From Pedococcus sp. 5OH_020 (GTDB lineage Bacteria; Actinomycetota; Actinomycetes; Actinomycetales; Dermatophilaceae): a stretch of DNA of 64,000 nucleotides. The position numbers and the translations under genes were made by a program. The first letter of the stretch is position 1; each line of letters begins with the position of its first letter. The notes below the pieces were generated by a model. That model had not been told where the DNA came from, made no database searches, and saw only the letters and a program-made list of their open reading frames with translations. The stretch is from assembly GCF_027812955.1 (NCBI RefSeq), contig NZ_JAPYZV010000009.1, positions 1-64,000 on the forward strand, written 5' to 3'. Shown here in pieces: positions 1 to 64,000 of the stretch.

Positions 1-114
1 GGACTCCTTCGGATGAGTACTTGGCCGTACACACCGAAGATCCCGCCGATGGCCCCAACACCTCCGAAGCCGCGCCGATCACTCCCAAAGTCCACCACTG
101 GGCGGGACGCTCAC
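1..114 (-). mobile_element. IS256-type element, left-end fragment
   Basis: This 114-bp stretch is the reverse complement of 39961-40074 with only about five mismatches and no gaps. At the second site the same DNA lies directly upstream of a transposase start of the IS256 (Mutator) type, so it is read as the untranslated left end of such an element. Here the transposase would lie to the left of the window on the minus strand. The probable outer end is the GTGAGCGTCCCGCCCAG sequence on the minus strand at 98-114. The element boundary is inferred only from where the two copies stop matching. Confidence 0.7.
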
Positions 115-180
115 ATGGGCCATGCGTCGATCGCCACCACGAACAACGTCGTCGACGGGTGGGGACCAGTCAAGCGAACC
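115..180 (+). pseudogene. tyrosine recombinase C-terminal remnant
   Basis: Directly next to the IS256 end the plus strand reads HMGHASIATTNNV, which resembles the GHxSIxTT...Y segment around the catalytic His and Tyr of phage-type integrases. The catalytic tyrosine and everything upstream are missing, and the frame soon loses similarity. The simplest reading is that an IS256 insertion cut a recombinase gene and the tail decayed. The match is short, so chance similarity remains possible. Confidence 0.35.
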
Positions 181-522
181 TTCTGCGGCGAGATAAGCCG
201 GTGTCCTTGGCGCGCGCGAGCTGCCACTCGTTTGTCAGTCCGTGAGGATCGGCAGCACGTTGCGAGACGGACTGCTGCGATCATGGAAGATCCGTGCCGC
301 GGATGAGAAGGGCGGCTCGGAGTACGTGAAAACCGTCGACGCCTTCCTCGCCCTTGGTCGACATTTGGCAGCGCAAGGCAATGGCCCGGCCCATCGCCGT
401 CAAGAAAGGTGCGTTACCGGCTGGGGAAGATCCAGGCGTCCTGAGGGTTGATCTCCGGGACGTCGACACACGTTTTCTGTTTCGGGCTCGGTCCAGGCGG
501 CGTTACCTCGCCAATGACCCGC
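181..522. other. stretch without a supported gene
   Basis: Several overlapping open frames exist on both strands, but none has a convincing ribosome binding site, recognisable motif or family resemblance. It probably represents decayed DNA between the recombinase remnant and the 3' end of the CGNR regulator gene. Confidence 0.4.
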
Positions 523-1128
523 TCACTGACCCTGGCTGTTCTGAGCCCGTTTCCGTGCGCGATGCGCTTGCAGGTTGGCGAGGTTGCCGCAGACCCCGAC
601 GTCGTGCCACGCGCGGCTGTTATTGCGGGAGCGGTCGAAGAAGGCGGCCGAGCAGCGGTGGTTGCGGCAGGTCTTGAGCCGTCGCCAGGTGTTGACGCGC
701 TGGGCGTCGTAGATCTCAATGAGCAGGAGGGAGGCAACGTACCGCCAGCCCTTTCCCGACGGCAGCGCTCGCACCCGGCCAGCGTCGCCCACCTGTAGGA
801 GGCTGGTCGCTGAAAGGGAGATTCGATGTTCTTCCTCCGCGTTATCGGCGCCGGCGCCGGCACGGATGAGTCCGACCAGGTCAGTCCGAAGTGCCCGCAG
901 ATGCACGAGGTCGGCCTCGCCCAGTACGACGGCGGTCCCGGCGACCTCTCGCGCGCGGGCCCATTCTTCGACTGCAGCGTCGAGCCAGGCCTGTGCCGCC
1001 GGCAGATCGGCCAGGAGGTCCGTCCCTCGCGGAATCCCCGCCGGGAGCGTGTTCACGAAGTCCTGCACCAGCGCGAGGCTGGCAGGTGCGGCGTCGAGTT
1101 GGTAACGGGTGGTGGCCGGCCAGCTCAT
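523..1128 (-). CDS. CGNR zinc-finger / ABATE-domain regulator
   Basis: The 201-residue protein has an N-terminal helical ABATE-type (DUF1470-like) region, thought to sense a ligand. It is followed by a C-terminal zinc finger visible as CRNHRCSAAFFDRSRN and WHDVGVCGN. These two blocks supply the cysteines and histidine expected of the CGNR family, whose members are presumed DNA-binding regulators. The arginine of the name motif is replaced by leucine (CGNL), which is unusual. The start overlaps the stop of the enoyl-CoA hydratase gene by ATGA, so the two are translationally coupled. It is the last gene of the four-gene minus-strand operon and may regulate it. The family assignment is firm; the target is inferred. 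Confidence 0.8.
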   Translation of the reverse strand: MSWPATTRYQLDAAPASLALVQDFVNTLPAGIPRGTDLLADLPAAQAWLDAAVEEWARAREVAGTAVVLGEADLVHLRALRTDLVGLIRAGAGADNAEEEHRISLSATSLLQVGDAGRVRALPSGKGWRYVASLLLIEIYDAQRVNTWRRLKTCRNHRCSAAFFDRSRNNSRAWHDVGVCGNLANLQAHRARKRAQNSQGQ

Positions 1129-1913
1129 CAGCGCCCCTCGAACTCGAAGTCGGGTCGGGCCCGGCCCGACGCGAGCGCCTCCACGGCGCCACGCAGTGCC
1201 ATCTGAGCATCGTGCGTCTCGAACAGCGGCATCGAGACGTCGAACATGGCCTGATCGGCGGCCACAACGCCCCCCGCGGACCAGGCACGCAGTAGCGCCT
1301 TGTGCGCGGCGTGGGCGCGGGTGGGCCCGTGCGCCAACTTCGAGGCCAGCTCGAGGGCCTCCTCATACAGAACGTCGTCCGCGACCACCCGATTGACCAC
1401 ACCCGCCTCGGCCATCGTGCGAGCAGGTACCCGCTCGGAGGTCAGCGCCCACTCCAGGGCGCGTGCGCGGCCAGCGCGTTCGGCGACCCGGTAGATCCCG
1501 CCCATGATTGTACTGATCGCGATCGTCTGCTCGGGGTGCCCGAAGTGCGCCGACTCGCCCGCAAGGATCACATCGGCGCGAAGCGCGAGTTCGAACCCAC
1601 CCCCGAGGCACAGCCCCTGGACGGCCGCGACCACCGGCACGGGAAGCCGCTCGAAGCGGTTGAAGACGTCTAGATAGCGGGTGAATGTGGCGCGCAGTTC
1701 GTTCGTCGGCGTACCCGGCCACGTTCGGATGTCGCCACCGAAGCTGAAGTCGGCACCCTCGGCCCTGAGCACGACCGCCCGGGCGGTGCTCTCGATGGCG
1801 TCCATCGATTCCGCCAGCTCGGCGACCATCTGGTCGTCGATCCGGTTCTGCGGTGCGTGGTTCAGCACGAGAACGGCGACCTGGTCCTCCATGTGATGGG
1901 TCACATGCGACAT
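1128..1913 (-). CDS. enoyl-CoA hydratase/isomerase family protein
   Basis: This crotonase-fold enzyme of 261 residues would hydrate or isomerise an acyl-CoA double bond in the cytoplasm. The family's oxyanion-hole elements are visible as FSFGGDIRTW and GLCLGGGFELALRADVI. An acidic residue at HPEQTIA fits the position of a catalytic glutamate. The start is placed at MSHVTHHMED because GAGGAGC lies six bases upstream; a longer frame to 1994 would overlap the previous hydrolase gene. It sits between an alpha/beta hydrolase and the CGNR regulator, so the operon probably handles a small ester or acyl compound. The substrate cannot be told from sequence. Confidence 0.85.
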   Translation of the reverse strand: MSHVTHHMEDQVAVLVLNHAPQNRIDDQMVAELAESMDAIESTARAVVLRAEGADFSFGGDIRTWPGTPTNELRATFTRYLDVFNRFERLPVPVVAAVQGLCLGGGFELALRADVILAGESAHFGHPEQTIAISTIMGGIYRVAERAGRARALEWALTSERVPARTMAEAGVVNRVVADDVLYEEALELASKLAHGPTRAHAAHKALLRAWSAGGVVAADQAMFDVSMPLFETHDAQMALRGAVEALASGRARPDFEFEGR

Positions 1914-1957
1914 TGCTGCTCCTCTTTGTGACAGGTGGGGCTGTGAGAGGTGGGGGC

Positions 1958-2863
1958 TCACGGGGAACTGTTCAGGAGGTGGGTGCGGAACCATGCGACA
2001 GCTTCACCGCTGGCCCGGGTGAACTGGGACAGGTACGGCTCGAAGTGTCCACCGGGGACCAGGCACAGGCGCTTGGGCTGGAGTGCTCGCTCGTATGCGT
2101 CCAGTGCGAGATCGGTCGGGGTAACCGTGTCATAAGTGGCCACCACCATGAGCAATGGCGTCGGGGAGATCCGGGCGATCCAGTTGCCCGGTTCGTACAT
2201 CCGCGCCGCGCGGGTCGAGCGCACGGTGACCGAGTTCTCCCAGATGCCGTCCGGGATCGGCTGGAGGTAGAACTCCACGGCGTCCGAGGCCCGGTACGAG
2301 GCCGGAACCGTCGGGTCCTTGCTGACGACGGCCTGCGTGGTCGGCGTCTCGCCCCGGGCCTGGGCGCGCTCGTCCGCAGCCAGCATCTCCTCCAAGGCCG
2401 CCATGCTGTCAGGCTGCACTCGGCGCTGCATCTGCTCGTAGCCGTTGATGATCGGCACCTGCGAGACCACGCACTTCACTCGAGGGTCGGTGGCTGAGAG
2501 AACGATCGCGTGGCCGCCGGCGAAGCTGGTGCCCCACACCCCGATCCGGTCGGGGTCAACGGCGGGGTGCGCCTCGAGGAAGGAGATGGCTCGTCGCCAG
2601 TCCTTGATCTGCTGCCATGGGTCAACGTCCTGACGAGGGCTGCCATCACTGGCGCCGAAGGACCTGTGGTCATGGAGCAGGACCGCGAACCCTGCCTCGG
2701 CAAATGCTAGGGCGAACGGCTCGATGCCGTGCTCCTTGGTGCCGGCATAGCCGTGCGCCATCGTGATCCCTGGGTGCGGTCCGGGACCGTCTGGCTCGAA
2801 GAGCCAGCCTCGCAGGGTGACCTCACCCTCAGCCGGGAACTCGACGTCAGTTCGTCGAACCAT
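1958..2863 (-). CDS. alpha/beta hydrolase (dienelactone hydrolase-like)
   Basis: This 301-residue soluble hydrolase has the canonical order of the fold: an oxyanion region MAHGYAGTKEHGIE, a nucleophile elbow GTSFAGG, an acid at ATYDTVTP and a catalytic histidine at PGGHFEPY. Such enzymes hydrolyse esters or thioesters. The start has AAGGAG eight bases upstream. It is the second gene of the minus-strand operon, 25 bases after the larger hydrolase. The family is secure, but whether it is an esterase, lactonase or thioesterase is open. Confidence 0.85.
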   Translation of the reverse strand: MVRRTDVEFPAEGEVTLRGWLFEPDGPGPHPGITMAHGYAGTKEHGIEPFALAFAEAGFAVLLHDHRSFGASDGSPRQDVDPWQQIKDWRRAISFLEAHPAVDPDRIGVWGTSFAGGHAIVLSATDPRVKCVVSQVPIINGYEQMQRRVQPDSMAALEEMLAADERAQARGETPTTQAVVSKDPTVPASYRASDAVEFYLQPIPDGIWENSVTVRSTRAARMYEPGNWIARISPTPLLMVVATYDTVTPTDLALDAYERALQPKRLCLVPGGHFEPYLSQFTRASGEAVAWFRTHLLNSSP

Positions 2864-2888
2864 GGTCGTCAGCTCCTTCGAGGCCGGA

Positions 2889-4067
2889 TCAGATGTCGTT
2901 AGGGTAGAAGTGGGCGGCGTCGATAACGCCGGCTAACCGGCGACGGAGCTCGGCGGAGAAGCGGAGGCCGGCCGAGAGGGGCCGGTGGTGGATGGCGGCT
3001 CGCGTGACCTGGCCCGCTTCGTTCCTGGTGAGCACCGTGATACCGCTGAGCCGGACTTCGCCGAAGGCGACAGCCTCCCACTCGAGGTAGGTGCGGTCTC
3101 CCTTCGTGGCCTCGTGGGTGAACTCCAGGGCGTCGTAGATGTTGCTCGCCACGCCCATGACCTGTTTGACGTTTCCGCGGCCCTCGACGGGAATCATCAG
3201 TACGGCAGCCTCGAGAACGACGTCCTCAGCGAATGCCTCCGCAAAGGAATCGGCGGACTTCTCGGCAAAGGCGCGCGTCCACCCGGCGCCTCCTCCCGCG
3301 GAGGAGCGACATTCCTCGATGAACGTGTCGAGCACCGCGGCAACCTGAGCCGGCTGCTCGACGTGGGCCCAATGTCCGGCGTCCTCGATCACCTCTGTAC
3401 GCACCGATGTGAACCGTGGCACGACGGCGGCGGCCGTAAGCTCGTCCGTGACGAACGGGTCGCCGCTCCCCCGCAGCACCAGCACCGGGCCGCCGTACCT
3501 GCTCTTCTTCTGCCCGTCGTTGTGCCCGTTGTTCCATGTGTCCGCCAACTCTCGGACAACCTCGGGCCGAAGTTGAGTGCCTGCCTCCACAAGCCGGTCC
3601 AGGTCATCATCGGCCAACGCGACCGACAGCTGTCGACGTGCCGCGCGCTGTGCCTCCGAGCCGCGTTCGCCGAGCGACCGAAAGGGCTCGACGGCCTCGT
3701 CCGGCAGGTTCGTCCCTGCGAGCGGCACCGGAGTCATGAGCACCAGGCCGCGGGCGGTCTGGTGACGGTCGGCAGCGACCAGTTCGGCGATCGCTGCGCC
3801 CATGCTCTGTCCCACGATCACGAACGGCTTGTCCAGCCGGTCCACCACGGCGCCCACCTCGGCCGCGAGCCGGTCGTAGGTGAACGGGCCCGGGACATCG
3901 GCCTTCTCGCCACAGCCATAGAGGTCGACCTGGATCGTCTCGACGTCGGTGACCAGACGGTTCACCACGTCGTCCCACGCGTGTCGATCGTCGAGGAATC
4001 CATGTACCAACACGACCGCGAGGTCGTCGCTTCCAGGTTGGAGGAGTTCGTCGGTGGAACTGGTCAT
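2889..4067 (-). CDS. alpha/beta hydrolase fused to an NTF2-like domain
   Basis: Residues 1 to about 255 form an alpha/beta hydrolase with VLVHGF near the N terminus, nucleophile elbow GQSMGAA, acid at GSGDPF and histidine at DAGHWAHVE. Residues from about 262 to 392 look like a SnoaL/NTF2-type alpha+beta domain, with AFAEKSADSFAEAFAEDV and strands such as EVRLSGITVLTRNEAG. NTF2-like domains act as small-molecule pockets, isomerases or cyclases, so the fusion suggests two sequential steps on one substrate. It is the first gene of the operon; no clear promoter was found in the decayed DNA upstream. The fusion is directly visible, and its function is inference. Confidence 0.75.
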   Translation of the reverse strand: MTSSTDELLQPGSDDLAVVLVHGFLDDRHAWDDVVNRLVTDVETIQVDLYGCGEKADVPGPFTYDRLAAEVGAVVDRLDKPFVIVGQSMGAAIAELVAADRHQTARGLVLMTPVPLAGTNLPDEAVEPFRSLGERGSEAQRAARRQLSVALADDDLDRLVEAGTQLRPEVVRELADTWNNGHNDGQKKSRYGGPVLVLRGSGDPFVTDELTAAAVVPRFTSVRTEVIEDAGHWAHVEQPAQVAAVLDTFIEECRSSAGGGAGWTRAFAEKSADSFAEAFAEDVVLEAAVLMIPVEGRGNVKQVMGVASNIYDALEFTHEATKGDRTYLEWEAVAFGEVRLSGITVLTRNEAGQVTRAAIHHRPLSAGLRFSAELRRRLAGVIDAAHFYPNDI

Positions 4068-5105
4068 GAGCGTGGTCCTGTTCTCTTCGAGGGACGAGGA
4101 CCCGCGTCCTCGCTACTAGATGAAAGAACCATAGGACTGTTACCTCTTTCCCACAAGAGGCAGTCGACGGCAGATTCCGGCGAATTTCCATGCAGCCCTC
4201 TGCGCGTCCGGTGCCGTCGGCCCCGACCGCTGCGAAGAGGGCCAAGGCGTCCCCAAAGGCGCTCACGGCTTGGCATGGACGGACGGAGAGGCGGCATCGC
4301 AGGAGTACCACTCCTCGGGCGTCGCGCTCTTCGGCCGGCCGCGTGAAGTCCGTCAAATACCGCGGCGATGCCTCCAGGACCACCGGGTCGTCCGAGATGC
4401 GGGCAGCTTGTGGCCGGCCAGACTTTGGCCGGGTCCAACGCCTCGAGCCGCCCGAGGTGTTGAGGCGGTTCTGCGGCTATTTGTCCAAGGTGAGGTCGCG
4501 ATTCCTGCCTGGACCGCTATGTCGACAGTCGTGGGGGAGTTCTACCGAACCCGACGGCGTCCACATCGGTCCACTCCCAGTGGAGAAATGTAGGCGTTCC
4601 TGTACTTGCAATGCTGCTCGAATCGCCTGCCGCTCGCGGGAACCGCGGTGCGGAACGGTCTAGTCCTCGCTGGCGGGGGCGCCGCCCTGTCCCTGCTCGT
4701 CCCTGCTCGTCGCCGAAGGCGGCTGCGCCAGGGGATCGCAAATCTACGTCGGCCTGGCCGCCCCGGTGGTCGCCGAACGGTGCGTGGATGTGGGGGCCGA
4801 CGGGGGGAAATTACGGCGAGGCATACCTCTGAGGCAGCACTCCGATCCTTGGCTAGTTCAACGATGACGACGCGACCGCAGCCGCGGCCCCAAACGGCTG
4901 GTTCCGCACCGGCGACGTCGGCGCGACCGCACTCTCACGGTTCTTCGAGCGGCGGGATCCCAGGAAGGCGGCCGGCCCGGCACAAGGCCCCAAGCCGGTG
5001 CTCTTGGGGCGCCGCCAGCGTCGACCGGAAAGATCCGAGGGGCCGGCCCTGCGTGACAGGGCATCGAGCGTCAGCGGTCCCCTGGAGCGCTGGCCCGACC
5101 TTGCA
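4068..5105. other. gene-poor, probably decayed stretch
   Basis: About one kilobase between the hydrolase operon and the flavin reductase gene lacks any frame with a ribosome binding site and family resemblance. A short acyl-CoA synthetase motif near 4893-4922 suggests that at least part is a decayed gene. The rest shows no recognisable structure. Confidence 0.5.
4866..4925 (+). pseudogene. acyl-CoA synthetase (AMP-binding) remnant
   Basis: In one plus-strand frame the DNA reads DDATAAAAPNGWFRTGDVGA. This matches the highly conserved A8 core motif region (GWFRTGDVG) of adenylate-forming acyl-CoA synthetases. The flanking frame is interrupted and no intact N- or C-terminal domain is present. 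Remnants such as VVAERCVDV just upstream could be from the same gene. An acyl-CoA ligase would fit an acyl-CoA pathway with the enoyl-CoA hydratase nearby. The motif is seen; the ancestry is inferred. Confidence 0.4.
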
Positions 5106-5816
5106 CTACCCCACCACGCTGCCGGCCGGCGTCCAGGTTGGCCCGTCGATGGCGGAGTAGGACTCGCCCAGCGCGTCGAGTCTCTTCATTCGCCGTCCCG
5201 TGAGCTCGACCATCAGCTTCTCGTCGAGTGGGGGTACGAAGGCGTTGTCGACCAGGGTGTACTCCGCCGCTAGACGGCCTACCGGGTGGATGCCACCGAA
5301 GTCGACGCGTCCGTTCACGTACAGGTCGTCGCGGATGTTGAAGCCGACCACATCGCCTACCACGAGGTGGCTCAGGCCGTCCGGGGACGGCACGAGCATG
5401 GAGACCTTGCACTCCAGGGCGATCGGGGCTCCCTTGATCCGTGGCGGCTTGACCATGGCCGAGGCCTCGCGCTCCACGCCGATCGCCTCGAACTCGTCCA
5501 CGTCGGGCTCGAACTCGATGGCGCTGCGATGGACCGCCGTCACCTGCGGAAGGGTCGCGAGGTTCGTCACGAACTCTCCCGTATCGCGGATGTTGACGAA
5601 TGTGTCCTTGAGCGTGACCCGGTCCGACCGGGGCTGGATCGAGAGTGAGATCCGTGGAGGCTTGCGCCCCACGCACGTGAAGAAGGAGATCGGGGCTATG
5701 TTGCCGACCCCTTCCGTCGAAACCGTGCTCACCCAGGCGATGGGCCGCGGGATGATGCTTCCGATGAGCAGCTTGTAGGCCGACGTCTCGTCGAGGTCCT
5801 CTGAGTCGATGATCAT
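5106..5816 (-). CDS. flavin reductase-like FMN-binding protein
   Basis: The 236-residue protein begins MIIDSEDLDETSAYKLLIG and contains IIPRPIAWVST, NIAPISFFTCV and GEFVTNLA. These are hallmarks of the flavin reductase (FMN-binding split-barrel) family. Such proteins reduce FMN with NAD(P)H for a partner monooxygenase, or act as flavoprotein oxidoreductases. The ATG at 5816 is chosen because the family N terminus begins there; the open frame upstream is not conserved-looking. No monooxygenase partner is adjacent, so its partner and role are unknown. It stands alone between decayed DNA and a divergent-looking spacer. Confidence 0.8.
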   Translation of the reverse strand: MIIDSEDLDETSAYKLLIGSIIPRPIAWVSTVSTEGVGNIAPISFFTCVGRKPPRISLSIQPRSDRVTLKDTFVNIRDTGEFVTNLATLPQVTAVHRSAIEFEPDVDEFEAIGVEREASAMVKPPRIKGAPIALECKVSMLVPSPDGLSHLVVGDVVGFNIRDDLYVNGRVDFGGIHPVGRLAAEYTLVDNAFVPPLDEKLMVELTGRRMKRLDALGESYSAIDGPTWTPAGSVVG

Positions 5817-6413
5817 TTCGGGGGTCCTTAGTGTTGGAGGGCCAGAGAGTCTCGTTATTAGACCCTCCTTGTCAACCGCTGAGTCCGACTTTGTGAATAC
5901 CGTGCAGGACCCTTGCGCACCGGCGGAGGATTGGCCTGGGGAGACCGGAACGTGTGCTAGTGATGGGGAGCGGTGCCGATGGGAACGTGCGCAGGTCGCA
6001 TGTCGACGCCTGTTGGCCAGGTGTGAATGCTGGATCGAGCAGGATCCGGGGGGCCGGAGGCGCTGGGACGGGACCTGCGCCCGGAAGGCGGCATAGGACA
6101 ACAAGGGACTTTCGACCCCTATCCTTGGAGCTCGCGCACATGCATGCCGGGCTCGCCGAACCGGACTACACGCGATCTCGTCGCGCAATGCCAAGGATGA
6201 GACGTCCGCGACACCGCTCGAACGGCTTGTTCGTCGCCGGCTGGCCAAGGGCCGAGGACCAGACCCACCCGGTCAGCGCCATCATCAAGAACCCTCCGGG
6301 CGCCCTCGCGCGGAGCCCCCGCCTCTGCGACTGGGGCCGAGCCACCAACTTGGCGGGCCCATGCCATGAGCAACCGCAATCCTGCGGACATGTTGACGTC
6401 AGGCGCTGCGCCG
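5817..6413. other. intergenic stretch without a supported gene
   Basis: About 600 bases separate the flavin reductase start and the HxlR regulator stop. Open frames on both strands lack ribosome binding sites and recognisable motifs. It presumably contains the promoter of the flavin reductase gene, but no strong -35/-10 pair was identified. Confidence 0.4.
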
Positions 6414-6914
6414 TCAATCAATCGCGAAGCGGCGTTGGACTTCGGGTCGACTCTTGAGCCGTTCCGGGTAGCCGGGACCAATGCGCATCGAGCTGTCCTC
6501 GGCCCGCATCGGCTCCATGCAGGCCGCACAGACCACCTCGGCGTGAGTGTCCTGAGCGCAAGTGGCGTGATGCAAGATGACTGGGGCCCCATCGTCGCCG
6601 GCCAACCACCGGTCACCCCATCGGGACATTGCCGCTAACACCCCGAAGAAGTCCCTACCCTTGTCGGTTAGCAGGTACTCGTAGCGCCGCGGCTGACCGT
6701 CGTACATCTCCTTTTCCAGGAGGCCCTCGTCGACCAATCGACGCAGCCGGTCAGTCAGCGTATTCCGAGGAATCCCAAGCTCGTGCTGGAACTCATCGAA
6801 CCTGCGGATGCCGTAGAAGGCCTCCCGCATCACCAGCGGCGTCCACCCGTCCCCCAGCAGGTCCACCGTCTGCGCGATGGAGCATGGCCAGTCCGCAAAT
6901 GATGCCCTCCTCAT
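6414..6914 (-). CDS. HxlR-family winged-helix regulator
   Basis: The 166-residue protein starts with the typical HxlR arrangement: an N-terminal CSIAQTVDLLGDGWTPLVMR segment with one cysteine, then FDEFQHELGIPRNTLTDRL as recognition helix, and a wing with GQPRRYEYLLTDKG. A C-terminal extension holds further cysteines (ATCAQDT and CAACMEP), which might bind metal or sense redox state. HxlR proteins control small catabolic or stress operons, usually adjacent. Here the nearest downstream gene on the same strand is the flavin reductase about 600 bases away, a plausible target. The start ATG has only a weak ribosome binding site. Confidence 0.85.
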   Translation of the reverse strand: MRRASFADWPCSIAQTVDLLGDGWTPLVMREAFYGIRRFDEFQHELGIPRNTLTDRLRRLVDEGLLEKEMYDGQPRRYEYLLTDKGRDFFGVLAAMSRWGDRWLAGDDGAPVILHHATCAQDTHAEVVCAACMEPMRAEDSSMRIGPGYPERLKSRPEVQRRFAID

Positions 6915-7216
6915 GACCCCAGCATACGGGTCTCAAGATGAAACCTCGCAGTTGAGGGCTAGGCGATCGTTTCCGAATTCCGTCGCGTGCTCGCGCGTGA
7001 GCCGCCAGATGAGCCAGGCATCCACCATGCCGACGGCCAGCCTTGGCGCGATCCCGGCCCAAGGCCGCCCTCGCACAGGCGCCAGCAGGGAGCAGCGCGA
7101 GGCCGGCACAACACGCCGCGGACCTAGGTCTCCGTAGGTACGCGGTCGTAAGTGTCGACGGCGCTCGAAAACTGAACAGTTTCGGCGGTGACAAGTGAAC
7201 ACTCGACGATTGGAGA

Positions 7217-8478
7217 GTGATCACTTTGGAGGACTGGGCGCTGATCAGGAGGCTGGCTGCTGAGGGGGTTCCGAAGTCGCGGATCGCGGCGCGTTTGGGG
7301 ATCTCGCGGACCACGGTGATCAAGGCGGTGAGCTCTGATGAGCCGCCGCGGTATGACCGGGCGCCCCAGCCGACGTCGTTCACGGTGTTCGAGGCGAGGG
7401 TGCGGGCGTTGTTGGAGGAGACCCCGGACATGCCGGCCACGGTGTTGGCCGAGCGGGTCGGCTGGGCGGGATCGATTCGGTGGTTCAGCGAGAACGTCAG
7501 GCGGCTGCGGCCGCAGCAGCGGCCTGTCGATCCGGCGGACCGGTTGGTGTGGGAGCCCGGTGATGCGGCGCAGTGTGACTTGTGGTTCGCGCCGCGGAAG
7601 ATCCCGCTCGAGGACGGGAGCAGCACGCTGTTGCCGGTGCTGGTCATGTCGGCTGCGCACTCACGGTTCACGTTGGCCCGGATGATCCCGACCCGCAAGA
7701 CCGAGGACCTGCTGCTGGGGTCGTGGGAGCTGCTCAAACAGCTCGGCCGGGTCCCGCGCCGGTTGATCTGGGACAACGAGGGTGGCATCGGCCGCGGTCA
7801 GCGTCGTGCGGAGGGGGTTGCCGCGTTCATGGGGACCCTGGCGACCCGGCTGGTGCTGCTGCCACCGAACGACCCGGAGTCCAAGGGTCTGCTGGAGCGG
7901 CGCAACGGCTGGTTCGAGACCTCGTTCATGCCTGGCCGGTCCTTTGCGTCCCCGGCCGATTTCAACACCCAGCTGGGCGGCTGGCTGGCCACGGCGAACA
8001 CCCGGATGGTCCGCACGATCGGGGTCGCCCCGACCCAGCGGTTGGAAGCCGACCTGGCAGCGATGCTGCCGTTGCCGCCGATCCCGCTGCACCTGGGCTG
8101 GCGCAACCGGATCCGGCTGGGCCGCGACTACTACGTCCGTCTCGACACCAACGACTACTCCGTCAACCCTGCGGTCATCGGCCGGCTGGTCGATGTGAGC
8201 GCGGACCTCGACCGGGTCAGAGTGCGCGCCGACGGCCGGATCGTGGCCGAACACCCACGGGTGTGGGCGCGTGGGACCACGCTCACCGACCCCACCCATG
8301 TCGAGACCGCTGCGGTGTTGCGGCGCCGGTTCCAACAAGACCGCCGTCTGGTCGTCGGCGACCCGGCCCGGGACCTGGTCCGGGACCTGGCCGACTACGA
8401 CCGCGCCTTCGGACTCACCGACACCGACACCGGTCAAGGCGTCGACACCCAGGACGGCGACACGCAGGTAGGCAGCTG

Positions 8479-8479
<1 letters not shown>
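7217..8479 (+). CDS. istA: IS21 transposase IstA
   Basis: The 420-residue DDE transposase opens with a helix-turn-helix (LGISRTTVIKAV) that binds the element ends. It has the catalytic acids in DAAQCDLWF, LIWDNEGGIG and the glutamate in KGLLERRNGWFETSF. It starts with GTG after TGGAGA. Length and domain order are normal for IstA, so the protein looks intact. It needs the ATPase IstB, whose gene overlaps the istA stop and is damaged in this copy. Confidence 0.93.
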
Positions 8480-9285
<806 letters not shown>

Positions 9286-9387
9286 ACTGCTCAAACCGTT
9301 CACTTTTCAGGCGCCGAAACCGACCAGGATTGGAGCGCCGCCGACAGTAAGTCCCTCTGGACATCGGTGACAGTTGCGTCCTTCAGA

Positions 9388-9430
9388 GTGGATGCTCCTA
9401 TTGCTGTCAAGCAGCAGAAGGAGCATCCAC
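9388..9430 (-). terminator. nested hairpin after the sugar operon
   Basis: GTGGATGCTCCT at 9388-9399 pairs perfectly with AGGAGCATCCAC at 9419-9430, and the loop contains a second short stem (TGCTG with CAGCA). It lies about 190 bases downstream of the IclR gene stop on the minus strand, where the long catabolic operon should end. No strong U-run follows, so it may instead protect the 3' end of the message or be a relic of a repeat. Confidence 0.5.
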
Positions 9431-9618
9431 ATCGCGGGACTTGACCTCCCGCACAGACTTCACCGCAGCTTCCGCACGACCGCTCGATGGCCCACCGTGG
9501 CCGGACAGGCACATCCGACGCCAAGGAGCTGCTCGGACAACTCGTCCCTTGTCGGCACGCCACATTTTGAGCTAAGAGCGATGTGAATGGACTCAGAGGT
9601 CGCGACGCCGCCTGTCGG

Positions 9619-10407
9619 TCAACTGCGGAAGCCGATACGTTGAGAGATCTCGGCGGCAGCTTCTCTGATGGCAGCCCGCAAGTTGTGCCAGTTGGCTGTA
9701 TCTGCCCGCGCGACTGGCATCGAGAAGCTAACTGCGGCTACAACCCGTCCAGAAGCGTCTCGGATCGGCGCGGCCGCGCAACACAGCCCAGCCGTTATCT
9801 CTTCCCAGTCCTCAGCCGCACCGGCGTCCCTCACCTCCGCAACTGCGGCGATGAGTGCCTCGCGGAACCCTATGGTCCGGTCGGTGAAGCGCTGGAGTTC
9901 GGAGGCCGGGTACAACGCCACCAGTTCTTCCTCGCTGCATTCCGAAAGGAGGCACTTGCCCAGGGCAGTCGCATGCGCTGGAAGGCGCTGCCCGACCGTT
10001 GAGACCAGACGAACAGGCTGAGTACTGTCCCGCCGCGCGACGTAGATGATGTCCGTTCCGCTTCGCACGGCCATCTGCATGGTCTCATCAATGCGATCGA
10101 CGAAGGACGGGCTCACGGCGTTGAATGCATCAACTGTGTCCATCTGCGCCAGGTAGGTCTTGGAGAGCTCGAGCACCTTCGGCGACAAGAAGTACTGCCC
10201 GGATCGCTGCTCACGGTCAACGAAGCCAGACGACTGCATCGTGGCAAGGATGGGATACAGGCTGCCCTTCGGAGCCTGGACAGCACGTGCGACGGCTGCG
10301 AGGGTCAGGCCCTCCTTACTCGCAGCCAGCAACCTCAGCACATCGAGGGTTCGTTGTGCCGTCTGGCTGTGCTGGTGGCTCTTTACGCCGTCGGGGGACG
10401 CACTCAC
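9619..10407 (-). CDS. IclR-family transcriptional regulator
   Basis: This 262-residue regulator has an N-terminal winged helix (QTAQRTLDVLRLLAAS, LAAVARAVQAPKGSLYPIL) and a C-terminal IclR effector domain with LPAHATALGKCLLS and a cysteine-bearing ITAGLCCAAAPI segment. IclR proteins usually repress sugar-acid or aromatic pathways until a pathway intermediate binds. It is the last gene of the minus-strand operon and its start overlaps the preceding oxidoreductase stop, so it probably regulates the locus. A 35-bp operator with TTCG-N6-CGAA symmetry at two promoters here is a likely target, but that link is inferred. Confidence 0.88.
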   Translation of the reverse strand: MSASPDGVKSHQHSQTAQRTLDVLRLLAASKEGLTLAAVARAVQAPKGSLYPILATMQSSGFVDREQRSGQYFLSPKVLELSKTYLAQMDTVDAFNAVSPSFVDRIDETMQMAVRSGTDIIYVARRDSTQPVRLVSTVGQRLPAHATALGKCLLSECSEEELVALYPASELQRFTDRTIGFREALIAAVAEVRDAGAAEDWEEITAGLCCAAAPIRDASGRVVAAVSFSMPVARADTANWHNLRAAIREAAAEISQRIGFRS

Positions 10408-11396
10408 GCCGTCACTGTAGATGATCTTGAGGGCACTCCTGCCTCAGGAGGTCTACTCAGGGTCCGATAGGCATTCCTGAGGTCCGCCACATCCGGAAGC
10501 TCACTGCCTCCTACCGGGTTAGCCACCACTGCCCGCACGTAGTCAAGAAACAAGGTTTGCCATTGCAGCGGTGGGCAGGGATCCGAGGTGCTCCCGTCCA
10601 CGTGCATCAGTGTGGCGCTCTTGTCGGTGACCACCAGCGTCCCATGACTCCCAGTCACGACGACGGAGGGTCCTACGGAGAGCTGAGCATGCGGCGTGGT
10701 GTAACCCACGTCGATTGTCGCGGTGCGACCCTCCCCCGATCCGAGCACGACGAGCGCACGGTCATCTGCCTCGCCTGGCCCGGGGCGGCGAGCCTCGACG
10801 TACTTCGTGGCGAGGCCGGTGGTTCCCACCGCAAGGGAGAAGAGGTCGACAAAGTGGGGACCCAGGTTGCCGAGGCAGCCTGCGCCGAGGACGGACTCCT
10901 TGACAGCCCAGTCGAAGCCCCCGGCGACGTATCGGCTCGAGGGACCGGTCAGATACTGGGCGTGCAGATCGCCCACCGGCCCTAGATTCTTGATCGCAGC
11001 CGGGATCCCGCTGAAGCGGAATACCAGGGGGGTGAAGGCATTCACCCCTGAGCGATCAACCTCCGCGACGAGCTCTTCCAGCTCATGGAGGGATGGCGCC
11101 GCCGGCTTCTCAACCGAGATCGGAATGCCTCGCCCCAAGCACTCCCTGGAATAGTCCAGCATCTCCCAGGGATCGCCAAAAACGAACGCGAGATCAATGC
11201 CTTGGTCGAGCAGCGACGCCCTCGAACCGTATGCCGTTGTCCCGATCGCTCCCGCAAGACGCTCAGCCCTCGCGGGGACTCGGTCCCACACACCGACGAC
11301 GTCCGCTTCAGAGAAACCCGGCAAGTACAGCGGCAGGTGCCAATGCGAGACGCCGAGGACGGCGATCTTTGTACCGGCTGAGCCATGCAAGGTCAT
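10404..11396 (-). CDS. Gfo/Idh/MocA-family oxidoreductase
   Basis: The 330-residue protein has the NAD(P)-dependent Gfo/Idh/MocA layout. The N-terminal Rossmann domain has the EKP motif at residues 96-98 (ISVEKPAAPS), and the C-terminal substrate domain has NLGPHFVDLF. The first glycine loop is atypical (LGVSHWHLPLY instead of GxGxxG). The same oddity occurs in the protein at 26997-27992, so these two are paralogues. Such enzymes oxidise sugar hydroxyls, often at C1 or C3. It lies between an SDR and the IclR regulator in the importer operon, which points to an imported sugar or sugar acid as substrate. Confidence 0.85.
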   Translation of the reverse strand: MTLHGSAGTKIAVLGVSHWHLPLYLPGFSEADVVGVWDRVPARAERLAGAIGTTAYGSRASLLDQGIDLAFVFGDPWEMLDYSRECLGRGIPISVEKPAAPSLHELEELVAEVDRSGVNAFTPLVFRFSGIPAAIKNLGPVGDLHAQYLTGPSSRYVAGGFDWAVKESVLGAGCLGNLGPHFVDLFSLAVGTTGLATKYVEARRPGPGEADDRALVVLGSGEGRTATIDVGYTTPHAQLSVGPSVVVTGSHGTLVVTDKSATLMHVDGSTSDPCPPLQWQTLFLDYVRAVVANPVGGSELPDVADLRNAYRTLSRPPEAGVPSRSSTVTA

Positions 11397-11429
11397 GCGA
11401 GCTGGCGCGGTTTGGTTGTCAGCACCAGG

Positions 11430-12245
11430 TCACGACCCAGTGTGCGCGGCACCAGTGAGATCGATGCTCGTTCCAGTCACGAACGCCGCGTCGTCGGAAC
11501 ACAGGTAGAGGGCCGCCGCGGCAACCTCGCGGGGGTAAGCGAAGCGCCCGAGCGGGATGGCGGCGGCACGCGCTGCGCGGGTCGCTCCTGGCTCTGATCC
11601 CTGCTCCTGCTTGATGTTCTCGAGGCGTTGCCAGAACTCCGTGTCCACCGCCGCCGGACACAGAGCATTGACCCGAATCTGATGTGGAGCAAGCCGTAGC
11701 GCCGAGGACCACGTCAGGCTCAGGACCGCCGCCTTGCTGGCCGCGTAGGGAGCAAAATCCATCCGCCCTTCCTTCGCTGCAATGGAGGCGACGTTGACGA
11801 TGGACCCACCCCGTGCGCCGTCGATCATGTGAGCGGCCGCCTCCTTGAGGCAGAGGAAGGCGCCCAACGCGTTGATCGCGAAGATCCGGTTCCACTCACT
11901 GGCGGGGACCTCCATCAGGGACGCCGTTTCTCCCAGGACCCCTGCCGCATTGATGAGAATGTCGATGCGGCCCGCCTCGCTCACGACCTGACCCACCGCA
12001 CGGGCCACGTCTTCTTCGCGGCTCACGTCAACCGTCAACGACAGGGCGGAGGAACCGCAGGCTTCGGCCGTAGCTGCCGCCCGGTCACCGTCCCGATCCA
12101 GGGCAGCAACGATCGCACCCTGCCCCGCCAACGCAGTGGCAATGCCCGCACCGATGCCCGCCGCGGCACCCGTCACCAGGGCGACCCGGCCGCTCAAACT
12201 ACCTGCCGACACGCCTGTCGCCAATGCTGTGTCCGTGTCAGTCAT
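11430..12245 (-). CDS. short-chain dehydrogenase/reductase
   Basis: The 271-residue SDR has the cofactor motif TGAAAGIGAG, the NAAG element, the catalytic serine in NVASIAAKEG and YAASK as the Tyr-Lys pair. It would oxidise a sugar or sugar-acid hydroxyl with NAD(P). The start MTDTDTA is preferred because GAGAGG lies six bases upstream; an earlier in-frame ATG would overlap the permease gene. Its sequence around the active site (SIAAKEGR) is shared with the SDR at 31403-32164, suggesting two related dehydrogenases in one pathway. The exact substrate is unknown. Confidence 0.87.
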   Translation of the reverse strand: MTDTDTALATGVSAGSLSGRVALVTGAAAGIGAGIATALAGQGAIVAALDRDGDRAAATAEACGSSALSLTVDVSREEDVARAVGQVVSEAGRIDILINAAGVLGETASLMEVPASEWNRIFAINALGAFLCLKEAAAHMIDGARGGSIVNVASIAAKEGRMDFAPYAASKAAVLSLTWSSALRLAPHQIRVNALCPAAVDTEFWQRLENIKQEQGSEPGATRAARAAAIPLGRFAYPREVAAAALYLCSDDAAFVTGTSIDLTGAAHTGS

Positions 12246-12256
12246 CTGATCCTCTC

Positions 12257-13102
12257 TCATCCCTTCATTGCTCCGGTAGCGATACCGCGCACGAACCAGC
12301 GCTGCATCCATAGGAAGAAGATCACGATGGGAAGCATCGACAGCGTGACATAGGCCGTCACGGTGCCCCAGGAGATTCCGATCGCGTTGAACAGTTCGTT
12401 CACCAAGCGCACCTGGACGGACTGCATCTCCGGACTGCGGGTCAACGTCGCAACAACGATGTAGTCGTTCCAGACGAACATGACGCCGAGGACGAAGATG
12501 GCCGCCAGACCAGGTGTGATGAGACGCAGGGTGATCCGGCGAAAGGCCCCGAAGCGATTGCAACCATCGATCAGCGCAGCCTGTTCGAGCTCGTCGGGGA
12601 TGGCCTCGATGTACGTTCTACAGAACCAAAGTGCTTGCGGCAGGAACTGTGCGGCATACACGATGATGACCACCAGGTACGTGTCGACCAGGCCGGTGCG
12701 GTCTGCCATGAACAGCAGCGGCAGAAGCAACGCAACGCCGGGAATCATGTTGGCGACTGCCAGGCCCACCACAAGGCTTGTCTTGCCTTTGAAGGGGAGG
12801 CGAGCGACTGCGTAAGCGGCCGGGAGGGCGATCCCGATGCTCACGAGGGTGGCGCCCACCGCGAAGATCGCCGAGTTGGCGAAGCTCTGCAGGAACGCCG
12901 AGTTCCCTAGTGCAGCCTTGTACGCCTCGAGCGTCACGGTCTTGGGGATGAACTGCGGCGGGAACGTGACCGTCTGATCAGACGGCTTGAAGGACGTCAA
13001 CACCAGCCACAGTACTGGCGCCAACGCGACCACCACGAGAACCGACAGCGCGATGGTCGGCGCCGGTCGTGCCTTGGTGGGATCAGATAGCGGGCCGATC
13101 AC
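12257..13102 (-). CDS. carbohydrate ABC transporter permease (MalG-type)
   Basis: The 281-residue inner-membrane protein has about six hydrophobic segments and the EAA-type coupling loop near IPDELEQAALIDGCNRFGAF. It ends in the typical QRWFVRGIATGAMKG tail of MalG-like (CUT1) permeases. With the MalF-like partner (4-bp overlap) it forms the membrane channel for the binding protein encoded upstream. No ATP-binding subunit is encoded in the window, so it likely uses a shared MsmK/MsiK-type ATPase made elsewhere, as is common in actinobacteria. Confidence 0.92.
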   Translation of the reverse strand: MIGPLSDPTKARPAPTIALSVLVVVALAPVLWLVLTSFKPSDQTVTFPPQFIPKTVTLEAYKAALGNSAFLQSFANSAIFAVGATLVSIGIALPAAYAVARLPFKGKTSLVVGLAVANMIPGVALLLPLLFMADRTGLVDTYLVVIIVYAAQFLPQALWFCRTYIEAIPDELEQAALIDGCNRFGAFRRITLRLITPGLAAIFVLGVMFVWNDYIVVATLTRSPEMQSVQVRLVNELFNAIGISWGTVTAYVTLSMLPIVIFFLWMQRWFVRGIATGAMKG

Positions 13103-14034
13103 GTCTTGTCCCTCCCATAGCGCAGCATCGCGACACCGAAGATCACGTTGGCCAGCATGACCACGATCGCCACAGCAGCACCCCGGCCAACGGTCTGGCC
13201 ACCGATGATGGATTCGGTGAACAGGTTCAGACTGAGTGTTTCTGTCTTGTTCAACGGACCGCCCCCGGTGAGGACCAACGGCAACGTGACGATCGCGAAG
13301 AGCAACAGGGCGAGGAACGTCGAGGCCGCGGCGATCGTCGACCTCATCATTGGCAAGGTGAGGTGGACGAAGGCATGCCGCGCCTTGGCGCCATCCACAG
13401 CGGCCGCCTCATAGAGCTCGACCGGCAGCGACTGCAGCGCCGCATCAAAGAGGACCATTCCATACGGCGTCGCCCACCAGGCTGTCACGGCGATGAGGAG
13501 CGGGAGCGCAAGCTTGGGACTTCCCAATAGCAGCGACTCGGGAAGGCCGAGCTTCTGTGCCAGGTACGACACAGGACCGTACTGGGCGTTGAGCATCCAA
13601 ACCCAGGCGATCGCCACGGTCGCTTGGGACAACGCCCACGGCAACAGCAGCGCCGCCCTGAAGAACGGTCGATAACGGCCTGTGCCCTGCAGCAGTATGG
13701 CCATGGCAAAGCTGGCAACCACGGCCACCACCAGGGTGCCGAAGACGTAAATCAGCGTGACTTTAAGCTGCTCCCAGAAGGCCGAACTCTTAAAGAGATC
13801 CGCGTACTGACCAAGGCCCGCGAAGTCGCCCACCTCGAAATAGTCCATGCGGTGCAGGCTGACCCAGACCACGATTAGGACTGGGATCAGGAACACCACA
13901 GCCATGAGGAGGGCAGCTGGCGCGACCAGTGGCGCCGCGCGAGTCGTTCCTAGCCGCTTTCTGGCACGTGGTGGTGTGTTTTGCGCCCCGCCTCCTTGGC
14001 GGGCGCGCGGCTTAGCCTCGGATCTTGTCGGCAT
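13099..14034 (-). CDS. carbohydrate ABC transporter permease (MalF-type)
   Basis: The 311-residue membrane protein begins with a basic cytoplasmic segment, then hydrophobic helices (LVAPAALLMAVVFLIPVLIV), and carries the coupling loop LPVELYEAAAVDGAKARHAF. This marks it as the MalF/UgpA-type subunit of a CUT1 sugar importer. Its start overlaps the end of the solute-binding protein gene by about 20 bases and its stop overlaps the next permease by 4 bases, so the three are co-translated. Confidence 0.92.
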   Translation of the reverse strand: MPTRSEAKPRARQGGGAQNTPPRARKRLGTTRAAPLVAPAALLMAVVFLIPVLIVVWVSLHRMDYFEVGDFAGLGQYADLFKSSAFWEQLKVTLIYVFGTLVVAVVASFAMAILLQGTGRYRPFFRAALLLPWALSQATVAIAWVWMLNAQYGPVSYLAQKLGLPESLLLGSPKLALPLLIAVTAWWATPYGMVLFDAALQSLPVELYEAAAVDGAKARHAFVHLTLPMMRSTIAAASTFLALLLFAIVTLPLVLTGGGPLNKTETLSLNLFTESIIGGQTVGRGAAVAIVVMLANVIFGVAMLRYGRDKT

Positions 14035-15334
14035 AGTTCTTCATGATCTCGTCGGCTGCGGCTCCCGGGGAGCCGTTCTGCAGGATCATCCCCGAGATCG
14101 CCTTGCTCACGATCTCACCGAAGGCGGCGTAGTTGACTGAATAGGCGACTACCTGGCCCCGCTGCTGGATGAGGTCCTTCCAGCCGGTCAGGTTCTTCGC
14201 TTCCGGTTGCTGGAAGTAGGGGTTGGTGTAAGCGGACTTCCGAGATACCACTTCGCCACCGTGGGCCAGGTTGGCCTGTGTCTCCGCGCTGGTCATGAAC
14301 TTCAGGAACGCCCAGGCGGCGTCCTTCTTCTTGGAGTTGTTGTTGATCGCGATGGTCTGCCCTTGGACTGCCTGCTTGCCTGCCGCGTCGAACGCCGGCG
14401 CGGGCGCCCATGCGAGGTCAGTAGCACCCGAGCCCTTGAGTGAGTTGAAGCGGTAGACACCGAACGTCGCACTGCTCGCGCTGCCGGTCTGCAGCGCCTG
14501 GTGGGTCTCCGTGTAGCCCCAGTTGAGGGCAGCCTTCGTCGACGCCTTGCTGGCATACAGGTCCTGGACCACGGTGGCGAGGTCCTGGACTGCGGCCTTG
14601 TCGAACTGCGGCTCCTTGCCGTCGGGCGCGAAGAGCTTGCCCCCAGACTTTTCCGCAAGCATGGGCGCGCCGAGGAACTCAAGGAACGCTTGGCCGGGGA
14701 AGAAGCCACCACCAGCCCCCAGGCCGATCGGGAAGGACATCTTCCCCTTGGCGGACAGGGCAGCAGCGTTGCGCTTGACGTCCTCGAAGGTTGCGGGCGG
14801 CGTGCTGATGCCAGCCGCCTTGTAGGCGTCCGCCCGGTACAGCAGCACCGGAATGCGGTAGTCCATCTGCAGAGAGAACGTCTCGCCGTCAATCTGGTTG
14901 AGGGACAGGGGCAGCAGCCAGTCGTTCTTGTCCAGGCCGTCGCGCTCGATGTACTTGTCGAGCGATGCGAAGCCGTTCTGCTTCACGAACTGGGGGACGA
15001 CGAAGTTGGTTGCCCGCCACACGTCCGGCTGGTCAGCGCGCGCAGCGATGGCCTTCCCGACGTTCCCGCCAGAGGGGTCTACGTTCACCCGAACCTTGAT
15101 CTTCGGGTTCGCCTTCTCGAAGGCGGCGATGGCCTTGGTCTGTGCGACAGCCCGAGGGTCCTTGGTGTTCGCCGGGTCGAGGAAGGTGTTGTACGTGATC
15201 TGGCCGCTGGCACCGCCGCCGCTACCGCTGCTGCCGCTACCGCTGCCGCCACCGGCACACGCGGTGAGCAACGCACCCCCACCCAGGGCAGCCGTGGCCC
15301 CGAGAAAGCCGCGACGAGAAAGTCCATCAGACAT
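14012..15334 (-). CDS. sugar ABC transporter solute-binding lipoprotein
   Basis: The 440-residue protein begins MSDGLSRRGFLGATAALGGG, a twin-arginine signal, followed by a lipobox LLTAC, so it is exported folded and lipid-anchored outside the membrane. A Gly/Ser-rich linker precedes a family 1 solute-binding fold. It delivers an oligosaccharide or sugar to the two permeases that follow. Its gene starts a transcription unit with its own promoter and a 35-bp operator just upstream. The substrate is not evident, but the neighbouring GH88 enzyme points to short uronate-bearing saccharides. Confidence 0.93.
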   Translation of the reverse strand: MSDGLSRRGFLGATAALGGGALLTACAGGGSGSGSSGSGGGASGQITYNTFLDPANTKDPRAVAQTKAIAAFEKANPKIKVRVNVDPSGGNVGKAIAARADQPDVWRATNFVVPQFVKQNGFASLDKYIERDGLDKNDWLLPLSLNQIDGETFSLQMDYRIPVLLYRADAYKAAGISTPPATFEDVKRNAAALSAKGKMSFPIGLGAGGGFFPGQAFLEFLGAPMLAEKSGGKLFAPDGKEPQFDKAAVQDLATVVQDLYASKASTKAALNWGYTETHQALQTGSASSATFGVYRFNSLKGSGATDLAWAPAPAFDAAGKQAVQGQTIAINNNSKKKDAAWAFLKFMTSAETQANLAHGGEVVSRKSAYTNPYFQQPEAKNLTGWKDLIQQRGQVVAYSVNYAAFGEIVSKAISGMILQNGSPGAAADEIMKNYADKIRG

Positions 15335-15344
15335 TACTGCTCCG

Positions 15345-15379
15345 TTCGGTTATACGAACACGTAGTCCCATATGCGAAT
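15345..15379 (-). promoter_or_regulatory. operator upstream of the binding-protein gene
   Basis: This 35-bp segment contains TTCGGTTATACGAA (TTCG-N6-CGAA symmetry) and, one turn further, TCCCATATGCGAAT. The segment at 25667-25701 has the same length and the same blocks, with 25 of 35 positions identical. It lies between the predicted -10 box and the start codon, where a repressor would block transcription. IclR-type control is the likeliest reading but is inferred. Confidence 0.65.
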
Positions 15380-15381
15380 AT

Positions 15382-15410
15382 AGCCTAGAACGCGGTGCTG
15401 TGTCGGACAA
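15382..15410 (-). promoter_or_regulatory. promoter of the sugar importer operon
   Basis: On the minus strand TTGTCC (15405-15410) and TAGGCT (15382-15387) are separated by 17 bases, a good fit to a housekeeping actinobacterial promoter. Transcription would start near 15375, inside the operator at 15345-15379, about 40 bases before the binding-protein start. Confidence 0.6.
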
Positions 15411-15449
15411 GGGTTATTCCTGGTTTTGACTCGCGGGCGGGTCCCGCTC

Positions 15450-15980
15450 CTACTGGTTCCACACTTCCGTCAGATGGACCCCTGCCCACAGGCATGGGCG
15501 CCCGCCGTGCTGGGTCCAGTACTCGTCCCAGTTGGCGAGCTTCCAGCGATCTCTCTCCAAGGCGCGATTCCTGAGGCGGTCCTGCAGCACCTCGGGAGCG
15601 ACCCGCACGCGGATCACCTCAACGTGCAGGCCAGCGGGCCACGTGAAGCGTTCCGCTGCGTCTGCGATGAAGCGGGGGTCGCCCAGGTAAGGCGTGAAGG
15701 GCGCGTCCACGACCACTGAGTGACCAAGGCGAAGATTGGCTCCGGCGACGTCCAGAAGGGAGTCGTACTCGAGCGGGAGGATGTGCTCGCGGTAGTAGGC
15801 GTTCGACTCACGATCACCCGGCTCATGCCCAGCTGTCGAAAGAGCCGCCTCAACAAACCTGGCGCCGAGGGTGTCCTTGTCCAGGTACGCGGCTCCATGC
15901 TCCTTAGCCAGCCGCTGCGCGACTGTGGACTTGCCAGAGCCGGCCGTCCCGATGACGACGCGCAGAAGTGGTTCGCTCAC
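15450..15980 (-). CDS. P-loop kinase-like protein (gluconokinase-like)
   Basis: The 176-residue protein has a Walker A loop GTAGSGKST at its N terminus and the DKDTLGARF and VVVDAPFTPYL elements of small P-loop kinases such as gluconate or shikimate kinase. It overlaps the aldolase gene by 4 bases (ATGA), so the two are coupled. Next to a KDPG/KHG aldolase the natural role would be phosphorylation of a 2-keto-3-deoxy or aldonic sugar acid. An AAA-like or zeta-toxin-like protein cannot be excluded. The fold is clear, the substrate inferred. Confidence 0.7.
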   Translation of the reverse strand: MSEPLLRVVIGTAGSGKSTVAQRLAKEHGAAYLDKDTLGARFVEAALSTAGHEPGDRESNAYYREHILPLEYDSLLDVAGANLRLGHSVVVDAPFTPYLGDPRFIADAAERFTWPAGLHVEVIRVRVAPEVLQDRLRNRALERDRWKLANWDEYWTQHGGRPCLWAGVHLTEVWNQ

Positions 15981-16624
15981 TGCCGCGCGCCCCGAACGGC
16001 GGCGAGGAACTCGCGCGCCGCGCTGGAGACTCTGCCGAAGTCACCATCAGGCTGCCACGCCTTGGTGACAGCGCTTCCCACTCCGACCGCTGCAACCCCC
16101 GCGGCGAACCAGTCCTTGACGTTGTCGGTGGTGACGCCTCCCGCCGGCATGACAGGGAGGTGTGACAGCGGCGCCAGCACAGCCTTTGCGTACGGAATGC
16201 TGACTCCCTCGGTCGGGAACAGCTTGAGGATGTCCGCACCAGCCTCGGCCGATTCCAGCAGCTCAGTCGGGGTGAAGGCCCCGCTGACCGTGACCGCCTG
16301 ATAGCGGTTGGCAACACGAATCATCTCCCGGTTGAGCTGGGGGCTCACGAGGAACGACGCGCCGGCACTGATGCACTCGTACGCGGCGTGCCCGTCGAGC
16401 ACAGTCCCCGCCCCGATTGCCACCCCGTCCGAGCCGTACCTCGCGGCTAGCCGGTTGATAACACCCACGGCGCCCGGAATGGAAAGCGTGATCTCGAGAG
16501 CTCTGAAACCGCCCTCGACAGCCGCGTGTGCCACCCGCTCGGCGGTGTCGGAGTCCGCAAGTCGCACGATCAGGACTGCGCCCGCGTCGTGGATGGTGCT
16601 CAGTGTTTGCAGCTTGGTGAGCAT
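15977..16624 (-). CDS. eda: KDPG/KHG aldolase
   Basis: This 215-residue class I aldolase has the family's catalytic glutamate (ALEITLS) and Schiff-base lysine (DILKLFPTE), and the phosphate-binding VMPAGGVTTDN. It cleaves 2-keto-3-deoxy-6-phosphogluconate to pyruvate and glyceraldehyde 3-phosphate, or acts on 4-hydroxy-2-oxoglutarate. AAGGGG lies upstream of the ATG. With the GH88 hydrolase and the kinase it completes a route for unsaturated uronates through KDG. Two copies of a 13-bp repeat that fit a LacI-type operator lie 60-85 bases upstream. Confidence 0.92.
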   Translation of the reverse strand: MLTKLQTLSTIHDAGAVLIVRLADSDTAERVAHAAVEGGFRALEITLSIPGAVGVINRLAARYGSDGVAIGAGTVLDGHAAYECISAGASFLVSPQLNREMIRVANRYQAVTVSGAFTPTELLESAEAGADILKLFPTEGVSIPYAKAVLAPLSHLPVMPAGGVTTDNVKDWFAAGVAAVGVGSAVTKAWQPDGDFGRVSSAAREFLAAVRGARQ

Positions 16625-16682
16625 CGTCGCCCCTTCTGGCCATCAACCTCGTCACGCCACTGTGACATCCGCAACTATGAAA

Positions 16683-16710
16683 TGCAACCGATCTCAGCAA
16701 CCGATCTCAG
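16683..16710 (-). promoter_or_regulatory. tandem LacI-type operator before the aldolase gene
   Basis: CAACCGATCTCAG occurs twice in tandem at 16685-16697 and 16698-16710. The 14-mer TGCAACCGATCTCA fits the LacI-family palindrome TGNAANCGNTTNCA with one mismatch. The same sequence occurs at 25825-25838 in front of the plus-strand operon that encodes a LacI regulator; 22 of 23 positions are shared. It lies about 60 bases upstream of the aldolase start. Confidence 0.65.
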
Positions 16711-16912
16711 AAAGTGGTCTCCGGGCCGTCAGCGAGGCCACGGCGAGGGCCCGCTGTGCCAAGAGCCCTTCCGCTCAACACCGGGACGTCGTGTTACGCC
16801 GTCACCGACGACCGGTTGGCAGCGGCAGCAACAGGTGGTCGACCGATCGACGGTCGTCACCGGACGTGTCAGTAACTCGCTCGTGCGAGAACGGGCGAGA
16901 GGCGAAGTGTGC

Positions 16913-17374
16913 TCAGGCCCTGACCGAGTTCCAGTTCGGCGGCTGAATGAGCTCCACCCGGTTCCCGTCCGGGTCGAGCAGGTAGACGAGCAGACCGCCC
17001 GCGTTCGGGCCGCTGGAAGGAGCGACGGGCCTCGAAAGAGAGCCGTAGCCGAGGGACATCATCCTGTCGAAGACCTCTGCCACGTCGATCCCCGTGAACG
17101 CCAAATGTGCAGTGCCGGGACTTGCCTGCGACGGATCTACCGCGGGCGGCGGGTCGTCTACTTGGACTAGTTCCAGCTGAAACGCGTCATCCTCCGTCGC
17201 GAGCATCAAGGCACTCACTCCGACACCGGGTCGAGCAAACATCTCACCGATGTAGGGCCCCGACCTCCACTCCTGCACTCGCTTCAGGCCGAGCCCGTCG
17301 ACGTAAAAGCTTGCGCTACGTTCAAGGCTCCGCACGTGCAGCGCGCTGTGGTGGTGCCGAATCTTGGTGGCCAT
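16913..17374 (-). CDS. VOC-family metalloprotein
   Basis: The 153-residue protein is a vicinal-oxygen-chelate (glyoxalase/dioxygenase fold) protein with two beta-alpha-beta-beta-beta modules. Likely metal ligands are HHHSALHV near the start, a glutamate in FQLELVQV, HLAFTGIDV at the second module and the final NRVELIQP. Members include glyoxalases, epimerases and extradiol dioxygenases. The start follows GAGGTAG. It lies between the aldolase and TauE-like genes on the same strand, and may isomerise or epimerise a pathway intermediate, but that is not shown. Confidence 0.8.
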   Translation of the reverse strand: MATKIRHHHSALHVRSLERSASFYVDGLGLKRVQEWRSGPYIGEMFARPGVGVSALMLATEDDAFQLELVQVDDPPPAVDPSQASPGTAHLAFTGIDVAEVFDRMMSLGYGSLSRPVAPSSGPNAGGLLVYLLDPDGNRVELIQPPNWNSVRA

Positions 17375-17423
17375 GTCGCTACCTCTCAGTTCTCGAAGCT
17401 GTTCTTGTGCGTGAAGCGGTGAC

Positions 17424-18140
17424 CTAGGCGGCGAAGAGGAGCGTGGTCGCACTGGCGGCCGCCAGCAGCAGGGTGAGGTTGCGAGCCAGCCTCGGACCCA
17501 CGTACCGGACGACGCGTGCTCCGACAAGCAAGCCCGTGGCCAAGCCCACCAGGGCGGGGAGATACACCGACGAGTGCCACTGCGGCAGGCCGAGCGCTAT
17601 CAGAGCAACTCCATTCAGGGGAAGGAAGACGGTCTGGAGCGTGGCTCGTACTCGAGAGGCACTCCAACCAGCGTTCATCGCGTAGAGCGCCACCGGTGGG
17701 CCCCCCACCGCAGCAAGCAGAGTCATGCCGCTGGAGGCAGCGCCGGCGACCACCGCACCACCCGTGCCCGTCATACGCTGCGAACGAAACCCGACCGCTA
17801 CGAGCGCGACACTCAGCAGGACGGTCACGCCCGCGGCGCGGGCCAGGCTGGTCTGGTTCAAATCCGCAATGGCAATGGCCCACAGGGGGGCGGTGAGAAC
17901 CCCCGGGACGAGGATGAGGGCCGCCTCCTTCAGATGCACCGATCGACGATCATGGAACAGAACCAGAGCTCCGCTGGGCGAGGACATGAGAATCGTCAGG
18001 GCGGCAGCTTGACGGGGGTCCATCACCAACGCCAGGAGAGGAGCGCAAACGAGCCCGAATCCCATCCCGGATAGCGAGTTGGCAAGGGCGCCAGCAATCA
18101 TGGCGAAGACGATCAGATAGGCAGCGGGCTCTAGCCACAT
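17424..18140 (-). CDS. TauE/SafE-family membrane transporter
   Basis: The 238-residue protein consists almost entirely of hydrophobic helices. It has the internal repeat typical of TauE/SafE permeases: an N-terminal GALANSLSGMGFGLVCAPLL and a matching GGAVVAGAASSGMTLLAAVG in the middle. Members export sulfite, sulfoacetate or other small organic anions. In this sugar-acid operon it could move an acidic intermediate or by-product. The family is clear from topology and motifs; the cargo is unknown. Confidence 0.82.
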   Translation of the reverse strand: MWLEPAAYLIVFAMIAGALANSLSGMGFGLVCAPLLALVMDPRQAAALTILMSSPSGALVLFHDRRSVHLKEAALILVPGVLTAPLWAIAIADLNQTSLARAAGVTVLLSVALVAVGFRSQRMTGTGGAVVAGAASSGMTLLAAVGGPPVALYAMNAGWSASRVRATLQTVFLPLNGVALIALGLPQWHSSVYLPALVGLATGLLVGARVVRYVGPRLARNLTLLLAAASATTLLFAA

Positions 18141-18201
18141 ACCGTCAGCCGCCCGATGTGGTGTCGATCAGGGTGTGCACCTAAGCAGAGACTGGTGATA
18201 C

Positions 18202-19347
18202 TCACGGCTGCGCCCCGTAGGTCGACTCCTGCAACTCTTGGAGTCGCTGCAGTGCCTCCATGTAGTAATAGTCACCATAGATCAGTGCCTCGCCTACTGC
18301 GAAGTCGGCGGCCAGGTGCCAGGTCCCTGAGGTCAGCAGCCCTTCGTGACCTTCGTGAAGGGCCGTTGAACAGTGTTCGGTCAATCCCACAAGCAGATCC
18401 GTGGCTGCCGCTTGATAGTGCCGGGCTGCGTCTCTGTCTGCGTGTATAGAGGACAGGGTCAGGAGGCCTGCGGCTGTGATGGCGCCGGCGGACGAGTCGA
18501 GAGGGTCCTGAGCCGCTGAGTCGAAGTCCCACGGTGGTACTGGTCGCTCCGCGAGGCGTCTCAGGAAGAGGTCAGCACATCTGCCACTCACGGCAGTGAA
18601 GTCGTGGCTTCCTGTCCATTGAGCTGCTCTGGCGAACCCGTAGATCGCCCACGCTTGGCCACGTGACCAGACCGAGTCGTCCGACAGTCCCTGATGCGTG
18701 AATCCGCGAAGGGGCGTTCCAGTCATGGGGTCGAAGGCATAGGCGTGGAAGGTGGATCCATCAGGCCTGACCAGAAAGCGTGCGGACGTCTCCGCATGGG
18801 AAGTCGCCATTGTCGCTAGCTCCCTGCTCGACGACTCCTCGGCCGCCCAATAGAGCAGCTCCAGGTTCATCATGGCATCGATGGTCGTTTCGCCGGCGCG
18901 CTCGGTACTGTTCAGGGGCCCCCAAGCGCGAAGAAATTTGCCCTCGCGGTTGTAGCGGGCAGCCAAGGTAATGGCGGCCTCCAGCGCTGCCTCACGAAGC
19001 CACTTCTCTCCGGTGAGCCGGTAGCCCTGGATGAAGCTAGGGGTGAAGACGAAACCTATGTCGTGAGTCGTGCCGTCCCCCTTGCGGTGCGTGAAGCGAG
19101 CGCACCGCTCGAGGGCAGCATCGACGTAACGCTGATCCCCCGTGATTCGGTACGCCAGCCACAGGAGGCCAGGGGCGAAGCCGACCGTCCAGCTTCCGTG
19201 CGCCGGCATGAAGCCAGCATCGGATGCACCGACGGTCTGCCACCTGCCGTCCTTGGTTGCGTAGGGGAAGTCCGGCAGCCCGATCAGCGCATCAGCGTTG
19301 TCAACACATCGCTGCAGTGCGCCATGTAACGGCTCGATCAAGGTCAT
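18202..19347 (-). CDS. GH88-family unsaturated glucuronyl hydrolase
   Basis: The 381-residue protein has the (alpha/alpha)6 glycosidase features of family GH88, with WTVGFAPGLLWLAYR, the conserved aspartates in HDIGFVF and TIDAMMNLELL, and DDSVWSRGQAWAIYGFARA. These enzymes hydrate the 4,5-double bond of terminal unsaturated uronic acids left by polysaccharide lyases, releasing a keto-deoxy uronate. No signal peptide is present, so it acts in the cytoplasm after import. The start overlaps the CoA-transferase stop by ATGA. This is the best clue that the locus handles glycan fragments carrying uronate. Confidence 0.87.
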   Translation of the reverse strand: MTLIEPLHGALQRCVDNADALIGLPDFPYATKDGRWQTVGASDAGFMPAHGSWTVGFAPGLLWLAYRITGDQRYVDAALERCARFTHRKGDGTTHDIGFVFTPSFIQGYRLTGEKWLREAALEAAITLAARYNREGKFLRAWGPLNSTERAGETTIDAMMNLELLYWAAEESSSRELATMATSHAETSARFLVRPDGSTFHAYAFDPMTGTPLRGFTHQGLSDDSVWSRGQAWAIYGFARAAQWTGSHDFTAVSGRCADLFLRRLAERPVPPWDFDSAAQDPLDSSAGAITAAGLLTLSSIHADRDAARHYQAAATDLLVGLTEHCSTALHEGHEGLLTSGTWHLAADFAVGEALIYGDYYYMEALQRLQELQESTYGAQP

Positions 19348-20573
19348 CCATGATCCTTTTCTTCCGGAGTTTCTGGTGCCGGAGGATGCACACCGCCAGT
19401 GAGCCTCTGCACCTCGGCCGCTGGGTAACCGATCTCTGCAAGGACATCTGAGGTGTGTTCACCCACCTCGGGAGGAACATGACGGATGCGGGGTTCAGCG
19501 TCCGAGTAGCGGATGGGATGCCTGACCGTCCGCACTCGGCCCGCGCGCGGGTGGTCGAACGCCGCAATGCAGCCTAGGTGAACCACCGCTGGGTCTGATT
19601 CGACGCCGGCATAGTCATTCACTGGTGCACACCACACTCCGGCGCCTCGTAAAACCTCCAGCAAGTGTCCCAAGGTTTGGTCTGCCAGGAGTCCGGCAAC
19701 TACCCGCGTGATCTCTTCGCGATGACTCAGAGCCTGATCGTCTTTGAACGGCTCCAGTTCGTCGGGGCTCCCGAGCGCCCGGGCCAACGTGCTCAAGGGA
19801 GACAGTGAGAGCGCGAGATGCCCGCCCATGACCGCATAGATGCCGTAGGGGGCGGGGTGGAACATGGAACCCATACCCAATGCCGGCGTACGCAGGGACC
19901 CGCCGTTGAGGTGGTAGGTCAACGGCTCCAGCTGGAGGTCCAACGCCGCCTCGACCATGTTCACCTGGATCTGTTGGCCGGATCCTGTCCGCTCCTTGTG
20001 TACGAGCGCGGCCAAGATGCCCATGGCCAGCAGGCTCGCCGCATGCTGGTCCACGACTGGAGCACCGGCCGCCAACGGGCCGGTTTCGGATCGCCCAGTG
20101 GCAGCGGCGAGGCCAGTGATGGCCTGCAGCAGCATGTCCTGGCCAGGGAGATCCCGACTCGGCCCGTCTGCACCGTATCCCGACGCAGACGCGTAGATGA
20201 TGTCAGGCTTGATCGCCCGAACGGCTTCAAACCCCAACCCAAGCCGATCCATGACGGAGGGTCTGAAATTCTCCACGACCACATCGGCTGTCGAGATGAG
20301 CCGCAACACCGCCTCCCGGCCGGCCTCGGACTTGAGGTCCAACGCAACGCTGCGGACGTTCCGATGAGAAAGCAGGAAGAAGGCGCTGACCCCGTTCAAG
20401 AAGGTGTCTCCGCCGGCCCATGAGCGTTCCCAGGCACCGCTTCCCGGCGCCTCCACCTTGATAACGTCGGCACCCATGTCTGCCAGGTACTGGGTCGCAA
20501 CGGGACCCAGCAGGAACTGCGTGAACGCCACGACGCGGACGCCGGACAGGAGTGCCAAGGGTGGCTCTGTCAC
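19344..20573 (-). CDS. CaiB/BaiF (type III) CoA-transferase
   Basis: The 409-residue protein shows the type III CoA-transferase pattern: LLGPVATQYLADMGADVIKVE at the N terminus, VVENFRPSVMDRLGL, and the catalytic aspartate in LPGQDMLLQAITG. It moves CoA between organic acids. It starts with GTG overlapping the FAH-family stop, and its stop overlaps the GH88 start, so it is embedded in the sugar operon. A CoA step is unusual in sugar-acid oxidation and suggests that a carboxylic acid product is activated, perhaps for the MaoC-like hydratase two genes upstream. Confidence 0.9.
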   Translation of the reverse strand: MTEPPLALLSGVRVVAFTQFLLGPVATQYLADMGADVIKVEAPGSGAWERSWAGGDTFLNGVSAFFLLSHRNVRSVALDLKSEAGREAVLRLISTADVVVENFRPSVMDRLGLGFEAVRAIKPDIIYASASGYGADGPSRDLPGQDMLLQAITGLAAATGRSETGPLAAGAPVVDQHAASLLAMGILAALVHKERTGSGQQIQVNMVEAALDLQLEPLTYHLNGGSLRTPALGMGSMFHPAPYGIYAVMGGHLALSLSPLSTLARALGSPDELEPFKDDQALSHREEITRVVAGLLADQTLGHLLEVLRGAGVWCAPVNDYAGVESDPAVVHLGCIAAFDHPRAGRVRTVRHPIRYSDAEPRIRHVPPEVGEHTSDVLAEIGYPAAEVQRLTGGVHPPAPETPEEKDHG

Positions 20574-21505
20574 GGCTGATACCCGTTGCCGTGACGTCGG
20601 CCCGCATGCGCCGGAACGTGACCTGGGACCGAGTCCCCCTCGTGCGGGTCGTTCTTACCGATCGCACCGACAAAGTTGGTGAGAGTCCCCACGCCGGGGA
20701 CTCGGATGGAGATCGAGTCCCCATACTGGAGCGTGAACTCCGCTGGGGGAACCATGGAAGTACCGGACAAGAGGACGAAACCCTTAGGGAAGGGCAGCGC
20801 CCGGAAGAGCCAGTCGACAAGTTCTTCGGGTGTGCGCCGCATGCTTGACAGGCGAACCTCGTCTTCGAACACGGCCTTGTCGGCACGTGTCACCGTCATG
20901 TGGATGACCAGCTCCTCAAAGGGCGGCGCGCACTCAACGGGTACGAGGGACGGCCCGACGGCGCATGCCCCGTCAAAGACCTTGGCTTGCGGCAGGTAAA
21001 GGGGATTCTCGCCTTCGATGCTGCGCGAGGAGACGTCATTGCCGACCGTGTAGGCAACGAGTCCACCGCGGGCGTCGACGACCAGGCCCAATTCCGGCTC
21101 GGGCACATTCCACGACGAGTCAGACCGAATGCCGATCGGGGCGCCTTCACCGCGTGCTCGCCACGCAGGAGCCTTGAAGAAAAGTTCGGGACGGTCAGCG
21201 GTGTACACGCGGTCATAGACGTCGCTTGTGACCGCCTCCTCGTTACGCGCGTCTCGCGACCGTTCGAAAGTCACGCCACTCGCCCAGATCTCCTGCTCGT
21301 CGACTGGGGCCAGTAGCTCACTCCCGCTTGGTACGGGGCCGCAGGAATCAGTTCGCAGCATGTCCACCAGCGAGGGGCCGTCGCCGGACAGCAACTCCGA
21401 GATGCTGTCGACGGGCAGCAGTTCCCTCGGCCCTTCGGTCACGGGACCACGCGCGATACGAACGCCGCTGGGAGTACCGATCCGCCACACCGCCTGGCCC
21501 TTCAC
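20570..21505 (-). CDS. FAH-superfamily sugar-acid dehydratase/hydrolase
   Basis: The 311-residue protein belongs to the fumarylacetoacetate hydrolase superfamily, with the metal ligands in VPEPELGLVVD and a following YTVGNDVSSRSIEGENPLYL block. The GENPLYLPQAKVFDGA sequence resembles 2-keto-3-deoxy-pentonate dehydratases (KdaD-like), which make 2-oxoglutarate semialdehyde, more than the classical FAH hydrolases. This comparison is from memory. It starts with GTG overlapping the aldehyde dehydrogenase stop, and that neighbour could oxidise the semialdehyde. A 2,4-diketo-3-deoxy sugar-acid hydrolase of the L-rhamnose or L-fucose route is the main alternative. Confidence 0.8.
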   Translation of the reverse strand: MKGQAVWRIGTPSGVRIARGPVTEGPRELLPVDSISELLSGDGPSLVDMLRTDSCGPVPSGSELLAPVDEQEIWASGVTFERSRDARNEEAVTSDVYDRVYTADRPELFFKAPAWRARGEGAPIGIRSDSSWNVPEPELGLVVDARGGLVAYTVGNDVSSRSIEGENPLYLPQAKVFDGACAVGPSLVPVECAPPFEELVIHMTVTRADKAVFEDEVRLSSMRRTPEELVDWLFRALPFPKGFVLLSGTSMVPPAEFTLQYGDSISIRVPGVGTLTNFVGAIGKNDPHEGDSVPGHVPAHAGRRHGNGYQP

Positions 21506-22884
21506 GGTCGTACCCCGCTCATCGAGATGGTGCGCGTACTGGTGTAGAACACTTGCGCTGCCTTTCCCTGCTCCCGTGGCCCGTAGCTCGAGGCCTTGTT
21601 GCCGCCGAATGGGGCGTAGAAGTCCACGCCGGTGGTTGGTTGATTGACCTTGACCATCCCAACGTCCAGGCCGTCCACCGCGTCGAGTGCGACGGCCAGG
21701 TCTGACGTGTAGACCGATGCGGCCAGTCCGTACTTGACTGCGTTTGCTGCGTCGATCGCCTGGGGCAGGTCGTCCGCCGTCAGCAAGGCGCAGACGGGCC
21801 CGAAGACCTCCTCCTGGGCAATGGGGTGACTCTGGTCATTAATCGAAACCACGGCGGGAGTCATGAAATGGCCTTGCCTGTCGGTCATACGACCTCCTCC
21901 GAAGAGCACGCGCGCACCCTGGTTCGACGCGGTGGCCACGGCGGTGGCGGCACGATCCCTCGCCGTCTCCGTGATCAGCGGCCCGACTTCCACCGCCGGG
22001 TCGCTGGGATCGCCGACGGAGAGCGCTCGCACGGCCGCGACGAACGCTTCCGCAAAGTCAGGGCGATCGCCAACAACAATCACCCGGCTTGTTGCCGTGC
22101 ACTTCTGGCCGGCATATCCCATGGCGGCCGCCGCGATGCTGGCCGCGGTAGGTTCCGGCGCTGCGTCCGGCATCACGATGCTGGCGTTCTGACCACCCAT
22201 CTCGCACTGGACCGGTATCCCCCGGTCAACCGCGCTCCGGGCAACCTGGCGCCCCACTGCGGCGGACCCGGTGAACGAGACGCAGTCAGCGCCGTCCACC
22301 AGCGCCGTGCCGGCCTCCGGGCCCCCCGTCGCTACCTGAAACACATGCTGCGGAAGCCACTGCTGAAGCATGTCAGCGAGGCGCAGTGCCACTGCTGACG
22401 CCTGCTCGGCAGGCTTCAGGATGACGGAGTTTCCGAAAGCCAGCGCGGGGGCAGCCTTCCAAAGCGGAATGGCCATGGGGAAATTCCATGGGGTGATGAG
22501 GCCGACCAGCCCATGAGAGCGCCGACGCACCATGAGAAGTGTTCGGCCATCGTTACCGGGAAGCACTTCCCCGTCGGGCTCGAACGCCTGGGCAGCGAAA
22601 TACTTCAGGATCGCCACGCCGCGCGCTACCTCTGCCGTCGCCTCGGCAACGGGTTTGCCCACCTCGCGCACGATGAGCCGACTGAGCTCGCTGGTAGCGT
22701 CCTGAAGCGCCGACGCGGCCTTCTCCAGAGCCCCGGCCCGCTCATGCGGCGACGCCCGCGACCAAGCATGGTGAGCTTCGGCGCCACGGCTGATCGACCG
22801 AGCAACATCCGCACTGGTGAAGGCTGGTGCTTCCACAACGAGGTCGGTGGGGTCTTGCGGTGAATAGCTGCGAATGCTGGACAT
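21502..22884 (-). CDS. aldehyde dehydrogenase (2-oxoglutarate semialdehyde type?)
   Basis: The 460-residue NAD(P)-dependent aldehyde dehydrogenase has the cofactor segment TPWNFPMAIPLWK, FTGSAAVGR, the general-base glutamate in QCEMGGQNASIV and the catalytic cysteine in GYAGQKCTATSR. The chosen start MSSIRSY has GGAGGAGAG just upstream. It is translationally coupled to the FAH-family gene. Together they could carry out the last two steps of a Weimberg-type route, from a 2-keto-3-deoxy acid through the semialdehyde to 2-oxoglutarate. The dehydrogenase assignment is firm; the substrate is inferred from its neighbour. Confidence 0.9.
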   Translation of the reverse strand: MSSIRSYSPQDPTDLVVEAPAFTSADVARSISRGAEAHHAWSRASPHERAGALEKAASALQDATSELSRLIVREVGKPVAEATAEVARGVAILKYFAAQAFEPDGEVLPGNDGRTLLMVRRRSHGLVGLITPWNFPMAIPLWKAAPALAFGNSVILKPAEQASAVALRLADMLQQWLPQHVFQVATGGPEAGTALVDGADCVSFTGSAAVGRQVARSAVDRGIPVQCEMGGQNASIVMPDAAPEPTAASIAAAAMGYAGQKCTATSRVIVVGDRPDFAEAFVAAVRALSVGDPSDPAVEVGPLITETARDRAATAVATASNQGARVLFGGGRMTDRQGHFMTPAVVSINDQSHPIAQEEVFGPVCALLTADDLPQAIDAANAVKYGLAASVYTSDLAVALDAVDGLDVGMVKVNQPTTGVDFYAPFGGNKASSYGPREQGKAAQVFYTSTRTISMSGVRP

Positions 22885-22953
22885 GTACGCTCTCCTCCGC
22901 GCCCGGCTCAGGGGTATGGTCACGGGCGACGTGTGACTGGTTGAAGGCCCCGC

Positions 22954-23520
22954 CTAGGAGAGGCTCGGATCCTTTGACGGCGCTTGCCCGTCGTCGGTCG
23001 CTGCGCCATCCTTCGGTTGCTGATCATCGACGGCTGCGGCTTGGCGACGCTCACGCCAGGCGAGGATGTGCTGTGCCACCGCCACAACTTCGCTGCGCTG
23101 ATTCATCACGCGCACGTCCGCAAAGCTGCGGGATCTCTCGGGGTCCACGCCTGTGACGCGGTAGTGGACGGTGATCGTGTCGCCGAAGTAGACGGGAGCG
23201 ACGAACCGGACATGGTCATACCCATACGACACGGCAAGACCACCGACACGCTCGATGAGGCGAGTGGATCCTGTGGACATGAAGGACAACACCAACATCC
23301 CATGGGCGATCCGCTCGCCGTACTCGGTGTCTTGCATGGCTTGCCGATCGACGTGGTTCTCGCTGAGATCGCCGGTGATGCCAGCGAACAGATACACGTC
23401 GGACTCCGACACCGTCTTGCGAAACAGCGTTTCTTGGTCGACAAGATGACCGAGGGGGTCGCCGGGATAGTCCTGGGTGCCATCACCCAACGTCTGGCCG
23501 GGCATGGGGGCTCCGTTCAC
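22954..23520 (-). CDS. MaoC-like dehydratase (hot-dog fold)
   Basis: The 188-residue protein has the MaoC hydratase core, with the catalytic Asp-His region in FAGITGDLSENHVD and RIAHGMLVLSF, and the strand VRFVAPVYFGDTITV. A polar, probably disordered tail follows from about residue 160. Such enzymes hydrate enoyl-CoA or related substrates. It starts with GTG after GAGGAGG. Its presence with a CoA-transferase suggests a CoA-linked side branch within the operon. Confidence 0.85.
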   Translation of the reverse strand: MNGAPMPGQTLGDGTQDYPGDPLGHLVDQETLFRKTVSESDVYLFAGITGDLSENHVDRQAMQDTEYGERIAHGMLVLSFMSTGSTRLIERVGGLAVSYGYDHVRFVAPVYFGDTITVHYRVTGVDPERSRSFADVRVMNQRSEVVAVAQHILAWRERRQAAAVDDQQPKDGAATDDGQAPSKDPSLS

Positions 23521-23575
23521 ATCGATTTCCTCCTCGGACCGGGTTGACCGTCGCGGCTCCCGGTGAGCGTCGCCG

Positions 23576-24508
23576 CTAGGGCAGTAAGTCGCCCTCTCGT
23601 AGGGCCTGTCGAATCGCGTCGACCTCCTCGGGCGTCACCGACAGCTGCGGTGCCCGGACCGTCGCACTCGGGAAGATTCCCGAGAGGACGAGCGCTTCCT
23701 TCATCCGCGGACGCATGTCGCGGATGGGCGGGCTCCAGCAATACGTGGCAAGCGGCCGCAGCCGGTCCCAGATCTCTCGGGCCTTTGAGTAGTCACCGGC
23801 ACGCGCGGCCCTCCACATTGCAACATTGAGATCCGTTGCTATTGCGGCAAATCCGATGAGAGTGCCTTCTGCGCCGAGGACGAGGTATTCCAGGATCGCG
23901 GTATCGCTGCCCGTCAGGAGCACGATCGGGTCGGGCGCCGAGCGAGTCGCAGCAAGTGCCTCTCCGAAGCTGGCCGGATCGAATGAGGCCTCCTTCATCG
24001 CAACCAGACTCGGGATTCCGCTCAGCTTGGCAAGGGCCTCGGAACCGTAGTACGCGCCATAGGAGCGCGGGAGCTGGAATGCGATGAGCGGGGTCTCCGG
24101 CACCGCGTCCGCGATCTCCGAGTGGTATGCGTACACCATCTCGACCGACAGCGGCTGGCCGAGAAAGGTGGGCAACGGCGGAAAGACGACGAGAGCATCG
24201 GCGCCGGCGGCGACCTGCTCACGCGCCAGCTCCTTGGCTCGCCGGGTGGAGCCGGCCACCAATCCGCTGACGACTGGCAGCCGACCTGCGACGCGATCCG
24301 CCACGGCAGCGGTCACCTGAAGCTGCTCATCTACCTCAAGAGCGGCCACCTCGCCAGCCTCCATGTTGAAGGCCACTGCGCACGGCTGGCCTTCGACAAG
24401 GTACTCCACGTAGCTGCCCAGGGTGTCCCAGTCGATGTCTCCATCTCCCACCATGGGAAGAAATCCGGCTGGGATAACACCCCGAAAGGCATCCTTCTCG
24501 TACTTCAA
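23576..24508 (-). CDS. dihydrodipicolinate synthase-family aldolase/dehydratase
   Basis: The 310-residue TIM-barrel protein is a class I pyruvate-type lyase with the Schiff-base lysine in LVAMKEASFD and the family's GE pair in NMEAGEVAAL. The usual tyrosine region is changed to QLPRSYGAYYG, so the true family of DapA is unlikely. Members act on 2-keto-3-deoxy sugar acids or 5-dehydro-4-deoxyglucarate. Its TTG start is supported by GAGGAGAAG five bases upstream. In this operon it could split or dehydrate a keto-deoxy aldonate in parallel to the FAH-type enzyme. Confidence 0.87.
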   Translation of the reverse strand: MKYEKDAFRGVIPAGFLPMVGDGDIDWDTLGSYVEYLVEGQPCAVAFNMEAGEVAALEVDEQLQVTAAVADRVAGRLPVVSGLVAGSTRRAKELAREQVAAGADALVVFPPLPTFLGQPLSVEMVYAYHSEIADAVPETPLIAFQLPRSYGAYYGSEALAKLSGIPSLVAMKEASFDPASFGEALAATRSAPDPIVLLTGSDTAILEYLVLGAEGTLIGFAAIATDLNVAMWRAARAGDYSKAREIWDRLRPLATYCWSPPIRDMRPRMKEALVLSGIFPSATVRAPQLSVTPEEVDAIRQALREGDLLP

Positions 24509-24584
24509 CTCTTCTCCTCAACGATCATGATTCGTGGGCTTGTTGCACCAAAGCCCACATGTGTAGTGAAACTGCAAGACCCGC

Positions 24585-25556
24585 TCATGCACACAGCGGA
24601 GAGTTGGGGTCCCAGCGGTTGAAGGTGGGCACCTCGTCCTGGGCAAGACGGCTCCGCGCCTCGAGCCAGCCATTGCGCCAGTCAGTCGGCTCAGTCGTCA
24701 CCCGCTCGGGATACGTCTCGCTCCTCACGACGAACGACGGGAACTGTTCTCGCCCACTCGGCTGGCCGGTCGGCTGGTAGCGAAGATCAAGGCTGACACG
24801 AAGCCGATCCGCCGTCCGGTTCGGAAGGGAGTCGTGCACGGTTCGCGTGTGTAGCAACAGGATGCTTCCCGCCGACATCGGGAGCGTTACTCCCGCCGCC
24901 TGGTCAACCTGGGCGTCGGGAATGTGCGCGCCCTTGACCGGCGAGGGACAGTGGTTGGCCAGTTCCGCGCTCCGGTCGGTAGGGATGACACGCATGCAGC
25001 CGTTTTCCTCGTTGGCTTCGCCGAGCGGAATCCACACCGTCAGGATCTCGGTCTCGTCAGCTTCCTCGAGCACAACCGCGCCGTCCTGATGCCAGGGCGA
25101 CTTCCCCATCATCGGGTCCGGGTCGTCTCCCAGCGCGTGGGCGGGCAGCTTCAGGCGTACGTGCTGCACGGGATTGACCGAGATCTCCGGTCCAAGAATC
25201 TGCTCCACAATGTCCAGGACGCTGGGGCATGTCAGCAGCTTGAAGACTGCATCGCCCAGGTGGATGGGCGTGTCGGCCCGGATGTTGTTCTGAGGGAGCG
25301 TGACGTCGAAGTGCTGGGTGTGAGTCGACCCGCTCTCCTTGGCAATTTGGATCAGTCGGGCCTCGAAGGGGAGGTGCGCGTAGGTGCTGCTGATCTGGCC
25401 TTGGGCGGCCAGATCCGCGGCAAGTTCGTCAAGAACCCTTGCGTACTCCTCAAGCACCGGCTTGATGACCGTGGTCGGATCGATGACATCTGGGACGACG
25501 ACGTATCCGTTGCGAAAGAGCTCGTCTCTCAGGGGAGATGCGACGGTAACGGTCAT
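24585..25556 (-). CDS. phytanoyl-CoA dioxygenase-family (PhyH) protein
   Basis: The 323-residue protein is an Fe(II)/2-oxoglutarate-dependent oxygenase: WHQDGAVV gives the HxD pair, HTRTVHDSLPN the distal histidine, and DRLRVSLDLRY the likely 2-oxoglutarate-binding arginines. It would hydroxylate or demethylate a small molecule. The ATG at 25556 follows AGGAGG at a longish 12-base spacing; a TTG at 25568 is closer. It is the first gene of the minus-strand operon, behind a promoter with the same operator as the importer. An oxygenase fits removal of an O-methyl or side group from the imported sugar, but that is only a guess. Confidence 0.83.
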   Translation of the reverse strand: MTVTVASPLRDELFRNGYVVVPDVIDPTTVIKPVLEEYARVLDELAADLAAQGQISSTYAHLPFEARLIQIAKESGSTHTQHFDVTLPQNNIRADTPIHLGDAVFKLLTCPSVLDIVEQILGPEISVNPVQHVRLKLPAHALGDDPDPMMGKSPWHQDGAVVLEEADETEILTVWIPLGEANEENGCMRVIPTDRSAELANHCPSPVKGAHIPDAQVDQAAGVTLPMSAGSILLLHTRTVHDSLPNRTADRLRVSLDLRYQPTGQPSGREQFPSFVVRSETYPERVTTEPTDWRNGWLEARSRLAQDEVPTFNRWDPNSPLCA

Positions 25557-25666
25557 GGGGAACAACAACCTCCTGTGGGCCTGCTAGCGGTAGGTCCCCT
25601 TTGATGAGGCACCTCGAGATCTATGGGCACTCGCCGGCTCGCCAGTCCCTCGTACCAAGGGGGCAA

Positions 25667-25701
25667 TTCGCATATCCGAACGACATGTCCTATATCCGAA
25701 T
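25667..25701 (-). promoter_or_regulatory. operator upstream of the PhyH operon
   Basis: The 35-bp site contains TTCGCATATCCGAA and TCCTATATCCGAAT in the same order and spacing as the operator at 15345-15379. It sits immediately after the predicted -10 box. Having the same site at both promoters means the importer and the catabolic genes are one regulon. Confidence 0.65.
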
Positions 25702-25729
25702 ACTACCCGGTTCTACACGTGGTCGGCAA
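25700..25729 (-). promoter_or_regulatory. promoter of the PhyH operon
   Basis: On the minus strand TTGCCG (25724-25729) and TAGTAT (25700-25705) are 18 bases apart. The operator follows directly, and the first start codon lies about 145 bases downstream, leaving a long untranslated leader. Confidence 0.55.
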
Positions 25730-25791
25730 CTCGCCTACCCCCTGGCTATGCGAGTCGCCTTCCTGCGCCCTGGAGCCAGCTTGGACTGTCG

Positions 25792-25821
25792 TTGACACGC
25801 TGCAACTGCTGGCCCTAGAGT
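25792..25821 (+). promoter_or_regulatory. promoter of the plus-strand catabolic operon
   Basis: TTGACA (25792-25797) and TAGAGT (25816-25821) are separated by 18 bases, close to consensus. The predicted start point near 25828 falls within the LacI-type operator at 25825-25838. The leader to the first ATG at 26041 is about 210 bases. Confidence 0.65.
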
Positions 25822-25824
25822 TGC

Positions 25825-25847
25825 TGCAACCGATCTCAGCAATCGAT
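25825..25847 (+). promoter_or_regulatory. LacI-type operator at the start point
   Basis: TGCAACCGATCTCA at 25825-25838 differs from TGNAANCGNTTNCA at one position and is identical to the site before the aldolase gene. It is followed by GCAATCGAT, a degenerate second copy. Its place at the predicted start point suits repression by the LacI protein encoded at 27970-28965 in the same operon. Confidence 0.65.
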
Positions 25848-26040
25848 ATTTTGAGTCGATGTTGTATGGCGGCGCAAGCGATCTACCACATAGTGGACCA
25901 ACCCGAGGCGACGGTCAGGCAGGTGCGGCTGGCCGGCCCAATCCTGAAGGAAAGCAGATCATGGAGGCGCATGTGCACTTGGTCTTCCTCGCGCTGAGCG
26001 TTCCTTCCCGCCATAGCCGGGCTCTTCAGACAGCGACGAC

Positions 26041-27000
26041 ATGACGCGGCCGGTTCGTGTGGCGGTCATCGGGGCTGCTGGGTGGGCGGGCGGCCGCCAT
26101 GTGGCCGCACTGCAGGCCCACGGCGCGGAGATCGTGGCTCTGCTCGACCCGAGTACGCGAACTGCCGACCTGGCACAACAGGTCGGCGCCGAGGTGCTCT
26201 CGTCACCACAGAGCCTCTCCCCGGAGTCTGTCGACTTGGCCGTCGTAGCGCTCCCCAGCAGCATGCAGCCTCAAGTGTGTGCCAGCTTGCTGGACCTAGG
26301 TCTACGCGTTCTCGTGGAGAAGCCGCTCGGCTCGTCGTCCGCCAACGCTGCGGTATTAGCCGGTCATCCGTTGGTCGAGGACCGCTTGATGGTTGGGTAC
26401 ATGCTCCACCACCATCCTGCAGCCAAAGCTCTGGCCACGTGGGTCGCGTCCTCCAACGTCATCAGCGTCAGCGCCCGGTCCGCGGCGCGCAAGCTGGAGG
26501 TTTCATCCTGGCGAGCCGCGCCCCAGGAGGGCGGCGTAACCGTCGTGAACGGAGTTCACGCGATTGAGTACGTCGCTTCTCTGTTCCCCGGCGAAGGCAT
26601 CGTTCACGACGCCCATGCGAGCGGTCACTTGTTCAACGCATCCGTACCGGACTACTCCGCTGCCACGATGAGCTTTCAAGACGGGCCGCTGTTCCGACTG
26701 GAGTCCTACTGGAACCCGTGGCAACACACCACTGGGCTCAATCGCTCGGACTGGTTCTTCGAGATCGACGTCGTGGCTCACGAGGGTCGGCGACTTTGGT
26801 CGAACTGGTCCTTGCACGAATGGGATCGTCTTGGGCCCGAGGTCGTGCGTCACTTCCCTGAGGTTGATCTCTTCTTCGAACAGGCGGGGGCCGCCATTCG
26901 GTTTGCTCGTGGTGAGAAGCCGGTTGTCGGCTACTCCCAAGCCCTTCGCGCGACCAAGCTGGCGGACGAGATCCTGCGGAAGGGGCACGCTTCGGTATGA
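26041..27000 (+). CDS. Gfo/Idh/MocA-family oxidoreductase
   Basis: The 319-residue protein has a normal Rossmann loop (VIGAAGWAGG), the EKP motif in VLVEKPLGSSS, and a C-terminal substrate domain with WNPWQHTTGLN. It would oxidise or reduce a sugar hydroxyl with NAD(P). It is the first gene of the plus-strand operon and overlaps the next Gfo/Idh gene by ATGA. No strong ribosome binding site precedes the ATG. The enzyme class is clear but the sugar is not. Confidence 0.85.
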   Translation: MTRPVRVAVIGAAGWAGGRHVAALQAHGAEIVALLDPSTRTADLAQQVGAEVLSSPQSLSPESVDLAVVALPSSMQPQVCASLLDLGLRVLVEKPLGSSSANAAVLAGHPLVEDRLMVGYMLHHHPAAKALATWVASSNVISVSARSAARKLEVSSWRAAPQEGGVTVVNGVHAIEYVASLFPGEGIVHDAHASGHLFNASVPDYSAATMSFQDGPLFRLESYWNPWQHTTGLNRSDWFFEIDVVAHEGRRLWSNWSLHEWDRLGPEVVRHFPEVDLFFEQAGAAIRFARGEKPVVGYSQALRATKLADEILRKGHASV

Positions 27001-27992
27001 GCAAGGCAAAGACCCTAGTCGTGAGCCCGTCGCACTGGCATGTACCCCTGTACGCGGAGGCAATCGCACAGGCCCACGAGGTGATCGCCGTCAGCGATGC
27101 CGACGAGGCCCGGGCGAGCTCCTTCGCCGAAATGTGGGAAGCCCCCTTGTACTCGTCCTGGCGCGCGATGCTCGACGCGCATGGGAACGCAGAGTTGGCA
27201 TACGTCTTTGCTCCCCATGAAAGCATGCGCGAGATCTGTCTGGCCCTGATCGAGAAGGGCATCCCGCTGGTGGTCGAGAAACCCGCGGGGATCTCGCTCC
27301 AACAGGTGGTCGAGATCAAGGCCGCTGCCCAGGCAGCAGGCGTGGGGGTCGCTGTTCCCCTTGTGCAGCGGGAAGGGCCCACCGACGCCTGGCTCGCGCG
27401 CGCTGGAGCCGCTGTCTACGAAAGCGTCCAGTTCATTGCAGGTCCGCCGGATCGTTACCTCCGGAACGGCAGTCCTTGGATGGTGGACCCCCGACGCGCC
27501 GGCGGAGGCTGCATGATCAACCTGGCCCCGCATTTCGTCGATCTGTTCCTTCGTTCCACTGGGGCCACCGACGTGACGGTCGGGGCGGCGTTGTCATCGA
27601 CCCTGCACGACACCGCCATCGAAGACTTCGCCTCCCTCACCTTGAGCACGAACGATGGTCGCGTCGCAGCCATCCAGGTGGGCTACGCATTCCCTGACTC
27701 GCCGCTGAAGCGTCACTGTGCGTACATGCGGATCGGCGCGAAGGGCACGGCAACCGTGTGGTCGGACGGACAGGCCAGTTTTACGTCAGTCAAGGGAACC
27801 ACGGAGACCTCAGACCTCGACGTGGACAGTGATCCGTTGTACGCCCCCTTCGTCCACCGCGTTGCGGAGGAACTCAGTCAGGGGTTTCCCGGGCTTCCAG
27901 GCATCAGCGACCTCGAGGCCACCATGGCGGTGATATGGGAGGCCTACTCCCTGACGCGAAAGGGGAGCCATGATGCCGACACCTCGCATTGA
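26997..27992 (+). CDS. Gfo/Idh/MocA-family oxidoreductase, atypical loop
   Basis: The 331-residue protein has the EKP motif at residues 94-96 (LVVEKPAGIS) and NLAPHFVDLFLR in the substrate domain. The nucleotide loop is VVSPSHWHVPLY, lacking the standard glycines, as in the protein at 10404-11396. The shared SHWH-PLY segment shows the two are paralogues placed in the two divergent operons. A changed loop may mean altered cofactor preference or a tightly bound cofactor. Its end overlaps the LacI gene start by 23 bases. Confidence 0.82.
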   Translation: MSKAKTLVVSPSHWHVPLYAEAIAQAHEVIAVSDADEARASSFAEMWEAPLYSSWRAMLDAHGNAELAYVFAPHESMREICLALIEKGIPLVVEKPAGISLQQVVEIKAAAQAAGVGVAVPLVQREGPTDAWLARAGAAVYESVQFIAGPPDRYLRNGSPWMVDPRRAGGGCMINLAPHFVDLFLRSTGATDVTVGAALSSTLHDTAIEDFASLTLSTNDGRVAAIQVGYAFPDSPLKRHCAYMRIGAKGTATVWSDGQASFTSVKGTTETSDLDVDSDPLYAPFVHRVAEELSQGFPGLPGISDLEATMAVIWEAYSLTRKGSHDADTSH

Positions 27993-28965
27993 GGACGTGG
28001 CGACCGCTGCTGGTGTTCACAAGTCCACCGTGTCCAGAGCCTTCTCACGGCCAGAGGCCGTGAAGCAGGAGACGCGCGACCACGTGCTGCGCGTGGCAGC
28101 CTCGATGGGTTACACCATGAGCCCCCTAGCCCAGGCACTTCGCACCAAGAGCAGCACGCTCGTGCCGCTCATCGTTCCCGAAATCACCAACCCGTTCTTC
28201 GCAGAACTTGCCAAAGCCATGACCGCCGCCGCAGGCGAACGCGGATATCAGCTCGTGCTGTGCGTGACTGAGAACGACCCTGCTGCAACGGCCGGTTACC
28301 TGCACGCCATGAGGTCGATGTACGCGCCGTTCGGTGTGATCGCACCACTCAAGCAGCTGGATCCGACCGAGTTCGAGTCGTTCGGCTTCGGTAGCCGCCT
28401 CGTCGTCATAGACCGGATGGAGCCCGAGCACAACGTCCCTACTGTGACGGTCGACAACGTCAAGGGTATCCAGCTGGCCTTCGACCACCTTGTCGCTTTG
28501 GGCCACACGTCCATCGCATACATCGCCGGGATCATTGGCACGCACACCGCCGCAGACCGACGGGAGGCCTATCACGCCTTGGCCGCCAGCCACCACATGG
28601 AGTCCCTCGAGTTCAACGAGAGGACGGGGATAGAAGCCGGCCAGCGGGCGGCCGAACAACTCGCCGACATGGAACGGCGACCGTCAGCGGTCATCGCCGC
28701 AAATGATCTGGTCGCCTTTGGACTCATCAGCGCCCTCGGTTCACGAGGGCTATCGGTGCCGAAGGAAGTTTCTGTGGTTGGATTCGACGGTCTGGAGCTC
28801 GGCGCGAGCAGCAATCCACCGTTGACCTCAGTACGCCAGCCAATCACGGAAATGGGGCGCATCGCGATTGAGCTTGCCGAGCGGTCAGCCGAGACAGGCC
28901 AGATTGAACACGTGGCCCTGCAACCACGACTCTTGATTCGCTCATCGACGGGGTTGGCTCGTTGA
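27970..28965 (+). CDS. LacI-family transcriptional regulator
   Basis: The 331-residue regulator has a typical LacI headpiece (IEDVATAAGVHKSTVSRAFS, then a hinge with AQALRTKSSTLV) and a periplasmic-binding-protein-like effector domain with SAVIAANDLVAFGLISAL and SVVGFDGLELG. It should repress sugar genes until an effector binds. AGGGGAG precedes the ATG pair. Two sites matching the LacI consensus lie at the operon promoter and upstream of the aldolase gene, so autoregulation and control of both arms are likely. The assignment of these sites to this protein is inferred. Confidence 0.92.
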   Translation: MMPTPRIEDVATAAGVHKSTVSRAFSRPEAVKQETRDHVLRVAASMGYTMSPLAQALRTKSSTLVPLIVPEITNPFFAELAKAMTAAAGERGYQLVLCVTENDPAATAGYLHAMRSMYAPFGVIAPLKQLDPTEFESFGFGSRLVVIDRMEPEHNVPTVTVDNVKGIQLAFDHLVALGHTSIAYIAGIIGTHTAADRREAYHALAASHHMESLEFNERTGIEAGQRAAEQLADMERRPSAVIAANDLVAFGLISALGSRGLSVPKEVSVVGFDGLELGASSNPPLTSVRQPITEMGRIAIELAERSAETGQIEHVALQPRLLIRSSTGLAR

Positions 28966-29513
28966 GCACGCGACGACTTCCTGGGCTGATGCATGTGGAC
29001 CATGCGGCGTTCACCGTGCCCGACCTCGACGAGGCCGTCGACTTCTTCGTCGAAGTCCTAGGAGCCGAGGAGCTGTACAGGTCGCGTCGGGGCCCCGATG
29101 CGTCGGCCATGCCCGTGAACTTCGAGGTGCCGATGGACGCAGCGCTCGAACTGAGCATGCTTCGGCTCCCACCCAACCTCAACATCGAGTTGTTCCAATG
29201 GCGAACCTCAGACCAGAGAACTGAACACCCTCGACACAGCGACCGGGGCGGGCACCATCTGTGCTTCGCGGTCGAGGACGTGGATGAAGCGATTGCCCAT
29301 CTGAGCCGCGTTCCGGGTGTCCGAATCCTGGGCGAGCGCAAGGAGGTCGGCCGCGATAGCCCCACTGTCGCAGGTAATCGTTGGACGTACTTCGTGACGC
29401 CATGGGGACTGCTCATGGAGCTGGTGGACCGCTCCCGGGTGCAGAACCCACCGAACTTCGTCGGACCGGCGGATTGGCGCCGTTCCGCAGACAGGAGCAG
29501 TACCCAACCATGA
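28962..29513 (+). CDS. VOC-family metalloprotein
   Basis: The 183-residue protein is a VOC-fold enzyme: likely metal ligands are HVDHAAFTV, a glutamate in LNIELFQW, HHLCFAVEDV and LLMELVDRS. The TTG start at 28962 overlaps the LacI stop; an ATG at 28989 just before the first VOC strand is the alternative. It lies within a run of sugar-modifying enzymes and overlaps the next gene by ATGA. It may act as an epimerase or a lyase on a keto-sugar. A second VOC protein is encoded in the minus-strand arm. Confidence 0.8.
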   Translation: MSTRRLPGLMHVDHAAFTVPDLDEAVDFFVEVLGAEELYRSRRGPDASAMPVNFEVPMDAALELSMLRLPPNLNIELFQWRTSDQRTEHPRHSDRGGHHLCFAVEDVDEAIAHLSRVPGVRILGERKEVGRDSPTVAGNRWTYFVTPWGLLMELVDRSRVQNPPNFVGPADWRRSADRSSTQP

Positions 29514-30403
29514 TTATCGCCGGACACACCCTAGGCACTCCCGGCTATGAGCTCGACCAAGCGTTACGCCTTTTCAAGACCGCAGGCTTGGATGCCGCGG
29601 AGGTGATCTACCAGGACGACTACGCGGCGGCCATCAGGCCGTTCGACATCAAGTCGGCCAAGCAGGCCGCTGCCAGTGCCTCGGCCGAGGGGATGCCCAT
29701 CGTTGGCCTGACGCCCTACACCACGAGCATCAACGATGTGGACCCCAAACATTGGCAAGAAGGTGTCGATGAGTTCCGAGCATGCATCGAGGCTGCGCAG
29801 GAAGTCGGGGCCCGCAAGATTCGCGTGTATGCGGGAAGCTGGCATCCTGGCGACGCCGACCAGGCCGCTCACTGGGAGCAGCTGCGCACAGCGCTACAGG
29901 TCCTTGCCAATGATGCGGCAGCCGCGGGCGTGATTCTGTGCGTGGAGAACCACTTCGGCACCATGACGCAGACCGCGGCCGACACAGCACGGCTTGTGCG
30001 GGAGGTCGGCTCCCCAGCCGTGCGAGTCCTGTACGACCAAGCCAACCTCACCTTCACGCACGATGAGGCTTGGACGGAAGCCTTCGAGATCCAAGGCGAC
30101 CTGGTCGGCCACGTGCACGTCAAGGACCTGGTCTTCAAGGATCCCGACGCACCATTCCGAGCCTCCGACACGGCGCGGGTCAAAGCCGAAGAACGCGCCG
30201 TCATGTCTCGCGTGGTGGGCACGGGTGTGCTTCCTTGGACCGACATCCTTCGCGAACTCGTGCGCCGCGGATACGACGACGTGCTCACTCTCGAGTACGA
30301 GTACCGATGGCACCCGCAGGACCTCCCGGAGCCTGCCGTCGGCTTCGCGGAGTCCGCCCGGGCCGTGCGGACCATGCTTGCCTCGATCGAGCAGACTCAG
30401 TGA
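29510..30403 (+). CDS. xylose-isomerase-like TIM-barrel sugar isomerase/epimerase
   Basis: The 297-residue TIM barrel has the metal ligands usual for this family, visible as the glutamate in ILCVENHFG, aspartate in VLYDQANL, histidine in VGHVHVKD and glutamate in VLTLEYEYRW. Members interconvert ketoses, or eliminate aglycones from 3-keto glycosides. It is coupled on both sides (ATGA with the VOC gene, GTGA with the next Gfo/Idh gene). The tight pairing with oxidoreductases is reminiscent of oxidative deglycosylation modules, but the beta-subunit partner of known C-glycoside systems was not seen. Confidence 0.85.
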   Translation: MIIAGHTLGTPGYELDQALRLFKTAGLDAAEVIYQDDYAAAIRPFDIKSAKQAAASASAEGMPIVGLTPYTTSINDVDPKHWQEGVDEFRACIEAAQEVGARKIRVYAGSWHPGDADQAAHWEQLRTALQVLANDAAAAGVILCVENHFGTMTQTAADTARLVREVGSPAVRVLYDQANLTFTHDEAWTEAFEIQGDLVGHVHVKDLVFKDPDAPFRASDTARVKAEERAVMSRVVGTGVLPWTDILRELVRRGYDDVLTLEYEYRWHPQDLPEPAVGFAESARAVRTMLASIEQTQ

Positions 30404-31386
30404 CGGGCAAGGCCCTCCGGATCGGGGTAGCGGGCGCTGGAAACATCGCCAGCATCGCCCAGCTCCCGACGCTCGTGCATCGCGATGACGTCGAGCTTCG
30501 CGCGCTCGTCACCCGGCGTTCCGATCCGCAACCGTTGCTCCGTCGCTGGGGATTGCGAGCTGCCTATCCGACCATGGATGAGATGCTCGCCGCCGAAGAG
30601 CTCGACGCAGTCTTTGTTCTCACCCCTCGGTCGGAACACGTGAACGGGACGCGCGCCGCACTGGCTGCCGGCGTCGACGTGTTTTGTGAGAAGCCTCTGG
30701 CGACCAGTGCCGATGACGCGCAAGCCCTCGCCGACGAGGCAGAGCGCGGCGGACGGATCCTTATGGTGGGCTTCAACCGCCGCTTTGCGCCGGTCTATGA
30801 GGCTGGTCGGGCTGCCTTCTCCGCTGGCGGTGCCAGTTTCTGCGTTGCGCAGAAGAACCGAGCGGGATCTGAGTATCGCGCCACGTTCGAGAACGCCATC
30901 CACATGGTCGATCTTCTCCGCTGGTACTGCGCTGGCGAGCCCGCTGACGTCACTGCCTATGCGGCCGGTAGTGACCCGTGGCAGGAAGACGGCGTCAGCG
31001 CTCTGATTCGCTTTGACAACGGCAACACGGGCGTGCTCATGGCAGCTCGAAACGCAGGCGCCTGGAGCGAGAAGCTCGATGCTTACGGGGAAGGCGTCAC
31101 AACGACGATCACTGCACCAGATCACGTCGCAGTCACCCGCGACAACACGACCACGGTTCGTGAGATGTCACCGGAGGCGTTTGGGTGGGCCACTGCGACC
31201 CAGACGTTCGGCTTCGCGGCTGCCGTCCACCATTTCCTCGACCGCGTTCGGGACCGCCAGGAGCCCCTGACTTCCGGATCGGAAGCCGCGAAGACCCAAC
31301 TGCTTCTCGAGAGGATCCTGTCCTCCGCCGGACTTCCCACGGAGGAGCAGGAAGGCCGGATCTGGTCCAGTCATGCCAAGAAGTAG
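30400..31386 (+). CDS. Gfo/Idh/MocA-family oxidoreductase
   Basis: This 328-residue enzyme has a regular Rossmann motif (GVAGAGNIASIAQ), the EKP motif in DVFCEKPLATS and a substrate domain with FENAIHMVDLLRW. The GTG start overlaps the isomerase stop; the longer open frame upstream is antisense-like noise over the previous gene. It is more typical of the family than the SHWH-type paralogues. It would oxidise a glycoside or sugar, providing the keto-sugar for the isomerase. Confidence 0.85.
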   Translation: MTGKALRIGVAGAGNIASIAQLPTLVHRDDVELRALVTRRSDPQPLLRRWGLRAAYPTMDEMLAAEELDAVFVLTPRSEHVNGTRAALAAGVDVFCEKPLATSADDAQALADEAERGGRILMVGFNRRFAPVYEAGRAAFSAGGASFCVAQKNRAGSEYRATFENAIHMVDLLRWYCAGEPADVTAYAAGSDPWQEDGVSALIRFDNGNTGVLMAARNAGAWSEKLDAYGEGVTTTITAPDHVAVTRDNTTTVREMSPEAFGWATATQTFGFAAAVHHFLDRVRDRQEPLTSGSEAAKTQLLLERILSSAGLPTEEQEGRIWSSHAKK

Positions 31387-31402
31387 CGTCTGAGAGGCCT
31401 CA

Positions 31403-32164
31403 ATGTTATCTGTTCAAGACCAGGTGGTGCTCGTCACCGGTGCCAACGGTGGCATCGGCGCCTCCGTGCTCACCGCGTTCGTCGAATCCGGTGCCACCGT
31501 CCTCGGATCGGATAGGGGCCCCAGAAGACTGGAGCTTGGCGCCGGGTATTTCGACCTGGACATCACCGATGAGGCTGCCACGGCCCAAGTTGTGGCAGAC
31601 GTCGTCTCGACGTACGGCCGAATCGACGCTCTCGTCCATGCGGCCGGCATCCTCGGGCAAACGGCTGATCCGCTGAGGACCAGCACTGGCGAGTTCGAGC
31701 GCATCATGACGGTCAACGCCAGCGGCACGTTCACCATCGTCCGCGAAACCGCACGCGCCATGCTGGACCGGGACACCAAGGGCACGATGCTGCTCTTCTC
31801 ATCCGTAGCGGCGAAGGAGGGCCGGCGTACGTACCTGCCCTACAACGCGAGCAAGATCGCCGTGCTGCACATCATGTGGTCCATGGCGCAGATCTTGGGG
31901 CCAGCAGGCATCTCGGTTAATGCCATCACCCCCGGGCCCGTAGACACCAGTATGTGGGCTCAATTCGCCGAAGGTGTGGGCGTCGACGCCGACGGTGCCA
32001 GTCAGGCGCGAAAGGAGCGTGCCGCTCAACTGCCAATGCAACGGTTCGCCCAGCCCGACGAGGTCTCGAACGCTGCGCTGTTCCTCACGAACCCGCAGAA
32101 CCGATACATCACGGGCGTAAGTCTTGACGTTGCTGGAGGAGCCCACTTGGGGATGGGCTCGTGA
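31403..32164 (+). CDS. short-chain dehydrogenase/reductase
   Basis: The 253-residue SDR has TGANGGIGAS for cofactor binding, the catalytic serine in FSSVAAKEGR and the pair YNASK. GAGAGG lies upstream of the ATG. Its stop overlaps the GTG of the CocE-like gene. The similarity of its active-site segment to the SDR at 11430-12245 suggests related substrates, such as an aldose and a keto-deoxy acid. Confidence 0.87.
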   Translation: MLSVQDQVVLVTGANGGIGASVLTAFVESGATVLGSDRGPRRLELGAGYFDLDITDEAATAQVVADVVSTYGRIDALVHAAGILGQTADPLRTSTGEFERIMTVNASGTFTIVRETARAMLDRDTKGTMLLFSSVAAKEGRRTYLPYNASKIAVLHIMWSMAQILGPAGISVNAITPGPVDTSMWAQFAEGVGVDADGASQARKERAAQLPMQRFAQPDEVSNAALFLTNPQNRYITGVSLDVAGGAHLGMGS

Positions 32165-33945
32165 CCACCCCGGACGCGGCTGGCCCTCGCGAACCTCACA
32201 CCATGCTGGGGGCCGCGCGGACTGCGACTCAACAGGATTCGTGGCGCTCCGTACATGAGGTGATCCTTGATTTCGACGTGCCGGCGACCATGCGCGACGG
32301 CGTGACTCTTCGTGCCGACATCTACAGGCCGGCAACCGAAGGTCGTCGCCCCGTTCTGTTGACCCGTCTGCCGTATGGCAAGAACACCCCTAAGTTCATC
32401 GCCATGCTCGACCCCATCGGTGCGGCACGCCGTGGATTCGTCGTCGTTGTTCAGGACACACGAGGACGCTTCGCCTCCGACGGTGACTGGGAACCGTGGA
32501 CGTCCGAAGGCAATGACGGCTACGACACCGTCCGCTGGGCGGCTGACCTGCCTCATTCGAACGGGTCCGTCGGCATGTTCGGCACTAGCTACTTCGCCTA
32601 CACCCAGTGGATGGCCGCTCTCGCCCAGCCACCTGAGCTGAAGGCCATCTCACCAAGAATGGTGTTCTCCGACCCCAGGGATGGTCTTTTCGCCCGGGGC
32701 GGGGCGTACGAGCTCGGGAACGCGGTCTCGTGGGCCCTCGCACAGGGGTTCGATCTTCTTGCTCGCCGCCACGTAGGCGATCCGGCGGCGCTTGACCAAG
32801 CACTCGCGAGCCTGGTGGCCGACGTGGACGCGGTTGCTCACGCGGCGTACTGGGAGCTGCCGACTGGGCAGCATCCAGTGTTTGATCGTCACGATATCCC
32901 CGAGCTCGGTTCCCAGCGTTCGCCCCACGAGCCGGTCCGGCGGCAAGTTTGCACCCTCGCCGGAAGGCAGGCGGAAGTCGACCTCCCCACACTGCACACG
33001 GGCGCCTGGTACGACATCTTCTGTCAGGGCACCCTCGACAACTTCACCGCATCGCGGGCGGCTGGCCGACCCGCGACGCTGATCATGGGGCCATGGTCCC
33101 ACTCCAACACGACCGGCCAGGTGGGGGACGTCAACTTCGGGACGGGAGCGGCCATTGATGTCATGGGCTTCCGCGGCCGATTGGCAGATCTCGAGCTGGA
33201 CTGGCTCTCACAATGGCTCGCTCCAGAGGTCGCAAGACAGACACGCCGCGCAGCACTCCCGCCGGTCCTCCTGTTCGTCATGGGCACGAACCATTGGCGG
33301 GCAGAGCATGAATGGCCGCTGTCGCGCGCCGTCGACACAAGCTTGTATCTACGCGCCGAAGGCCGCCTCGACTACGAGGCCCCCAGCGCCGACGAGGACC
33401 CTGACTCATTCACCTACGACCCCGCGGATCCCGTGGCGACGGTTGGTGGGGCACTGTCGATGTCCAGCGAGTTCGAAGCCGGCCCCAAGGACCAGACCTC
33501 TACCGAGGCTCGGGCTGACGTGCTGACCTACACGAGCGCTCCCCTCCTCGCGGACATCGAGGTCACGGGGCGCATCCTGGCGCACTTGACCGTCGCGACC
33601 GATGCGCCCACCACCGACTGGGTCGTCAGACTTTGTGACGTCGACGCGGATGGCGTCTCCTTGAACATCGTGGACGGCATAGTCCGGTCCTCGGTGTCTC
33701 CAGACGAATTCACGCACCAGACGGTCGACCTGTGGTCCACAAGCTACGTCTTTCGCCCCGGCCACCGGATCCGCGTGCAGATCACGTCCAGCAATTTCCC
33801 GCGATGGGATCGCAACCTCAACACCGGCGAGCCGACCGAAGTCGGTATCCGCTCGCGCCTTGCACGACAGCAGGTCGCCCATGACGCACACCGTCTGTCT
33901 CGCGTGGTCCTCCCGGTCATCCCCGCCTCCACGGCGGGCGCGTAA
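32161..33945 (+). CDS. CocE/NonD-family hydrolase
   Basis: The 594-residue protein has the S15/CocE catalytic domain with DIYRPATEG near the start, the oxyanion-tyrosine region RLPYGKN, nucleophile Ser143 in MFGTSYFAY, the acid region GAWYDIFCQG and histidine in IMGPWSHSN. A C-terminal jelly-roll domain follows with the typical ending FRPGHRIRVQITSSNFPRW. Such enzymes hydrolyse esters or amides. Within this operon it might remove an acyl group from the sugar or open a lactone. No signal peptide is visible, so it is cytoplasmic. Confidence 0.88.
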   Translation: MTTPDAAGPREPHTMLGAARTATQQDSWRSVHEVILDFDVPATMRDGVTLRADIYRPATEGRRPVLLTRLPYGKNTPKFIAMLDPIGAARRGFVVVVQDTRGRFASDGDWEPWTSEGNDGYDTVRWAADLPHSNGSVGMFGTSYFAYTQWMAALAQPPELKAISPRMVFSDPRDGLFARGGAYELGNAVSWALAQGFDLLARRHVGDPAALDQALASLVADVDAVAHAAYWELPTGQHPVFDRHDIPELGSQRSPHEPVRRQVCTLAGRQAEVDLPTLHTGAWYDIFCQGTLDNFTASRAAGRPATLIMGPWSHSNTTGQVGDVNFGTGAAIDVMGFRGRLADLELDWLSQWLAPEVARQTRRAALPPVLLFVMGTNHWRAEHEWPLSRAVDTSLYLRAEGRLDYEAPSADEDPDSFTYDPADPVATVGGALSMSSEFEAGPKDQTSTEARADVLTYTSAPLLADIEVTGRILAHLTVATDAPTTDWVVRLCDVDADGVSLNIVDGIVRSSVSPDEFTHQTVDLWSTSYVFRPGHRIRVQITSSNFPRWDRNLNTGEPTEVGIRSRLARQQVAHDAHRLSRVVLPVIPASTAGA

Positions 33946-33947
33946 GA

Positions 33948-34631
33948 GTGGACAACAATGACGCCTGGCCCGTTGGCCGTGAACTCGTCGACTTGAGCCA
34001 GCCAATCGAAAACGGGATGTTCCACAGTCCCAGGTACCCCGCGCCCACTATCACGAAGCTCAGCTCAATTGACACCGACGGCATGAGCATCACCCACGCG
34101 TCCTTCCATGCGCATACCGGTACGCACGTCGACGCCCCGTCGCACTTCGTGCCGGGCGGCGAATCCATCACCGAGGTTTCGCTTGACCGATTCGTCGGCG
34201 ACGGCATCGTCGTCTCTGTCCACCGGCAAGCGGGCGAGGAAATCCCAGCCTTCGATGTGGCCCCACAGGTGGAAGCCTTCGGACCAGACGCCATGGTGTG
34301 TCTCCACTCGGGATGGGACAGCAGGTACGGCACGGCCACCGAGTACGAGCAGTTTCCCTTCTTGTCTCTCGACCTAGCCCATGCCTTGGTCGGCCTGCGG
34401 GTGCGCATGCTGGCGCTGGACACTCCCTCGCCGGACATGCCGGACGGATCCCGTCCAGAGTACTTCGACTGGCCAGTCCACAGGATTCTCATGGAGGGGG
34501 GCGTCCTGATCACTGAGCAACTGACGGGCTTGGACCTGATCCGCGGTCGACGGTTCCGCCTGTACGCGCTGCCCATCGCCCTGGCCGGCAGCGACGGCGC
34601 CCCCGCACGAGTGGTCGCGGAGCTTCATTAG
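33948..34631 (+). CDS. cyclase-family (KynB-like) metal hydrolase
   Basis: The 227-residue protein has the conserved HTGTHVDAPSHF metal-binding motif and DLSQPIENGM start of the cyclase/kynurenine formamidase family. These enzymes hydrolyse amides, lactones or cyclic carbonyl compounds with a divalent metal. The GTG start is two bases after the CocE-like stop codon. A lactonase role for aldonolactones produced by the dehydrogenases is plausible, but no sequence feature proves it. Confidence 0.85.
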   Translation: MDNNDAWPVGRELVDLSQPIENGMFHSPRYPAPTITKLSSIDTDGMSITHASFHAHTGTHVDAPSHFVPGGESITEVSLDRFVGDGIVVSVHRQAGEEIPAFDVAPQVEAFGPDAMVCLHSGWDSRYGTATEYEQFPFLSLDLAHALVGLRVRMLALDTPSPDMPDGSRPEYFDWPVHRILMEGGVLITEQLTGLDLIRGRRFRLYALPIALAGSDGAPARVVAELH

Positions 34632-34696
34632 GTCGACCGCCGCTTCCTTACATGAACAGAAGGCCCATGCGGGATCGATCGAAGAGGAGAAGTTTG

Positions 34697-35740
34697 ATGG
34701 AATACCGACTGCTCGGCAACACCGGCGTCAAGGTGAGTGCGCGTTCGCTCGGGACCATGATGTTCGGGCACGGCAACACTGATGAGGAGTCCTGCAAGAG
34801 GATCCTCGATCAAGCACTCGATGTCGGTATCAATCTCATCGACACCGCGGACCACTATGCTGACGGGCGATCTGAGGAGATTGTTGGCCGCGCGCTAGGC
34901 ACTCGACGAAACGACGTTATTCTCTCGTCGAAGGTCCACTTTCCCGTCGGTGAAGGTGCGATCAACAACTCCGGCAACTCCCGCTATTGGATATTCAAGG
35001 CAGTCGAGGGAAGCTTGCGCCGCTTGGGTGTCGACCACATCGACCTCCTTCACATCCATCGCCCTGACTTTGACACTGATATCTCTGAGACGTTGCGCGC
35101 TCTTACTGACATCGTCCGGCAAGGTAAGGTCCGCTACATCGCGAGCTCGACCTTTCCAGCGTTTCACGTAAACGAATGCTCTTGGTTGTCTGAGCAACGC
35201 GGCCTCGAGCGGTTCGTGTCGGAGCAGCTGCCGTACTCCATTCTGGTCCGGCACAACGAACGAGACGTTTTCAAGGTGCTCATGCAAAAGGGGATGGGCG
35301 CGATCACCTACAGCCCTCTTGGTGGCGGCTGGCTAACTGGAAAGTACAAGCGTGGTGTTCCTGCGCCCGCCGACGCAAGGGCCAACACCCTCCCAGTAAC
35401 GGCAGCGCGTTTCGATCCGTCCGTTGCCGAGAACCAGCGCAAATTCGACGTCATCGACAAACTCAACGTCGTCGCCGCCGAGGCAGGCTTGTCACTCGCC
35501 AACCTGGCCATTGCCTTCGCCGCCGAGCATCCGGCCGTCTCGTCTGTGCTGATTGGGCCGAGAACCGAAGAACAAATGACCAGTTTGCTCGAAAGTATCG
35601 ACCTCCGCCTGGACGCCTCCACGCTGGACGCCATCGATGGTTGCGTCCGACCAGGAGAGACGCTAAATCCTCTTGACCGTGCCTGGCAGCCGCCATGGCT
35701 GGCCCCCCAAGCAAGGCGCCGCCCCGCTCCGCAAGCGTAA
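34697..35740 (+). CDS. aldo/keto reductase
   Basis: The 347-residue TIM-barrel NADPH enzyme has the family's catalytic set: DTADHYADG with Asp and Tyr, lysine in VILSSKVHF and histidine in HIDLLHIHRP. The start MEYRLLGNTG is chosen because GAGGAGAAG lies just upstream. Members reduce aldehydes or oxidise sugars such as L-rhamnose or L-fucose. It is the last intact gene of the plus-strand operon. The rhamnosidase remnant just downstream makes a deoxy-sugar an attractive substrate. Confidence 0.88.
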   Translation: MEYRLLGNTGVKVSARSLGTMMFGHGNTDEESCKRILDQALDVGINLIDTADHYADGRSEEIVGRALGTRRNDVILSSKVHFPVGEGAINNSGNSRYWIFKAVEGSLRRLGVDHIDLLHIHRPDFDTDISETLRALTDIVRQGKVRYIASSTFPAFHVNECSWLSEQRGLERFVSEQLPYSILVRHNERDVFKVLMQKGMGAITYSPLGGGWLTGKYKRGVPAPADARANTLPVTAARFDPSVAENQRKFDVIDKLNVVAAEAGLSLANLAIAFAAEHPAVSSVLIGPRTEEQMTSLLESIDLRLDASTLDAIDGCVRPGETLNPLDRAWQPPWLAPQARRRPAPQA

Positions 35741-35830
35741 CGCGGCTCGGGGCCTGGGCTGGAAAGGCGCCGTCAGCTACCTTCCGGTACAGCGGCCGCC
35801 TCGCCGGGGGTGAAGCAGGGAGGCAGCACC

Positions 35831-36122
35831 ATGACAGCAGCGACGAACACGACGCCCGCCAACGACACGCTCGTCCGGATCAGCCTCGCAGACGCCGTGA
35901 TCGCGACCAACGTCCGACTCAACGCACGGCTCGACAAGGGTGAGCGGGGGGCGCCTGTCGCATCGAACGGTCTATGGCGATGCGCAGGTTACCTGGCAAT
36001 GCGACGAATCTGGCCTTGATATCGCGGTTCGGGTCCCGGGGGGGGCGACTGCCACGTTGAATGGCCCCAATGGGGTGATGAAGTTGTCACAAGGGGAGCA
36101 CCACATTCAACGCAACCGCTGA
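35831..36122 (+). pseudogene. truncated gene ending in a GH78 rhamnosidase tail
   Basis: A well-formed start (GGGAGG seven bases before ATG at 35831) opens a frame that reads about 37 residues (MTAATNTTPANDTLVRISLA...). It then runs into a different frame from about 35940. In that frame the DNA reads HRTVYGDAQVTWQC and LDIAVRVPGGATATLNGPNG, ending at a TGA at 36120-36122. This is the C-terminal beta-sandwich signature of GH78 alpha-L-rhamnosidases. The middle of a gene, or of two genes, was therefore lost by deletion. The tail match is good; the identity of the N-terminal part is unknown. Confidence 0.6.
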
Positions 36123-36218
36123 GCGGGCCGGAATGTGGCAAGGCACACGGTTGCGTCCACTTGCTCCTATGTCAAGCGGCGGCGGCGGCTTCGTAGAGGG
36201 ATGCGTGGTGCAACCATT

Positions 36219-36259
36219 TGAGAGGATGCCTCCATCCGGCGGATGGAGGCATCCTCTCA
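36219..36259. terminator. 18-bp perfect hairpin, bidirectional terminator
   Basis: GAGAGGATGCCTCCATCC at 36220-36237 is followed by the three-base loop GGC and its exact complement at 36241-36258; a T-A pair extends the stem to 19. It lies between the plus-strand operon end and the 3' end of the minus-strand GH5 gene, so it can stop both convergent transcripts. There is no long T-run on either side. Confidence 0.65.
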
Positions 36260-36457
36260 GTAGCGCCGTCTCGCTCAGCTAAGGGACGACACCTAAGGGA
36301 TCGTCATTCGTTTCTCATTGGAAGTAGATTTCAGTGGCGCTGAACAGTCGTTCCTGACCGGGCTTCGATGCCTTGAGGACTTCATAGAGTGGCCAACTAT
36401 CAACCATTCACGAGACGCTCCTTAAGGGACGGTCCCTCCCTGGCTTTCGCTCAACGC

Positions 36458-37915
36458 TCATTTTGCGGTGACGGTCATCGAGACAGAGGCGGCACCCGGA
36501 TCGGCCTGAAGGCTCAAGAGCTGTCCGTCCACCCCGGTCTGGACCACTTTGGCGCCCTGCAGTGACAGGCTGTAGCCGTTGTTATAGACCGCTTTGGGCA
36601 GGAAGACCTCGGTCGTCGCGGTCCCGATCTTGCCATTCGGCTGAAGCGTGTTGTAGGCGAAGGTGAACGCTTTCGTAATGGAGTCGAACGACCATCCGGT
36701 CGGCGTGCCGGCGGTCGCCCTCGGGTATGGTCGGGCGAAGCACGAAGCGAACCCTCCTCGACCCCCGGTGAGACCCGGGAGGACCTGCTGAGGGCATGCA
36801 TTCAACTGAACGAGCGGGTTCGGGTATCCGATGCTGCCCGTGGGCGTGTACAGGAAGTAATTGAACCCCTGCATTGCCTGGTCAAGGTGGTCAAGGCCCT
36901 CGATACTGAAGAACCGCTCGCCGTTGAAGGCAGGAGCGTTGTTGCGGTCCGCCACAACCTGCGCCTCCTGCTCCCGCGAGGAGCCAAGAGGCAGGCCGCT
37001 GTAGGGGGAGGCGGCGGCGTCCACATACTCGTGGTAATCGAAGACTACGTTTGGATCCCCCAACTTGGGCAGCCAGCTCGGCTGGGTGTCGAGGTTGAAG
37101 TTGGCGGACGGCTCGAAGGCGATCAGCCTGTTTGCGTCACCCTCGCGTATCGCTGCCATTGACTTGCGGTAGAACGGGGCGAGGATGTCGATGTCGAAGT
37201 GAGGGTTCCCGTCGGGACCGGAAGGGGCCTCCGCGGGCGGGGGCACCGGCTCGTTGATGATGCTGTACGAGGAGATGCCGGGAGTGTTGTGGAAAAACGC
37301 CGCGAAGTGCGTGAGCATGGCGTCCCAGCGATCCTGCACCCCCACTCCGCCGGGTCCGGTGGCGTTGTCGTAAAAGTTCTGGGTTCCCTGGTTGTTGACA
37401 GGAAAGCCTTGGCCGCCACTGAGCACCCCGGTCGGATCGGGAATCCGCCCACCGCCGGGAAGGGTGTAGTAGCCCTCTTCACTACCACCCGCCCAGGAAG
37501 CGCCGCCCTCGATGTCCAGCGAGCTGTAGATGCCGTTAGCCCATAGCGCCTGCTGCATCGTCAGCAGATTCTTCAAGAACCCGTCGTCATAGGTTCCGGC
37601 TTGAGGCTCGATGCTTTCCCAAGCCACGTATATCTTAGTGGAGTTGAAGCCCAGGCTCCGCATGACCTTCGGGTCGGCGTTCAGATCGAACGTTGAGTCG
37701 TTGGTCACGGTGTCTGCGCCATGGAAGATCAAAACCCTGCCCCGTGAGTCAGTGAACCAACGCCCGAGGTGGCCCACTGCGCTATCCGCGGTCGCCGCCG
37801 AGGCAGCAGGGGTTGGCACGGCCATGACCGCCAGGGGCAGAACGACCAGTGCTCGTGCGATCGCACGGGCGGTCTTGACCCACGTGCCGGCGGGGCATCC
37901 AACTGTTCTACGCAT
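36458..37915 (-). CDS. secreted GH5-family glycosidase (endoglycoceramidase-like)
   Basis: The 485-residue protein starts MRRTVGCPAG with AGGAGG eight bases upstream. A signal peptide (ARALVVLPLAVMAVPTPAASA, cleavage after ASA) is followed by a family 5 TIM barrel. The acid/base glutamate is in YSIINEPV, and the likely nucleophile glutamate is in FFSIEGLD. YVAWESIEP near the start is typical of the endoglycoceramidase branch. A C-terminal beta domain (TTEVFLPKAVYNNGY) completes it. It would cleave a beta-glycosidic bond of a glycolipid or glycan outside the cell. It is a separate transcription unit, convergent with the sugar operon. Confidence 0.85.
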   Translation of the reverse strand: MRRTVGCPAGTWVKTARAIARALVVLPLAVMAVPTPAASAATADSAVGHLGRWFTDSRGRVLIFHGADTVTNDSTFDLNADPKVMRSLGFNSTKIYVAWESIEPQAGTYDDGFLKNLLTMQQALWANGIYSSLDIEGGASWAGGSEEGYYTLPGGGRIPDPTGVLSGGQGFPVNNQGTQNFYDNATGPGGVGVQDRWDAMLTHFAAFFHNTPGISSYSIINEPVPPPAEAPSGPDGNPHFDIDILAPFYRKSMAAIREGDANRLIAFEPSANFNLDTQPSWLPKLGDPNVVFDYHEYVDAAASPYSGLPLGSSREQEAQVVADRNNAPAFNGERFFSIEGLDHLDQAMQGFNYFLYTPTGSIGYPNPLVQLNACPQQVLPGLTGGRGGFASCFARPYPRATAGTPTGWSFDSITKAFTFAYNTLQPNGKIGTATTEVFLPKAVYNNGYSLSLQGAKVVQTGVDGQLLSLQADPGAASVSMTVTAK

Positions 37916-38734
37916 ACGAGCTCCTCCTATAGAGCTTGCGGCAGCAGCAGGCACTGCGGCCATTGGCCGTCGATGGCTGGGAGCCTAGAGGGCACCAGCA
38001 AAGAAGTCCATACTCTGGAGTTTAGTTCTGACAGATGGAAATTAAGTATGGGAGGGGCAGCGGCTTCACGGACCAGGCCGGCGTCGAGCAGCCCGACACG
38101 GGGCCGGCCATGGAGGAGCGCCGGCATGCTCGCGAAGGACGCATGGCCGAGTACATCTAGTCCGAGGTGGTCAGTGGCCAACCGGGCGAACGAATCCTCA
38201 TCTACCCCGTCAACTTCGAACGAGGGTCCAATCTCGCGGAAGTCGAGCAGGCGATCCTCCAAGGTCTCCCTTTAGGTTGGCGCTTCGGAAGAAGAACGGT
38301 TTCCCACTGGGACCACGATCGCCCTCATCGGGGACCTGGGTCAGGGTGATGACGTTGGGGGCGTGGTGGAGCTAGTTATCGGTGCAACGCCCTAGTAGGA
38401 CACCTGCTTGAGAGGATTAGGGAAGAGACCGGCGTCCCGGTGCGGCAAAGTCTGCCCGAGATCGCCCTTGACTATGCCTAATCCCGAGCCAGAGCGCTGG
38501 ACGCGGTCATCGGGACTGCCTCCGCCCTATCCCAGATGCCAGCTGAACGTGACGTTTACCCACTTCGAGGCGTCGGCCCCTCTGGCTGACCTGCACGTCC
38601 GGTTCCTCGCCGAGCTGTTCGGCGTGGCAGGGCTTCGGACCCAGCCAGCCAACAGCGGGCCTGCTCGACCAGCTGGCTGTGTGTTGGCAACCGGTTGTCG
38701 ACGACGCTTGAAAACGAGGCCATAGCGGCAGGGT
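37916..38734. other. stretch of probable gene remnants
   Basis: No complete gene is supported. A minus-strand frame at 37927-38262 (111 codons) and a plus-strand piece reading VGHLLERIREETGVPVRQSL near 38400-38478 look protein-like. Neither has a recognisable family, a ribosome binding site or a full length. The stretch was probably scrambled by IS activity next to the IS30 end at about 38735. Confidence 0.4.
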
Positions 38735-38743
38735 GGGTTCTAG

Positions 38744-39929
38744 TCAACGTCGCAACACTGGCTGGTTCTGGGAGGCTAGCAGCGCGGCGAAGAGGTCGGC
38801 TGGCGCGCGGTTGTTGAGGACGAGTCTGGGTCGCCTGTTGAGCTCGTTCTCGACCCCCAGCAGGTGGTTCGCAGAGTGCGTGCTCAGGTTGGTTCCTTTC
38901 GGGAAGTAGTCGCGCAGCAGTCCGTTCATGTTCTCGTTGGAGCCGCGCTGCCAGGGCGAGTGGGAGTCACAGAAGTAGACCGGTGCCCCCAGAGTTTTGG
39001 CGATGGTGAGGTGACGGGCCATCTCCGTGCCCTGGTCCCAGGTGATCGAGCGCAGGAGGTGAGCCGGTAGGTCGCCCATGCGGTGCTTCAACGCTTCGTG
39101 GAGGGTGTCGCCGTCGCGTCGGGGAAGGTGTAGCAGCCGTACCAGGCGGGTCTTGCGTTCGACGAGGGTGCCGATCGCCGACCGCTGGCCCTTGCCGATG
39201 ATGAGGTCGCCCTCCCAGTGTCCGGCCTGCGAACGGTCCTGGGGCAGGAACGGGCGCTGATGGATCGACAGCATCGGCTGCTCGAACCGCGGCCGGCGCC
39301 GCTCGACCCGTTGATCGGCACGCCGGTGATCGCGGCCGGTGCGCAAGGGCGAACGGTGGTGCGGGGCCAGCCGTGATGGCCCGAACACCACCGATCCGGG
39401 CTGATAGACGGCCTGGTAGATGCTCTCATGGCAAAGGCGCATTGAGCGGTCCTGCGGAAACCGGCCCCTTCAGGTGCCGGCTGATCTGGTTCGGGCTCCA
39501 CCGCTGCGCCAGCAGGTGCGCGACGAGATCTCGCAGCTCGCGGTTGGTCTCCAGGCGGCGCCGGTGATGCCGCGCACGACGGGCGGTCGCCTTCCGGTGG
39601 GCCGCGAACGGGCGGTAGCCGCCGCGGCCGGTGGCGTTGCGGCGCAGCTCGCGCGAGACCGTCGAGGGCGCCCTACCGAGCCGGTGGGCGATCTGACGGA
39701 TGCTCAGCCCGGCACGGCGCAGGTCGGCGATCTCGATCCGCTCGTCCTCGGACAGGAACCGGGCGCTGACCTGGCGAACCGCGAGGCGGTCCAGCGGGGG
39801 CACGAACCCGACCAGAACACCGTTGCGGTAGGTCTTGTACCCGCGAGCCCAGTTGTTGCCCGCGCTGCGCGACGCGCCGACCTCTCGAGCCGCCGCGCGG
39901 ATGCTGAACCCCCGCGCCCGCAGCTCCAT
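38744..39929 (-). pseudogene. IS30-family transposase, frameshifted
   Basis: Two frames join into one IS30 transposase. The first has the helix-turn-helix (LSIRQIAHRLGRAPSTVSRE), and the second has the DDE core in HWEGDLIIGKG, ITWDQGTEMARH and RGSNENMNGLLRDY. The break is at the run of four C at 39465-39468 (plus strand). Removing one base restores KGRFPQDRSMRLCHESIY and a single frame of about 394 codons. The element's 3' end is near 38735. Its 5' end abuts the IS256 fragment at 39961, so the natural start codon appears lost. The element is therefore inactive unless the frameshift is a sequencing error or is bypassed. Confidence 0.85.
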
Positions 39930-39960
39930 GAACCGCTGGCGCTTGGCCCACTGTGGGCGC

Positions 39961-40241
39961 GTGAGCGTCCCGCCCAGTGGTGGACTTTGGGAGTGATCGG
40001 CGGGGCTCCGGAACTGTAGGGGCCATCGGCGGGATCTTCGGTGTGTACGGCCAAGTACTCATCCGAAGGAGTCCCACCGATGGCGTTGTCCCAGTCTGCC
40101 GTGTCCGAGCTGCTCGAGGCGTTCCGCGCCGGTGAGGGTGTCGATCTGATCCGCGAGTCGGTTCGGCTGGTGATGCAGGAGCTGATCGAGGCCGAGGCGA
40201 GCGAGAAGAGCGGCACCGGCCCAAATTTTGACGAGCGTTAA
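39961..40241 (+). mobile_element. IS256-type element fragment with truncated transposase
   Basis: Positions 39961-40074 repeat the window start (1-114) in inverted orientation. From ATG 40080 the frame reads MALSQSAVSELLEAF and LIRESVRLVMQELIEAEA, the N terminus of an IS256-family (Mutator) transposase. The similarity ends near codon 44-47, and an unrelated tail reaches a stop at 40239-40241. Only the left end survives; the remaining nine-tenths of the element is gone, probably lost when it was joined to the conjugative backbone. Confidence 0.8.
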
Positions 40242-40512
40242 CGCTCGTGAACCCCTCCATGGTGGGACTACAAGCGGATGGTGGTCCGACAGCAGCACTG
40301 ACAGCAACGCGAGGGGACACAACCAGCAGACACCAGACTCGGAGGATCGACGGCCATGCGCGACAGGCCTCTTCAGACGTGCGACGAGGACCGCCGGCAC
40401 CTGAAAAGCGGAAGGTCGGCGGTTCGGCCCGGTCGCCGAAAATTGGTGGTACGCACGGCTGTTCGGCTCGTCCTGATCGGGCGCTGCCGACGATGGTTCG
40501 GTCCGGATGGCG

Positions 40513-43500
40513 TCACGACAGCCGAGGACCCTGCTGGGGGGTGACGGAGGGCTGGTGCTGCGTCCATGGGTCGCGCGTTTGGCGTGTGTCGTGGTCGGCG
40601 GTCCACGCTGCCAGGCCGGCGTCTACTCGAGTCAGCAGCGGCCTGCCGCGGTCCTCCAAATGACGAAGGGCCTGCAGGGCCGCGTGCAGGTCCAGGCCGG
40701 ACCGTTCGGCGTGGCGCATGCGTTCCAGCAGGGGGCGCCAGCGGTCGGCGGTCTTGGCTGTTTGGATGTCCCCGGGCGGGACGCCGGCGGCGAGCAGCAG
40801 CTCGGTGTACCGCTGCTGGCGCCGGTGGTGCTGGATGGCTGCGCCTTCGGCCTCCAGCCGGGCCGGATCGCTGGCCGCGGCAGTCTCGTGGTTGCGGGTT
40901 TGGGTCGCTGAGACCTCGGCACCGGAGGTGGCGAGCACCCTCTTGAGAACTTCTTCGACCGGGACCGGGTCGCCCAGGTCGTGCGCGGTGTCGGTGTCCG
41001 GGTCGTAACTGGTGTCGACGTAGAGCCGGTTGGCCTCCCGGCCCCTGGTCGCCATCACATACAGCGGTTCGCGGGCGGTCGCGGCGCTGACGTAGGCGTG
41101 GCAGGTGTCGACGGTGCGGCCCTGGGCCCGGTGGGCGGTGGTGGCGTACCCGAGGTCGACGTGCTCACGCACGTAGTCAGCCGGCAGCCGGGTCGCCGTC
41201 CCTGCCTTGCCGGTGCGGTGGACGGTGAGCGACCCGTCCTGGTGGATGGCGGCCACGGTCCACTGGTCGCCGTTCTTGACCCACCCGGTGGCTGTTTGAA
41301 GGTCGCGCTGGTTGAGCCGGGTGACCACCACGTCACCGGCCCCAATGGTCGTCCCGTCCGCGGCCGACACCCCGTCGGGCGCGACCTGACCGGCGGCGAC
41401 CAGGTCGGCGCGGGCGCGGGCGTTGAGCTCGGCCACCGTCGCGGTGTCCGCGGCCACCATCAGCGAGGCTCGGCCGGCGCGAACATCCGCCCGCCAGGCC
41501 TGGTAGATCGCTTCGAGCACGGTGTCGCGGTCGCCGTCGCGGACGCGACCATGGTGGAAGTAGGCGGTGGCGGCGGTGGGGCGGCCGTCGCGCAGGGCCA
41601 GGCTGGCGGTGCGTTCCCATTCGTGCCGGAAGCGGCGGACGTCGACCAGCTCGGGCGCGTCGCCCCGGTCGGTGACCAGCAGCCGGAAGGCGCCGCCCGC
41701 GGCGACCGGGGACAACTGGGCCGGGTCCCCAACCAGCACCACCTTCGCCCCGACCGCGCGGGCTTGGGCCACCAGGGTGTCGAGCTCGAGGGTGCCGGCC
41801 ATGGAGGCTTCGTCAACGATGACCAGCTGCCCCGGCCGCAGCCGCCACCGGTCCAGCTCGCCCCTGACCTGTCGGGCACGGCGGCTCAAGGCCCGGGTCC
41901 GCAGGCAGGGGCTGGCGCCGCGCAGCTTGGCTTGCAGGGAGGCAAGCTCAGCAAGGCGCTGGTCCTGCCGAGGCTGTTCGGTGAGCCACTTGGCGGTGTT
42001 CTCCGTCGGCACCCCGACCGCGTCCCCAAGCACCTCAGCGGCTGCCGCGGAGGGGGCCAGCCCGACCACGCTCCCGGGCCCGAACGCCGCCTCCCACGCG
42101 GCCCGCACACCCGCCATGGCGGTCGACTTCCCCGTCCCGGCCGCACCCACCAGCACGTCGAGGGCGCGTCCGGAGGTGACCACCCGGCAGACCGCGTCGG
42201 CCTGCTCGGCCGTGAGCCGGCGACCAGCAGCCCGCCCCGACAACGGCGCAGCCGCCGCCACCGCCGCAATGTCCGCGGGGACTGCGGGCCCGTTGGTTTC
42301 ACGACCGGCGGCGAGGAGCTGTTCCTCCGCCCGCAGCACCCCGGTCGTGGTGTAGATGGTCGCGTCCCGGGCCCGCAGACGGGTGGACCCGTCGAGCCGT
42401 TGCAGCGTCGCGGGGACGCGCGACGTTCGCTCGGCTGGGGTGAGCTGCACCGAGGCACCCAGCGCCATGGTGGTGACGCGTTCAGCCGCCTGAGCACGCT
42501 CGTGCGGGGTGGTGAACCGGACCCCGTGCAGCTGCCGCAGCGCCTCGGCCAGCACGTTGGAGCGGGTGAACGTCGCCCGCCTGGCGGCCACCGCATCCAC
42601 CACCACGGTGGCCGCGTCCTTGAGCATCCCGTCCCCGAGGGCGGCCGCACTCAGGGCGGGCAGCTCGCACCTGTCCGCCAGTGTCGCCACCCACGTCCGC
42701 GGCTCAATGCCAAGGTGCGGCTCCGCCCGCTCACGCCAGCCCCCGACAAGCTCGGCCAGCGGCCGCAGCTCCTTGACTGGCCGGGTTTGCACGGTGGCCT
42801 GCTGACGAAGGCGGATCACCTCGGCCGCGGTGGGCTGCCGCCCGTGGCTGGCGGCGAAGCCCGCGATCAGGTCACCGGCGGCGGCGTTGATCGCGGTCGA
42901 CCGTTGCGAGAACTCCTCCCGCAACGCCTTGCCGACCCCGGCCACCTCCCACGTCGGAGCGTTGGAACGGGCGCGGCGCTGAGCTTCCCACCCCCACCCC
43001 AGGTCGGCGGTCAGCAGGTCCATCAAGGCGCCGTTGTAGAGCTCGGACAGGGCCACGTTCGCCTTGAACAACGCCCTCGAGTCGAGGGTGCGCCACGCCC
43101 CGTCCGAAGCGGCCTGGACCCTGTTCAGCACGACCACGTGGGTGTGCAGCTGAGGGTCCCCCGCGCGGGAGTCCCAGTGGTCAAACCCGGTCGCGACCAC
43201 GCCACGCACTGGCTCGGAGACCACCCCCCCTTGCCGGTGCGGGTGGTGAACACCTCCCGCTCCGCGTAGCCGATGACGAACTCCAACGCCTCCTGGTGCG
43301 CCGCGTAGATCCGTTCCCGGGTCGGCCCATCGGCCAGCGCCCACGCGACCGATACGGACTTGGGTGGGGAGAAGGTCAGGTCGAACCCGGCCACCGTCCG
43401 CGACACCGGTCGCGGCCTCCCGGTGTCGCGGCAAGCGGGGCGGTCCGCCGCAGGGGCACGCCCCAGCGGTTGACCGGTGATCGGGTCCTGCAGCATCCCG

Positions 43501-43724
43501 AGCATCCGCCACAGCTGCTCCTCGGTCACGACCGACCCCGGCTCGACTCCGTTGCCGCCGTCCAGACCAGCCAGCCCGGACCCGAGGAACCGGCCCGGTG
43601 GGGTGCCCTCTTGGCTGTAGTAGGCCGTCAACGGGTCCGCCGTCGGGCCCTCCCGGTCGGCGCGCGCGACCGAGGACATCAGGTACCGGAACCCCGCCCC
43701 CAACGTCATCCGCCGCATCGACAT
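40513..43724 (-). pseudogene. MobF-family relaxase-helicase (TraA/TrwC-like), frameshifted
   Basis: The gene encodes a conjugative relaxase with, in order, tyrosines near the N terminus (GFRYLMSS, LTAYYSQEG), the metal-binding histidine triad HWDSRAGDPQLHTH near residues 180-195, and a RecD-like helicase. The helicase has Walker A GAAGTGKST near residue 530, Walker B VIVDEASMAG near 637 and GDPAQLSPV. It would nick oriT and unwind DNA for transfer. The frame is broken at a run of seven C on the plus strand (43224-43230); one more base restores KGGVVSEPVRG and a product of about 1070 residues. The run makes a sequencing error or slippage possible. Start placed at MSMRRMTLG; a GTG six bases upstream is possible. 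Confidence 0.85.
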
Positions 43725-44017
43725 CGTCACGCCAAGGCAACGACCACGACGGGGCACCATCGGGCCACGGCCCACCTTGGTGCCTGACGTGTGGCTCGGT
43801 GGTTGGTGCAGGAATCGGCGGTGAGGGCCGAGCGTCGGGGGCGTGCGGTTCCGGGGAGCCGGCGGACGGCGACGGTGGCGAGCCGGGAGGGAGCCGGTGG
43901 CGAGGGTTCGGCGGTCGGGTCTGGACGTGGCGAAGCTTGGGTGGCTCAGGGCGACGGACGGGGGGCATGAGTGACGGGCCGCCCAGTGGGGCGGCCCGTC
44001 CTGGTCGGCGCGGTGGG

Positions 44018-45433
44018 TTACTTCTTCTTGGTGAGTCCGGCGGCGCGTTTCTCTACCTCGGACAGGTCGTACCCGTTGGCGGCCAGGAACCGCAAGTACG
44101 CCGACGTGCGCGGTGACACGCGCCGCCAGGAGTCGCGGCTGGTGTCCTTTTCGCATCCGGCGAGCAGGCGGCCGAGGGCGATCACGGTGGCCCGTGGTTC
44201 GGTGGCCTTGTCGATCAGCGCGCCCCACCCGGTGCTGGCGCCGTAGGAGGCGGGGGTGAGGCCGAACCATTCCGCCGCCAAGTGGTCCCCACCGACGGTG
44301 CTGAGGGCGTCGCCGTGCTGGGTGACCAGGTGGGCGACGATGCTGGCGGTGCCCTTGGGTGGGGTCTTGCGGGTCAGGAACTGGGCCACCCACGACCGGC
44401 GCACCGGTTCGGCGGCGTCCCACGCCTTGTTGGACTCGACCACGTCGCGGCGTTCGGCCTTGGCCTGCTCCCGCTGCTGCGGGCTCAGGGCGGCCGCCTT
44501 GGGTTTGGCGTCACTCCCCCGGGCGTAGGTGTCGACGTGCCCCTCAGCTTTCCACCGGGTGCACACGAACGTCGCCTGGGCCTCGTACACGCGGACCTCC
44601 CTCCCGGTGTCGTCGTCGGCCCACCGGGGGCTGACGGTGACGTACGCGGCGTGCCCGGCACAGGACGCGTGCCCGTCCGCGTCGAACGGGGCCCCGCCGT
44701 GGGTTGGGGCGAGCCGGTGCAACGGGCGAACCGTGGCGTCGTCGTAGGCGGGCTGCTCGACCACGTTCACGCCCTGCCCGGTCAGTTGCTCAACGAGGGC
44801 GGTGCGGGCCTGGTCGCGGTCGCGGTCGTCGCGCAGACGTTGGGCAAGGTGCTCGAACTGGCCTTCCCTCGCCGCGACCGTCAGTAGTTTGACCGTGTCG
44901 GGGTCGTCGTCGAAGTCGGCGATGGTCGCCGCCTGGTCCAGGGTGAGGAACTCGAAACGGCCGACCGCCTTCGCGGCCAGCTCGGACCCGGTGACCGTGA
45001 GGGCGGCCTGCACCTCGGCCTTGGGGCGGCGGGTGCGGCGGGTGATCTGCGCGGCGGTCAGCCCGAGGGCGGCGAGCTGCTCGTAGGCGCCCAACCGGTC
45101 CGCGGCCGACAGGTCCTGGCGGTGGTCGTTCTCGCCGAGCTGCTGCACGATCCGGTCCGCGTCGTCACCGGTGGCCTGCACGACCATGACTGGGACGGCG
45201 CCCAGGCCGGCCTCGATCGCGGCCAGGGTGCGGCGTTGCCCGTACCGGACCCGGATCTGGCCGTTGTCGTCGCGGGTGCCGGTGATGGCTTGCAGGACCC
45301 CGTGCTCCTTGATCGAGGCCACAAACGCCTGGTCGAGGGCGGCGGTGCTGCGGACGTTGTCGGCCAGCACCAGGGAGGCCGGGTCCACCATCTCGATGGT
45401 CACCTGGGCGTCGGGGCGGGTGTTGTTGTTCAT
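44018..45433 (-). CDS. ParB/Spo0J-like partition or regulatory protein
   Basis: The 471-residue protein begins with a ParB N-terminal nuclease-like domain (VDPASLVLADNVR, VRYGQRRTLAAIEAGL) and a helix-turn-helix (LTAAQITRRTRRPKAEVQAAL). A long C-terminal region has paired cysteines (HASCAGHAAY, FVCTRWKAEG) that might bind metal. It ends in a basic LTKKK tail. It is larger than a standard ParB and no parA is visible, so it may be a plasmid-type KorB/ParB regulator. GGAAG precedes the ATG. A long inverted repeat lies just upstream and could be its binding site. Confidence 0.82.
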   Translation of the reverse strand: MNNNTRPDAQVTIEMVDPASLVLADNVRSTAALDQAFVASIKEHGVLQAITGTRDDNGQIRVRYGQRRTLAAIEAGLGAVPVMVVQATGDDADRIVQQLGENDHRQDLSAADRLGAYEQLAALGLTAAQITRRTRRPKAEVQAALTVTGSELAAKAVGRFEFLTLDQAATIADFDDDPDTVKLLTVAAREGQFEHLAQRLRDDRDRDQARTALVEQLTGQGVNVVEQPAYDDATVRPLHRLAPTHGGAPFDADGHASCAGHAAYVTVSPRWADDDTGREVRVYEAQATFVCTRWKAEGHVDTYARGSDAKPKAAALSPQQREQAKAERRDVVESNKAWDAAEPVRRSWVAQFLTRKTPPKGTASIVAHLVTQHGDALSTVGGDHLAAEWFGLTPASYGASTGWGALIDKATEPRATVIALGRLLAGCEKDTSRDSWRRVSPRTSAYLRFLAANGYDLSEVEKRAAGLTKKK

Positions 45434-45509
45434 CAGGGTTCTTCCTTTCGCGTGCTTCCTGGGTGGGTGGGCTGGCCCCCCGGTTTTGGGGGCCTGCCCG
45501 CACGCAGCG

Positions 45510-45642
45510 GGTACACCCGGCCGTGGAGGCTCGCAGTCAAGCGGCCAACCCGCCCACCCCACCCGGCCACGCGCAGGTGCGGAGCACCTTCCAGAACCAC
45601 CCCGGGTCCCGGCCGCTTGACGGCGAGACGGCCGGGTGTACC
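45510..45642. repeat. long interrupted inverted repeat upstream of parB-like gene
   Basis: The left arm at 45510-45546 starts GGTACACCCGGCCGT and ends GTCAAGCGGCC. The right arm at 45611-45642 is its complement apart from a five-base insertion and one mismatch. The arms are about 32 bases each with a 64-base spacer. Being next to a ParB-like gene and near a relaxase gene, it may be a partition site, an oriT or a replication control element. None of these is proven. Confidence 0.6.
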
Positions 45643-45910
45643 TCCAGGCGAGCCGCGCCCGGCAACCATCAACCCCCGGAGCCGGCGGCATTCAGCACAG
45701 CCGGCCCGCCAGGGCCGTCGATGTCCGGGTCTACATCCCCACGCCGTGACGGATGGTGACCCTGTCTCGCCGTTGCTGAGTCGTCCCCGTCGCCGACCAG
45801 GAGTTCCGATGGCCCCGAATCCGATCGAGTCCGATGTCAGGACTCGTGTCGGCGGCGCTCGAAAACTGAACAGTTTCGGCGGTGAAAAGTGATCACTCAA
45901 CGATTGGAGT

Positions 45911-47958
<2,048 letters not shown>

Positions 47959-48367
47959 ACTCCCTACAACCGATCACTTTTCAAGCGCCGGTATCGACCA
48001 GTCTTGGAGCGCCGTCCACAACTCGCCTGCGCGAGGAGCAGACGGCAGAGGCCACGGCCCTGCGGGCGGTACATCGTGCTCTCGAGCTTCGGAGGAAGCA
48101 TGAGGATCGTGTCGCATCGGCGCAGGCCGAGGTGGCGAGGGCGATGGTCGAGCTGGTGCGGGTGTCCGGAGCGGGGCGCGCCGCCCGGCTTACCGATGAG
48201 TCCGTGAAGGTCGTGCGACAGATGGCCCGTGATGCCGGGCTGACGCGAGACCAGATTCAGTGAGATGCGTCGCACCAGCCCTTCCGCAGATGGCAAGTCC
48301 GCCCCGCGGTTGTCCGCCGAATGGTGGTGAAGCAGCCTCAGCGTTCATCGGCCTCCGGCGGACCTGT

Positions 48368-48934
48368 GTGAGTAACGTGGTCCTCGTGGGCGACCGGCTT
48401 GTATGGGCGCGCGCCGTGGCGGAGCGCTACATGCCGCCGTTGGGGCGTCGATGGAGACACGTGCAAACCGTCGCAGCACGCGCTGCGTCTCTCCCCTTCG
48501 TCGGTGCTGATCACGAGCGGTTGGTTGCAGCGGCATACCTGCATGACATCGGCTACTCGCGCGATCTGGCTCATACCGGCTTTCACCCCATCGATGGCGC
48601 GCGGTTCCTCCGGTCGGTCGGCGAGGAGGACCTGGCTCGCCTGGTTGCCCATCACACCAACGCCAGATACGAGGCGCAGCTGCGTGGGTTCCAGGGGTAT
48701 GAGGCTGAGTTCCCCTATGAGGGAACGATCCTCGACACAGCGTTGACGTTCTGCGACCTCACAACGAGTCCGGACGGCCGACCGGTCAGCCTCGAGGAAC
48801 GTGTCATCGAGATTGTGCGTCGCTATGGCGATGACCACGTGGTGTCTCGTGCGGTCCTTGAGGGCGTGCCTGACTTTGAGCGTGGCCGTGAGCAGATCCG
48901 CCATCTATGCGAGGCGGCTGGGGTGTCTGTCTAA
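48368..48934 (+). CDS. HD-domain metal-dependent hydrolase
   Basis: The 188-residue protein has the HD-domain ligands: a histidine in RHVQTVAARA, the HD pair in AAAYLHDIGYS, a further histidine in LVAHHTNARYE and an aspartate in TFCDLTTSPDG. HD proteins hydrolyse phosphate esters of nucleotides or cyclic nucleotides. The GTG start (VSNVVLVGD) is the first plausible one after the IS-interrupted gene. It converges with the NUDIX gene (4-base overlap at the stops). Together they look like a small nucleotide-processing module carried by the mobile element. Confidence 0.8.
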   Translation: MSNVVLVGDRLVWARAVAERYMPPLGRRWRHVQTVAARAASLPFVGADHERLVAAAYLHDIGYSRDLAHTGFHPIDGARFLRSVGEEDLARLVAHHTNARYEAQLRGFQGYEAEFPYEGTILDTALTFCDLTTSPDGRPVSLEERVIEIVRRYGDDHVVSRAVLEGVPDFERGREQIRHLCEAAGVSV

Positions 48935-49398
48935 CGGATGGCGGGAGTTTGGCCGGTGAGGTAGTCGCTGATCCGCAAACGGATTGACGGGACCATGGGT
49001 AGCTCCGCGATCTCCTCGGGTGCGAAGGCCTTTACCTCGTGGGATTCGTCGCTCACCTTGATGCTGCCGCCGCTGACTCGGGCCAGGACGCAGATCGAGA
49101 ACTCCTGACGGACTTCGCCGTTGTCGTAAGCGAACACATGTTTGGGGTCGCTATAGATGCCCACAATAGCTGAAACCTGGACCTCGAGCCCAGTCTCCTC
49201 GCGGGTCTCACGAATCGCACAGTCAGCCACGGACTCACCGATCTCCATAGCGCCACCGGGCAGCGCCCACATCTCATTGTCGCGCCGCCGCTGGAGCACG
49301 ATCCGGCCGCGGTCGTCGACGACGACGGCCGACGCCGCCGGAACCAAGGAGTTTGCCGCCGGAGCCGCTGGGTCGTCGTAGAAGTCGCGGCGGCCCAT
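48931..49398 (-). CDS. NUDIX hydrolase
   Basis: The 155-residue protein has a complete Nudix box (GAMEIGESVADCAIRETREE, then TGLEV), with the glutamates that bind magnesium. Family members cleave nucleoside diphosphates linked to another moiety. It begins MGRRDFYDDPAAPAAN, a start often seen in actinobacterial members of this type. It follows the DUF5919-type regulator gene by 18 bases on the same strand, so the two form an operon. Confidence 0.92.
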   Translation of the reverse strand: MGRRDFYDDPAAPAANSLVPAASAVVVDDRGRIVLQRRRDNEMWALPGGAMEIGESVADCAIRETREETGLEVQVSAIVGIYSDPKHVFAYDNGEVRQEFSICVLARVSGGSIKVSDESHEVKAFAPEEIAELPMVPSIRLRISDYLTGQTPAIR

Positions 49399-49416
49399 TG
49401 TTGCCTCCTTTGCGGT

Positions 49417-50190
49417 TCAGGTGCCGGCTCGGATCGGCGTGGCGGGCCGATCCGGGTCGATCGGCCGGCTGTCCGACCATATCCCCTCGAAGTGAGCCGA
49501 AAAGCGAGAGAAGATTCCGTTCGGCCCGAGCCGACGCAGATGCAGCAACGGCGCTGACCTCCCGGGGGTCGCGTAGAGGTGCGGGGTGACGAGCATCTGG
49601 TCGTCGAACCTGAAGACCGAGTTGTAGAGCGGCGCGTCCTGAAACCTCAGGTCTGCATTCGGACAGTCGAGCAACGGCTGGAAGGCGTCAAGCGTCGACC
49701 TGATTCGGGGCACGAGGGTGATCGCCTCGTGTTCTTCCGCGTCGCGCCGCTGGACATGCTCGGACTGCGGGTCGGCGAGAGCGACGCGCACCCGACAACC
49801 TTGCTCGCACTTGTCCAGGAGGAGCTCGACCAGCTGCGGATGCTGGTGCGGCAGGAAGTACAGCGTGTAGCCGAGCAAGTCGATTTGTGCCCCTGCGGTC
49901 TTGAAGAAGTCCCACCAACGGTCTGCGTTGAGATCCGTGCGGTGTGGGTGGGCCGATACCAGCTCCGCTGCCGCACCCAGAGCATCCGCCGGTCGACGAC
50001 GTGCGCCCGGCCATAGGAACTCTTCGCTCTCTCCCACCAGTGCGGCGATCGTGTACCGGTGCCGTGGGTGTGGCGTCCGACCGGCGAGCCACCGCTGCAC
50101 GGTCTTGGGGTCCACGTCGGCTTTGCGGGCGAGCTGCTCCAGCGTCAGCCCGGATCGGGTGACGGCGGCGGTCATTCGCTCGTTGCTCAC
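49417..50190 (-). CDS. XRE-type regulator with DUF5919 domain
   Basis: The 257-residue protein has an N-terminal helix-turn-helix (LTLEQLARKADVDPKTVQRW). A C-terminal region of about 170 residues (IDLLGYTLYFLPHQHPQLVE, CRVRVALADPQS) matches, as far as memory allows, the DUF5919 domain, which resembles a degenerate phospholipase-D-like fold. The chosen GTG start (SNERMTAAV follows) has GAGGGG upstream. It is co-transcribed with the NUDIX gene and divergent from the transfer-associated genes, so it may control both. Repeats of AACGTC in the spacer are candidate operators. Confidence 0.8.
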   Translation of the reverse strand: MSNERMTAAVTRSGLTLEQLARKADVDPKTVQRWLAGRTPHPRHRYTIAALVGESEEFLWPGARRRPADALGAAAELVSAHPHRTDLNADRWWDFFKTAGAQIDLLGYTLYFLPHQHPQLVELLLDKCEQGCRVRVALADPQSEHVQRRDAEEHEAITLVPRIRSTLDAFQPLLDCPNADLRFQDAPLYNSVFRFDDQMLVTPHLYATPGRSAPLLHLRRLGPNGIFSRFSAHFEGIWSDSRPIDPDRPATPIRAGT

Positions 50191-50226
50191 AGCACCCCTC
50201 AGGACGCCCCGGACGCCAGCTGTCCT

Positions 50227-50269
50227 GACGTAAACGTCCTGAACGTCCCACATGCGCGGTGTGAACGTC
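50227..50269. promoter_or_regulatory. AACGTC repeat cluster in a divergent spacer
   Basis: AACGTC occurs at 50233-50238, 50242-50247 and 50264-50269, and the first is part of the palindrome GACGTAAACGTC at 50227-50238. The cluster lies between the divergent XRE-type regulator and the plus-strand genes, a typical place for an autoregulatory operator. Confidence 0.4.
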
Positions 50270-50328
50270 AAGCGTTGGCGGCCTGACTAGTGACAAGGAG
50301 AAGACCACGAACGAGAGGACCGGCCGCC

Positions 50329-50952
50329 ATGAAATCGACGTTCCACACCGGCCAACGCTTGGCCACCTCCGACGGCAGCCACCTGTCAAGCAACGATGGC
50401 CGCCCTGTGGATGTTGCCGTCAGCGGCGCGAACTGTCCGCCGTTGGGCTCCCCGGGATCCCTTGAGCGAGGGGCGCACGGTTCCCTGTGCGAGGAGAACG
50501 GGACCTGCGGCCTTGTGCTGCGGGAAGTGGACGGGAAGGCCATGTCGAATGCAGAACGTGCAGGCCACCGACTGCACCGCGCCCTGGCGGCCTGCTCCTC
50601 CCTTTCCGAGACGAGCACGCAGCGCGACGAGCTGTGGTTCACGGTGCAGCGCGCCGTATGCACGAACACCACGTTCACCGTTGCCCCGCACGGCTCCAGA
50701 AACGCCGTGGAGGTGACACCCGAACACGCCACCGACGAGCTGATCTCGGCCATGCAGTGGCTCCTGCGACACGAGCAGACAGCTCGCCTCCTCTCACCCA
50801 CGGCGCTGTACGTCGCATTAAGGGGCCACGCCACGCGAGGTGCCTTTGGATCGGCCCGCGCGGCTCAGGCAGATCTCCTGCGCGGGTTGACCGATGTGCC
50901 GCCGGGCGCTCCGGTCACGTGGTGCGACCTGGAGGAGACCGGCGCGGCATGA
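50329..50952 (+). CDS. hypothetical protein at the head of the transfer cluster
   Basis: The 207-residue protein has no recognised family. It has a polar N-terminal half with several cysteines (GANCPPLG, CEENGTCGLVL) and a helical C-terminal half (ATDELISAMQWLLRHEQTAR). No signal peptide or membrane segment is seen. The ATG at 50329 has GAGAGG upstream; a GTG at 50290 is possible. Its stop overlaps the next start by ATGA, so the two genes are coupled and probably belong to the conjugation module. Confidence 0.6.
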   Translation: MKSTFHTGQRLATSDGSHLSSNDGRPVDVAVSGANCPPLGSPGSLERGAHGSLCEENGTCGLVLREVDGKAMSNAERAGHRLHRALAACSSLSETSTQRDELWFTVQRAVCTNTTFTVAPHGSRNAVEVTPEHATDELISAMQWLLRHEQTARLLSPTALYVALRGHATRGAFGSARAAQADLLRGLTDVPPGAPVTWCDLEETGAA

Positions 50953-51350
50953 AACCGGAGGAGACCTTTCACGTATGGGTGGCCCGTGAGCTCGAGATCG
51001 ACGACACCCAGATCGAAAGCATGCGTTTGGACGCTGCCTTTGACCTGCTGGTCTCACGCTTCGAGCTCGCCCGCAGGAGAGGCTCGAACGATCCGGTGTC
51101 CACCGGCTCGACGAAGCACGCTGGCGGCAACTCGCGCCTGTGCACCAAGCGCATGCTCGAGCACTTGGGCTATACGCCAGCCGAGCGGCGAGCGGTGCAG
51201 CGGCTGCTCGCCGGTTCCGCCAGCGGTTGGCCGGGGCTGCTTCGGTTGTATGCCGCCGGCATTCAGCTCTCGCCGGTCGATCGCCAGTACGCGAGGCGCC
51301 AGCTCAAGGTGTTCTCGGTGCAGCCGGCTGCCCGCGCGGGGAGGCAGTAG
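50949..51350 (+). CDS. small hypothetical protein
   Basis: The 133-residue soluble, basic protein has no family that I recognise. It is predicted mostly helical (MRLDAAFDLLVSRFELARRR, KRMLEHLGYTPAERRAVQRL). The start overlaps the upstream gene by ATGA. A DNA-related role is possible from the basic character, but nothing proves it. Confidence 0.6.
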   Translation: MKPEETFHVWVARELEIDDTQIESMRLDAAFDLLVSRFELARRRGSNDPVSTGSTKHAGGNSRLCTKRMLEHLGYTPAERRAVQRLLAGSASGWPGLLRLYAAGIQLSPVDRQYARRQLKVFSVQPAARAGRQ

Positions 51351-51366
51351 GCGAAATCGCTGCCCG

Positions 51367-51846
51367 TCACCTGGCCCTGAGCGGCTCCAGGCAGGGGTGG
51401 GTCGCTAGGGCTGTAACGCCATAGATCTGGGCCACTGCCGCGACGGCGACCAGGGATGACGCTTCCCCGGAAAACAGCCGAGGCCGGCCGTCACCAAAGT
51501 CGAGCACCACATGCCCGGCATCAAGGTCGGCCTCGAAGCCGATCAGGGAACCCCACCACAACGAAGCCAGCTCGCCGCTGCCCAGCCGCAGGATGAGCCT
51601 GCGGTCGGTGATCATCACCTGCGACGGCGAAGCCTCGCTCCACTGGCCGTCCAGTCGCACGCGAAACCATGTCGCTGCCACCCGCCGGATGGTCTCATCT
51701 GGTCGAAGCGCCACACCCAGGAGATGGGCGTCGATGGCCATGGCGGACCGCAGCCCGGCGTACTCGAGCGCCAGCATCCGGGCGTCCGCGACCACCAGCG
51801 CGGCAGCGTCGATGTCGCCTGACGACCTGCGCTTGAGTCTCACCAC
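51367..51846 (-). CDS. hypothetical protein, PH-like fold
   Basis: The 159-residue protein has a mid-section with strands such as SPSQVMITDRRLILRLGSGE and LASLWWGSLIGFEADLD, the pattern of bacterial PH-like domains that often begin with a 'xxxTDRRLxxR' strand. The gene lies alone on the minus strand inside the plus-strand transfer cluster. No operon partner or function is evident. Confidence 0.6.
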   Translation of the reverse strand: MVRLKRRSSGDIDAAALVVADARMLALEYAGLRSAMAIDAHLLGVALRPDETIRRVAATWFRVRLDGQWSEASPSQVMITDRRLILRLGSGELASLWWGSLIGFEADLDAGHVVLDFGDGRPRLFSGEASSLVAVAAVAQIYGVTALATHPCLEPLRAR

Positions 51847-51915
51847 CGATCACCTCCCAAGACAGGTGCCCTCACACTGTGCCTCACGGTAGGGACATCG
51901 CCAACCAGCCGCTCC

Positions 51916-53016
51916 ATGGTGCCCCCGCTGGCCCGTCTCCCAACCATGCCTGCGTTGCGTGCGATGGTTGCGGTGGGCGCCGCCGTCATCCTGGTTGCTG
52001 TGGCGGCCCTGGGAGCGGCCCCGGCCTGGGTTCCCGAGCCGACACGGCTACCGGCATGCACGACCACCGGGCCGCTGTCCGGTCTGACGGACGGCCAAGC
52101 GGAGAACGCGCGCATCGTCGCAGCCATAGCGGAAGCCAGACTGGGCCCGGACGCCGCACTCATCGCCGTGATGACCGCCCTGACCGAGTCCAACCTACGC
52201 ACCCTGGCCAACCCGCACGACCCGACCGGAACGGCATACCCCCACCAAGGACTCGGCTACGACCACGACTCCCTGGGGCTCTTCCAACAACGGCCAGGCT
52301 GGGGCACAGCCGCCGCCCGCATGGATCCCGTCGCCTCCACCAACCTATTCCTGGATGCGGTCGAGGCCCACCCAGGCTGGCGAACCGAGCCGGCCTGGCA
52401 GGTCGCGCAAGACGTCCAGCAATCCGCCTTCAACGGCATGCCCAGCCTCGGCAACGGCGGCTCCAGCGCCTACGGGGGCAACTACCTAACCCACCAAGCC
52501 CAGGCTCGGGCGATCCTCAACGACATCGGCGTGACGGCGGGCACCGCGACATGCGGCGCCGCGGCGGGCTCGGCGGTCCAGATATCCAATGCTGGATCGT
52601 TCGGACTGCCCCCCGGCTACGGGATCTCGCCCGACACCCCCATTGCCGCCCGCCGTGCCGTGACCTTCGCGCTGGCCCAGCTCGGTAAGCCTTACTTGTG
52701 GGGTGCCACCGGCCCTGACCGCTTCGACTGCTCGGGGCTCACACAGGCGGCCTGGCGGGCAGGGGGTCACCAGCTCGGTCGAACGACGTGGGACCAAGCC
52801 GCCGAGGGCTCCCCCACATCCATCAACACCATACGCCCCGGCGACCTGGTCCTGATTCCCGGATCGGATGGCTCACTCGCCTCACCTACCCACGTAGGCC
52901 TCTACGTGGGGAGCGGGCTGGTCGTTCACGCCCCGAAGAGCGGTGACGTCGTCCGGGTGACACGGCTGACGCGGTTCATCAGCGGCGGTTTGGCGGGCGT
53001 ACGACACATCGCCTGA
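51916..53016 (+). CDS. cell-wall hydrolase, SLT-like plus NlpC/P60
   Basis: The 366-residue protein has an N-terminal membrane or signal segment (ALRAMVAVGAAVILVAVAAL). A lysozyme/transglycosylase-like domain follows (ALIAVMTALTESNLR, SLGLFQQRPGWG). The C-terminal NlpC/P60 domain has catalytic cysteine in RFDCSGLTQ and histidine in PTHVGLYVG. It would open peptidoglycan at the site of the mating channel, the role of VirB1-type enzymes. The start is the first ATG; one ten codons later is as likely. It is the first clear gene of the type IV secretion cluster. Confidence 0.88.
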   Translation: MVPPLARLPTMPALRAMVAVGAAVILVAVAALGAAPAWVPEPTRLPACTTTGPLSGLTDGQAENARIVAAIAEARLGPDAALIAVMTALTESNLRTLANPHDPTGTAYPHQGLGYDHDSLGLFQQRPGWGTAAARMDPVASTNLFLDAVEAHPGWRTEPAWQVAQDVQQSAFNGMPSLGNGGSSAYGGNYLTHQAQARAILNDIGVTAGTATCGAAAGSAVQISNAGSFGLPPGYGISPDTPIAARRAVTFALAQLGKPYLWGATGPDRFDCSGLTQAAWRAGGHQLGRTTWDQAAEGSPTSINTIRPGDLVLIPGSDGSLASPTHVGLYVGSGLVVHAPKSGDVVRVTRLTRFISGGLAGVRHIA

Positions 53017-53099
53017 GCGGCGGCGATTCCCATGGTGCCCCGTAGCCGGGGTTACCCCTACGACGCGGGGCCGGGCTCGCGTAACCGAGAGGAGACCTC

Positions 53100-53384
53100 A
53101 TGGCGCTGCCAGCCATCGACATCCGCCCCAACAGCTCAGGCCTGCCGGGCATTCAGGCACTGTCTGAGATCGTCGGCGCCCTTCTCACCTTCGGCCTCGT
53201 GGCCTCCGTTGCCGGAGTCGCCTTGTCCGCAATCACCTGGGCGATCGGGTCCAACTCCTCCAATCCGCACCTCGCGGGGCGGGGAAAGACCGGCGTCATC
53301 GTGGCGGCGGCCGCGGCCATGTTGATCGGCGCCGCCAACACCCTCGTCACGTTCTTCACCAACGCGGGGGCCTCGATTCGATGA
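53100..53384 (+). CDS. DUF6112-like small membrane protein (pilin-like)
   Basis: The 94-residue protein has two hydrophobic helices (IVGALLTFGLVASVAGVALS and TGVIVAAAAAMLIGAANTLV) joined by a short polar loop. This is the architecture of VirB2/TrbC-like components and of the DUF6112 family found in actinobacterial conjugation clusters. GAGAGGAG precedes the ATG. Its place between the cell-wall hydrolase and the VirB8-like gene agrees with a channel component. Confidence 0.72.
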   Translation: MALPAIDIRPNSSGLPGIQALSEIVGALLTFGLVASVAGVALSAITWAIGSNSSNPHLAGRGKTGVIVAAAAAMLIGAANTLVTFFTNAGASIR

Positions 53385-54199
53385 TGCGCCATCGCCGACA
53401 TGGCGTCACAAGAGCGCAGCGCGGACTCATCATGTTGGCGGTGCCCCTCCTGACCGCTGTGCTGGCGGCCACAATCTGGAGCATTCGTCAGCGGAGCCAC
53501 TCCGACGGCGGAGCCGGCACCGCGCCCAACACGGTCGAGCGGCGCCACCCGGTTGGCCCGTCTTCGCGACCCACGAGAGCGCCCATAGCCGACGCCGACG
53601 TTGAGGCAGACATCGCCCGCCTCAAAGCCATTCGTCCTCCCACCCCAACCAAGCGGACTGCCGGATTGCAAACCCCGGACGAGTCCCGCAACCAACCAGA
53701 CCTCTATGCGCGCGCCTTCGTTCAACGGTTGCTCACCCAGGACTACCGGACCAGCCGCGAGAAGCACTTGGCGTGGGTCCAGACCGAATCCGCACGAACC
53801 GACGAGCCGCTGGTGACCGGTCTGGTTCCCCCAGAGCTGCGCAACCGGGTAGCACTCTTCTCGGTAACAAGCCAAGGGCCCGGGCCGGCACCGATTCCCT
53901 CTCCCGCGGAGTGGGATCGGCTTGGCGCACTGGGCGCTCACACCACCGCGACCGTGCAGCGAGTCACCGAACCTCTCGTCTGGTCGAACGCTGCCGAGGC
54001 AGGCCGAGTCTCGGATCCCGGCGTCACGGCCCGGGAGGTGACCGCCCTCGTCACCCTTCACACCGGCTCGGGTGCGCCTGATACGTCGACCGTCTCGAGC
54101 ATCGCGCTGACCTTGAACCTGGTCGGTCCTCCGACCCGCGACACCTGGGCCTTCGTCGCCGTCATCACGTACCGGGCCGTTCCCATGGGGGCACCGTGA
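53381..54199 (+). CDS. VirB8/TcpC-like transfer protein
   Basis: The 272-residue protein has one N-terminal membrane helix (GLIMLAVPLLTAVLAATIWS), a proline-rich linker, and an external alpha+beta domain from about residue 100 to the end. That layout is typical of VirB8/TcpC assembly proteins. The start overlaps the upstream stop, and its own stop overlaps the GTG of the next gene. The family assignment rests on layout and context, as no strong motif is visible. Confidence 0.6.
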   Translation: MMRHRRHGVTRAQRGLIMLAVPLLTAVLAATIWSIRQRSHSDGGAGTAPNTVERRHPVGPSSRPTRAPIADADVEADIARLKAIRPPTPTKRTAGLQTPDESRNQPDLYARAFVQRLLTQDYRTSREKHLAWVQTESARTDEPLVTGLVPPELRNRVALFSVTSQGPGPAPIPSPAEWDRLGALGAHTTATVQRVTEPLVWSNAAEAGRVSDPGVTAREVTALVTLHTGSGAPDTSTVSSIALTLNLVGPPTRDTWAFVAVITYRAVPMGAP

Positions 54200-55434
54200 G
54201 CTGTACGGGGGTCCTGGCCGTGAGCCCCCTGTGCCAAGCGGCCTCCCTGGTCGGCGACCAGGCAGCAAACGCCGCTGACGGCGCGTTCACCGGCATAGCC
54301 GCGCACTTCACCGTCGCAGCGACGGACGCCACCCAGTGGTTGTGGAAACAGCTCGACACCGCGACCAGCCTTGACCTGGCCTCGCCGCATCTGTTGCGTG
54401 AGATGGCGGCGACCGCCGCGATCGCCGGCGTCCTGTGCCTTGGCCTGTTTCTCATCCAGGTCGTCGCCTCGGTGCTGCGACGTGAACCCGGTGGACTGGC
54501 CCGCGCCGTCACCGGCCTGGTCGTCAGCTTTATCGGTTCCGCGCTTGCCCTCGTCACTACGAGGGCCCTGCTTGGCGCCGTTGATGCCCTCAGTGCGGGT
54601 GTCGTCGCGTTCACCCTTGATACCAACATGGCCGGGATTGGGGCCATGTTCGACTTCACCCAGCTGGCAGGCGTACAGAACCCAGCCGTCGCCCTGCTCT
54701 TTGCGGCGGTCATCCTCGTCGCCGTCGTCATCGTCTGGGCGGCCATGACCGTCCGCAAGATGATGCTTCTCATCGCCGCTGTCCTGGCACCCCTGGCCTT
54801 CGCCGGAGCAACCGCCGACATCACCCGGGCATGGACGCGGCGCTGGATCGAGTTCGTCTGCGCGATGGTCGTCTCCAAGCTGCTGCTGGTGATCATTCTC
54901 AGCATCGGCGTCAGCGTCGTCATGGGGGCCGGCCAGGACGGCGCCGGGGTCACGCAGACCGGCACCCAGCTCGCCGCCGGATCGCTAATCCTCCTCCTAG
55001 GCGGGTTCTCGCCATGGATGGCGATCAAAATGTTCTCCTTCGCCGGTGACACCCTTCACGCCGCCCACCTCACGGCGGCGCAGGCATCCACCGGCGCTCG
55101 CACGGTGGTTGCAGCCCCGCAGAAGGTCGCCGCCCTGCACTGGCAGGTCGGCAAGCTGACCGGCGCATCCAATGCCACTTCCGGCACTCTCCAAGCACCG
55201 CCTCGGCCAACGGCTCAAATCGCCGCGACGACAGAGCCGCCGTCGACGCCGCCAGCCCCCACGGCGCCGCAGGCGCCTGCAGGTGGGGCCGCCATCGACG
55301 GAGCAATCGCTCCAGGAGCGGCCCCGGCACCAACCCAGGCCGAGAGTCCAACTGCGGAGCCGGCGGGCGCTCGCCAACCAGCGAGGGCAGAGCCACCGCA
55401 GCCGCCACGTCGCACCCCACCGAGCCAGCCCTGA
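54196..55434 (+). CDS. VirB6/TrbL-like polytopic membrane protein
   Basis: The 412-residue protein has at least six membrane helices (MAATAAIAGVLCLGLFLIQV, AVALLFAAVILVAVVIVWAA, AMVVSKLLLVIILSIGVSVV). A long proline/alanine-rich cytoplasmic tail from about residue 330 (PPSTPPAPTAPQAPAG) follows. This is the TrbL/VirB6 type of channel protein in actinobacterial T4SS clusters. It starts with GTG overlapping the previous stop. Confidence 0.78.
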   Translation: MSCTGVLAVSPLCQAASLVGDQAANAADGAFTGIAAHFTVAATDATQWLWKQLDTATSLDLASPHLLREMAATAAIAGVLCLGLFLIQVVASVLRREPGGLARAVTGLVVSFIGSALALVTTRALLGAVDALSAGVVAFTLDTNMAGIGAMFDFTQLAGVQNPAVALLFAAVILVAVVIVWAAMTVRKMMLLIAAVLAPLAFAGATADITRAWTRRWIEFVCAMVVSKLLLVIILSIGVSVVMGAGQDGAGVTQTGTQLAAGSLILLLGGFSPWMAIKMFSFAGDTLHAAHLTAAQASTGARTVVAAPQKVAALHWQVGKLTGASNATSGTLQAPPRPTAQIAATTEPPSTPPAPTAPQAPAGGAAIDGAIAPGAAPAPTQAESPTAEPAGARQPARAEPPQPPRRTPPSQP

Positions 55435-55456
55435 CATCGATAAGGCGGAAAGCCAC

Positions 55457-56902
55457 ATGATCGCGGCGTCTCAACCTCTCACCGTTCGGTTTGGCCGCCT
55501 GCCCCGGCGCGGCCTGATTCTCGGCCTATCGACCCCACGGGTGGTGTGCGTCGCTGGCGCGGCCGGGACCGTCATCCCCGCCCTCACGTGGATGGGAATC
55601 GTTGGCGCCCTCATGTCCGCTCCCCTGTGGCTCAGCTTCGTTGCGCTTGCTTTCGCTCCGTGGAACGGCGGCGCTGCGGTTGAGACGCTGCCCACCGCTG
55701 GCCATTTCCTGGCGCGACGTGTCAGGGGCCAGACCCGGTTCCTCGCCCGGCCCGACGCGCCGCGGCCTGCCGGAACGCTTGCCCTCCCAGGCGACGCCTG
55801 CGCGCTGAGGTTTCACATCGACGGCCCGTCGGGAGCGGCGATGGTTCATGACCCTCACGAACAGACCCTCACCGCCGTCGCCCTGATCCAGCACCCGGCA
55901 TACGTACTCTTGTCCCCCGAAGAGCAAGGGCGACGCGTCCACGGCTGGAGCCGCAGCCTCGCCACCCTGGCCAACGGCTCCACCGCAAGGATCCAGGTCC
56001 TTGAGTCCTCCTTGCCAGACTCGGGCCGAACCATCACTGATTGGTGGCAGACCCGGGGGAGCGAGGACAACCACCAGTGGGCTGTGCACCAGTACCAACA
56101 GCTCATGCGGCGCTGCGCCCCCTCGGCGGCCACCCACCGCACCCTGATCGCCATCGCCATCGACCTCAAGGCGGCGGCGCCGGCCATCCGACGATCCGGC
56201 AGGGGGATCACCGGAGCCGCCGCCGTCCTTAGCCGGGAGATGGACGCGCTCGGCTCCACCCTGATCGGGGCCGAGCTGCGGCTCGTCCACTGGCTCGACG
56301 AGACCCAGCTCGCTCGAACCCTCCTGGGGGCCTACGACCCCGGAATCGACCAGCGGCCCACAGGACCGCTGCACTCGTCACTTAGTGCCGCCGGCCCGAT
56401 GGCCATCCACGAGGAGTGGCACCGGCTGCGACACGACACCGGTTATTCATGCGTCCTGTGGATCCGTGAGTGGCCGCGCGTCGAGGTCCCGAGCCACTTC
56501 CTGCACTCCCTCGTCTTTCAGCCCGGCGTCCGACGCACCCTGTCCATCACCGCGACACCAGTCCCCGTCAGCAAGGCCATCCGCGACATCCGCCGCGCCA
56601 AGGTCGAGCACGCCACCGATGCAATGCAACGGGCCAGAATCGGGGCCATCACCGACCTCGCCGACGCGGCCGAGCTCAACGACGTCCTAGACCGAGAACG
56701 CGCTCTCGTTGCGGGCCACGCCGAACTGCGCTTCACCGGCATGGTCACCATCACCGCCACAACCGCCGACGACCTTGAGGCGGCCGTCGCAGCCGTCGAA
56801 CGGGCAGCCATCCAGTGTGGCTGCGAGACCCGGCGACTTCTGGGGCAACAGGCCCAGGCCTTCACAGCCGCAGCACTGCCGCTCGCGCGGCGGGTGAGCT
56901 GA
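55457..56902 (+). CDS. SCO6880-type conjugation protein
   Basis: The 481-residue protein has two N-terminal membrane helices (VCVAGAAGTVIPALTWMGIV, LMSAPLWLSFVALAF). A large soluble region with DWWQTRGSEDNHQWAVHQYQ and VPSHFLHSLVFQPG follows. This matches the family typified by Streptomyces SCO6880, which always precedes a VirB4-like ATPase in such clusters. It may act as the N-terminal half of a split VirB4. GGCGGAAAG precedes the ATG, and the next gene starts one base after the stop codon. Confidence 0.8.
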   Translation: MIAASQPLTVRFGRLPRRGLILGLSTPRVVCVAGAAGTVIPALTWMGIVGALMSAPLWLSFVALAFAPWNGGAAVETLPTAGHFLARRVRGQTRFLARPDAPRPAGTLALPGDACALRFHIDGPSGAAMVHDPHEQTLTAVALIQHPAYVLLSPEEQGRRVHGWSRSLATLANGSTARIQVLESSLPDSGRTITDWWQTRGSEDNHQWAVHQYQQLMRRCAPSAATHRTLIAIAIDLKAAAPAIRRSGRGITGAAAVLSREMDALGSTLIGAELRLVHWLDETQLARTLLGAYDPGIDQRPTGPLHSSLSAAGPMAIHEEWHRLRHDTGYSCVLWIREWPRVEVPSHFLHSLVFQPGVRRTLSITATPVPVSKAIRDIRRAKVEHATDAMQRARIGAITDLADAAELNDVLDRERALVAGHAELRFTGMVTITATTADDLEAAVAAVERAAIQCGCETRRLLGQQAQAFTAAALPLARRVS

Positions 56903-56903
56903 G

Positions 56904-58325
56904 ATGCCCGCCATCGGGTATGCCGCCCGGGCTGCTCTCCGACGCCGGTCGGCCGGTCGCTCGCGCCGCAACCACGACAGCGAACTGCCGGCCCTGCTTC
57001 CGCGCGCTGGAGAAACCGGACCGGATGCTCTTCGGTCACACCGAGCGTTCCGTGTACCCTCGCACCGAGCGACCTCCGATGTGCTGGCTGGCGCCTACCC
57101 GTTCCTCGCGGAGGCAGGCCTTGGCAGCGAAGGCGTCTACGTCGGGCAGGACGCCTGGTCCGGAGGTGGGTTCTGCTTCGACCCCTGGGAGCTCTATCGC
57201 CAGGGCGTTCTCACCAACCCGAACTGCCTCCTCGCAGGCGTCGTTGGCAAAGGCAAGTCATTCCTCGCCAAGTCTTTAGCCACCCGATCCATCGCCTTTG
57301 GCAAACGCGTCTACGTGCCTGGCGACCCCAAGGGTGAATGGTCCAACGTTGCCGACGCGGTCGGAGGGGCTGCCATCCGCCTCGGCCCGGGATCGAGCAA
57401 CCGCCTGAACCCCTTGGATCCGGGCCCCAAACCAGCCAACCTCACCGACGCCGACTGGCAAGGGTTGCTCAGGTCTCGACGGCGCGCGCTGCTCGGATCC
57501 ATGTCACAAGCCGCCCTTGGACGGCCACTGCATCCGATCGAGCATACGAGCTTGGACATTGCGCTCGCCTGCGCTTGCAACGTGGCCGCCGTCCCGGTCC
57601 TGACTTACGTTGTCGATCACCTCTTCGCACCGAGAACACCGCACGGTCTCGGCATGAGCAGCGGCCAGCTCGCCGAGGCCTCGAGGGATGTCGGGCACGC
57701 CCTGCGCCGGCTCGTCGCCGGGGACCTCGCCGGCCTCTTCGATGGACCATCCACCGTCAAGTTCGACCCGAACTTGCCCATGATCTCCCTAGACCTGTCC
57801 CGTATCCACGGCTCGGACGAGCTCATGGCCATGGTGATGACGTGCGCATCGGCATGGATGGAGGCGGCGCTCGCCCAGCCGGACGGCGGCCAAAGGTGGG
57901 TCATCTATGACGAGGCGTGGCGGCTCATGCGCCAACCCGCACTCCTCGCCCGCATGCAGTCGCAATGGAAGCTTTCCCGCGGCCTGGGCATCGCCAACCT
58001 GCTCATCGTCCACCGGCTCTCAGACCTCGACGCCGTCGGTGAAGCCGGCTCAGAAGCCCGGGCTCTGGCACGCGGCCTGTTGGCCGACTGCTCGACCCGC
58101 ATCATCTACCACCAGGAGGCCTCCGAGATCCACTCAACAGCCTCTCTACTAGCACTCAGCAGCGCGGAGGCACATCAGATCGCCGAACTACAACGCGGCG
58201 AAGGACTCTGGCAGGTCACCAGGCGCTCCTTCGTCGTCAGGCATCAGGCGACCGACGACGAGACTGGGGTTTTCAATACCAGCCTCCGCATGCAGCCACA
58301 GAGCGAATGCGTGGATGCTCAGTGA
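56904..58325 (+). CDS. VirB4-like conjugation ATPase
   Basis: The 473-residue ATPase has Walker A GVVGKGKSFLAKS near residue 115, Walker B RWVIYDEAWRLM, and a following RGLGIANLLIVHRLSD segment typical of VirB4/TraC motors. It would power pilus or channel assembly. The length fits the C-terminal half of VirB4, with the SCO6880-type protein as the missing half. It is the last gene of the cluster in view; no VirD4 coupling ATPase follows, which suggests loss or displacement. Confidence 0.85.
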   Translation: MPAIGYAARAALRRRSAGRSRRNHDSELPALLPRAGETGPDALRSHRAFRVPSHRATSDVLAGAYPFLAEAGLGSEGVYVGQDAWSGGGFCFDPWELYRQGVLTNPNCLLAGVVGKGKSFLAKSLATRSIAFGKRVYVPGDPKGEWSNVADAVGGAAIRLGPGSSNRLNPLDPGPKPANLTDADWQGLLRSRRRALLGSMSQAALGRPLHPIEHTSLDIALACACNVAAVPVLTYVVDHLFAPRTPHGLGMSSGQLAEASRDVGHALRRLVAGDLAGLFDGPSTVKFDPNLPMISLDLSRIHGSDELMAMVMTCASAWMEAALAQPDGGQRWVIYDEAWRLMRQPALLARMQSQWKLSRGLGIANLLIVHRLSDLDAVGEAGSEARALARGLLADCSTRIIYHQEASEIHSTASLLALSSAEAHQIAELQRGEGLWQVTRRSFVVRHQATDDETGVFNTSLRMQPQSECVDAQ

Positions 58326-58674
58326 CCTCGCGGCAAGGGCGTGTGCAGTCCTAGCCCGGAGAGCGAAGCGGCGAAGCATCCGCTGGGTGCCGAAGCTTTC
58401 CGACGAGCGATGATGGCCGTCCCACTCATAAGCACTCACCCCATGCCTCAGTGCGCCGCACGATCGACGAGAACGTATGGCGCGACCCTCCCCGGGGTTT
58501 CGGATGAATCCAGCCCGGCGGCCTGGACATCTCCAGCCCGGGCTGTCAACTGAGCGCCCCGTCAGCCTGCCAGGAGCAGCGCCGGCTCGGGCTGCAGACG
58601 GCGCGCCAGGCATCGGGGCACCGTGCATTGTGACTCCTGTCGACGTCGACGATGCCGGGTGCGAGGCTGGGGTC
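58326..58674. other. junction stretch without a gene
   Basis: These 349 bases between the VirB4-like gene and the cupin gene contain no frame with a ribosome binding site or family resemblance. In related clusters a coupling protein gene would be expected here. The stretch probably marks a recombination junction between the transfer genes and the cargo that holds CBASS. Confidence 0.4.
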
Positions 58675-59010
58675 ATGGAGAAGTCGTCCCTCACCGCCCT
58701 CGCCCGTGAGCAGTTGCAGATGGCGAAGCATGCGGCCAGCGGCCGCAGCTCGGACACCGTCTACGGTGGTCACGAGCACGTCCTTCGCCAGACGGTGATC
58801 GCAATCATGGCTGGGCGTGAGCTCAGCGAGCACGAGAATCCGGGAGAAGCCACCGTGCATGTGCTGCTCGGGAGAGTGCGCCTCAATGGCGACGGACACT
58901 CGTGGGAGGGGTCACCGGGCGACCTGCTCATCATCCCGCCTGCCCGGCACTCCCTCGAGGCGCTTGAGGACTCCGCGGTCCTGCTCACGGTGGCGAAAAC
59001 GGGCACCTGA
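58675..59010 (+). CDS. small cupin-domain protein
   Basis: The 111-residue protein has a single cupin barrel, with the first motif around GRELSEHENPGEATVHVLLG (metal ligands His and Glu) and the second around GDLLIIPPARHSLEALED. Such proteins bind a metal and a small molecule, or serve as regulators. The N-terminal helix (LAREQLQMAKHAASGRSS) precedes it. It stands alone, tail-to-tail with the CBASS operon, and its task is unknown. Confidence 0.85.
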   Translation: MEKSSLTALAREQLQMAKHAASGRSSDTVYGGHEHVLRQTVIAIMAGRELSEHENPGEATVHVLLGRVRLNGDGHSWEGSPGDLLIIPPARHSLEALEDSAVLLTVAKTGT

Positions 59011-59279
59011 AGCGACCTCGCGGCTCTGCGTTACCGCCCGCCGTCGTGGCAGTGGTGTGCAGATGGTCCACCCTTGAAGCCGCTGCTTTTCGCCCACTAT
59101 GGGCCACCCTCCTCGCCGCACCTGGTGACGCAGGAGCCCAAGAGCAGACCTCGATGTGTTTTGCGCGAGGCCGGCCCCGAGCCCACCGTGGTGTTGCTGG
59201 AGCTGGCCAGGACCGCTGAACCTAGTCGAATGTCAGTACGACCTCGGCTCAGGCCGGGTAGCCGACTGGCTCGGCATGC

Positions 59280-61223
59280 TCAAGCCGGTGCGACCGGGTA
59301 GGGCACGTATCGGTGTCCGGGAATGACGTCTGAGTGCGGCAGTGCCATGAGGTGCGCGCCACAACCGGCAATGGTGAGGTGCCTCGCGATAAACGTGAGC
59401 AGGCCGCCACCAAGGGCGGCTAGGTCGGCTGCGGACCCGTGGAAGGTCGGTGCCGAACATCCGCGCGTCGGGACGAACTCGTCTCCGGGTCCCGGCTCTT
59501 CCCAGAAGTACCGGTAGCGCTCCAGAGTACTGTCGGCGCGCACCGTGTCGCGCAGGTGGTGGTCCATGTCGGTCATGGAGGCAACGCAATCTGGCGGGTT
59601 GACTATGGCGTAGCCGAGGGTGCCACTACGCGCATCGGTGGCTACCTGCGCGATGAACGCCTTCCGCTGAGGATTTTTTGCGATGATGTCGAGTTGCTTT
59701 GCGACCTTCAGACTGATGGTCGCGTCGATGACGAGATAGGCGCTGAGCGCGACCTGGCTCAGTTCGGACGTGCTGAGCCGACCATGCACATCTACCTGAA
59801 CAGTGTCACTAATGGCCTTCAGGCGGTCACGCAGAGCCGAGACTTTGCTGGCCCCGATGTCGTCCTCGACGTAGTCCTGTCGGACGAGCAGTCCGCCGGT
59901 GACGCGCCCGTAGTCGCTGATGACGACTCGGTGCGCTCCGGCACGCACGACGAACTCAGCGATCCACGAGCCAAGACCTCCGCAACCGAGGATGACCACG
60001 GTCCTGTCGTTCAGGGCAGCGACTGGTCGGCCGGCGTCACGACGAGTGGTGACCGCTGCGCGCTCATCGGACACAAAGCACCATTCAATGGGTGCGGCCA
60101 TGTTGATGCGTTCCAGATCGTAGGGGATGAGGCTCGTGGACTTGTTGCGCACGAGCTGTCGGAGGTCGTCTGCGAGTTCGGGGGGCAGTTGAAGTCCCAG
60201 CAGGTGGCGAGGTCCCCCCGCCGGGTGCGGGACGGCCAAGATGAGCCTCTGCGGGGTCCCGACAGGGTTGCGACACGCACTGGCGGCAAGCGCGGTGAAC
60301 AACGCAGCATCTGGCGTCGTCTCGTATGGCGGTGGCTCTGCCTCGGGATAGTGACCTGCCAACCACTGCGGTGACGTCCAGCCTCGGCCTGCGACGAATG
60401 CCCGGTCGGCGTAGCAGGGCGGATGCGCCGTAGGCCTCGGGCGGGCTGCGGACCGGAATGCCAGTCCTAGAGGGCGGGGCTGTCGAATGAGTGCGAGAAG
60501 CTGGCCTAGTGAGTCGTGACCGGCTCCCAGCGGCATGTCGGAGTCGGCGAAGAAGATGGGTACATGCGTGGGCTCTGGATCGCGCTGCACCTCGGAGTCC
60601 AGATCGAGCCGCTGCCCAGTCCGCCGACTGAGGCGCGCCGTGGCAACTCTGGCCCTGGGCTCGGGTAGGTGCCTGACGACAATACTCAGGGAGCCAGGAG
60701 TGACGTGCGGTACGCCTCCGACGGCGTGAAAGAGAGCAGTGTCGGGGTTGAAGTCGTTCTGGGAGGCCTTCCCAATCCAGTCCCACAGACGGTTGAGCAC
60801 ACCGTTCTTATCGTTGACGCCCACATCCGGGTCCCACTCGCGGGACTCGTCGAGATAGAGGCAGAGGTAGAAGCCCGACAGGACGTGGGGCGTGCCGATG
60901 AACCGCCCGTGCTCCAGGATCACAGTTGGTGGCTGGTCGTCGGTCGGCCCAATGAAGAGGAGGAAGTCCTCAACTGCCTTGAAACGCAGGCCGTCAGCTG
61001 TGGGCGTGGGGAGGTCGGCCGTGTGGAGGGCGAAGCGAACCATGACGTTCCCAGCGTCGTCCCTCGTCTGAGCACCGACAGTCAGGAGGTCAGGCTGGCC
61101 TTTGGCCTGGGCGCGCAGGTCTGCCAGCACTCGCCGTTGCCACTTGGTGAGCGCTGGTCGCGATGGCTCTCTTCGAGTCACCCAGCCTTGCCGCTTCGAC
61201 TGGAAGAAGATCCCGACCTGCAC
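59280..61223 (-). CDS. cap2: CBASS Cap2: E2-E1 fusion (ubiquitin-conjugation-like)
   Basis: Counting from the GTG at 61223 (647 residues), residues 20 to about 170 form an E2-like domain. Its catalytic cysteine is near 121 in HVLSGFYLCLYLD, followed by NRLWDWIGKA. Residues about 405-640 form a ThiF/E1 domain with the nucleotide loop ILGCGGLGSW, the aspartate in VVISDYGRV and a probable catalytic cysteine near 589 in PTRGCSAPTF. In type II CBASS this protein joins the C terminus of the CD-NTase to a target and so primes it. The start is uncertain: GTG at 61235 or 61181 are alternatives, and all overlap the CD-NTase gene by about 90-150 bases. Confidence 0.88.
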   Translation of the reverse strand: MQVGIFFQSKRQGWVTRREPSRPALTKWQRRVLADLRAQAKGQPDLLTVGAQTRDDAGNVMVRFALHTADLPTPTADGLRFKAVEDFLLFIGPTDDQPPTVILEHGRFIGTPHVLSGFYLCLYLDESREWDPDVGVNDKNGVLNRLWDWIGKASQNDFNPDTALFHAVGGVPHVTPGSLSIVVRHLPEPRARVATARLSRRTGQRLDLDSEVQRDPEPTHVPIFFADSDMPLGAGHDSLGQLLALIRQPRPLGLAFRSAARPRPTAHPPCYADRAFVAGRGWTSPQWLAGHYPEAEPPPYETTPDAALFTALAASACRNPVGTPQRLILAVPHPAGGPRHLLGLQLPPELADDLRQLVRNKSTSLIPYDLERINMAAPIEWCFVSDERAAVTTRRDAGRPVAALNDRTVVILGCGGLGSWIAEFVVRAGAHRVVISDYGRVTGGLLVRQDYVEDDIGASKVSALRDRLKAISDTVQVDVHGRLSTSELSQVALSAYLVIDATISLKVAKQLDIIAKNPQRKAFIAQVATDARSGTLGYAIVNPPDCVASMTDMDHHLRDTVRADSTLERYRYFWEEPGPGDEFVPTRGCSAPTFHGSAADLAALGGGLLTFIARHLTIAGCGAHLMALPHSDVIPGHRYVPYPVAPA

Positions 61224-62181
61224 CCCCGGCGGCACCTGCTCCGATGGCGGGAAACTTGGACCCTTTGGTGTCGGAGTCGGCTGCCGCGAAGCCGGTTCCG
61301 AAGAGTTCGCGCCAGAGTGCCAGGCTTTCGTCCTCATCGGTCTGCACGAGGGCTGCGGAGATCTTGGTGTCGAGCTTCTGGATCTCCGTGCGGAATTGCT
61401 GGTACTTAGTCTCGGTCCAGCGGTGGGTGAAGACGGCGCTCTCCCCAGCCTCGACCTCAGGGAGAGTTTCGTTCTCGCGGACCCACTCGGCGAGGTCCGA
61501 CACGATGCGACCCAGCGCGACAGGGACGTTGGCGTAGCTCTTGGCATCAGCCAGCACGTTCTCTGGCTTGATCGTAATTCCAACGACGGTTGTCAGGATG
61601 ATGGAGACCGTGTCCTTGTACCAACCGCGGTGGTCGCGCAGGTACTTCAATAGCCGAATGACCCGACGCATATTTCCGTCGGCGAGGTCGTCCTTCTCTT
61701 TCATCCACGTGGTGAACTCGTCCGAGTTGCTCGCTTCCCACTCGTCTGTCTCGGCGTTGATAATGTGCTCTCCCTCATCGGCCCGATTCACGTAGGGCAC
61801 AACGTCGACGTGCATGTCGTTCGCATAGGAGACCCGGACACAGCGGTTCTTAGCCTCTACTGGCTTGTCCATCTCGCCATAAACAGGATCTTTATCGAGA
61901 GCTTGGAAGACCGCATTGTTGTACTGGGCAGGGGACCAACCTGGCACCTCTTCGAGTTCGAGCATGAAGTCTGCGTCGAACTCAAGCTCCTTCGGCGGAT
62001 TGATGATCGTTCGCTGCGCCCATGAGCCCTGGCGCTTCTTGCTGAGGACGCTCGCGTCAGGTTTCGCGGCCTTAATGGCGGCATAGATCTTGTCGACGCG
62101 GTCGGCGAGGCTGTCGAGTTTCCCATCGGGAAGGTTGACTGTGTTCTCCAGCAGGGCGTTGAAGTCAGTCACGTGTTCCAT
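61090..62181 (-). CDS. CBASS CD-NTase (cyclic oligonucleotide synthase)
   Basis: The 363-residue nucleotidyltransferase has the CD-NTase active site: GSWAQ at 52-56, the metal-binding pair Asp69-x-Asp71 in LEFDADFMLE and the third acid near Asp126 in MHVDVVPYV. On phage infection it would make a cyclic di- or trinucleotide that activates the phospholipase. AAGGGGG lies upstream of the ATG, and the start overlaps the effector gene by 13 bases. The last 50 residues are a low-complexity Ala/Arg/Gly-rich tail (AIGAGAAGGAGRDLL..., ending GQRPA) encoded over the Cap2 start. This tail would be the Cap2 conjugation site. The nucleotide product cannot be deduced. Confidence 0.9.
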   Translation of the reverse strand: MEHVTDFNALLENTVNLPDGKLDSLADRVDKIYAAIKAAKPDASVLSKKRQGSWAQRTIINPPKELEFDADFMLELEEVPGWSPAQYNNAVFQALDKDPVYGEMDKPVEAKNRCVRVSYANDMHVDVVPYVNRADEGEHIINAETDEWEASNSDEFTTWMKEKDDLADGNMRRVIRLLKYLRDHRGWYKDTVSIILTTVVGITIKPENVLADAKSYANVPVALGRIVSDLAEWVRENETLPEVEAGESAVFTHRWTETKYQQFRTEIQKLDTKISAALVQTDEDESLALWRELFGTGFAAADSDTKGSKFPAIGAGAAGGAGRDLLPVEAARLGDSKRAIATSAHQVATASAGRPARPGQRPA

Positions 62182-63215
62182 AAGGAGCCCCCTTCGGGCG
62201 TTTGGTCGGAGCGTTGGTCGCTGTGCGGCGTGGGCGGCGGCAGCGGGGTAAAGGGCGGGGCCGCGTGGCCGGCGAACTTCGCGGTGAACTCAGGGGCCAA
62301 GTTCCGGCTGACAGTGGACGCGTACCCCCTGACCGATTCGGCCCTGATCCGATCAAGGGCGAACTTGCCGGGTGGCACGGGCGCGTCGAAGCGCACGAAG
62401 TTCTCAAACCCGACCAGGTGCATGGCCGTACCCATGCCACCTCGGCTGCTGGCGTTGAGAATCACGCCAGCGGCCTTCGGTCCCCAGCGGAGGAGGCCGG
62501 CCGTCTGCAACCGGTCGACGTTGTCAGTGAAGGGTTCCATCGTCCCCACGTTCAACACGCGCATGGCGTCCAGCGGAACTCCGAGCATGCTGCGTGCCTC
62601 ACCGATAGCCAGCACCGAGGGGTTATTGGCCCAGACCCCTCCGTCGATGAGCGGCGCGTCGTGGACACGGGCCGCTCGGAAGTACGTGGGAGCCGCAGTC
62701 GTCGCCAGAGCGACGTCGACCATCTTGATACGCCAGTCCCTGGTAAGGCGATCGCCGTGACGGGTCTTGAAGATGTGCACCTCGCCGCGCTGCAGATCCC
62801 ACGACGGGACAACCAAGCGCACGCAGCTGTCGCCCAGCGTTCGGTCCCCAAAAACTTCGACCAGCACGTCCCGCAGCACGTCGCTGTTGTAGGCGGGGCG
62901 TCGAAGGCGACTCAGCCGTGCGCGATGCTGCAACCGGCTGGGGAAAACCCGGTCGACAAGGTCACCGAAGTGCTCGGCGATCTCCTTCGGCCTCAGACCT
63001 GCACCGAGTCCGAGCGCCACGATGCCACCGGCCGAGGTCCCGGCGACCATATCGAAGTGGTCTGTGACCCTGACGCCCAAATCGTCCTCGAGGTGCGCGA
63101 GGACGTGGGCGGCGAACAAGGCCTTCGCCCCTCCGCCGTCTAGCGCCAGAATCTGGAAACGGTCACCTTCGAAAGGGTCAGAAGTCGGGCCGTGCGTGGC
63201 ATATGAGCCAGTCAT
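62169..63215 (-). CDS. capV: CBASS effector CapV, patatin-like phospholipase
   Basis: The 348-residue protein has the full patatin catalytic set: the DGGGAKAL oxyanion loop, nucleophile Ser61 in AGTSAGGIV and Asp191 in LIDGGVWANNP. As a CapV-type effector it would be switched on by the cyclic nucleotide and break down the membrane, killing the infected cell. The start MTGSYATHG is preferred because GGGAG is six bases upstream; an earlier ATG at 63284 gives a longer product. It is the first gene of the three-gene operon. Confidence 0.9.
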   Translation of the reverse strand: MTGSYATHGPTSDPFEGDRFQILALDGGGAKALFAAHVLAHLEDDLGVRVTDHFDMVAGTSAGGIVALGLGAGLRPKEIAEHFGDLVDRVFPSRLQHRARLSRLRRPAYNSDVLRDVLVEVFGDRTLGDSCVRLVVPSWDLQRGEVHIFKTRHGDRLTRDWRIKMVDVALATTAAPTYFRAARVHDAPLIDGGVWANNPSVLAIGEARSMLGVPLDAMRVLNVGTMEPFTDNVDRLQTAGLLRWGPKAAGVILNASSRGGMGTAMHLVGFENFVRFDAPVPPGKFALDRIRAESVRGYASTVSRNLAPEFTAKFAGHAAPPFTPLPPPTPHSDQRSDQTPEGGSLWNT

Positions 63216-63485
63216 CTTGTTCTCCCGATCCCTTTCGGTTGTCTGCTTGGCAGCGTAGGGACGTCCGCCGACAACGTTGGCCACGAGCAGCCCGTGCGCC
63301 TTGTCGGGGAGGACCCCTTCGTCTGTGCCATGACGCCCCGCTCCTGTGATACGACCTCCGGTCAGCGCCGCGGCTACCCGCGCCTCCGTTCCAGAGTCGC
63401 ATCCGCGAACGACGATGCGCGGTTACCCGCGCTTCGTCGGCGTGTCGCGGCTAGCCGCGCGCGCAGGTGGCGACATGCTCTTGGC

Positions 63486-63662
63486 ATGGCTGAGACCAGC
63501 AACAAGCGAAGCCGCCGAGGTACTGACGTCCGCCGGCGTCATCACCAGGTGGGTGTTCGGTTGCTTCCCGAGGAATTGGAGAAGCTGCGGGGCCTAGCGG
63601 AGCGCTATGGCGTCTCACCCGCCGAGGTGCTCCGACGAGCGCTCCTGACCGATTCCCTCTAA
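63486..63662 (+). CDS. small ribbon-helix-helix protein
   Basis: The 58-residue protein has a basic N terminus (SNKRSRRGTDVRRRHH) and a ribbon-helix-helix domain: strand QVGVRLLPEE, helices LEKLRGLAERYG and SPAEVLRRALLT. Such proteins are plasmid repressors, antitoxins or MobC-like accessory factors. The ATG at 63486 is the start that gives only this domain. It is divergent from the CBASS operon and could regulate it or belong to the adjacent backbone. Confidence 0.65.
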   Translation: MAETSNKRSRRGTDVRRRHHQVGVRLLPEELEKLRGLAERYGVSPAEVLRRALLTDSL

Positions 63663-64000
63663 GTCGGCCCGCGACCTCAGGGCAATCCTCCCTTTTCGGA
63701 CCCTCGCTGGCGCGCCGGGCAGCGCGTCGCGCACGTCACGTCGTCCGGGCCGCGCCTGACGTCCTTCCGCCGCATCACGGCGCGCCGACGGTTGTCGATA
63801 GTCGGCCGCGTACGCAGTTCAAGACGGTTTGCAGCCGGCGAGGGCGGCCGGGCCCGCTCCATTACGGGTCTGGTGGCCTGAGCCCTGGTGGTCTGTGCAG
63901 CCGAACACGGCGCGGCACACCCAGCGGGCCCTTAGCGTCGGCCGCCACGGAAATATGTCAATCAGCAAGAGGCCTGGTTGCAAGCAGGCGGTCTGCGTGA
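63663..64000. other. right-end stretch without a supported gene
   Basis: The last 338 bases contain only short shadow frames. No repeat, tRNA or motif was recognised. The stretch may be the upstream region of a gene outside the window. Confidence 0.4.

What the first reader, a model, noticed from the sequence alone, without database searches (positions are those of the whole stretch)
59280..63215. Type II-like CBASS operon without a visible Cap3 protease
The order CapV (patatin), CD-NTase and Cap2 (E2-E1 fusion) is a cyclic-oligonucleotide anti-phage system. Canonical type II systems also carry Cap3, a JAB-type isopeptidase that reverses conjugation. The 269 bases between Cap2 and the cupin gene hold no JAB motif (HxH...SxxD), and no such gene is seen upstream. 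The unusually long CD-NTase/Cap2 overlap and the 50-residue Ala/Arg/Gly-rich CD-NTase tail, which would be the conjugation site, add to the oddity.
Basis: partly seen in the sequence, partly recalled or inferred. Interest (0 to 1): 0.85.

Follow-up and report, generated by a model that had tools for sequence, protein, structure and literature searches.

The report
Phage-defence operon without Cap3 protease
This is a three-gene bacterial anti-phage operon (a killer lipase, a signal-making enzyme and a ubiquitin-like ligase) that lacks the usual 'undo' protease, as do the related operons examined, while the odd long tail of the signal enzyme is only a broken reading frame.

Summary
The CapV / CD-NTase / Cap2 operon is real, and so is the missing Cap3, but neither is special to this window. 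The whole genome has no JAB match. None of 72 related loci with cyclase plus Cap2 shows a JAB domain in the flanks held (55 of 72 have 2 kb or more on both sides). DNA similarity to the nearest relative covers only 59251-63273, so the three-gene cassette is the unit. The 'tail' falls: in all 72 loci the cyclase ends in glycine (69 GRAG; 61 overlap Cap2 by 4 nt). In the window that ending, SRSGKAG-stop, lies in another reading frame, its TGA overlapping the Cap2 GTG. The Ala/Arg/Gly-rich tail and the 92-nt overlap thus come from a net frame change within about 61,210-61,245: a mutation or an assembly error. Cap2 keeps both cysteines and a Cap2 fold. Of wider interest: a mostly actinobacterial lineage conserves Cap2 and the cyclase glycine without Cap3, whereas PMC10097602 (passages) reports the conserved Gly/Ala only in Cap2+Cap3 operons.

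The parts
62169..63215 (-). capV: patatin-like phospholipase, CBASS effector (348 aa)
   Evidence: Pfam Patatin 7e-29; NCBIfam NF041079 'CBASS cGAMP-activated phospholipase' 250.8 bits, over its cut-off of 200; GTSAG and DGG motifs visible in the translation (motif names recalled)
61090..62181 (-). CD-NTase open reading frame as it stands (363 aa), with frame-changed tail
   Evidence: SMODS 6.7e-27, DncV-like NTFase 6.4e-12; PADLOC cyclase PDLC00787 matches residues 1-320 of a 333-position model; QGSW and acidic residues invariant with 17 relatives
61090..61240 (-). Part of the CD-NTase frame that has no counterpart in relatives (the 'Ala/Arg/Gly-rich tail'); upper limit approximate
   Evidence: 17 of 17 aligned relatives end in GRAG instead; 72 of 72 loci of the larger set, which overlaps with the 17, end in G[RK][ASV]G
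61178..61225 (-). Relatives' conjugation end (GCRSGSSSSRSGKAG, then TGA) in a frame other than that of the CD-NTase; TGA overlaps the Cap2 GTG by 4 nt
   Evidence: same ending SSSSRSGKAG in frame in L086
59280..61181 (-). cap2: E2-wing-E1 fusion (633 aa from GTG 61181)
60861..60863 (-). Codon of Cap2 Cys107, putative E2 catalytic cysteine
   Evidence: invariant in 39 of 39 aligned Cap2, the window's included; role assigned by analogy
59457..59459 (-). Codon of Cap2 Cys575, putative E1 catalytic cysteine (RGCSxPTFHGSAAD)
   Evidence: invariant in 39 of 39 aligned Cap2, the window's included; role assigned by analogy
59251..63273 (-). Whole cassette as a mobile or inherited unit
   Evidence: single blastn match of 81.5% between Nocardioides L086 (17.9 kb) and C32:1-100000, with these ends; single 74.8% match to Geodermatophilus L087 over 59298-63215

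Best explanation
A type II-like CBASS of a lineage that does not carry Cap3 beside it. Inferred working of the intact form: the CD-NTase (probably a cGAMP-type synthase, because CapV belongs to the cGAMP-activated family) is activated through its C terminus by Cap2 (adenylation by E1, thioester to E1 then E2 cysteine) and joined by its last glycine to a target, which primes it. On infection it makes the cyclic nucleotide, CapV is activated, cuts membrane lipids and kills the cell. With no Cap3 the conjugates would be long-lived, removed only by turnover or dilution. In this particular copy the cyclase reading frame changes within about 61,210-61,245, so the deposited protein lacks the glycine end. 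As written, Cap2 could not conjugate it and only basal cyclase activity would remain. Whether the change is a mutation in the organism or an error in the assembly cannot be told here. Shown: gene identities, intact catalytic residues of cyclase and Cap2, lack of JAB, frame change, conserved glycine in relatives. Inferred: nucleotide made, priming, fate of conjugates.
For: Operon and families. Cap2 fold and cysteines. No JAB in own genome: (PF14464 rings in 8 of 14 control genomes, PF01398 in 2 of 14). No JAB near CBASS in the 17 relatives with Cap2 given: ten carry one JAB, always on another contig or at least 1.7 Mb away (places of CBASS). No JAB in 72 of 72 loci with cyclase plus Cap2, while 6 of 6 JAB-bearing controls ring even with a model built without them. 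The 17 and the 72 overlap. Cassette limits. Frame change. Only CapV and SAVED effectors recur widely beside the pair in 43 dereplicated loci.
Against: 17 of the 72 loci have under 2 kb on one side, so a distant or separate Cap3 could be missed there. One of the 72, L124, gives a chance-level JAB match (E 0.058, 13.7 bits, first 46 or so of 128 model positions, no metal motif); it is absent with the second model. Of the 40 of 80 genomes scanned whole, 31 hold a JAB elsewhere, mostly one copy, which could act in trans; the window's genome has none. Conjugation itself has not been shown for this lineage. The tree does not tell whether Cap3 was lost or never present.
Confidence: 0.82

Rival explanations
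1. Canonical type II CBASS whose Cap3 acts in trans from elsewhere in the genome.
For: 31 of 40 relatives' genomes scanned (40 of the 80 loci) carry at least one JAB protein somewhere, as do 10 of 17 genomes or records.
Against: The window's own genome has no PF14464 or PF01398 match; 9 of the 40 genomes have none; 26 of the 34 JAB matches score 100-113 bits, like one common housekeeping family (my reading).
Confidence: 0.08
2. The long tail is real and useful: the cyclase of this strain has gained a new C terminus, or a programmed frameshift makes both forms.
For: The frame is open for the whole 363 codons.
Against: 72 of 72 loci and 17 of 17 aligned relatives (overlapping sets), including the two nearest at 83% and 78% cyclase identity, need no frameshift and end in glycine; most of the tail DNA is the Cap2 start read in another frame; nothing conserved suggests recoding.
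Confidence: 0.04
3. A degenerate, decaying CBASS in which Cap3 has been lost recently and the cyclase tail has followed.
For: One gene of three carries a frame change.
Against: Absence of Cap3 is shared by the lineage, and the two nearest relatives share only the same cassette with the window, with an intact cyclase end; CapV and Cap2 are open along their length.
Confidence: 0.06

Closest known systems
Type II CBASS with CapV, CD-NTase, Cap2 and Cap3 (E. coli TW11681, V. cholerae, as in PMC10097602)
   Same: CapV-type effector, DncV-like cyclase, E2-E1 Cap2; relatives keep the C-terminal glycine that Cap2 uses.
   Different: No Cap3; cyclase end is GRAG/GKAG; here the end is out of frame.
CBASS parts of PADLOC models PDLC00787 (cyclase) and PDLC00857 (E1-E2)
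   Same: Best matches of both proteins; the parts are thus already in a defence library.
   Different: The library gives no statement on Cap3 in this clade that I could see.
6A-MBL anti-phage system (NCBIfam NF058523 cap2_3 and NF058524 MBL-fold enzyme)
   Same: Best NCBIfam match of the window's Cap2, over the E1 half, 128 bits against a cut-off of 320; plasmid kin such as L078 align along E2 and E1.
   Different: Its Cap2 has a JAB domain fused on (L078) and its partner is an MBL-fold enzyme, not a cyclase (partner tested for L078 only).
Alphaproteobacterial plasmid CBASS with Cap3 (Roseibium L084, Ruegeria L085)
   Same: Cyclase, Cap2 and an effector (SAVED) in one operon.
   Different: They carry Mov34/MPN/PAD-1 = Prok-JAB beside Cap2.
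Type II 'short' CBASS with an E2 only (mentioned in PMC11153139, Discussion)
   Same: Cyclase conjugation with fewer accessory parts.
   Different: Here a full E1-E2 Cap2 is present.

Membership tests
CBASS (any type) | CD-NTase with intact nucleotidyltransferase core | tested here: met
CBASS (any type) | Adjacent cyclic-nucleotide-activated effector | tested here: met
   CapV, NF041079 over cut-off
CBASS (any type) | Phage defence by abortive infection | not testable with these tools
   needs infection assays
Type II CBASS | Cap2 E1-E2 fusion with both catalytic cysteines | tested here: met
   the E2 half has no Pfam E2 match and rests on the PADLOC model and the 7to3 structural match
Type II CBASS | Cap3 JAB isopeptidase in the operon | tested here: not met
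Type II CBASS | Cyclase ends in C-terminal Gly or Ala fit for conjugation | tested here: inconclusive
   72 of 72 relatives meet it. The window ORF itself ends in Ala (...GQRPA), but out of register with the relatives; the fitting end lies in another frame.
Cap3-less GRAG lineage (this report) | Cassette, Cap2 clade and cyclase end shared | tested here: met
   tree places the window with L086/L087 (97/89 and 100/100); blastn over the cassette; end shared only in another frame
6A-MBL system | Cap2_3 over NCBIfam cut-off and MBL-fold enzyme | tested here: not met
   128 of 320 bits; partner is a CD-NTase
Type II short CBASS | E2 without E1 | tested here: not met
   ThiF/E1 domain present

The most novel reading that the evidence does not exclude
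A widespread, mostly actinobacterial lineage of type II-like CBASS runs cyclase conjugation as a one-way reaction: a full E1-E2 Cap2 and a near-invariant C-terminal GRAG are kept by selection, with no dedicated deconjugase. Cap3-driven release would then not be a general step of activation, and pre-primed, non-reset cyclase would be a workable immune state.
Probability: 0.6. Interest if true: 0.62.

Novelty: new variant of a known kind. Interest (0 to 1): 0.45.

Why it matters
The role of Cap3 is disputed. The Discussion of PMC11153139 (read) recounts systems where it is needed and others where it is not, and supposes that deconjugation is necessary for activation in B. cereus. PMC10097602 (passages read) says that the conserved C-terminal Gly or Ala is found only in operons with Cap2 and Cap3, and that Cap3 makes conjugation reversible; [quoted passage not shown] A lineage of 72 loci that conserves the glycine and Cap2 but shows no Cap3 is an exception to the first statement. 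It is also a natural test of whether conjugation primes the cyclase or merely parks it. For this window the practical lesson is that the cyclase annotation should not be trusted at its 3' end.

Tried and rejected
Single-sequence scan of genome contigs with the cyclase found no relative; the Cap2 alignment scan did. Scan of viral contigs with the Cap2 alignment: none. Phaeobacter H13 was fetched as a Cap3 control but shows neither Cap2 nor Cap3, so it is no control. I first took the Cap2-JAB fusions L078, L082 and L083 for CBASS relatives; NCBIfam shows that L078 is a 6A-MBL system, so they serve as JAB controls only. A start of the cyclase at GTG 62172 was considered; the ATG at 62181 fits the annotated start of R. 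fascians better (row L012), so it is kept. In one search the window row begins at that GTG and stops at 61184. Four cyclase hits without Cap2 (L024, L025, L026, L046) were left out of the 17. Apparent recurring families beside the pair were checked: every cluster in six or more of 43 loci lies on CapV, SAVED, cyclase or Cap2 DNA (37 of 40 segments in one cluster, all in the others). One five-locus cluster is only partly so (3 of 5 segments, on cyclase DNA) and looks like second cyclases; the rest occur in five loci or fewer. Programmed frameshifting was rejected because no relative needs it. The tree does not settle whether JAB was lost: the JAB label needs two changes, one origin is not ruled out, and the tool warns of long branches. 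Eight of 80 loci were left out of the 72 (no cyclase found upstream): L150, L151, L153, L155, L156, L160, L163, L164; L163 and L164 show a JAB in one frame with a divergent Cap2. Chance-level JAB matches in the 72: L124 by profile (E 0.058), and L127, L128, L106 by tblastn (E 0.015-0.056, 31-67 residues). The tool kept 80 of 92 matches. Whole-genome JAB search was given 40 of the 80 loci. Papers 10.1038/s41564-020-0777-y, 10.1038/s41586-022-05647-4 and 10.1093/nar/gkv1267 are not held. Paper searches listed no paper whose title or abstract start describes a Cap3-less E1-E2 lineage; this says little, because key papers are not held and most listed papers were not opened.
Full report

The missing Cap3. 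The whole genome of the window (4.43 Mb, 32 contigs) has no match to Prok-JAB or JAB; the same searches ring in 8 and 2 of 14 control genomes. A motif scan of C32:54001-76000 finds no JAMM-like motif, while it finds one in each of the two Cap2-JAB fusions given to it, L078 and L082. The four plasmid relatives whose annotation I read carry cyclase, ThiF protein and SAVED, one also CapV, but no JAB gene. A Prok-JAB search of the 17 relatives with Cap2 (13 genomes, 4 plasmid records) finds ten with a single JAB, in every case on another contig or at least 1.7 Mb from the CBASS locus. A scan of genome contigs with the Cap2 alignment gave 92 relatives, 80 kept; by their titles all but one (L117, a Planctomycetaceae MAG) look actinobacterial. 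This set overlaps with the 17. Of the 80, 72 have a cyclase directly upstream of Cap2. A local JAB profile finds nothing above chance in any of the 72 (one match at E 0.058, L124, lacks the metal motif), and finds JAB domains in frame with divergent Cap2 in two of the other eight (L163, L164). Six of six JAB-bearing controls ring, also when the profile is built without them. Of the 72 loci, 55 have at least 2 kb on both sides; 17 do not.

Nothing replaces it. In 43 dereplicated loci the only gene families that recur widely beside the pair are the effectors: SAVED in 26 and CapV in 21 (checked). In the 72 loci CapV alone is found in 33, SAVED alone in 24, both in 9, neither in 6, all six with a short flank on at least one side. 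DNA similarity between the window's contig (1-100,000) and the nearest relative, L086 from Nocardioides, is one block of 81.5% that covers 59251-63273, and with L087 from Geodermatophilus one block of 74.8% over 59298-63215. The unit is therefore the three-gene cassette.

The odd tail. Seventeen aligned relatives end in GRAG. Of the 72 loci, 69 end in GRAG, one in GKAG, one in GKVG and one in GRSG; 61 of 72 overlap the Cap2 start by four nucleotides. In the window the cyclase frame agrees with L086 and L087 down to about 61,225-61,245 and then diverges. From 61225 to 61181 a different frame of the same DNA reads GCRSGSSSSRSGKAG and stops at a TGA that overlaps the GTG start of Cap2 by four nucleotides, just as in most relatives. 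Aligned to the last 16 residues of L086 this frame scores 53, the two others 21 and 22; for L087 the figures are 38, 22 and 23. A simple model gives about 4.5e-5 for [RK]AG-stop at that exact place. The 92-nt overlap and the 'Ala/Arg/Gly-rich tail' are thus the result of a net frame change within about 61,210-61,245. Intact copies exist (L086, L087). Whether the change is in the organism or only in the assembly cannot be decided without reads.

How it most likely works. By analogy with type II systems (PMC10097602, passages read; PMC11153139, passages and Discussion read), Cap2 would activate the last glycine of the cyclase and join it to a target, raising nucleotide synthesis on infection; CapV then destroys the membrane. 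Deleting the glycine abolished conjugation in E. coli (PMC10097602). So this copy, as deposited, would be left with unconjugated cyclase and at best partial protection (inference). In its relatives conjugation should work but has no dedicated reversal. Of 40 relatives' genomes searched (of 80), 31 do hold a JAB protein elsewhere, so an in-trans deconjugase is not excluded for them; for the window's genome it is not found.

Where it belongs. It meets the tests for CBASS and for a Cap2-bearing system, and fails the Cap3 test, so I file it as a Cap3-less type II-like variant and not as a canonical type II system. In the Cap2 tree the window sits with L086 and L087 (97/89 and 100/100) among 44 JAB-less rows, itself included; the place of the six JAB-bearing rows is not well resolved. 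The nearest JAB-bearing kin, Cap2-JAB fusions on actinobacterial plasmids, belong at least in one case to the 6A-MBL system and not to CBASS.

What is new. PMC10097602 states that the conserved C-terminal Gly or Ala of the cyclase is found only in operons with Cap2 and Cap3; the passage compares these with minimal operons and with operons lacking the E2 domain. The lineage described here keeps the glycine in 72 of 72 loci without Cap3. PADLOC already holds models for its cyclase and Cap2, so the parts are catalogued. The listings show no paper on such a lineage, but three key papers were not held. Other papers seen: PMC10419184 and PMC12355090 (passages), PMC10449767 (part 1 of 2 of the text).

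Setting. The cassette lies in what looks like a conjugative element: TrbL/VirB6-like and AAA_10 ATPase genes to the left (both under their Pfam cut-offs), a NikA-like ribbon-helix-helix gene at 63294-63662 (also under its cut-off), and a TraG/TraD-type coupling protein at C32:70609-72360. The relative on Arthrobacter plasmid pJ349-116 also sits beside conjugation genes.

Noticed in passing
window 51916-58325 and 63294-63662; L018 (C32:60001-80000) 10609-12357: Genes of a conjugative element flank the CBASS cassette: NlpC/P60, TrbL/VirB6-like, AAA_10 ATPase, NikA-like RHH, TraG/TraD coupling protein.
   Followed up: partly
L078, L079, L080, L082, L083, L084, L085: Beside JAB-bearing Cap2 systems (and L079, where Cap2 runs off the record) the gene before Cap2 ends in GFG followed by zero to two residues (R, AA, AE, GK or none), as if the JAB protein might trim it to the glycine; the Cap3-less lineage ends exactly at glycine.
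   Followed up: no
L012, L043, L044: Three loci carry both CapV and a SAVED effector around one cyclase-Cap2 pair; 9 of 72 do so in the larger set.
   Followed up: partly
L023:11819-12760: A second, shorter cyclase lies convergent to the Cap2 of the first system.
   Followed up: no
L095, L097-L101, L145: Seven mycobacterial loci carry cyclases with the same last 20 residues and the same identity to the window (43.293%), as if the cassette had spread recently.
   Followed up: no
G416:C1:1676-3529 (L057): An 862-residue open frame matches the E1-E2 model in two pieces (153 and 99 bits) in another actinomycete; possibly another Cap2 fusion.
   Followed up: no
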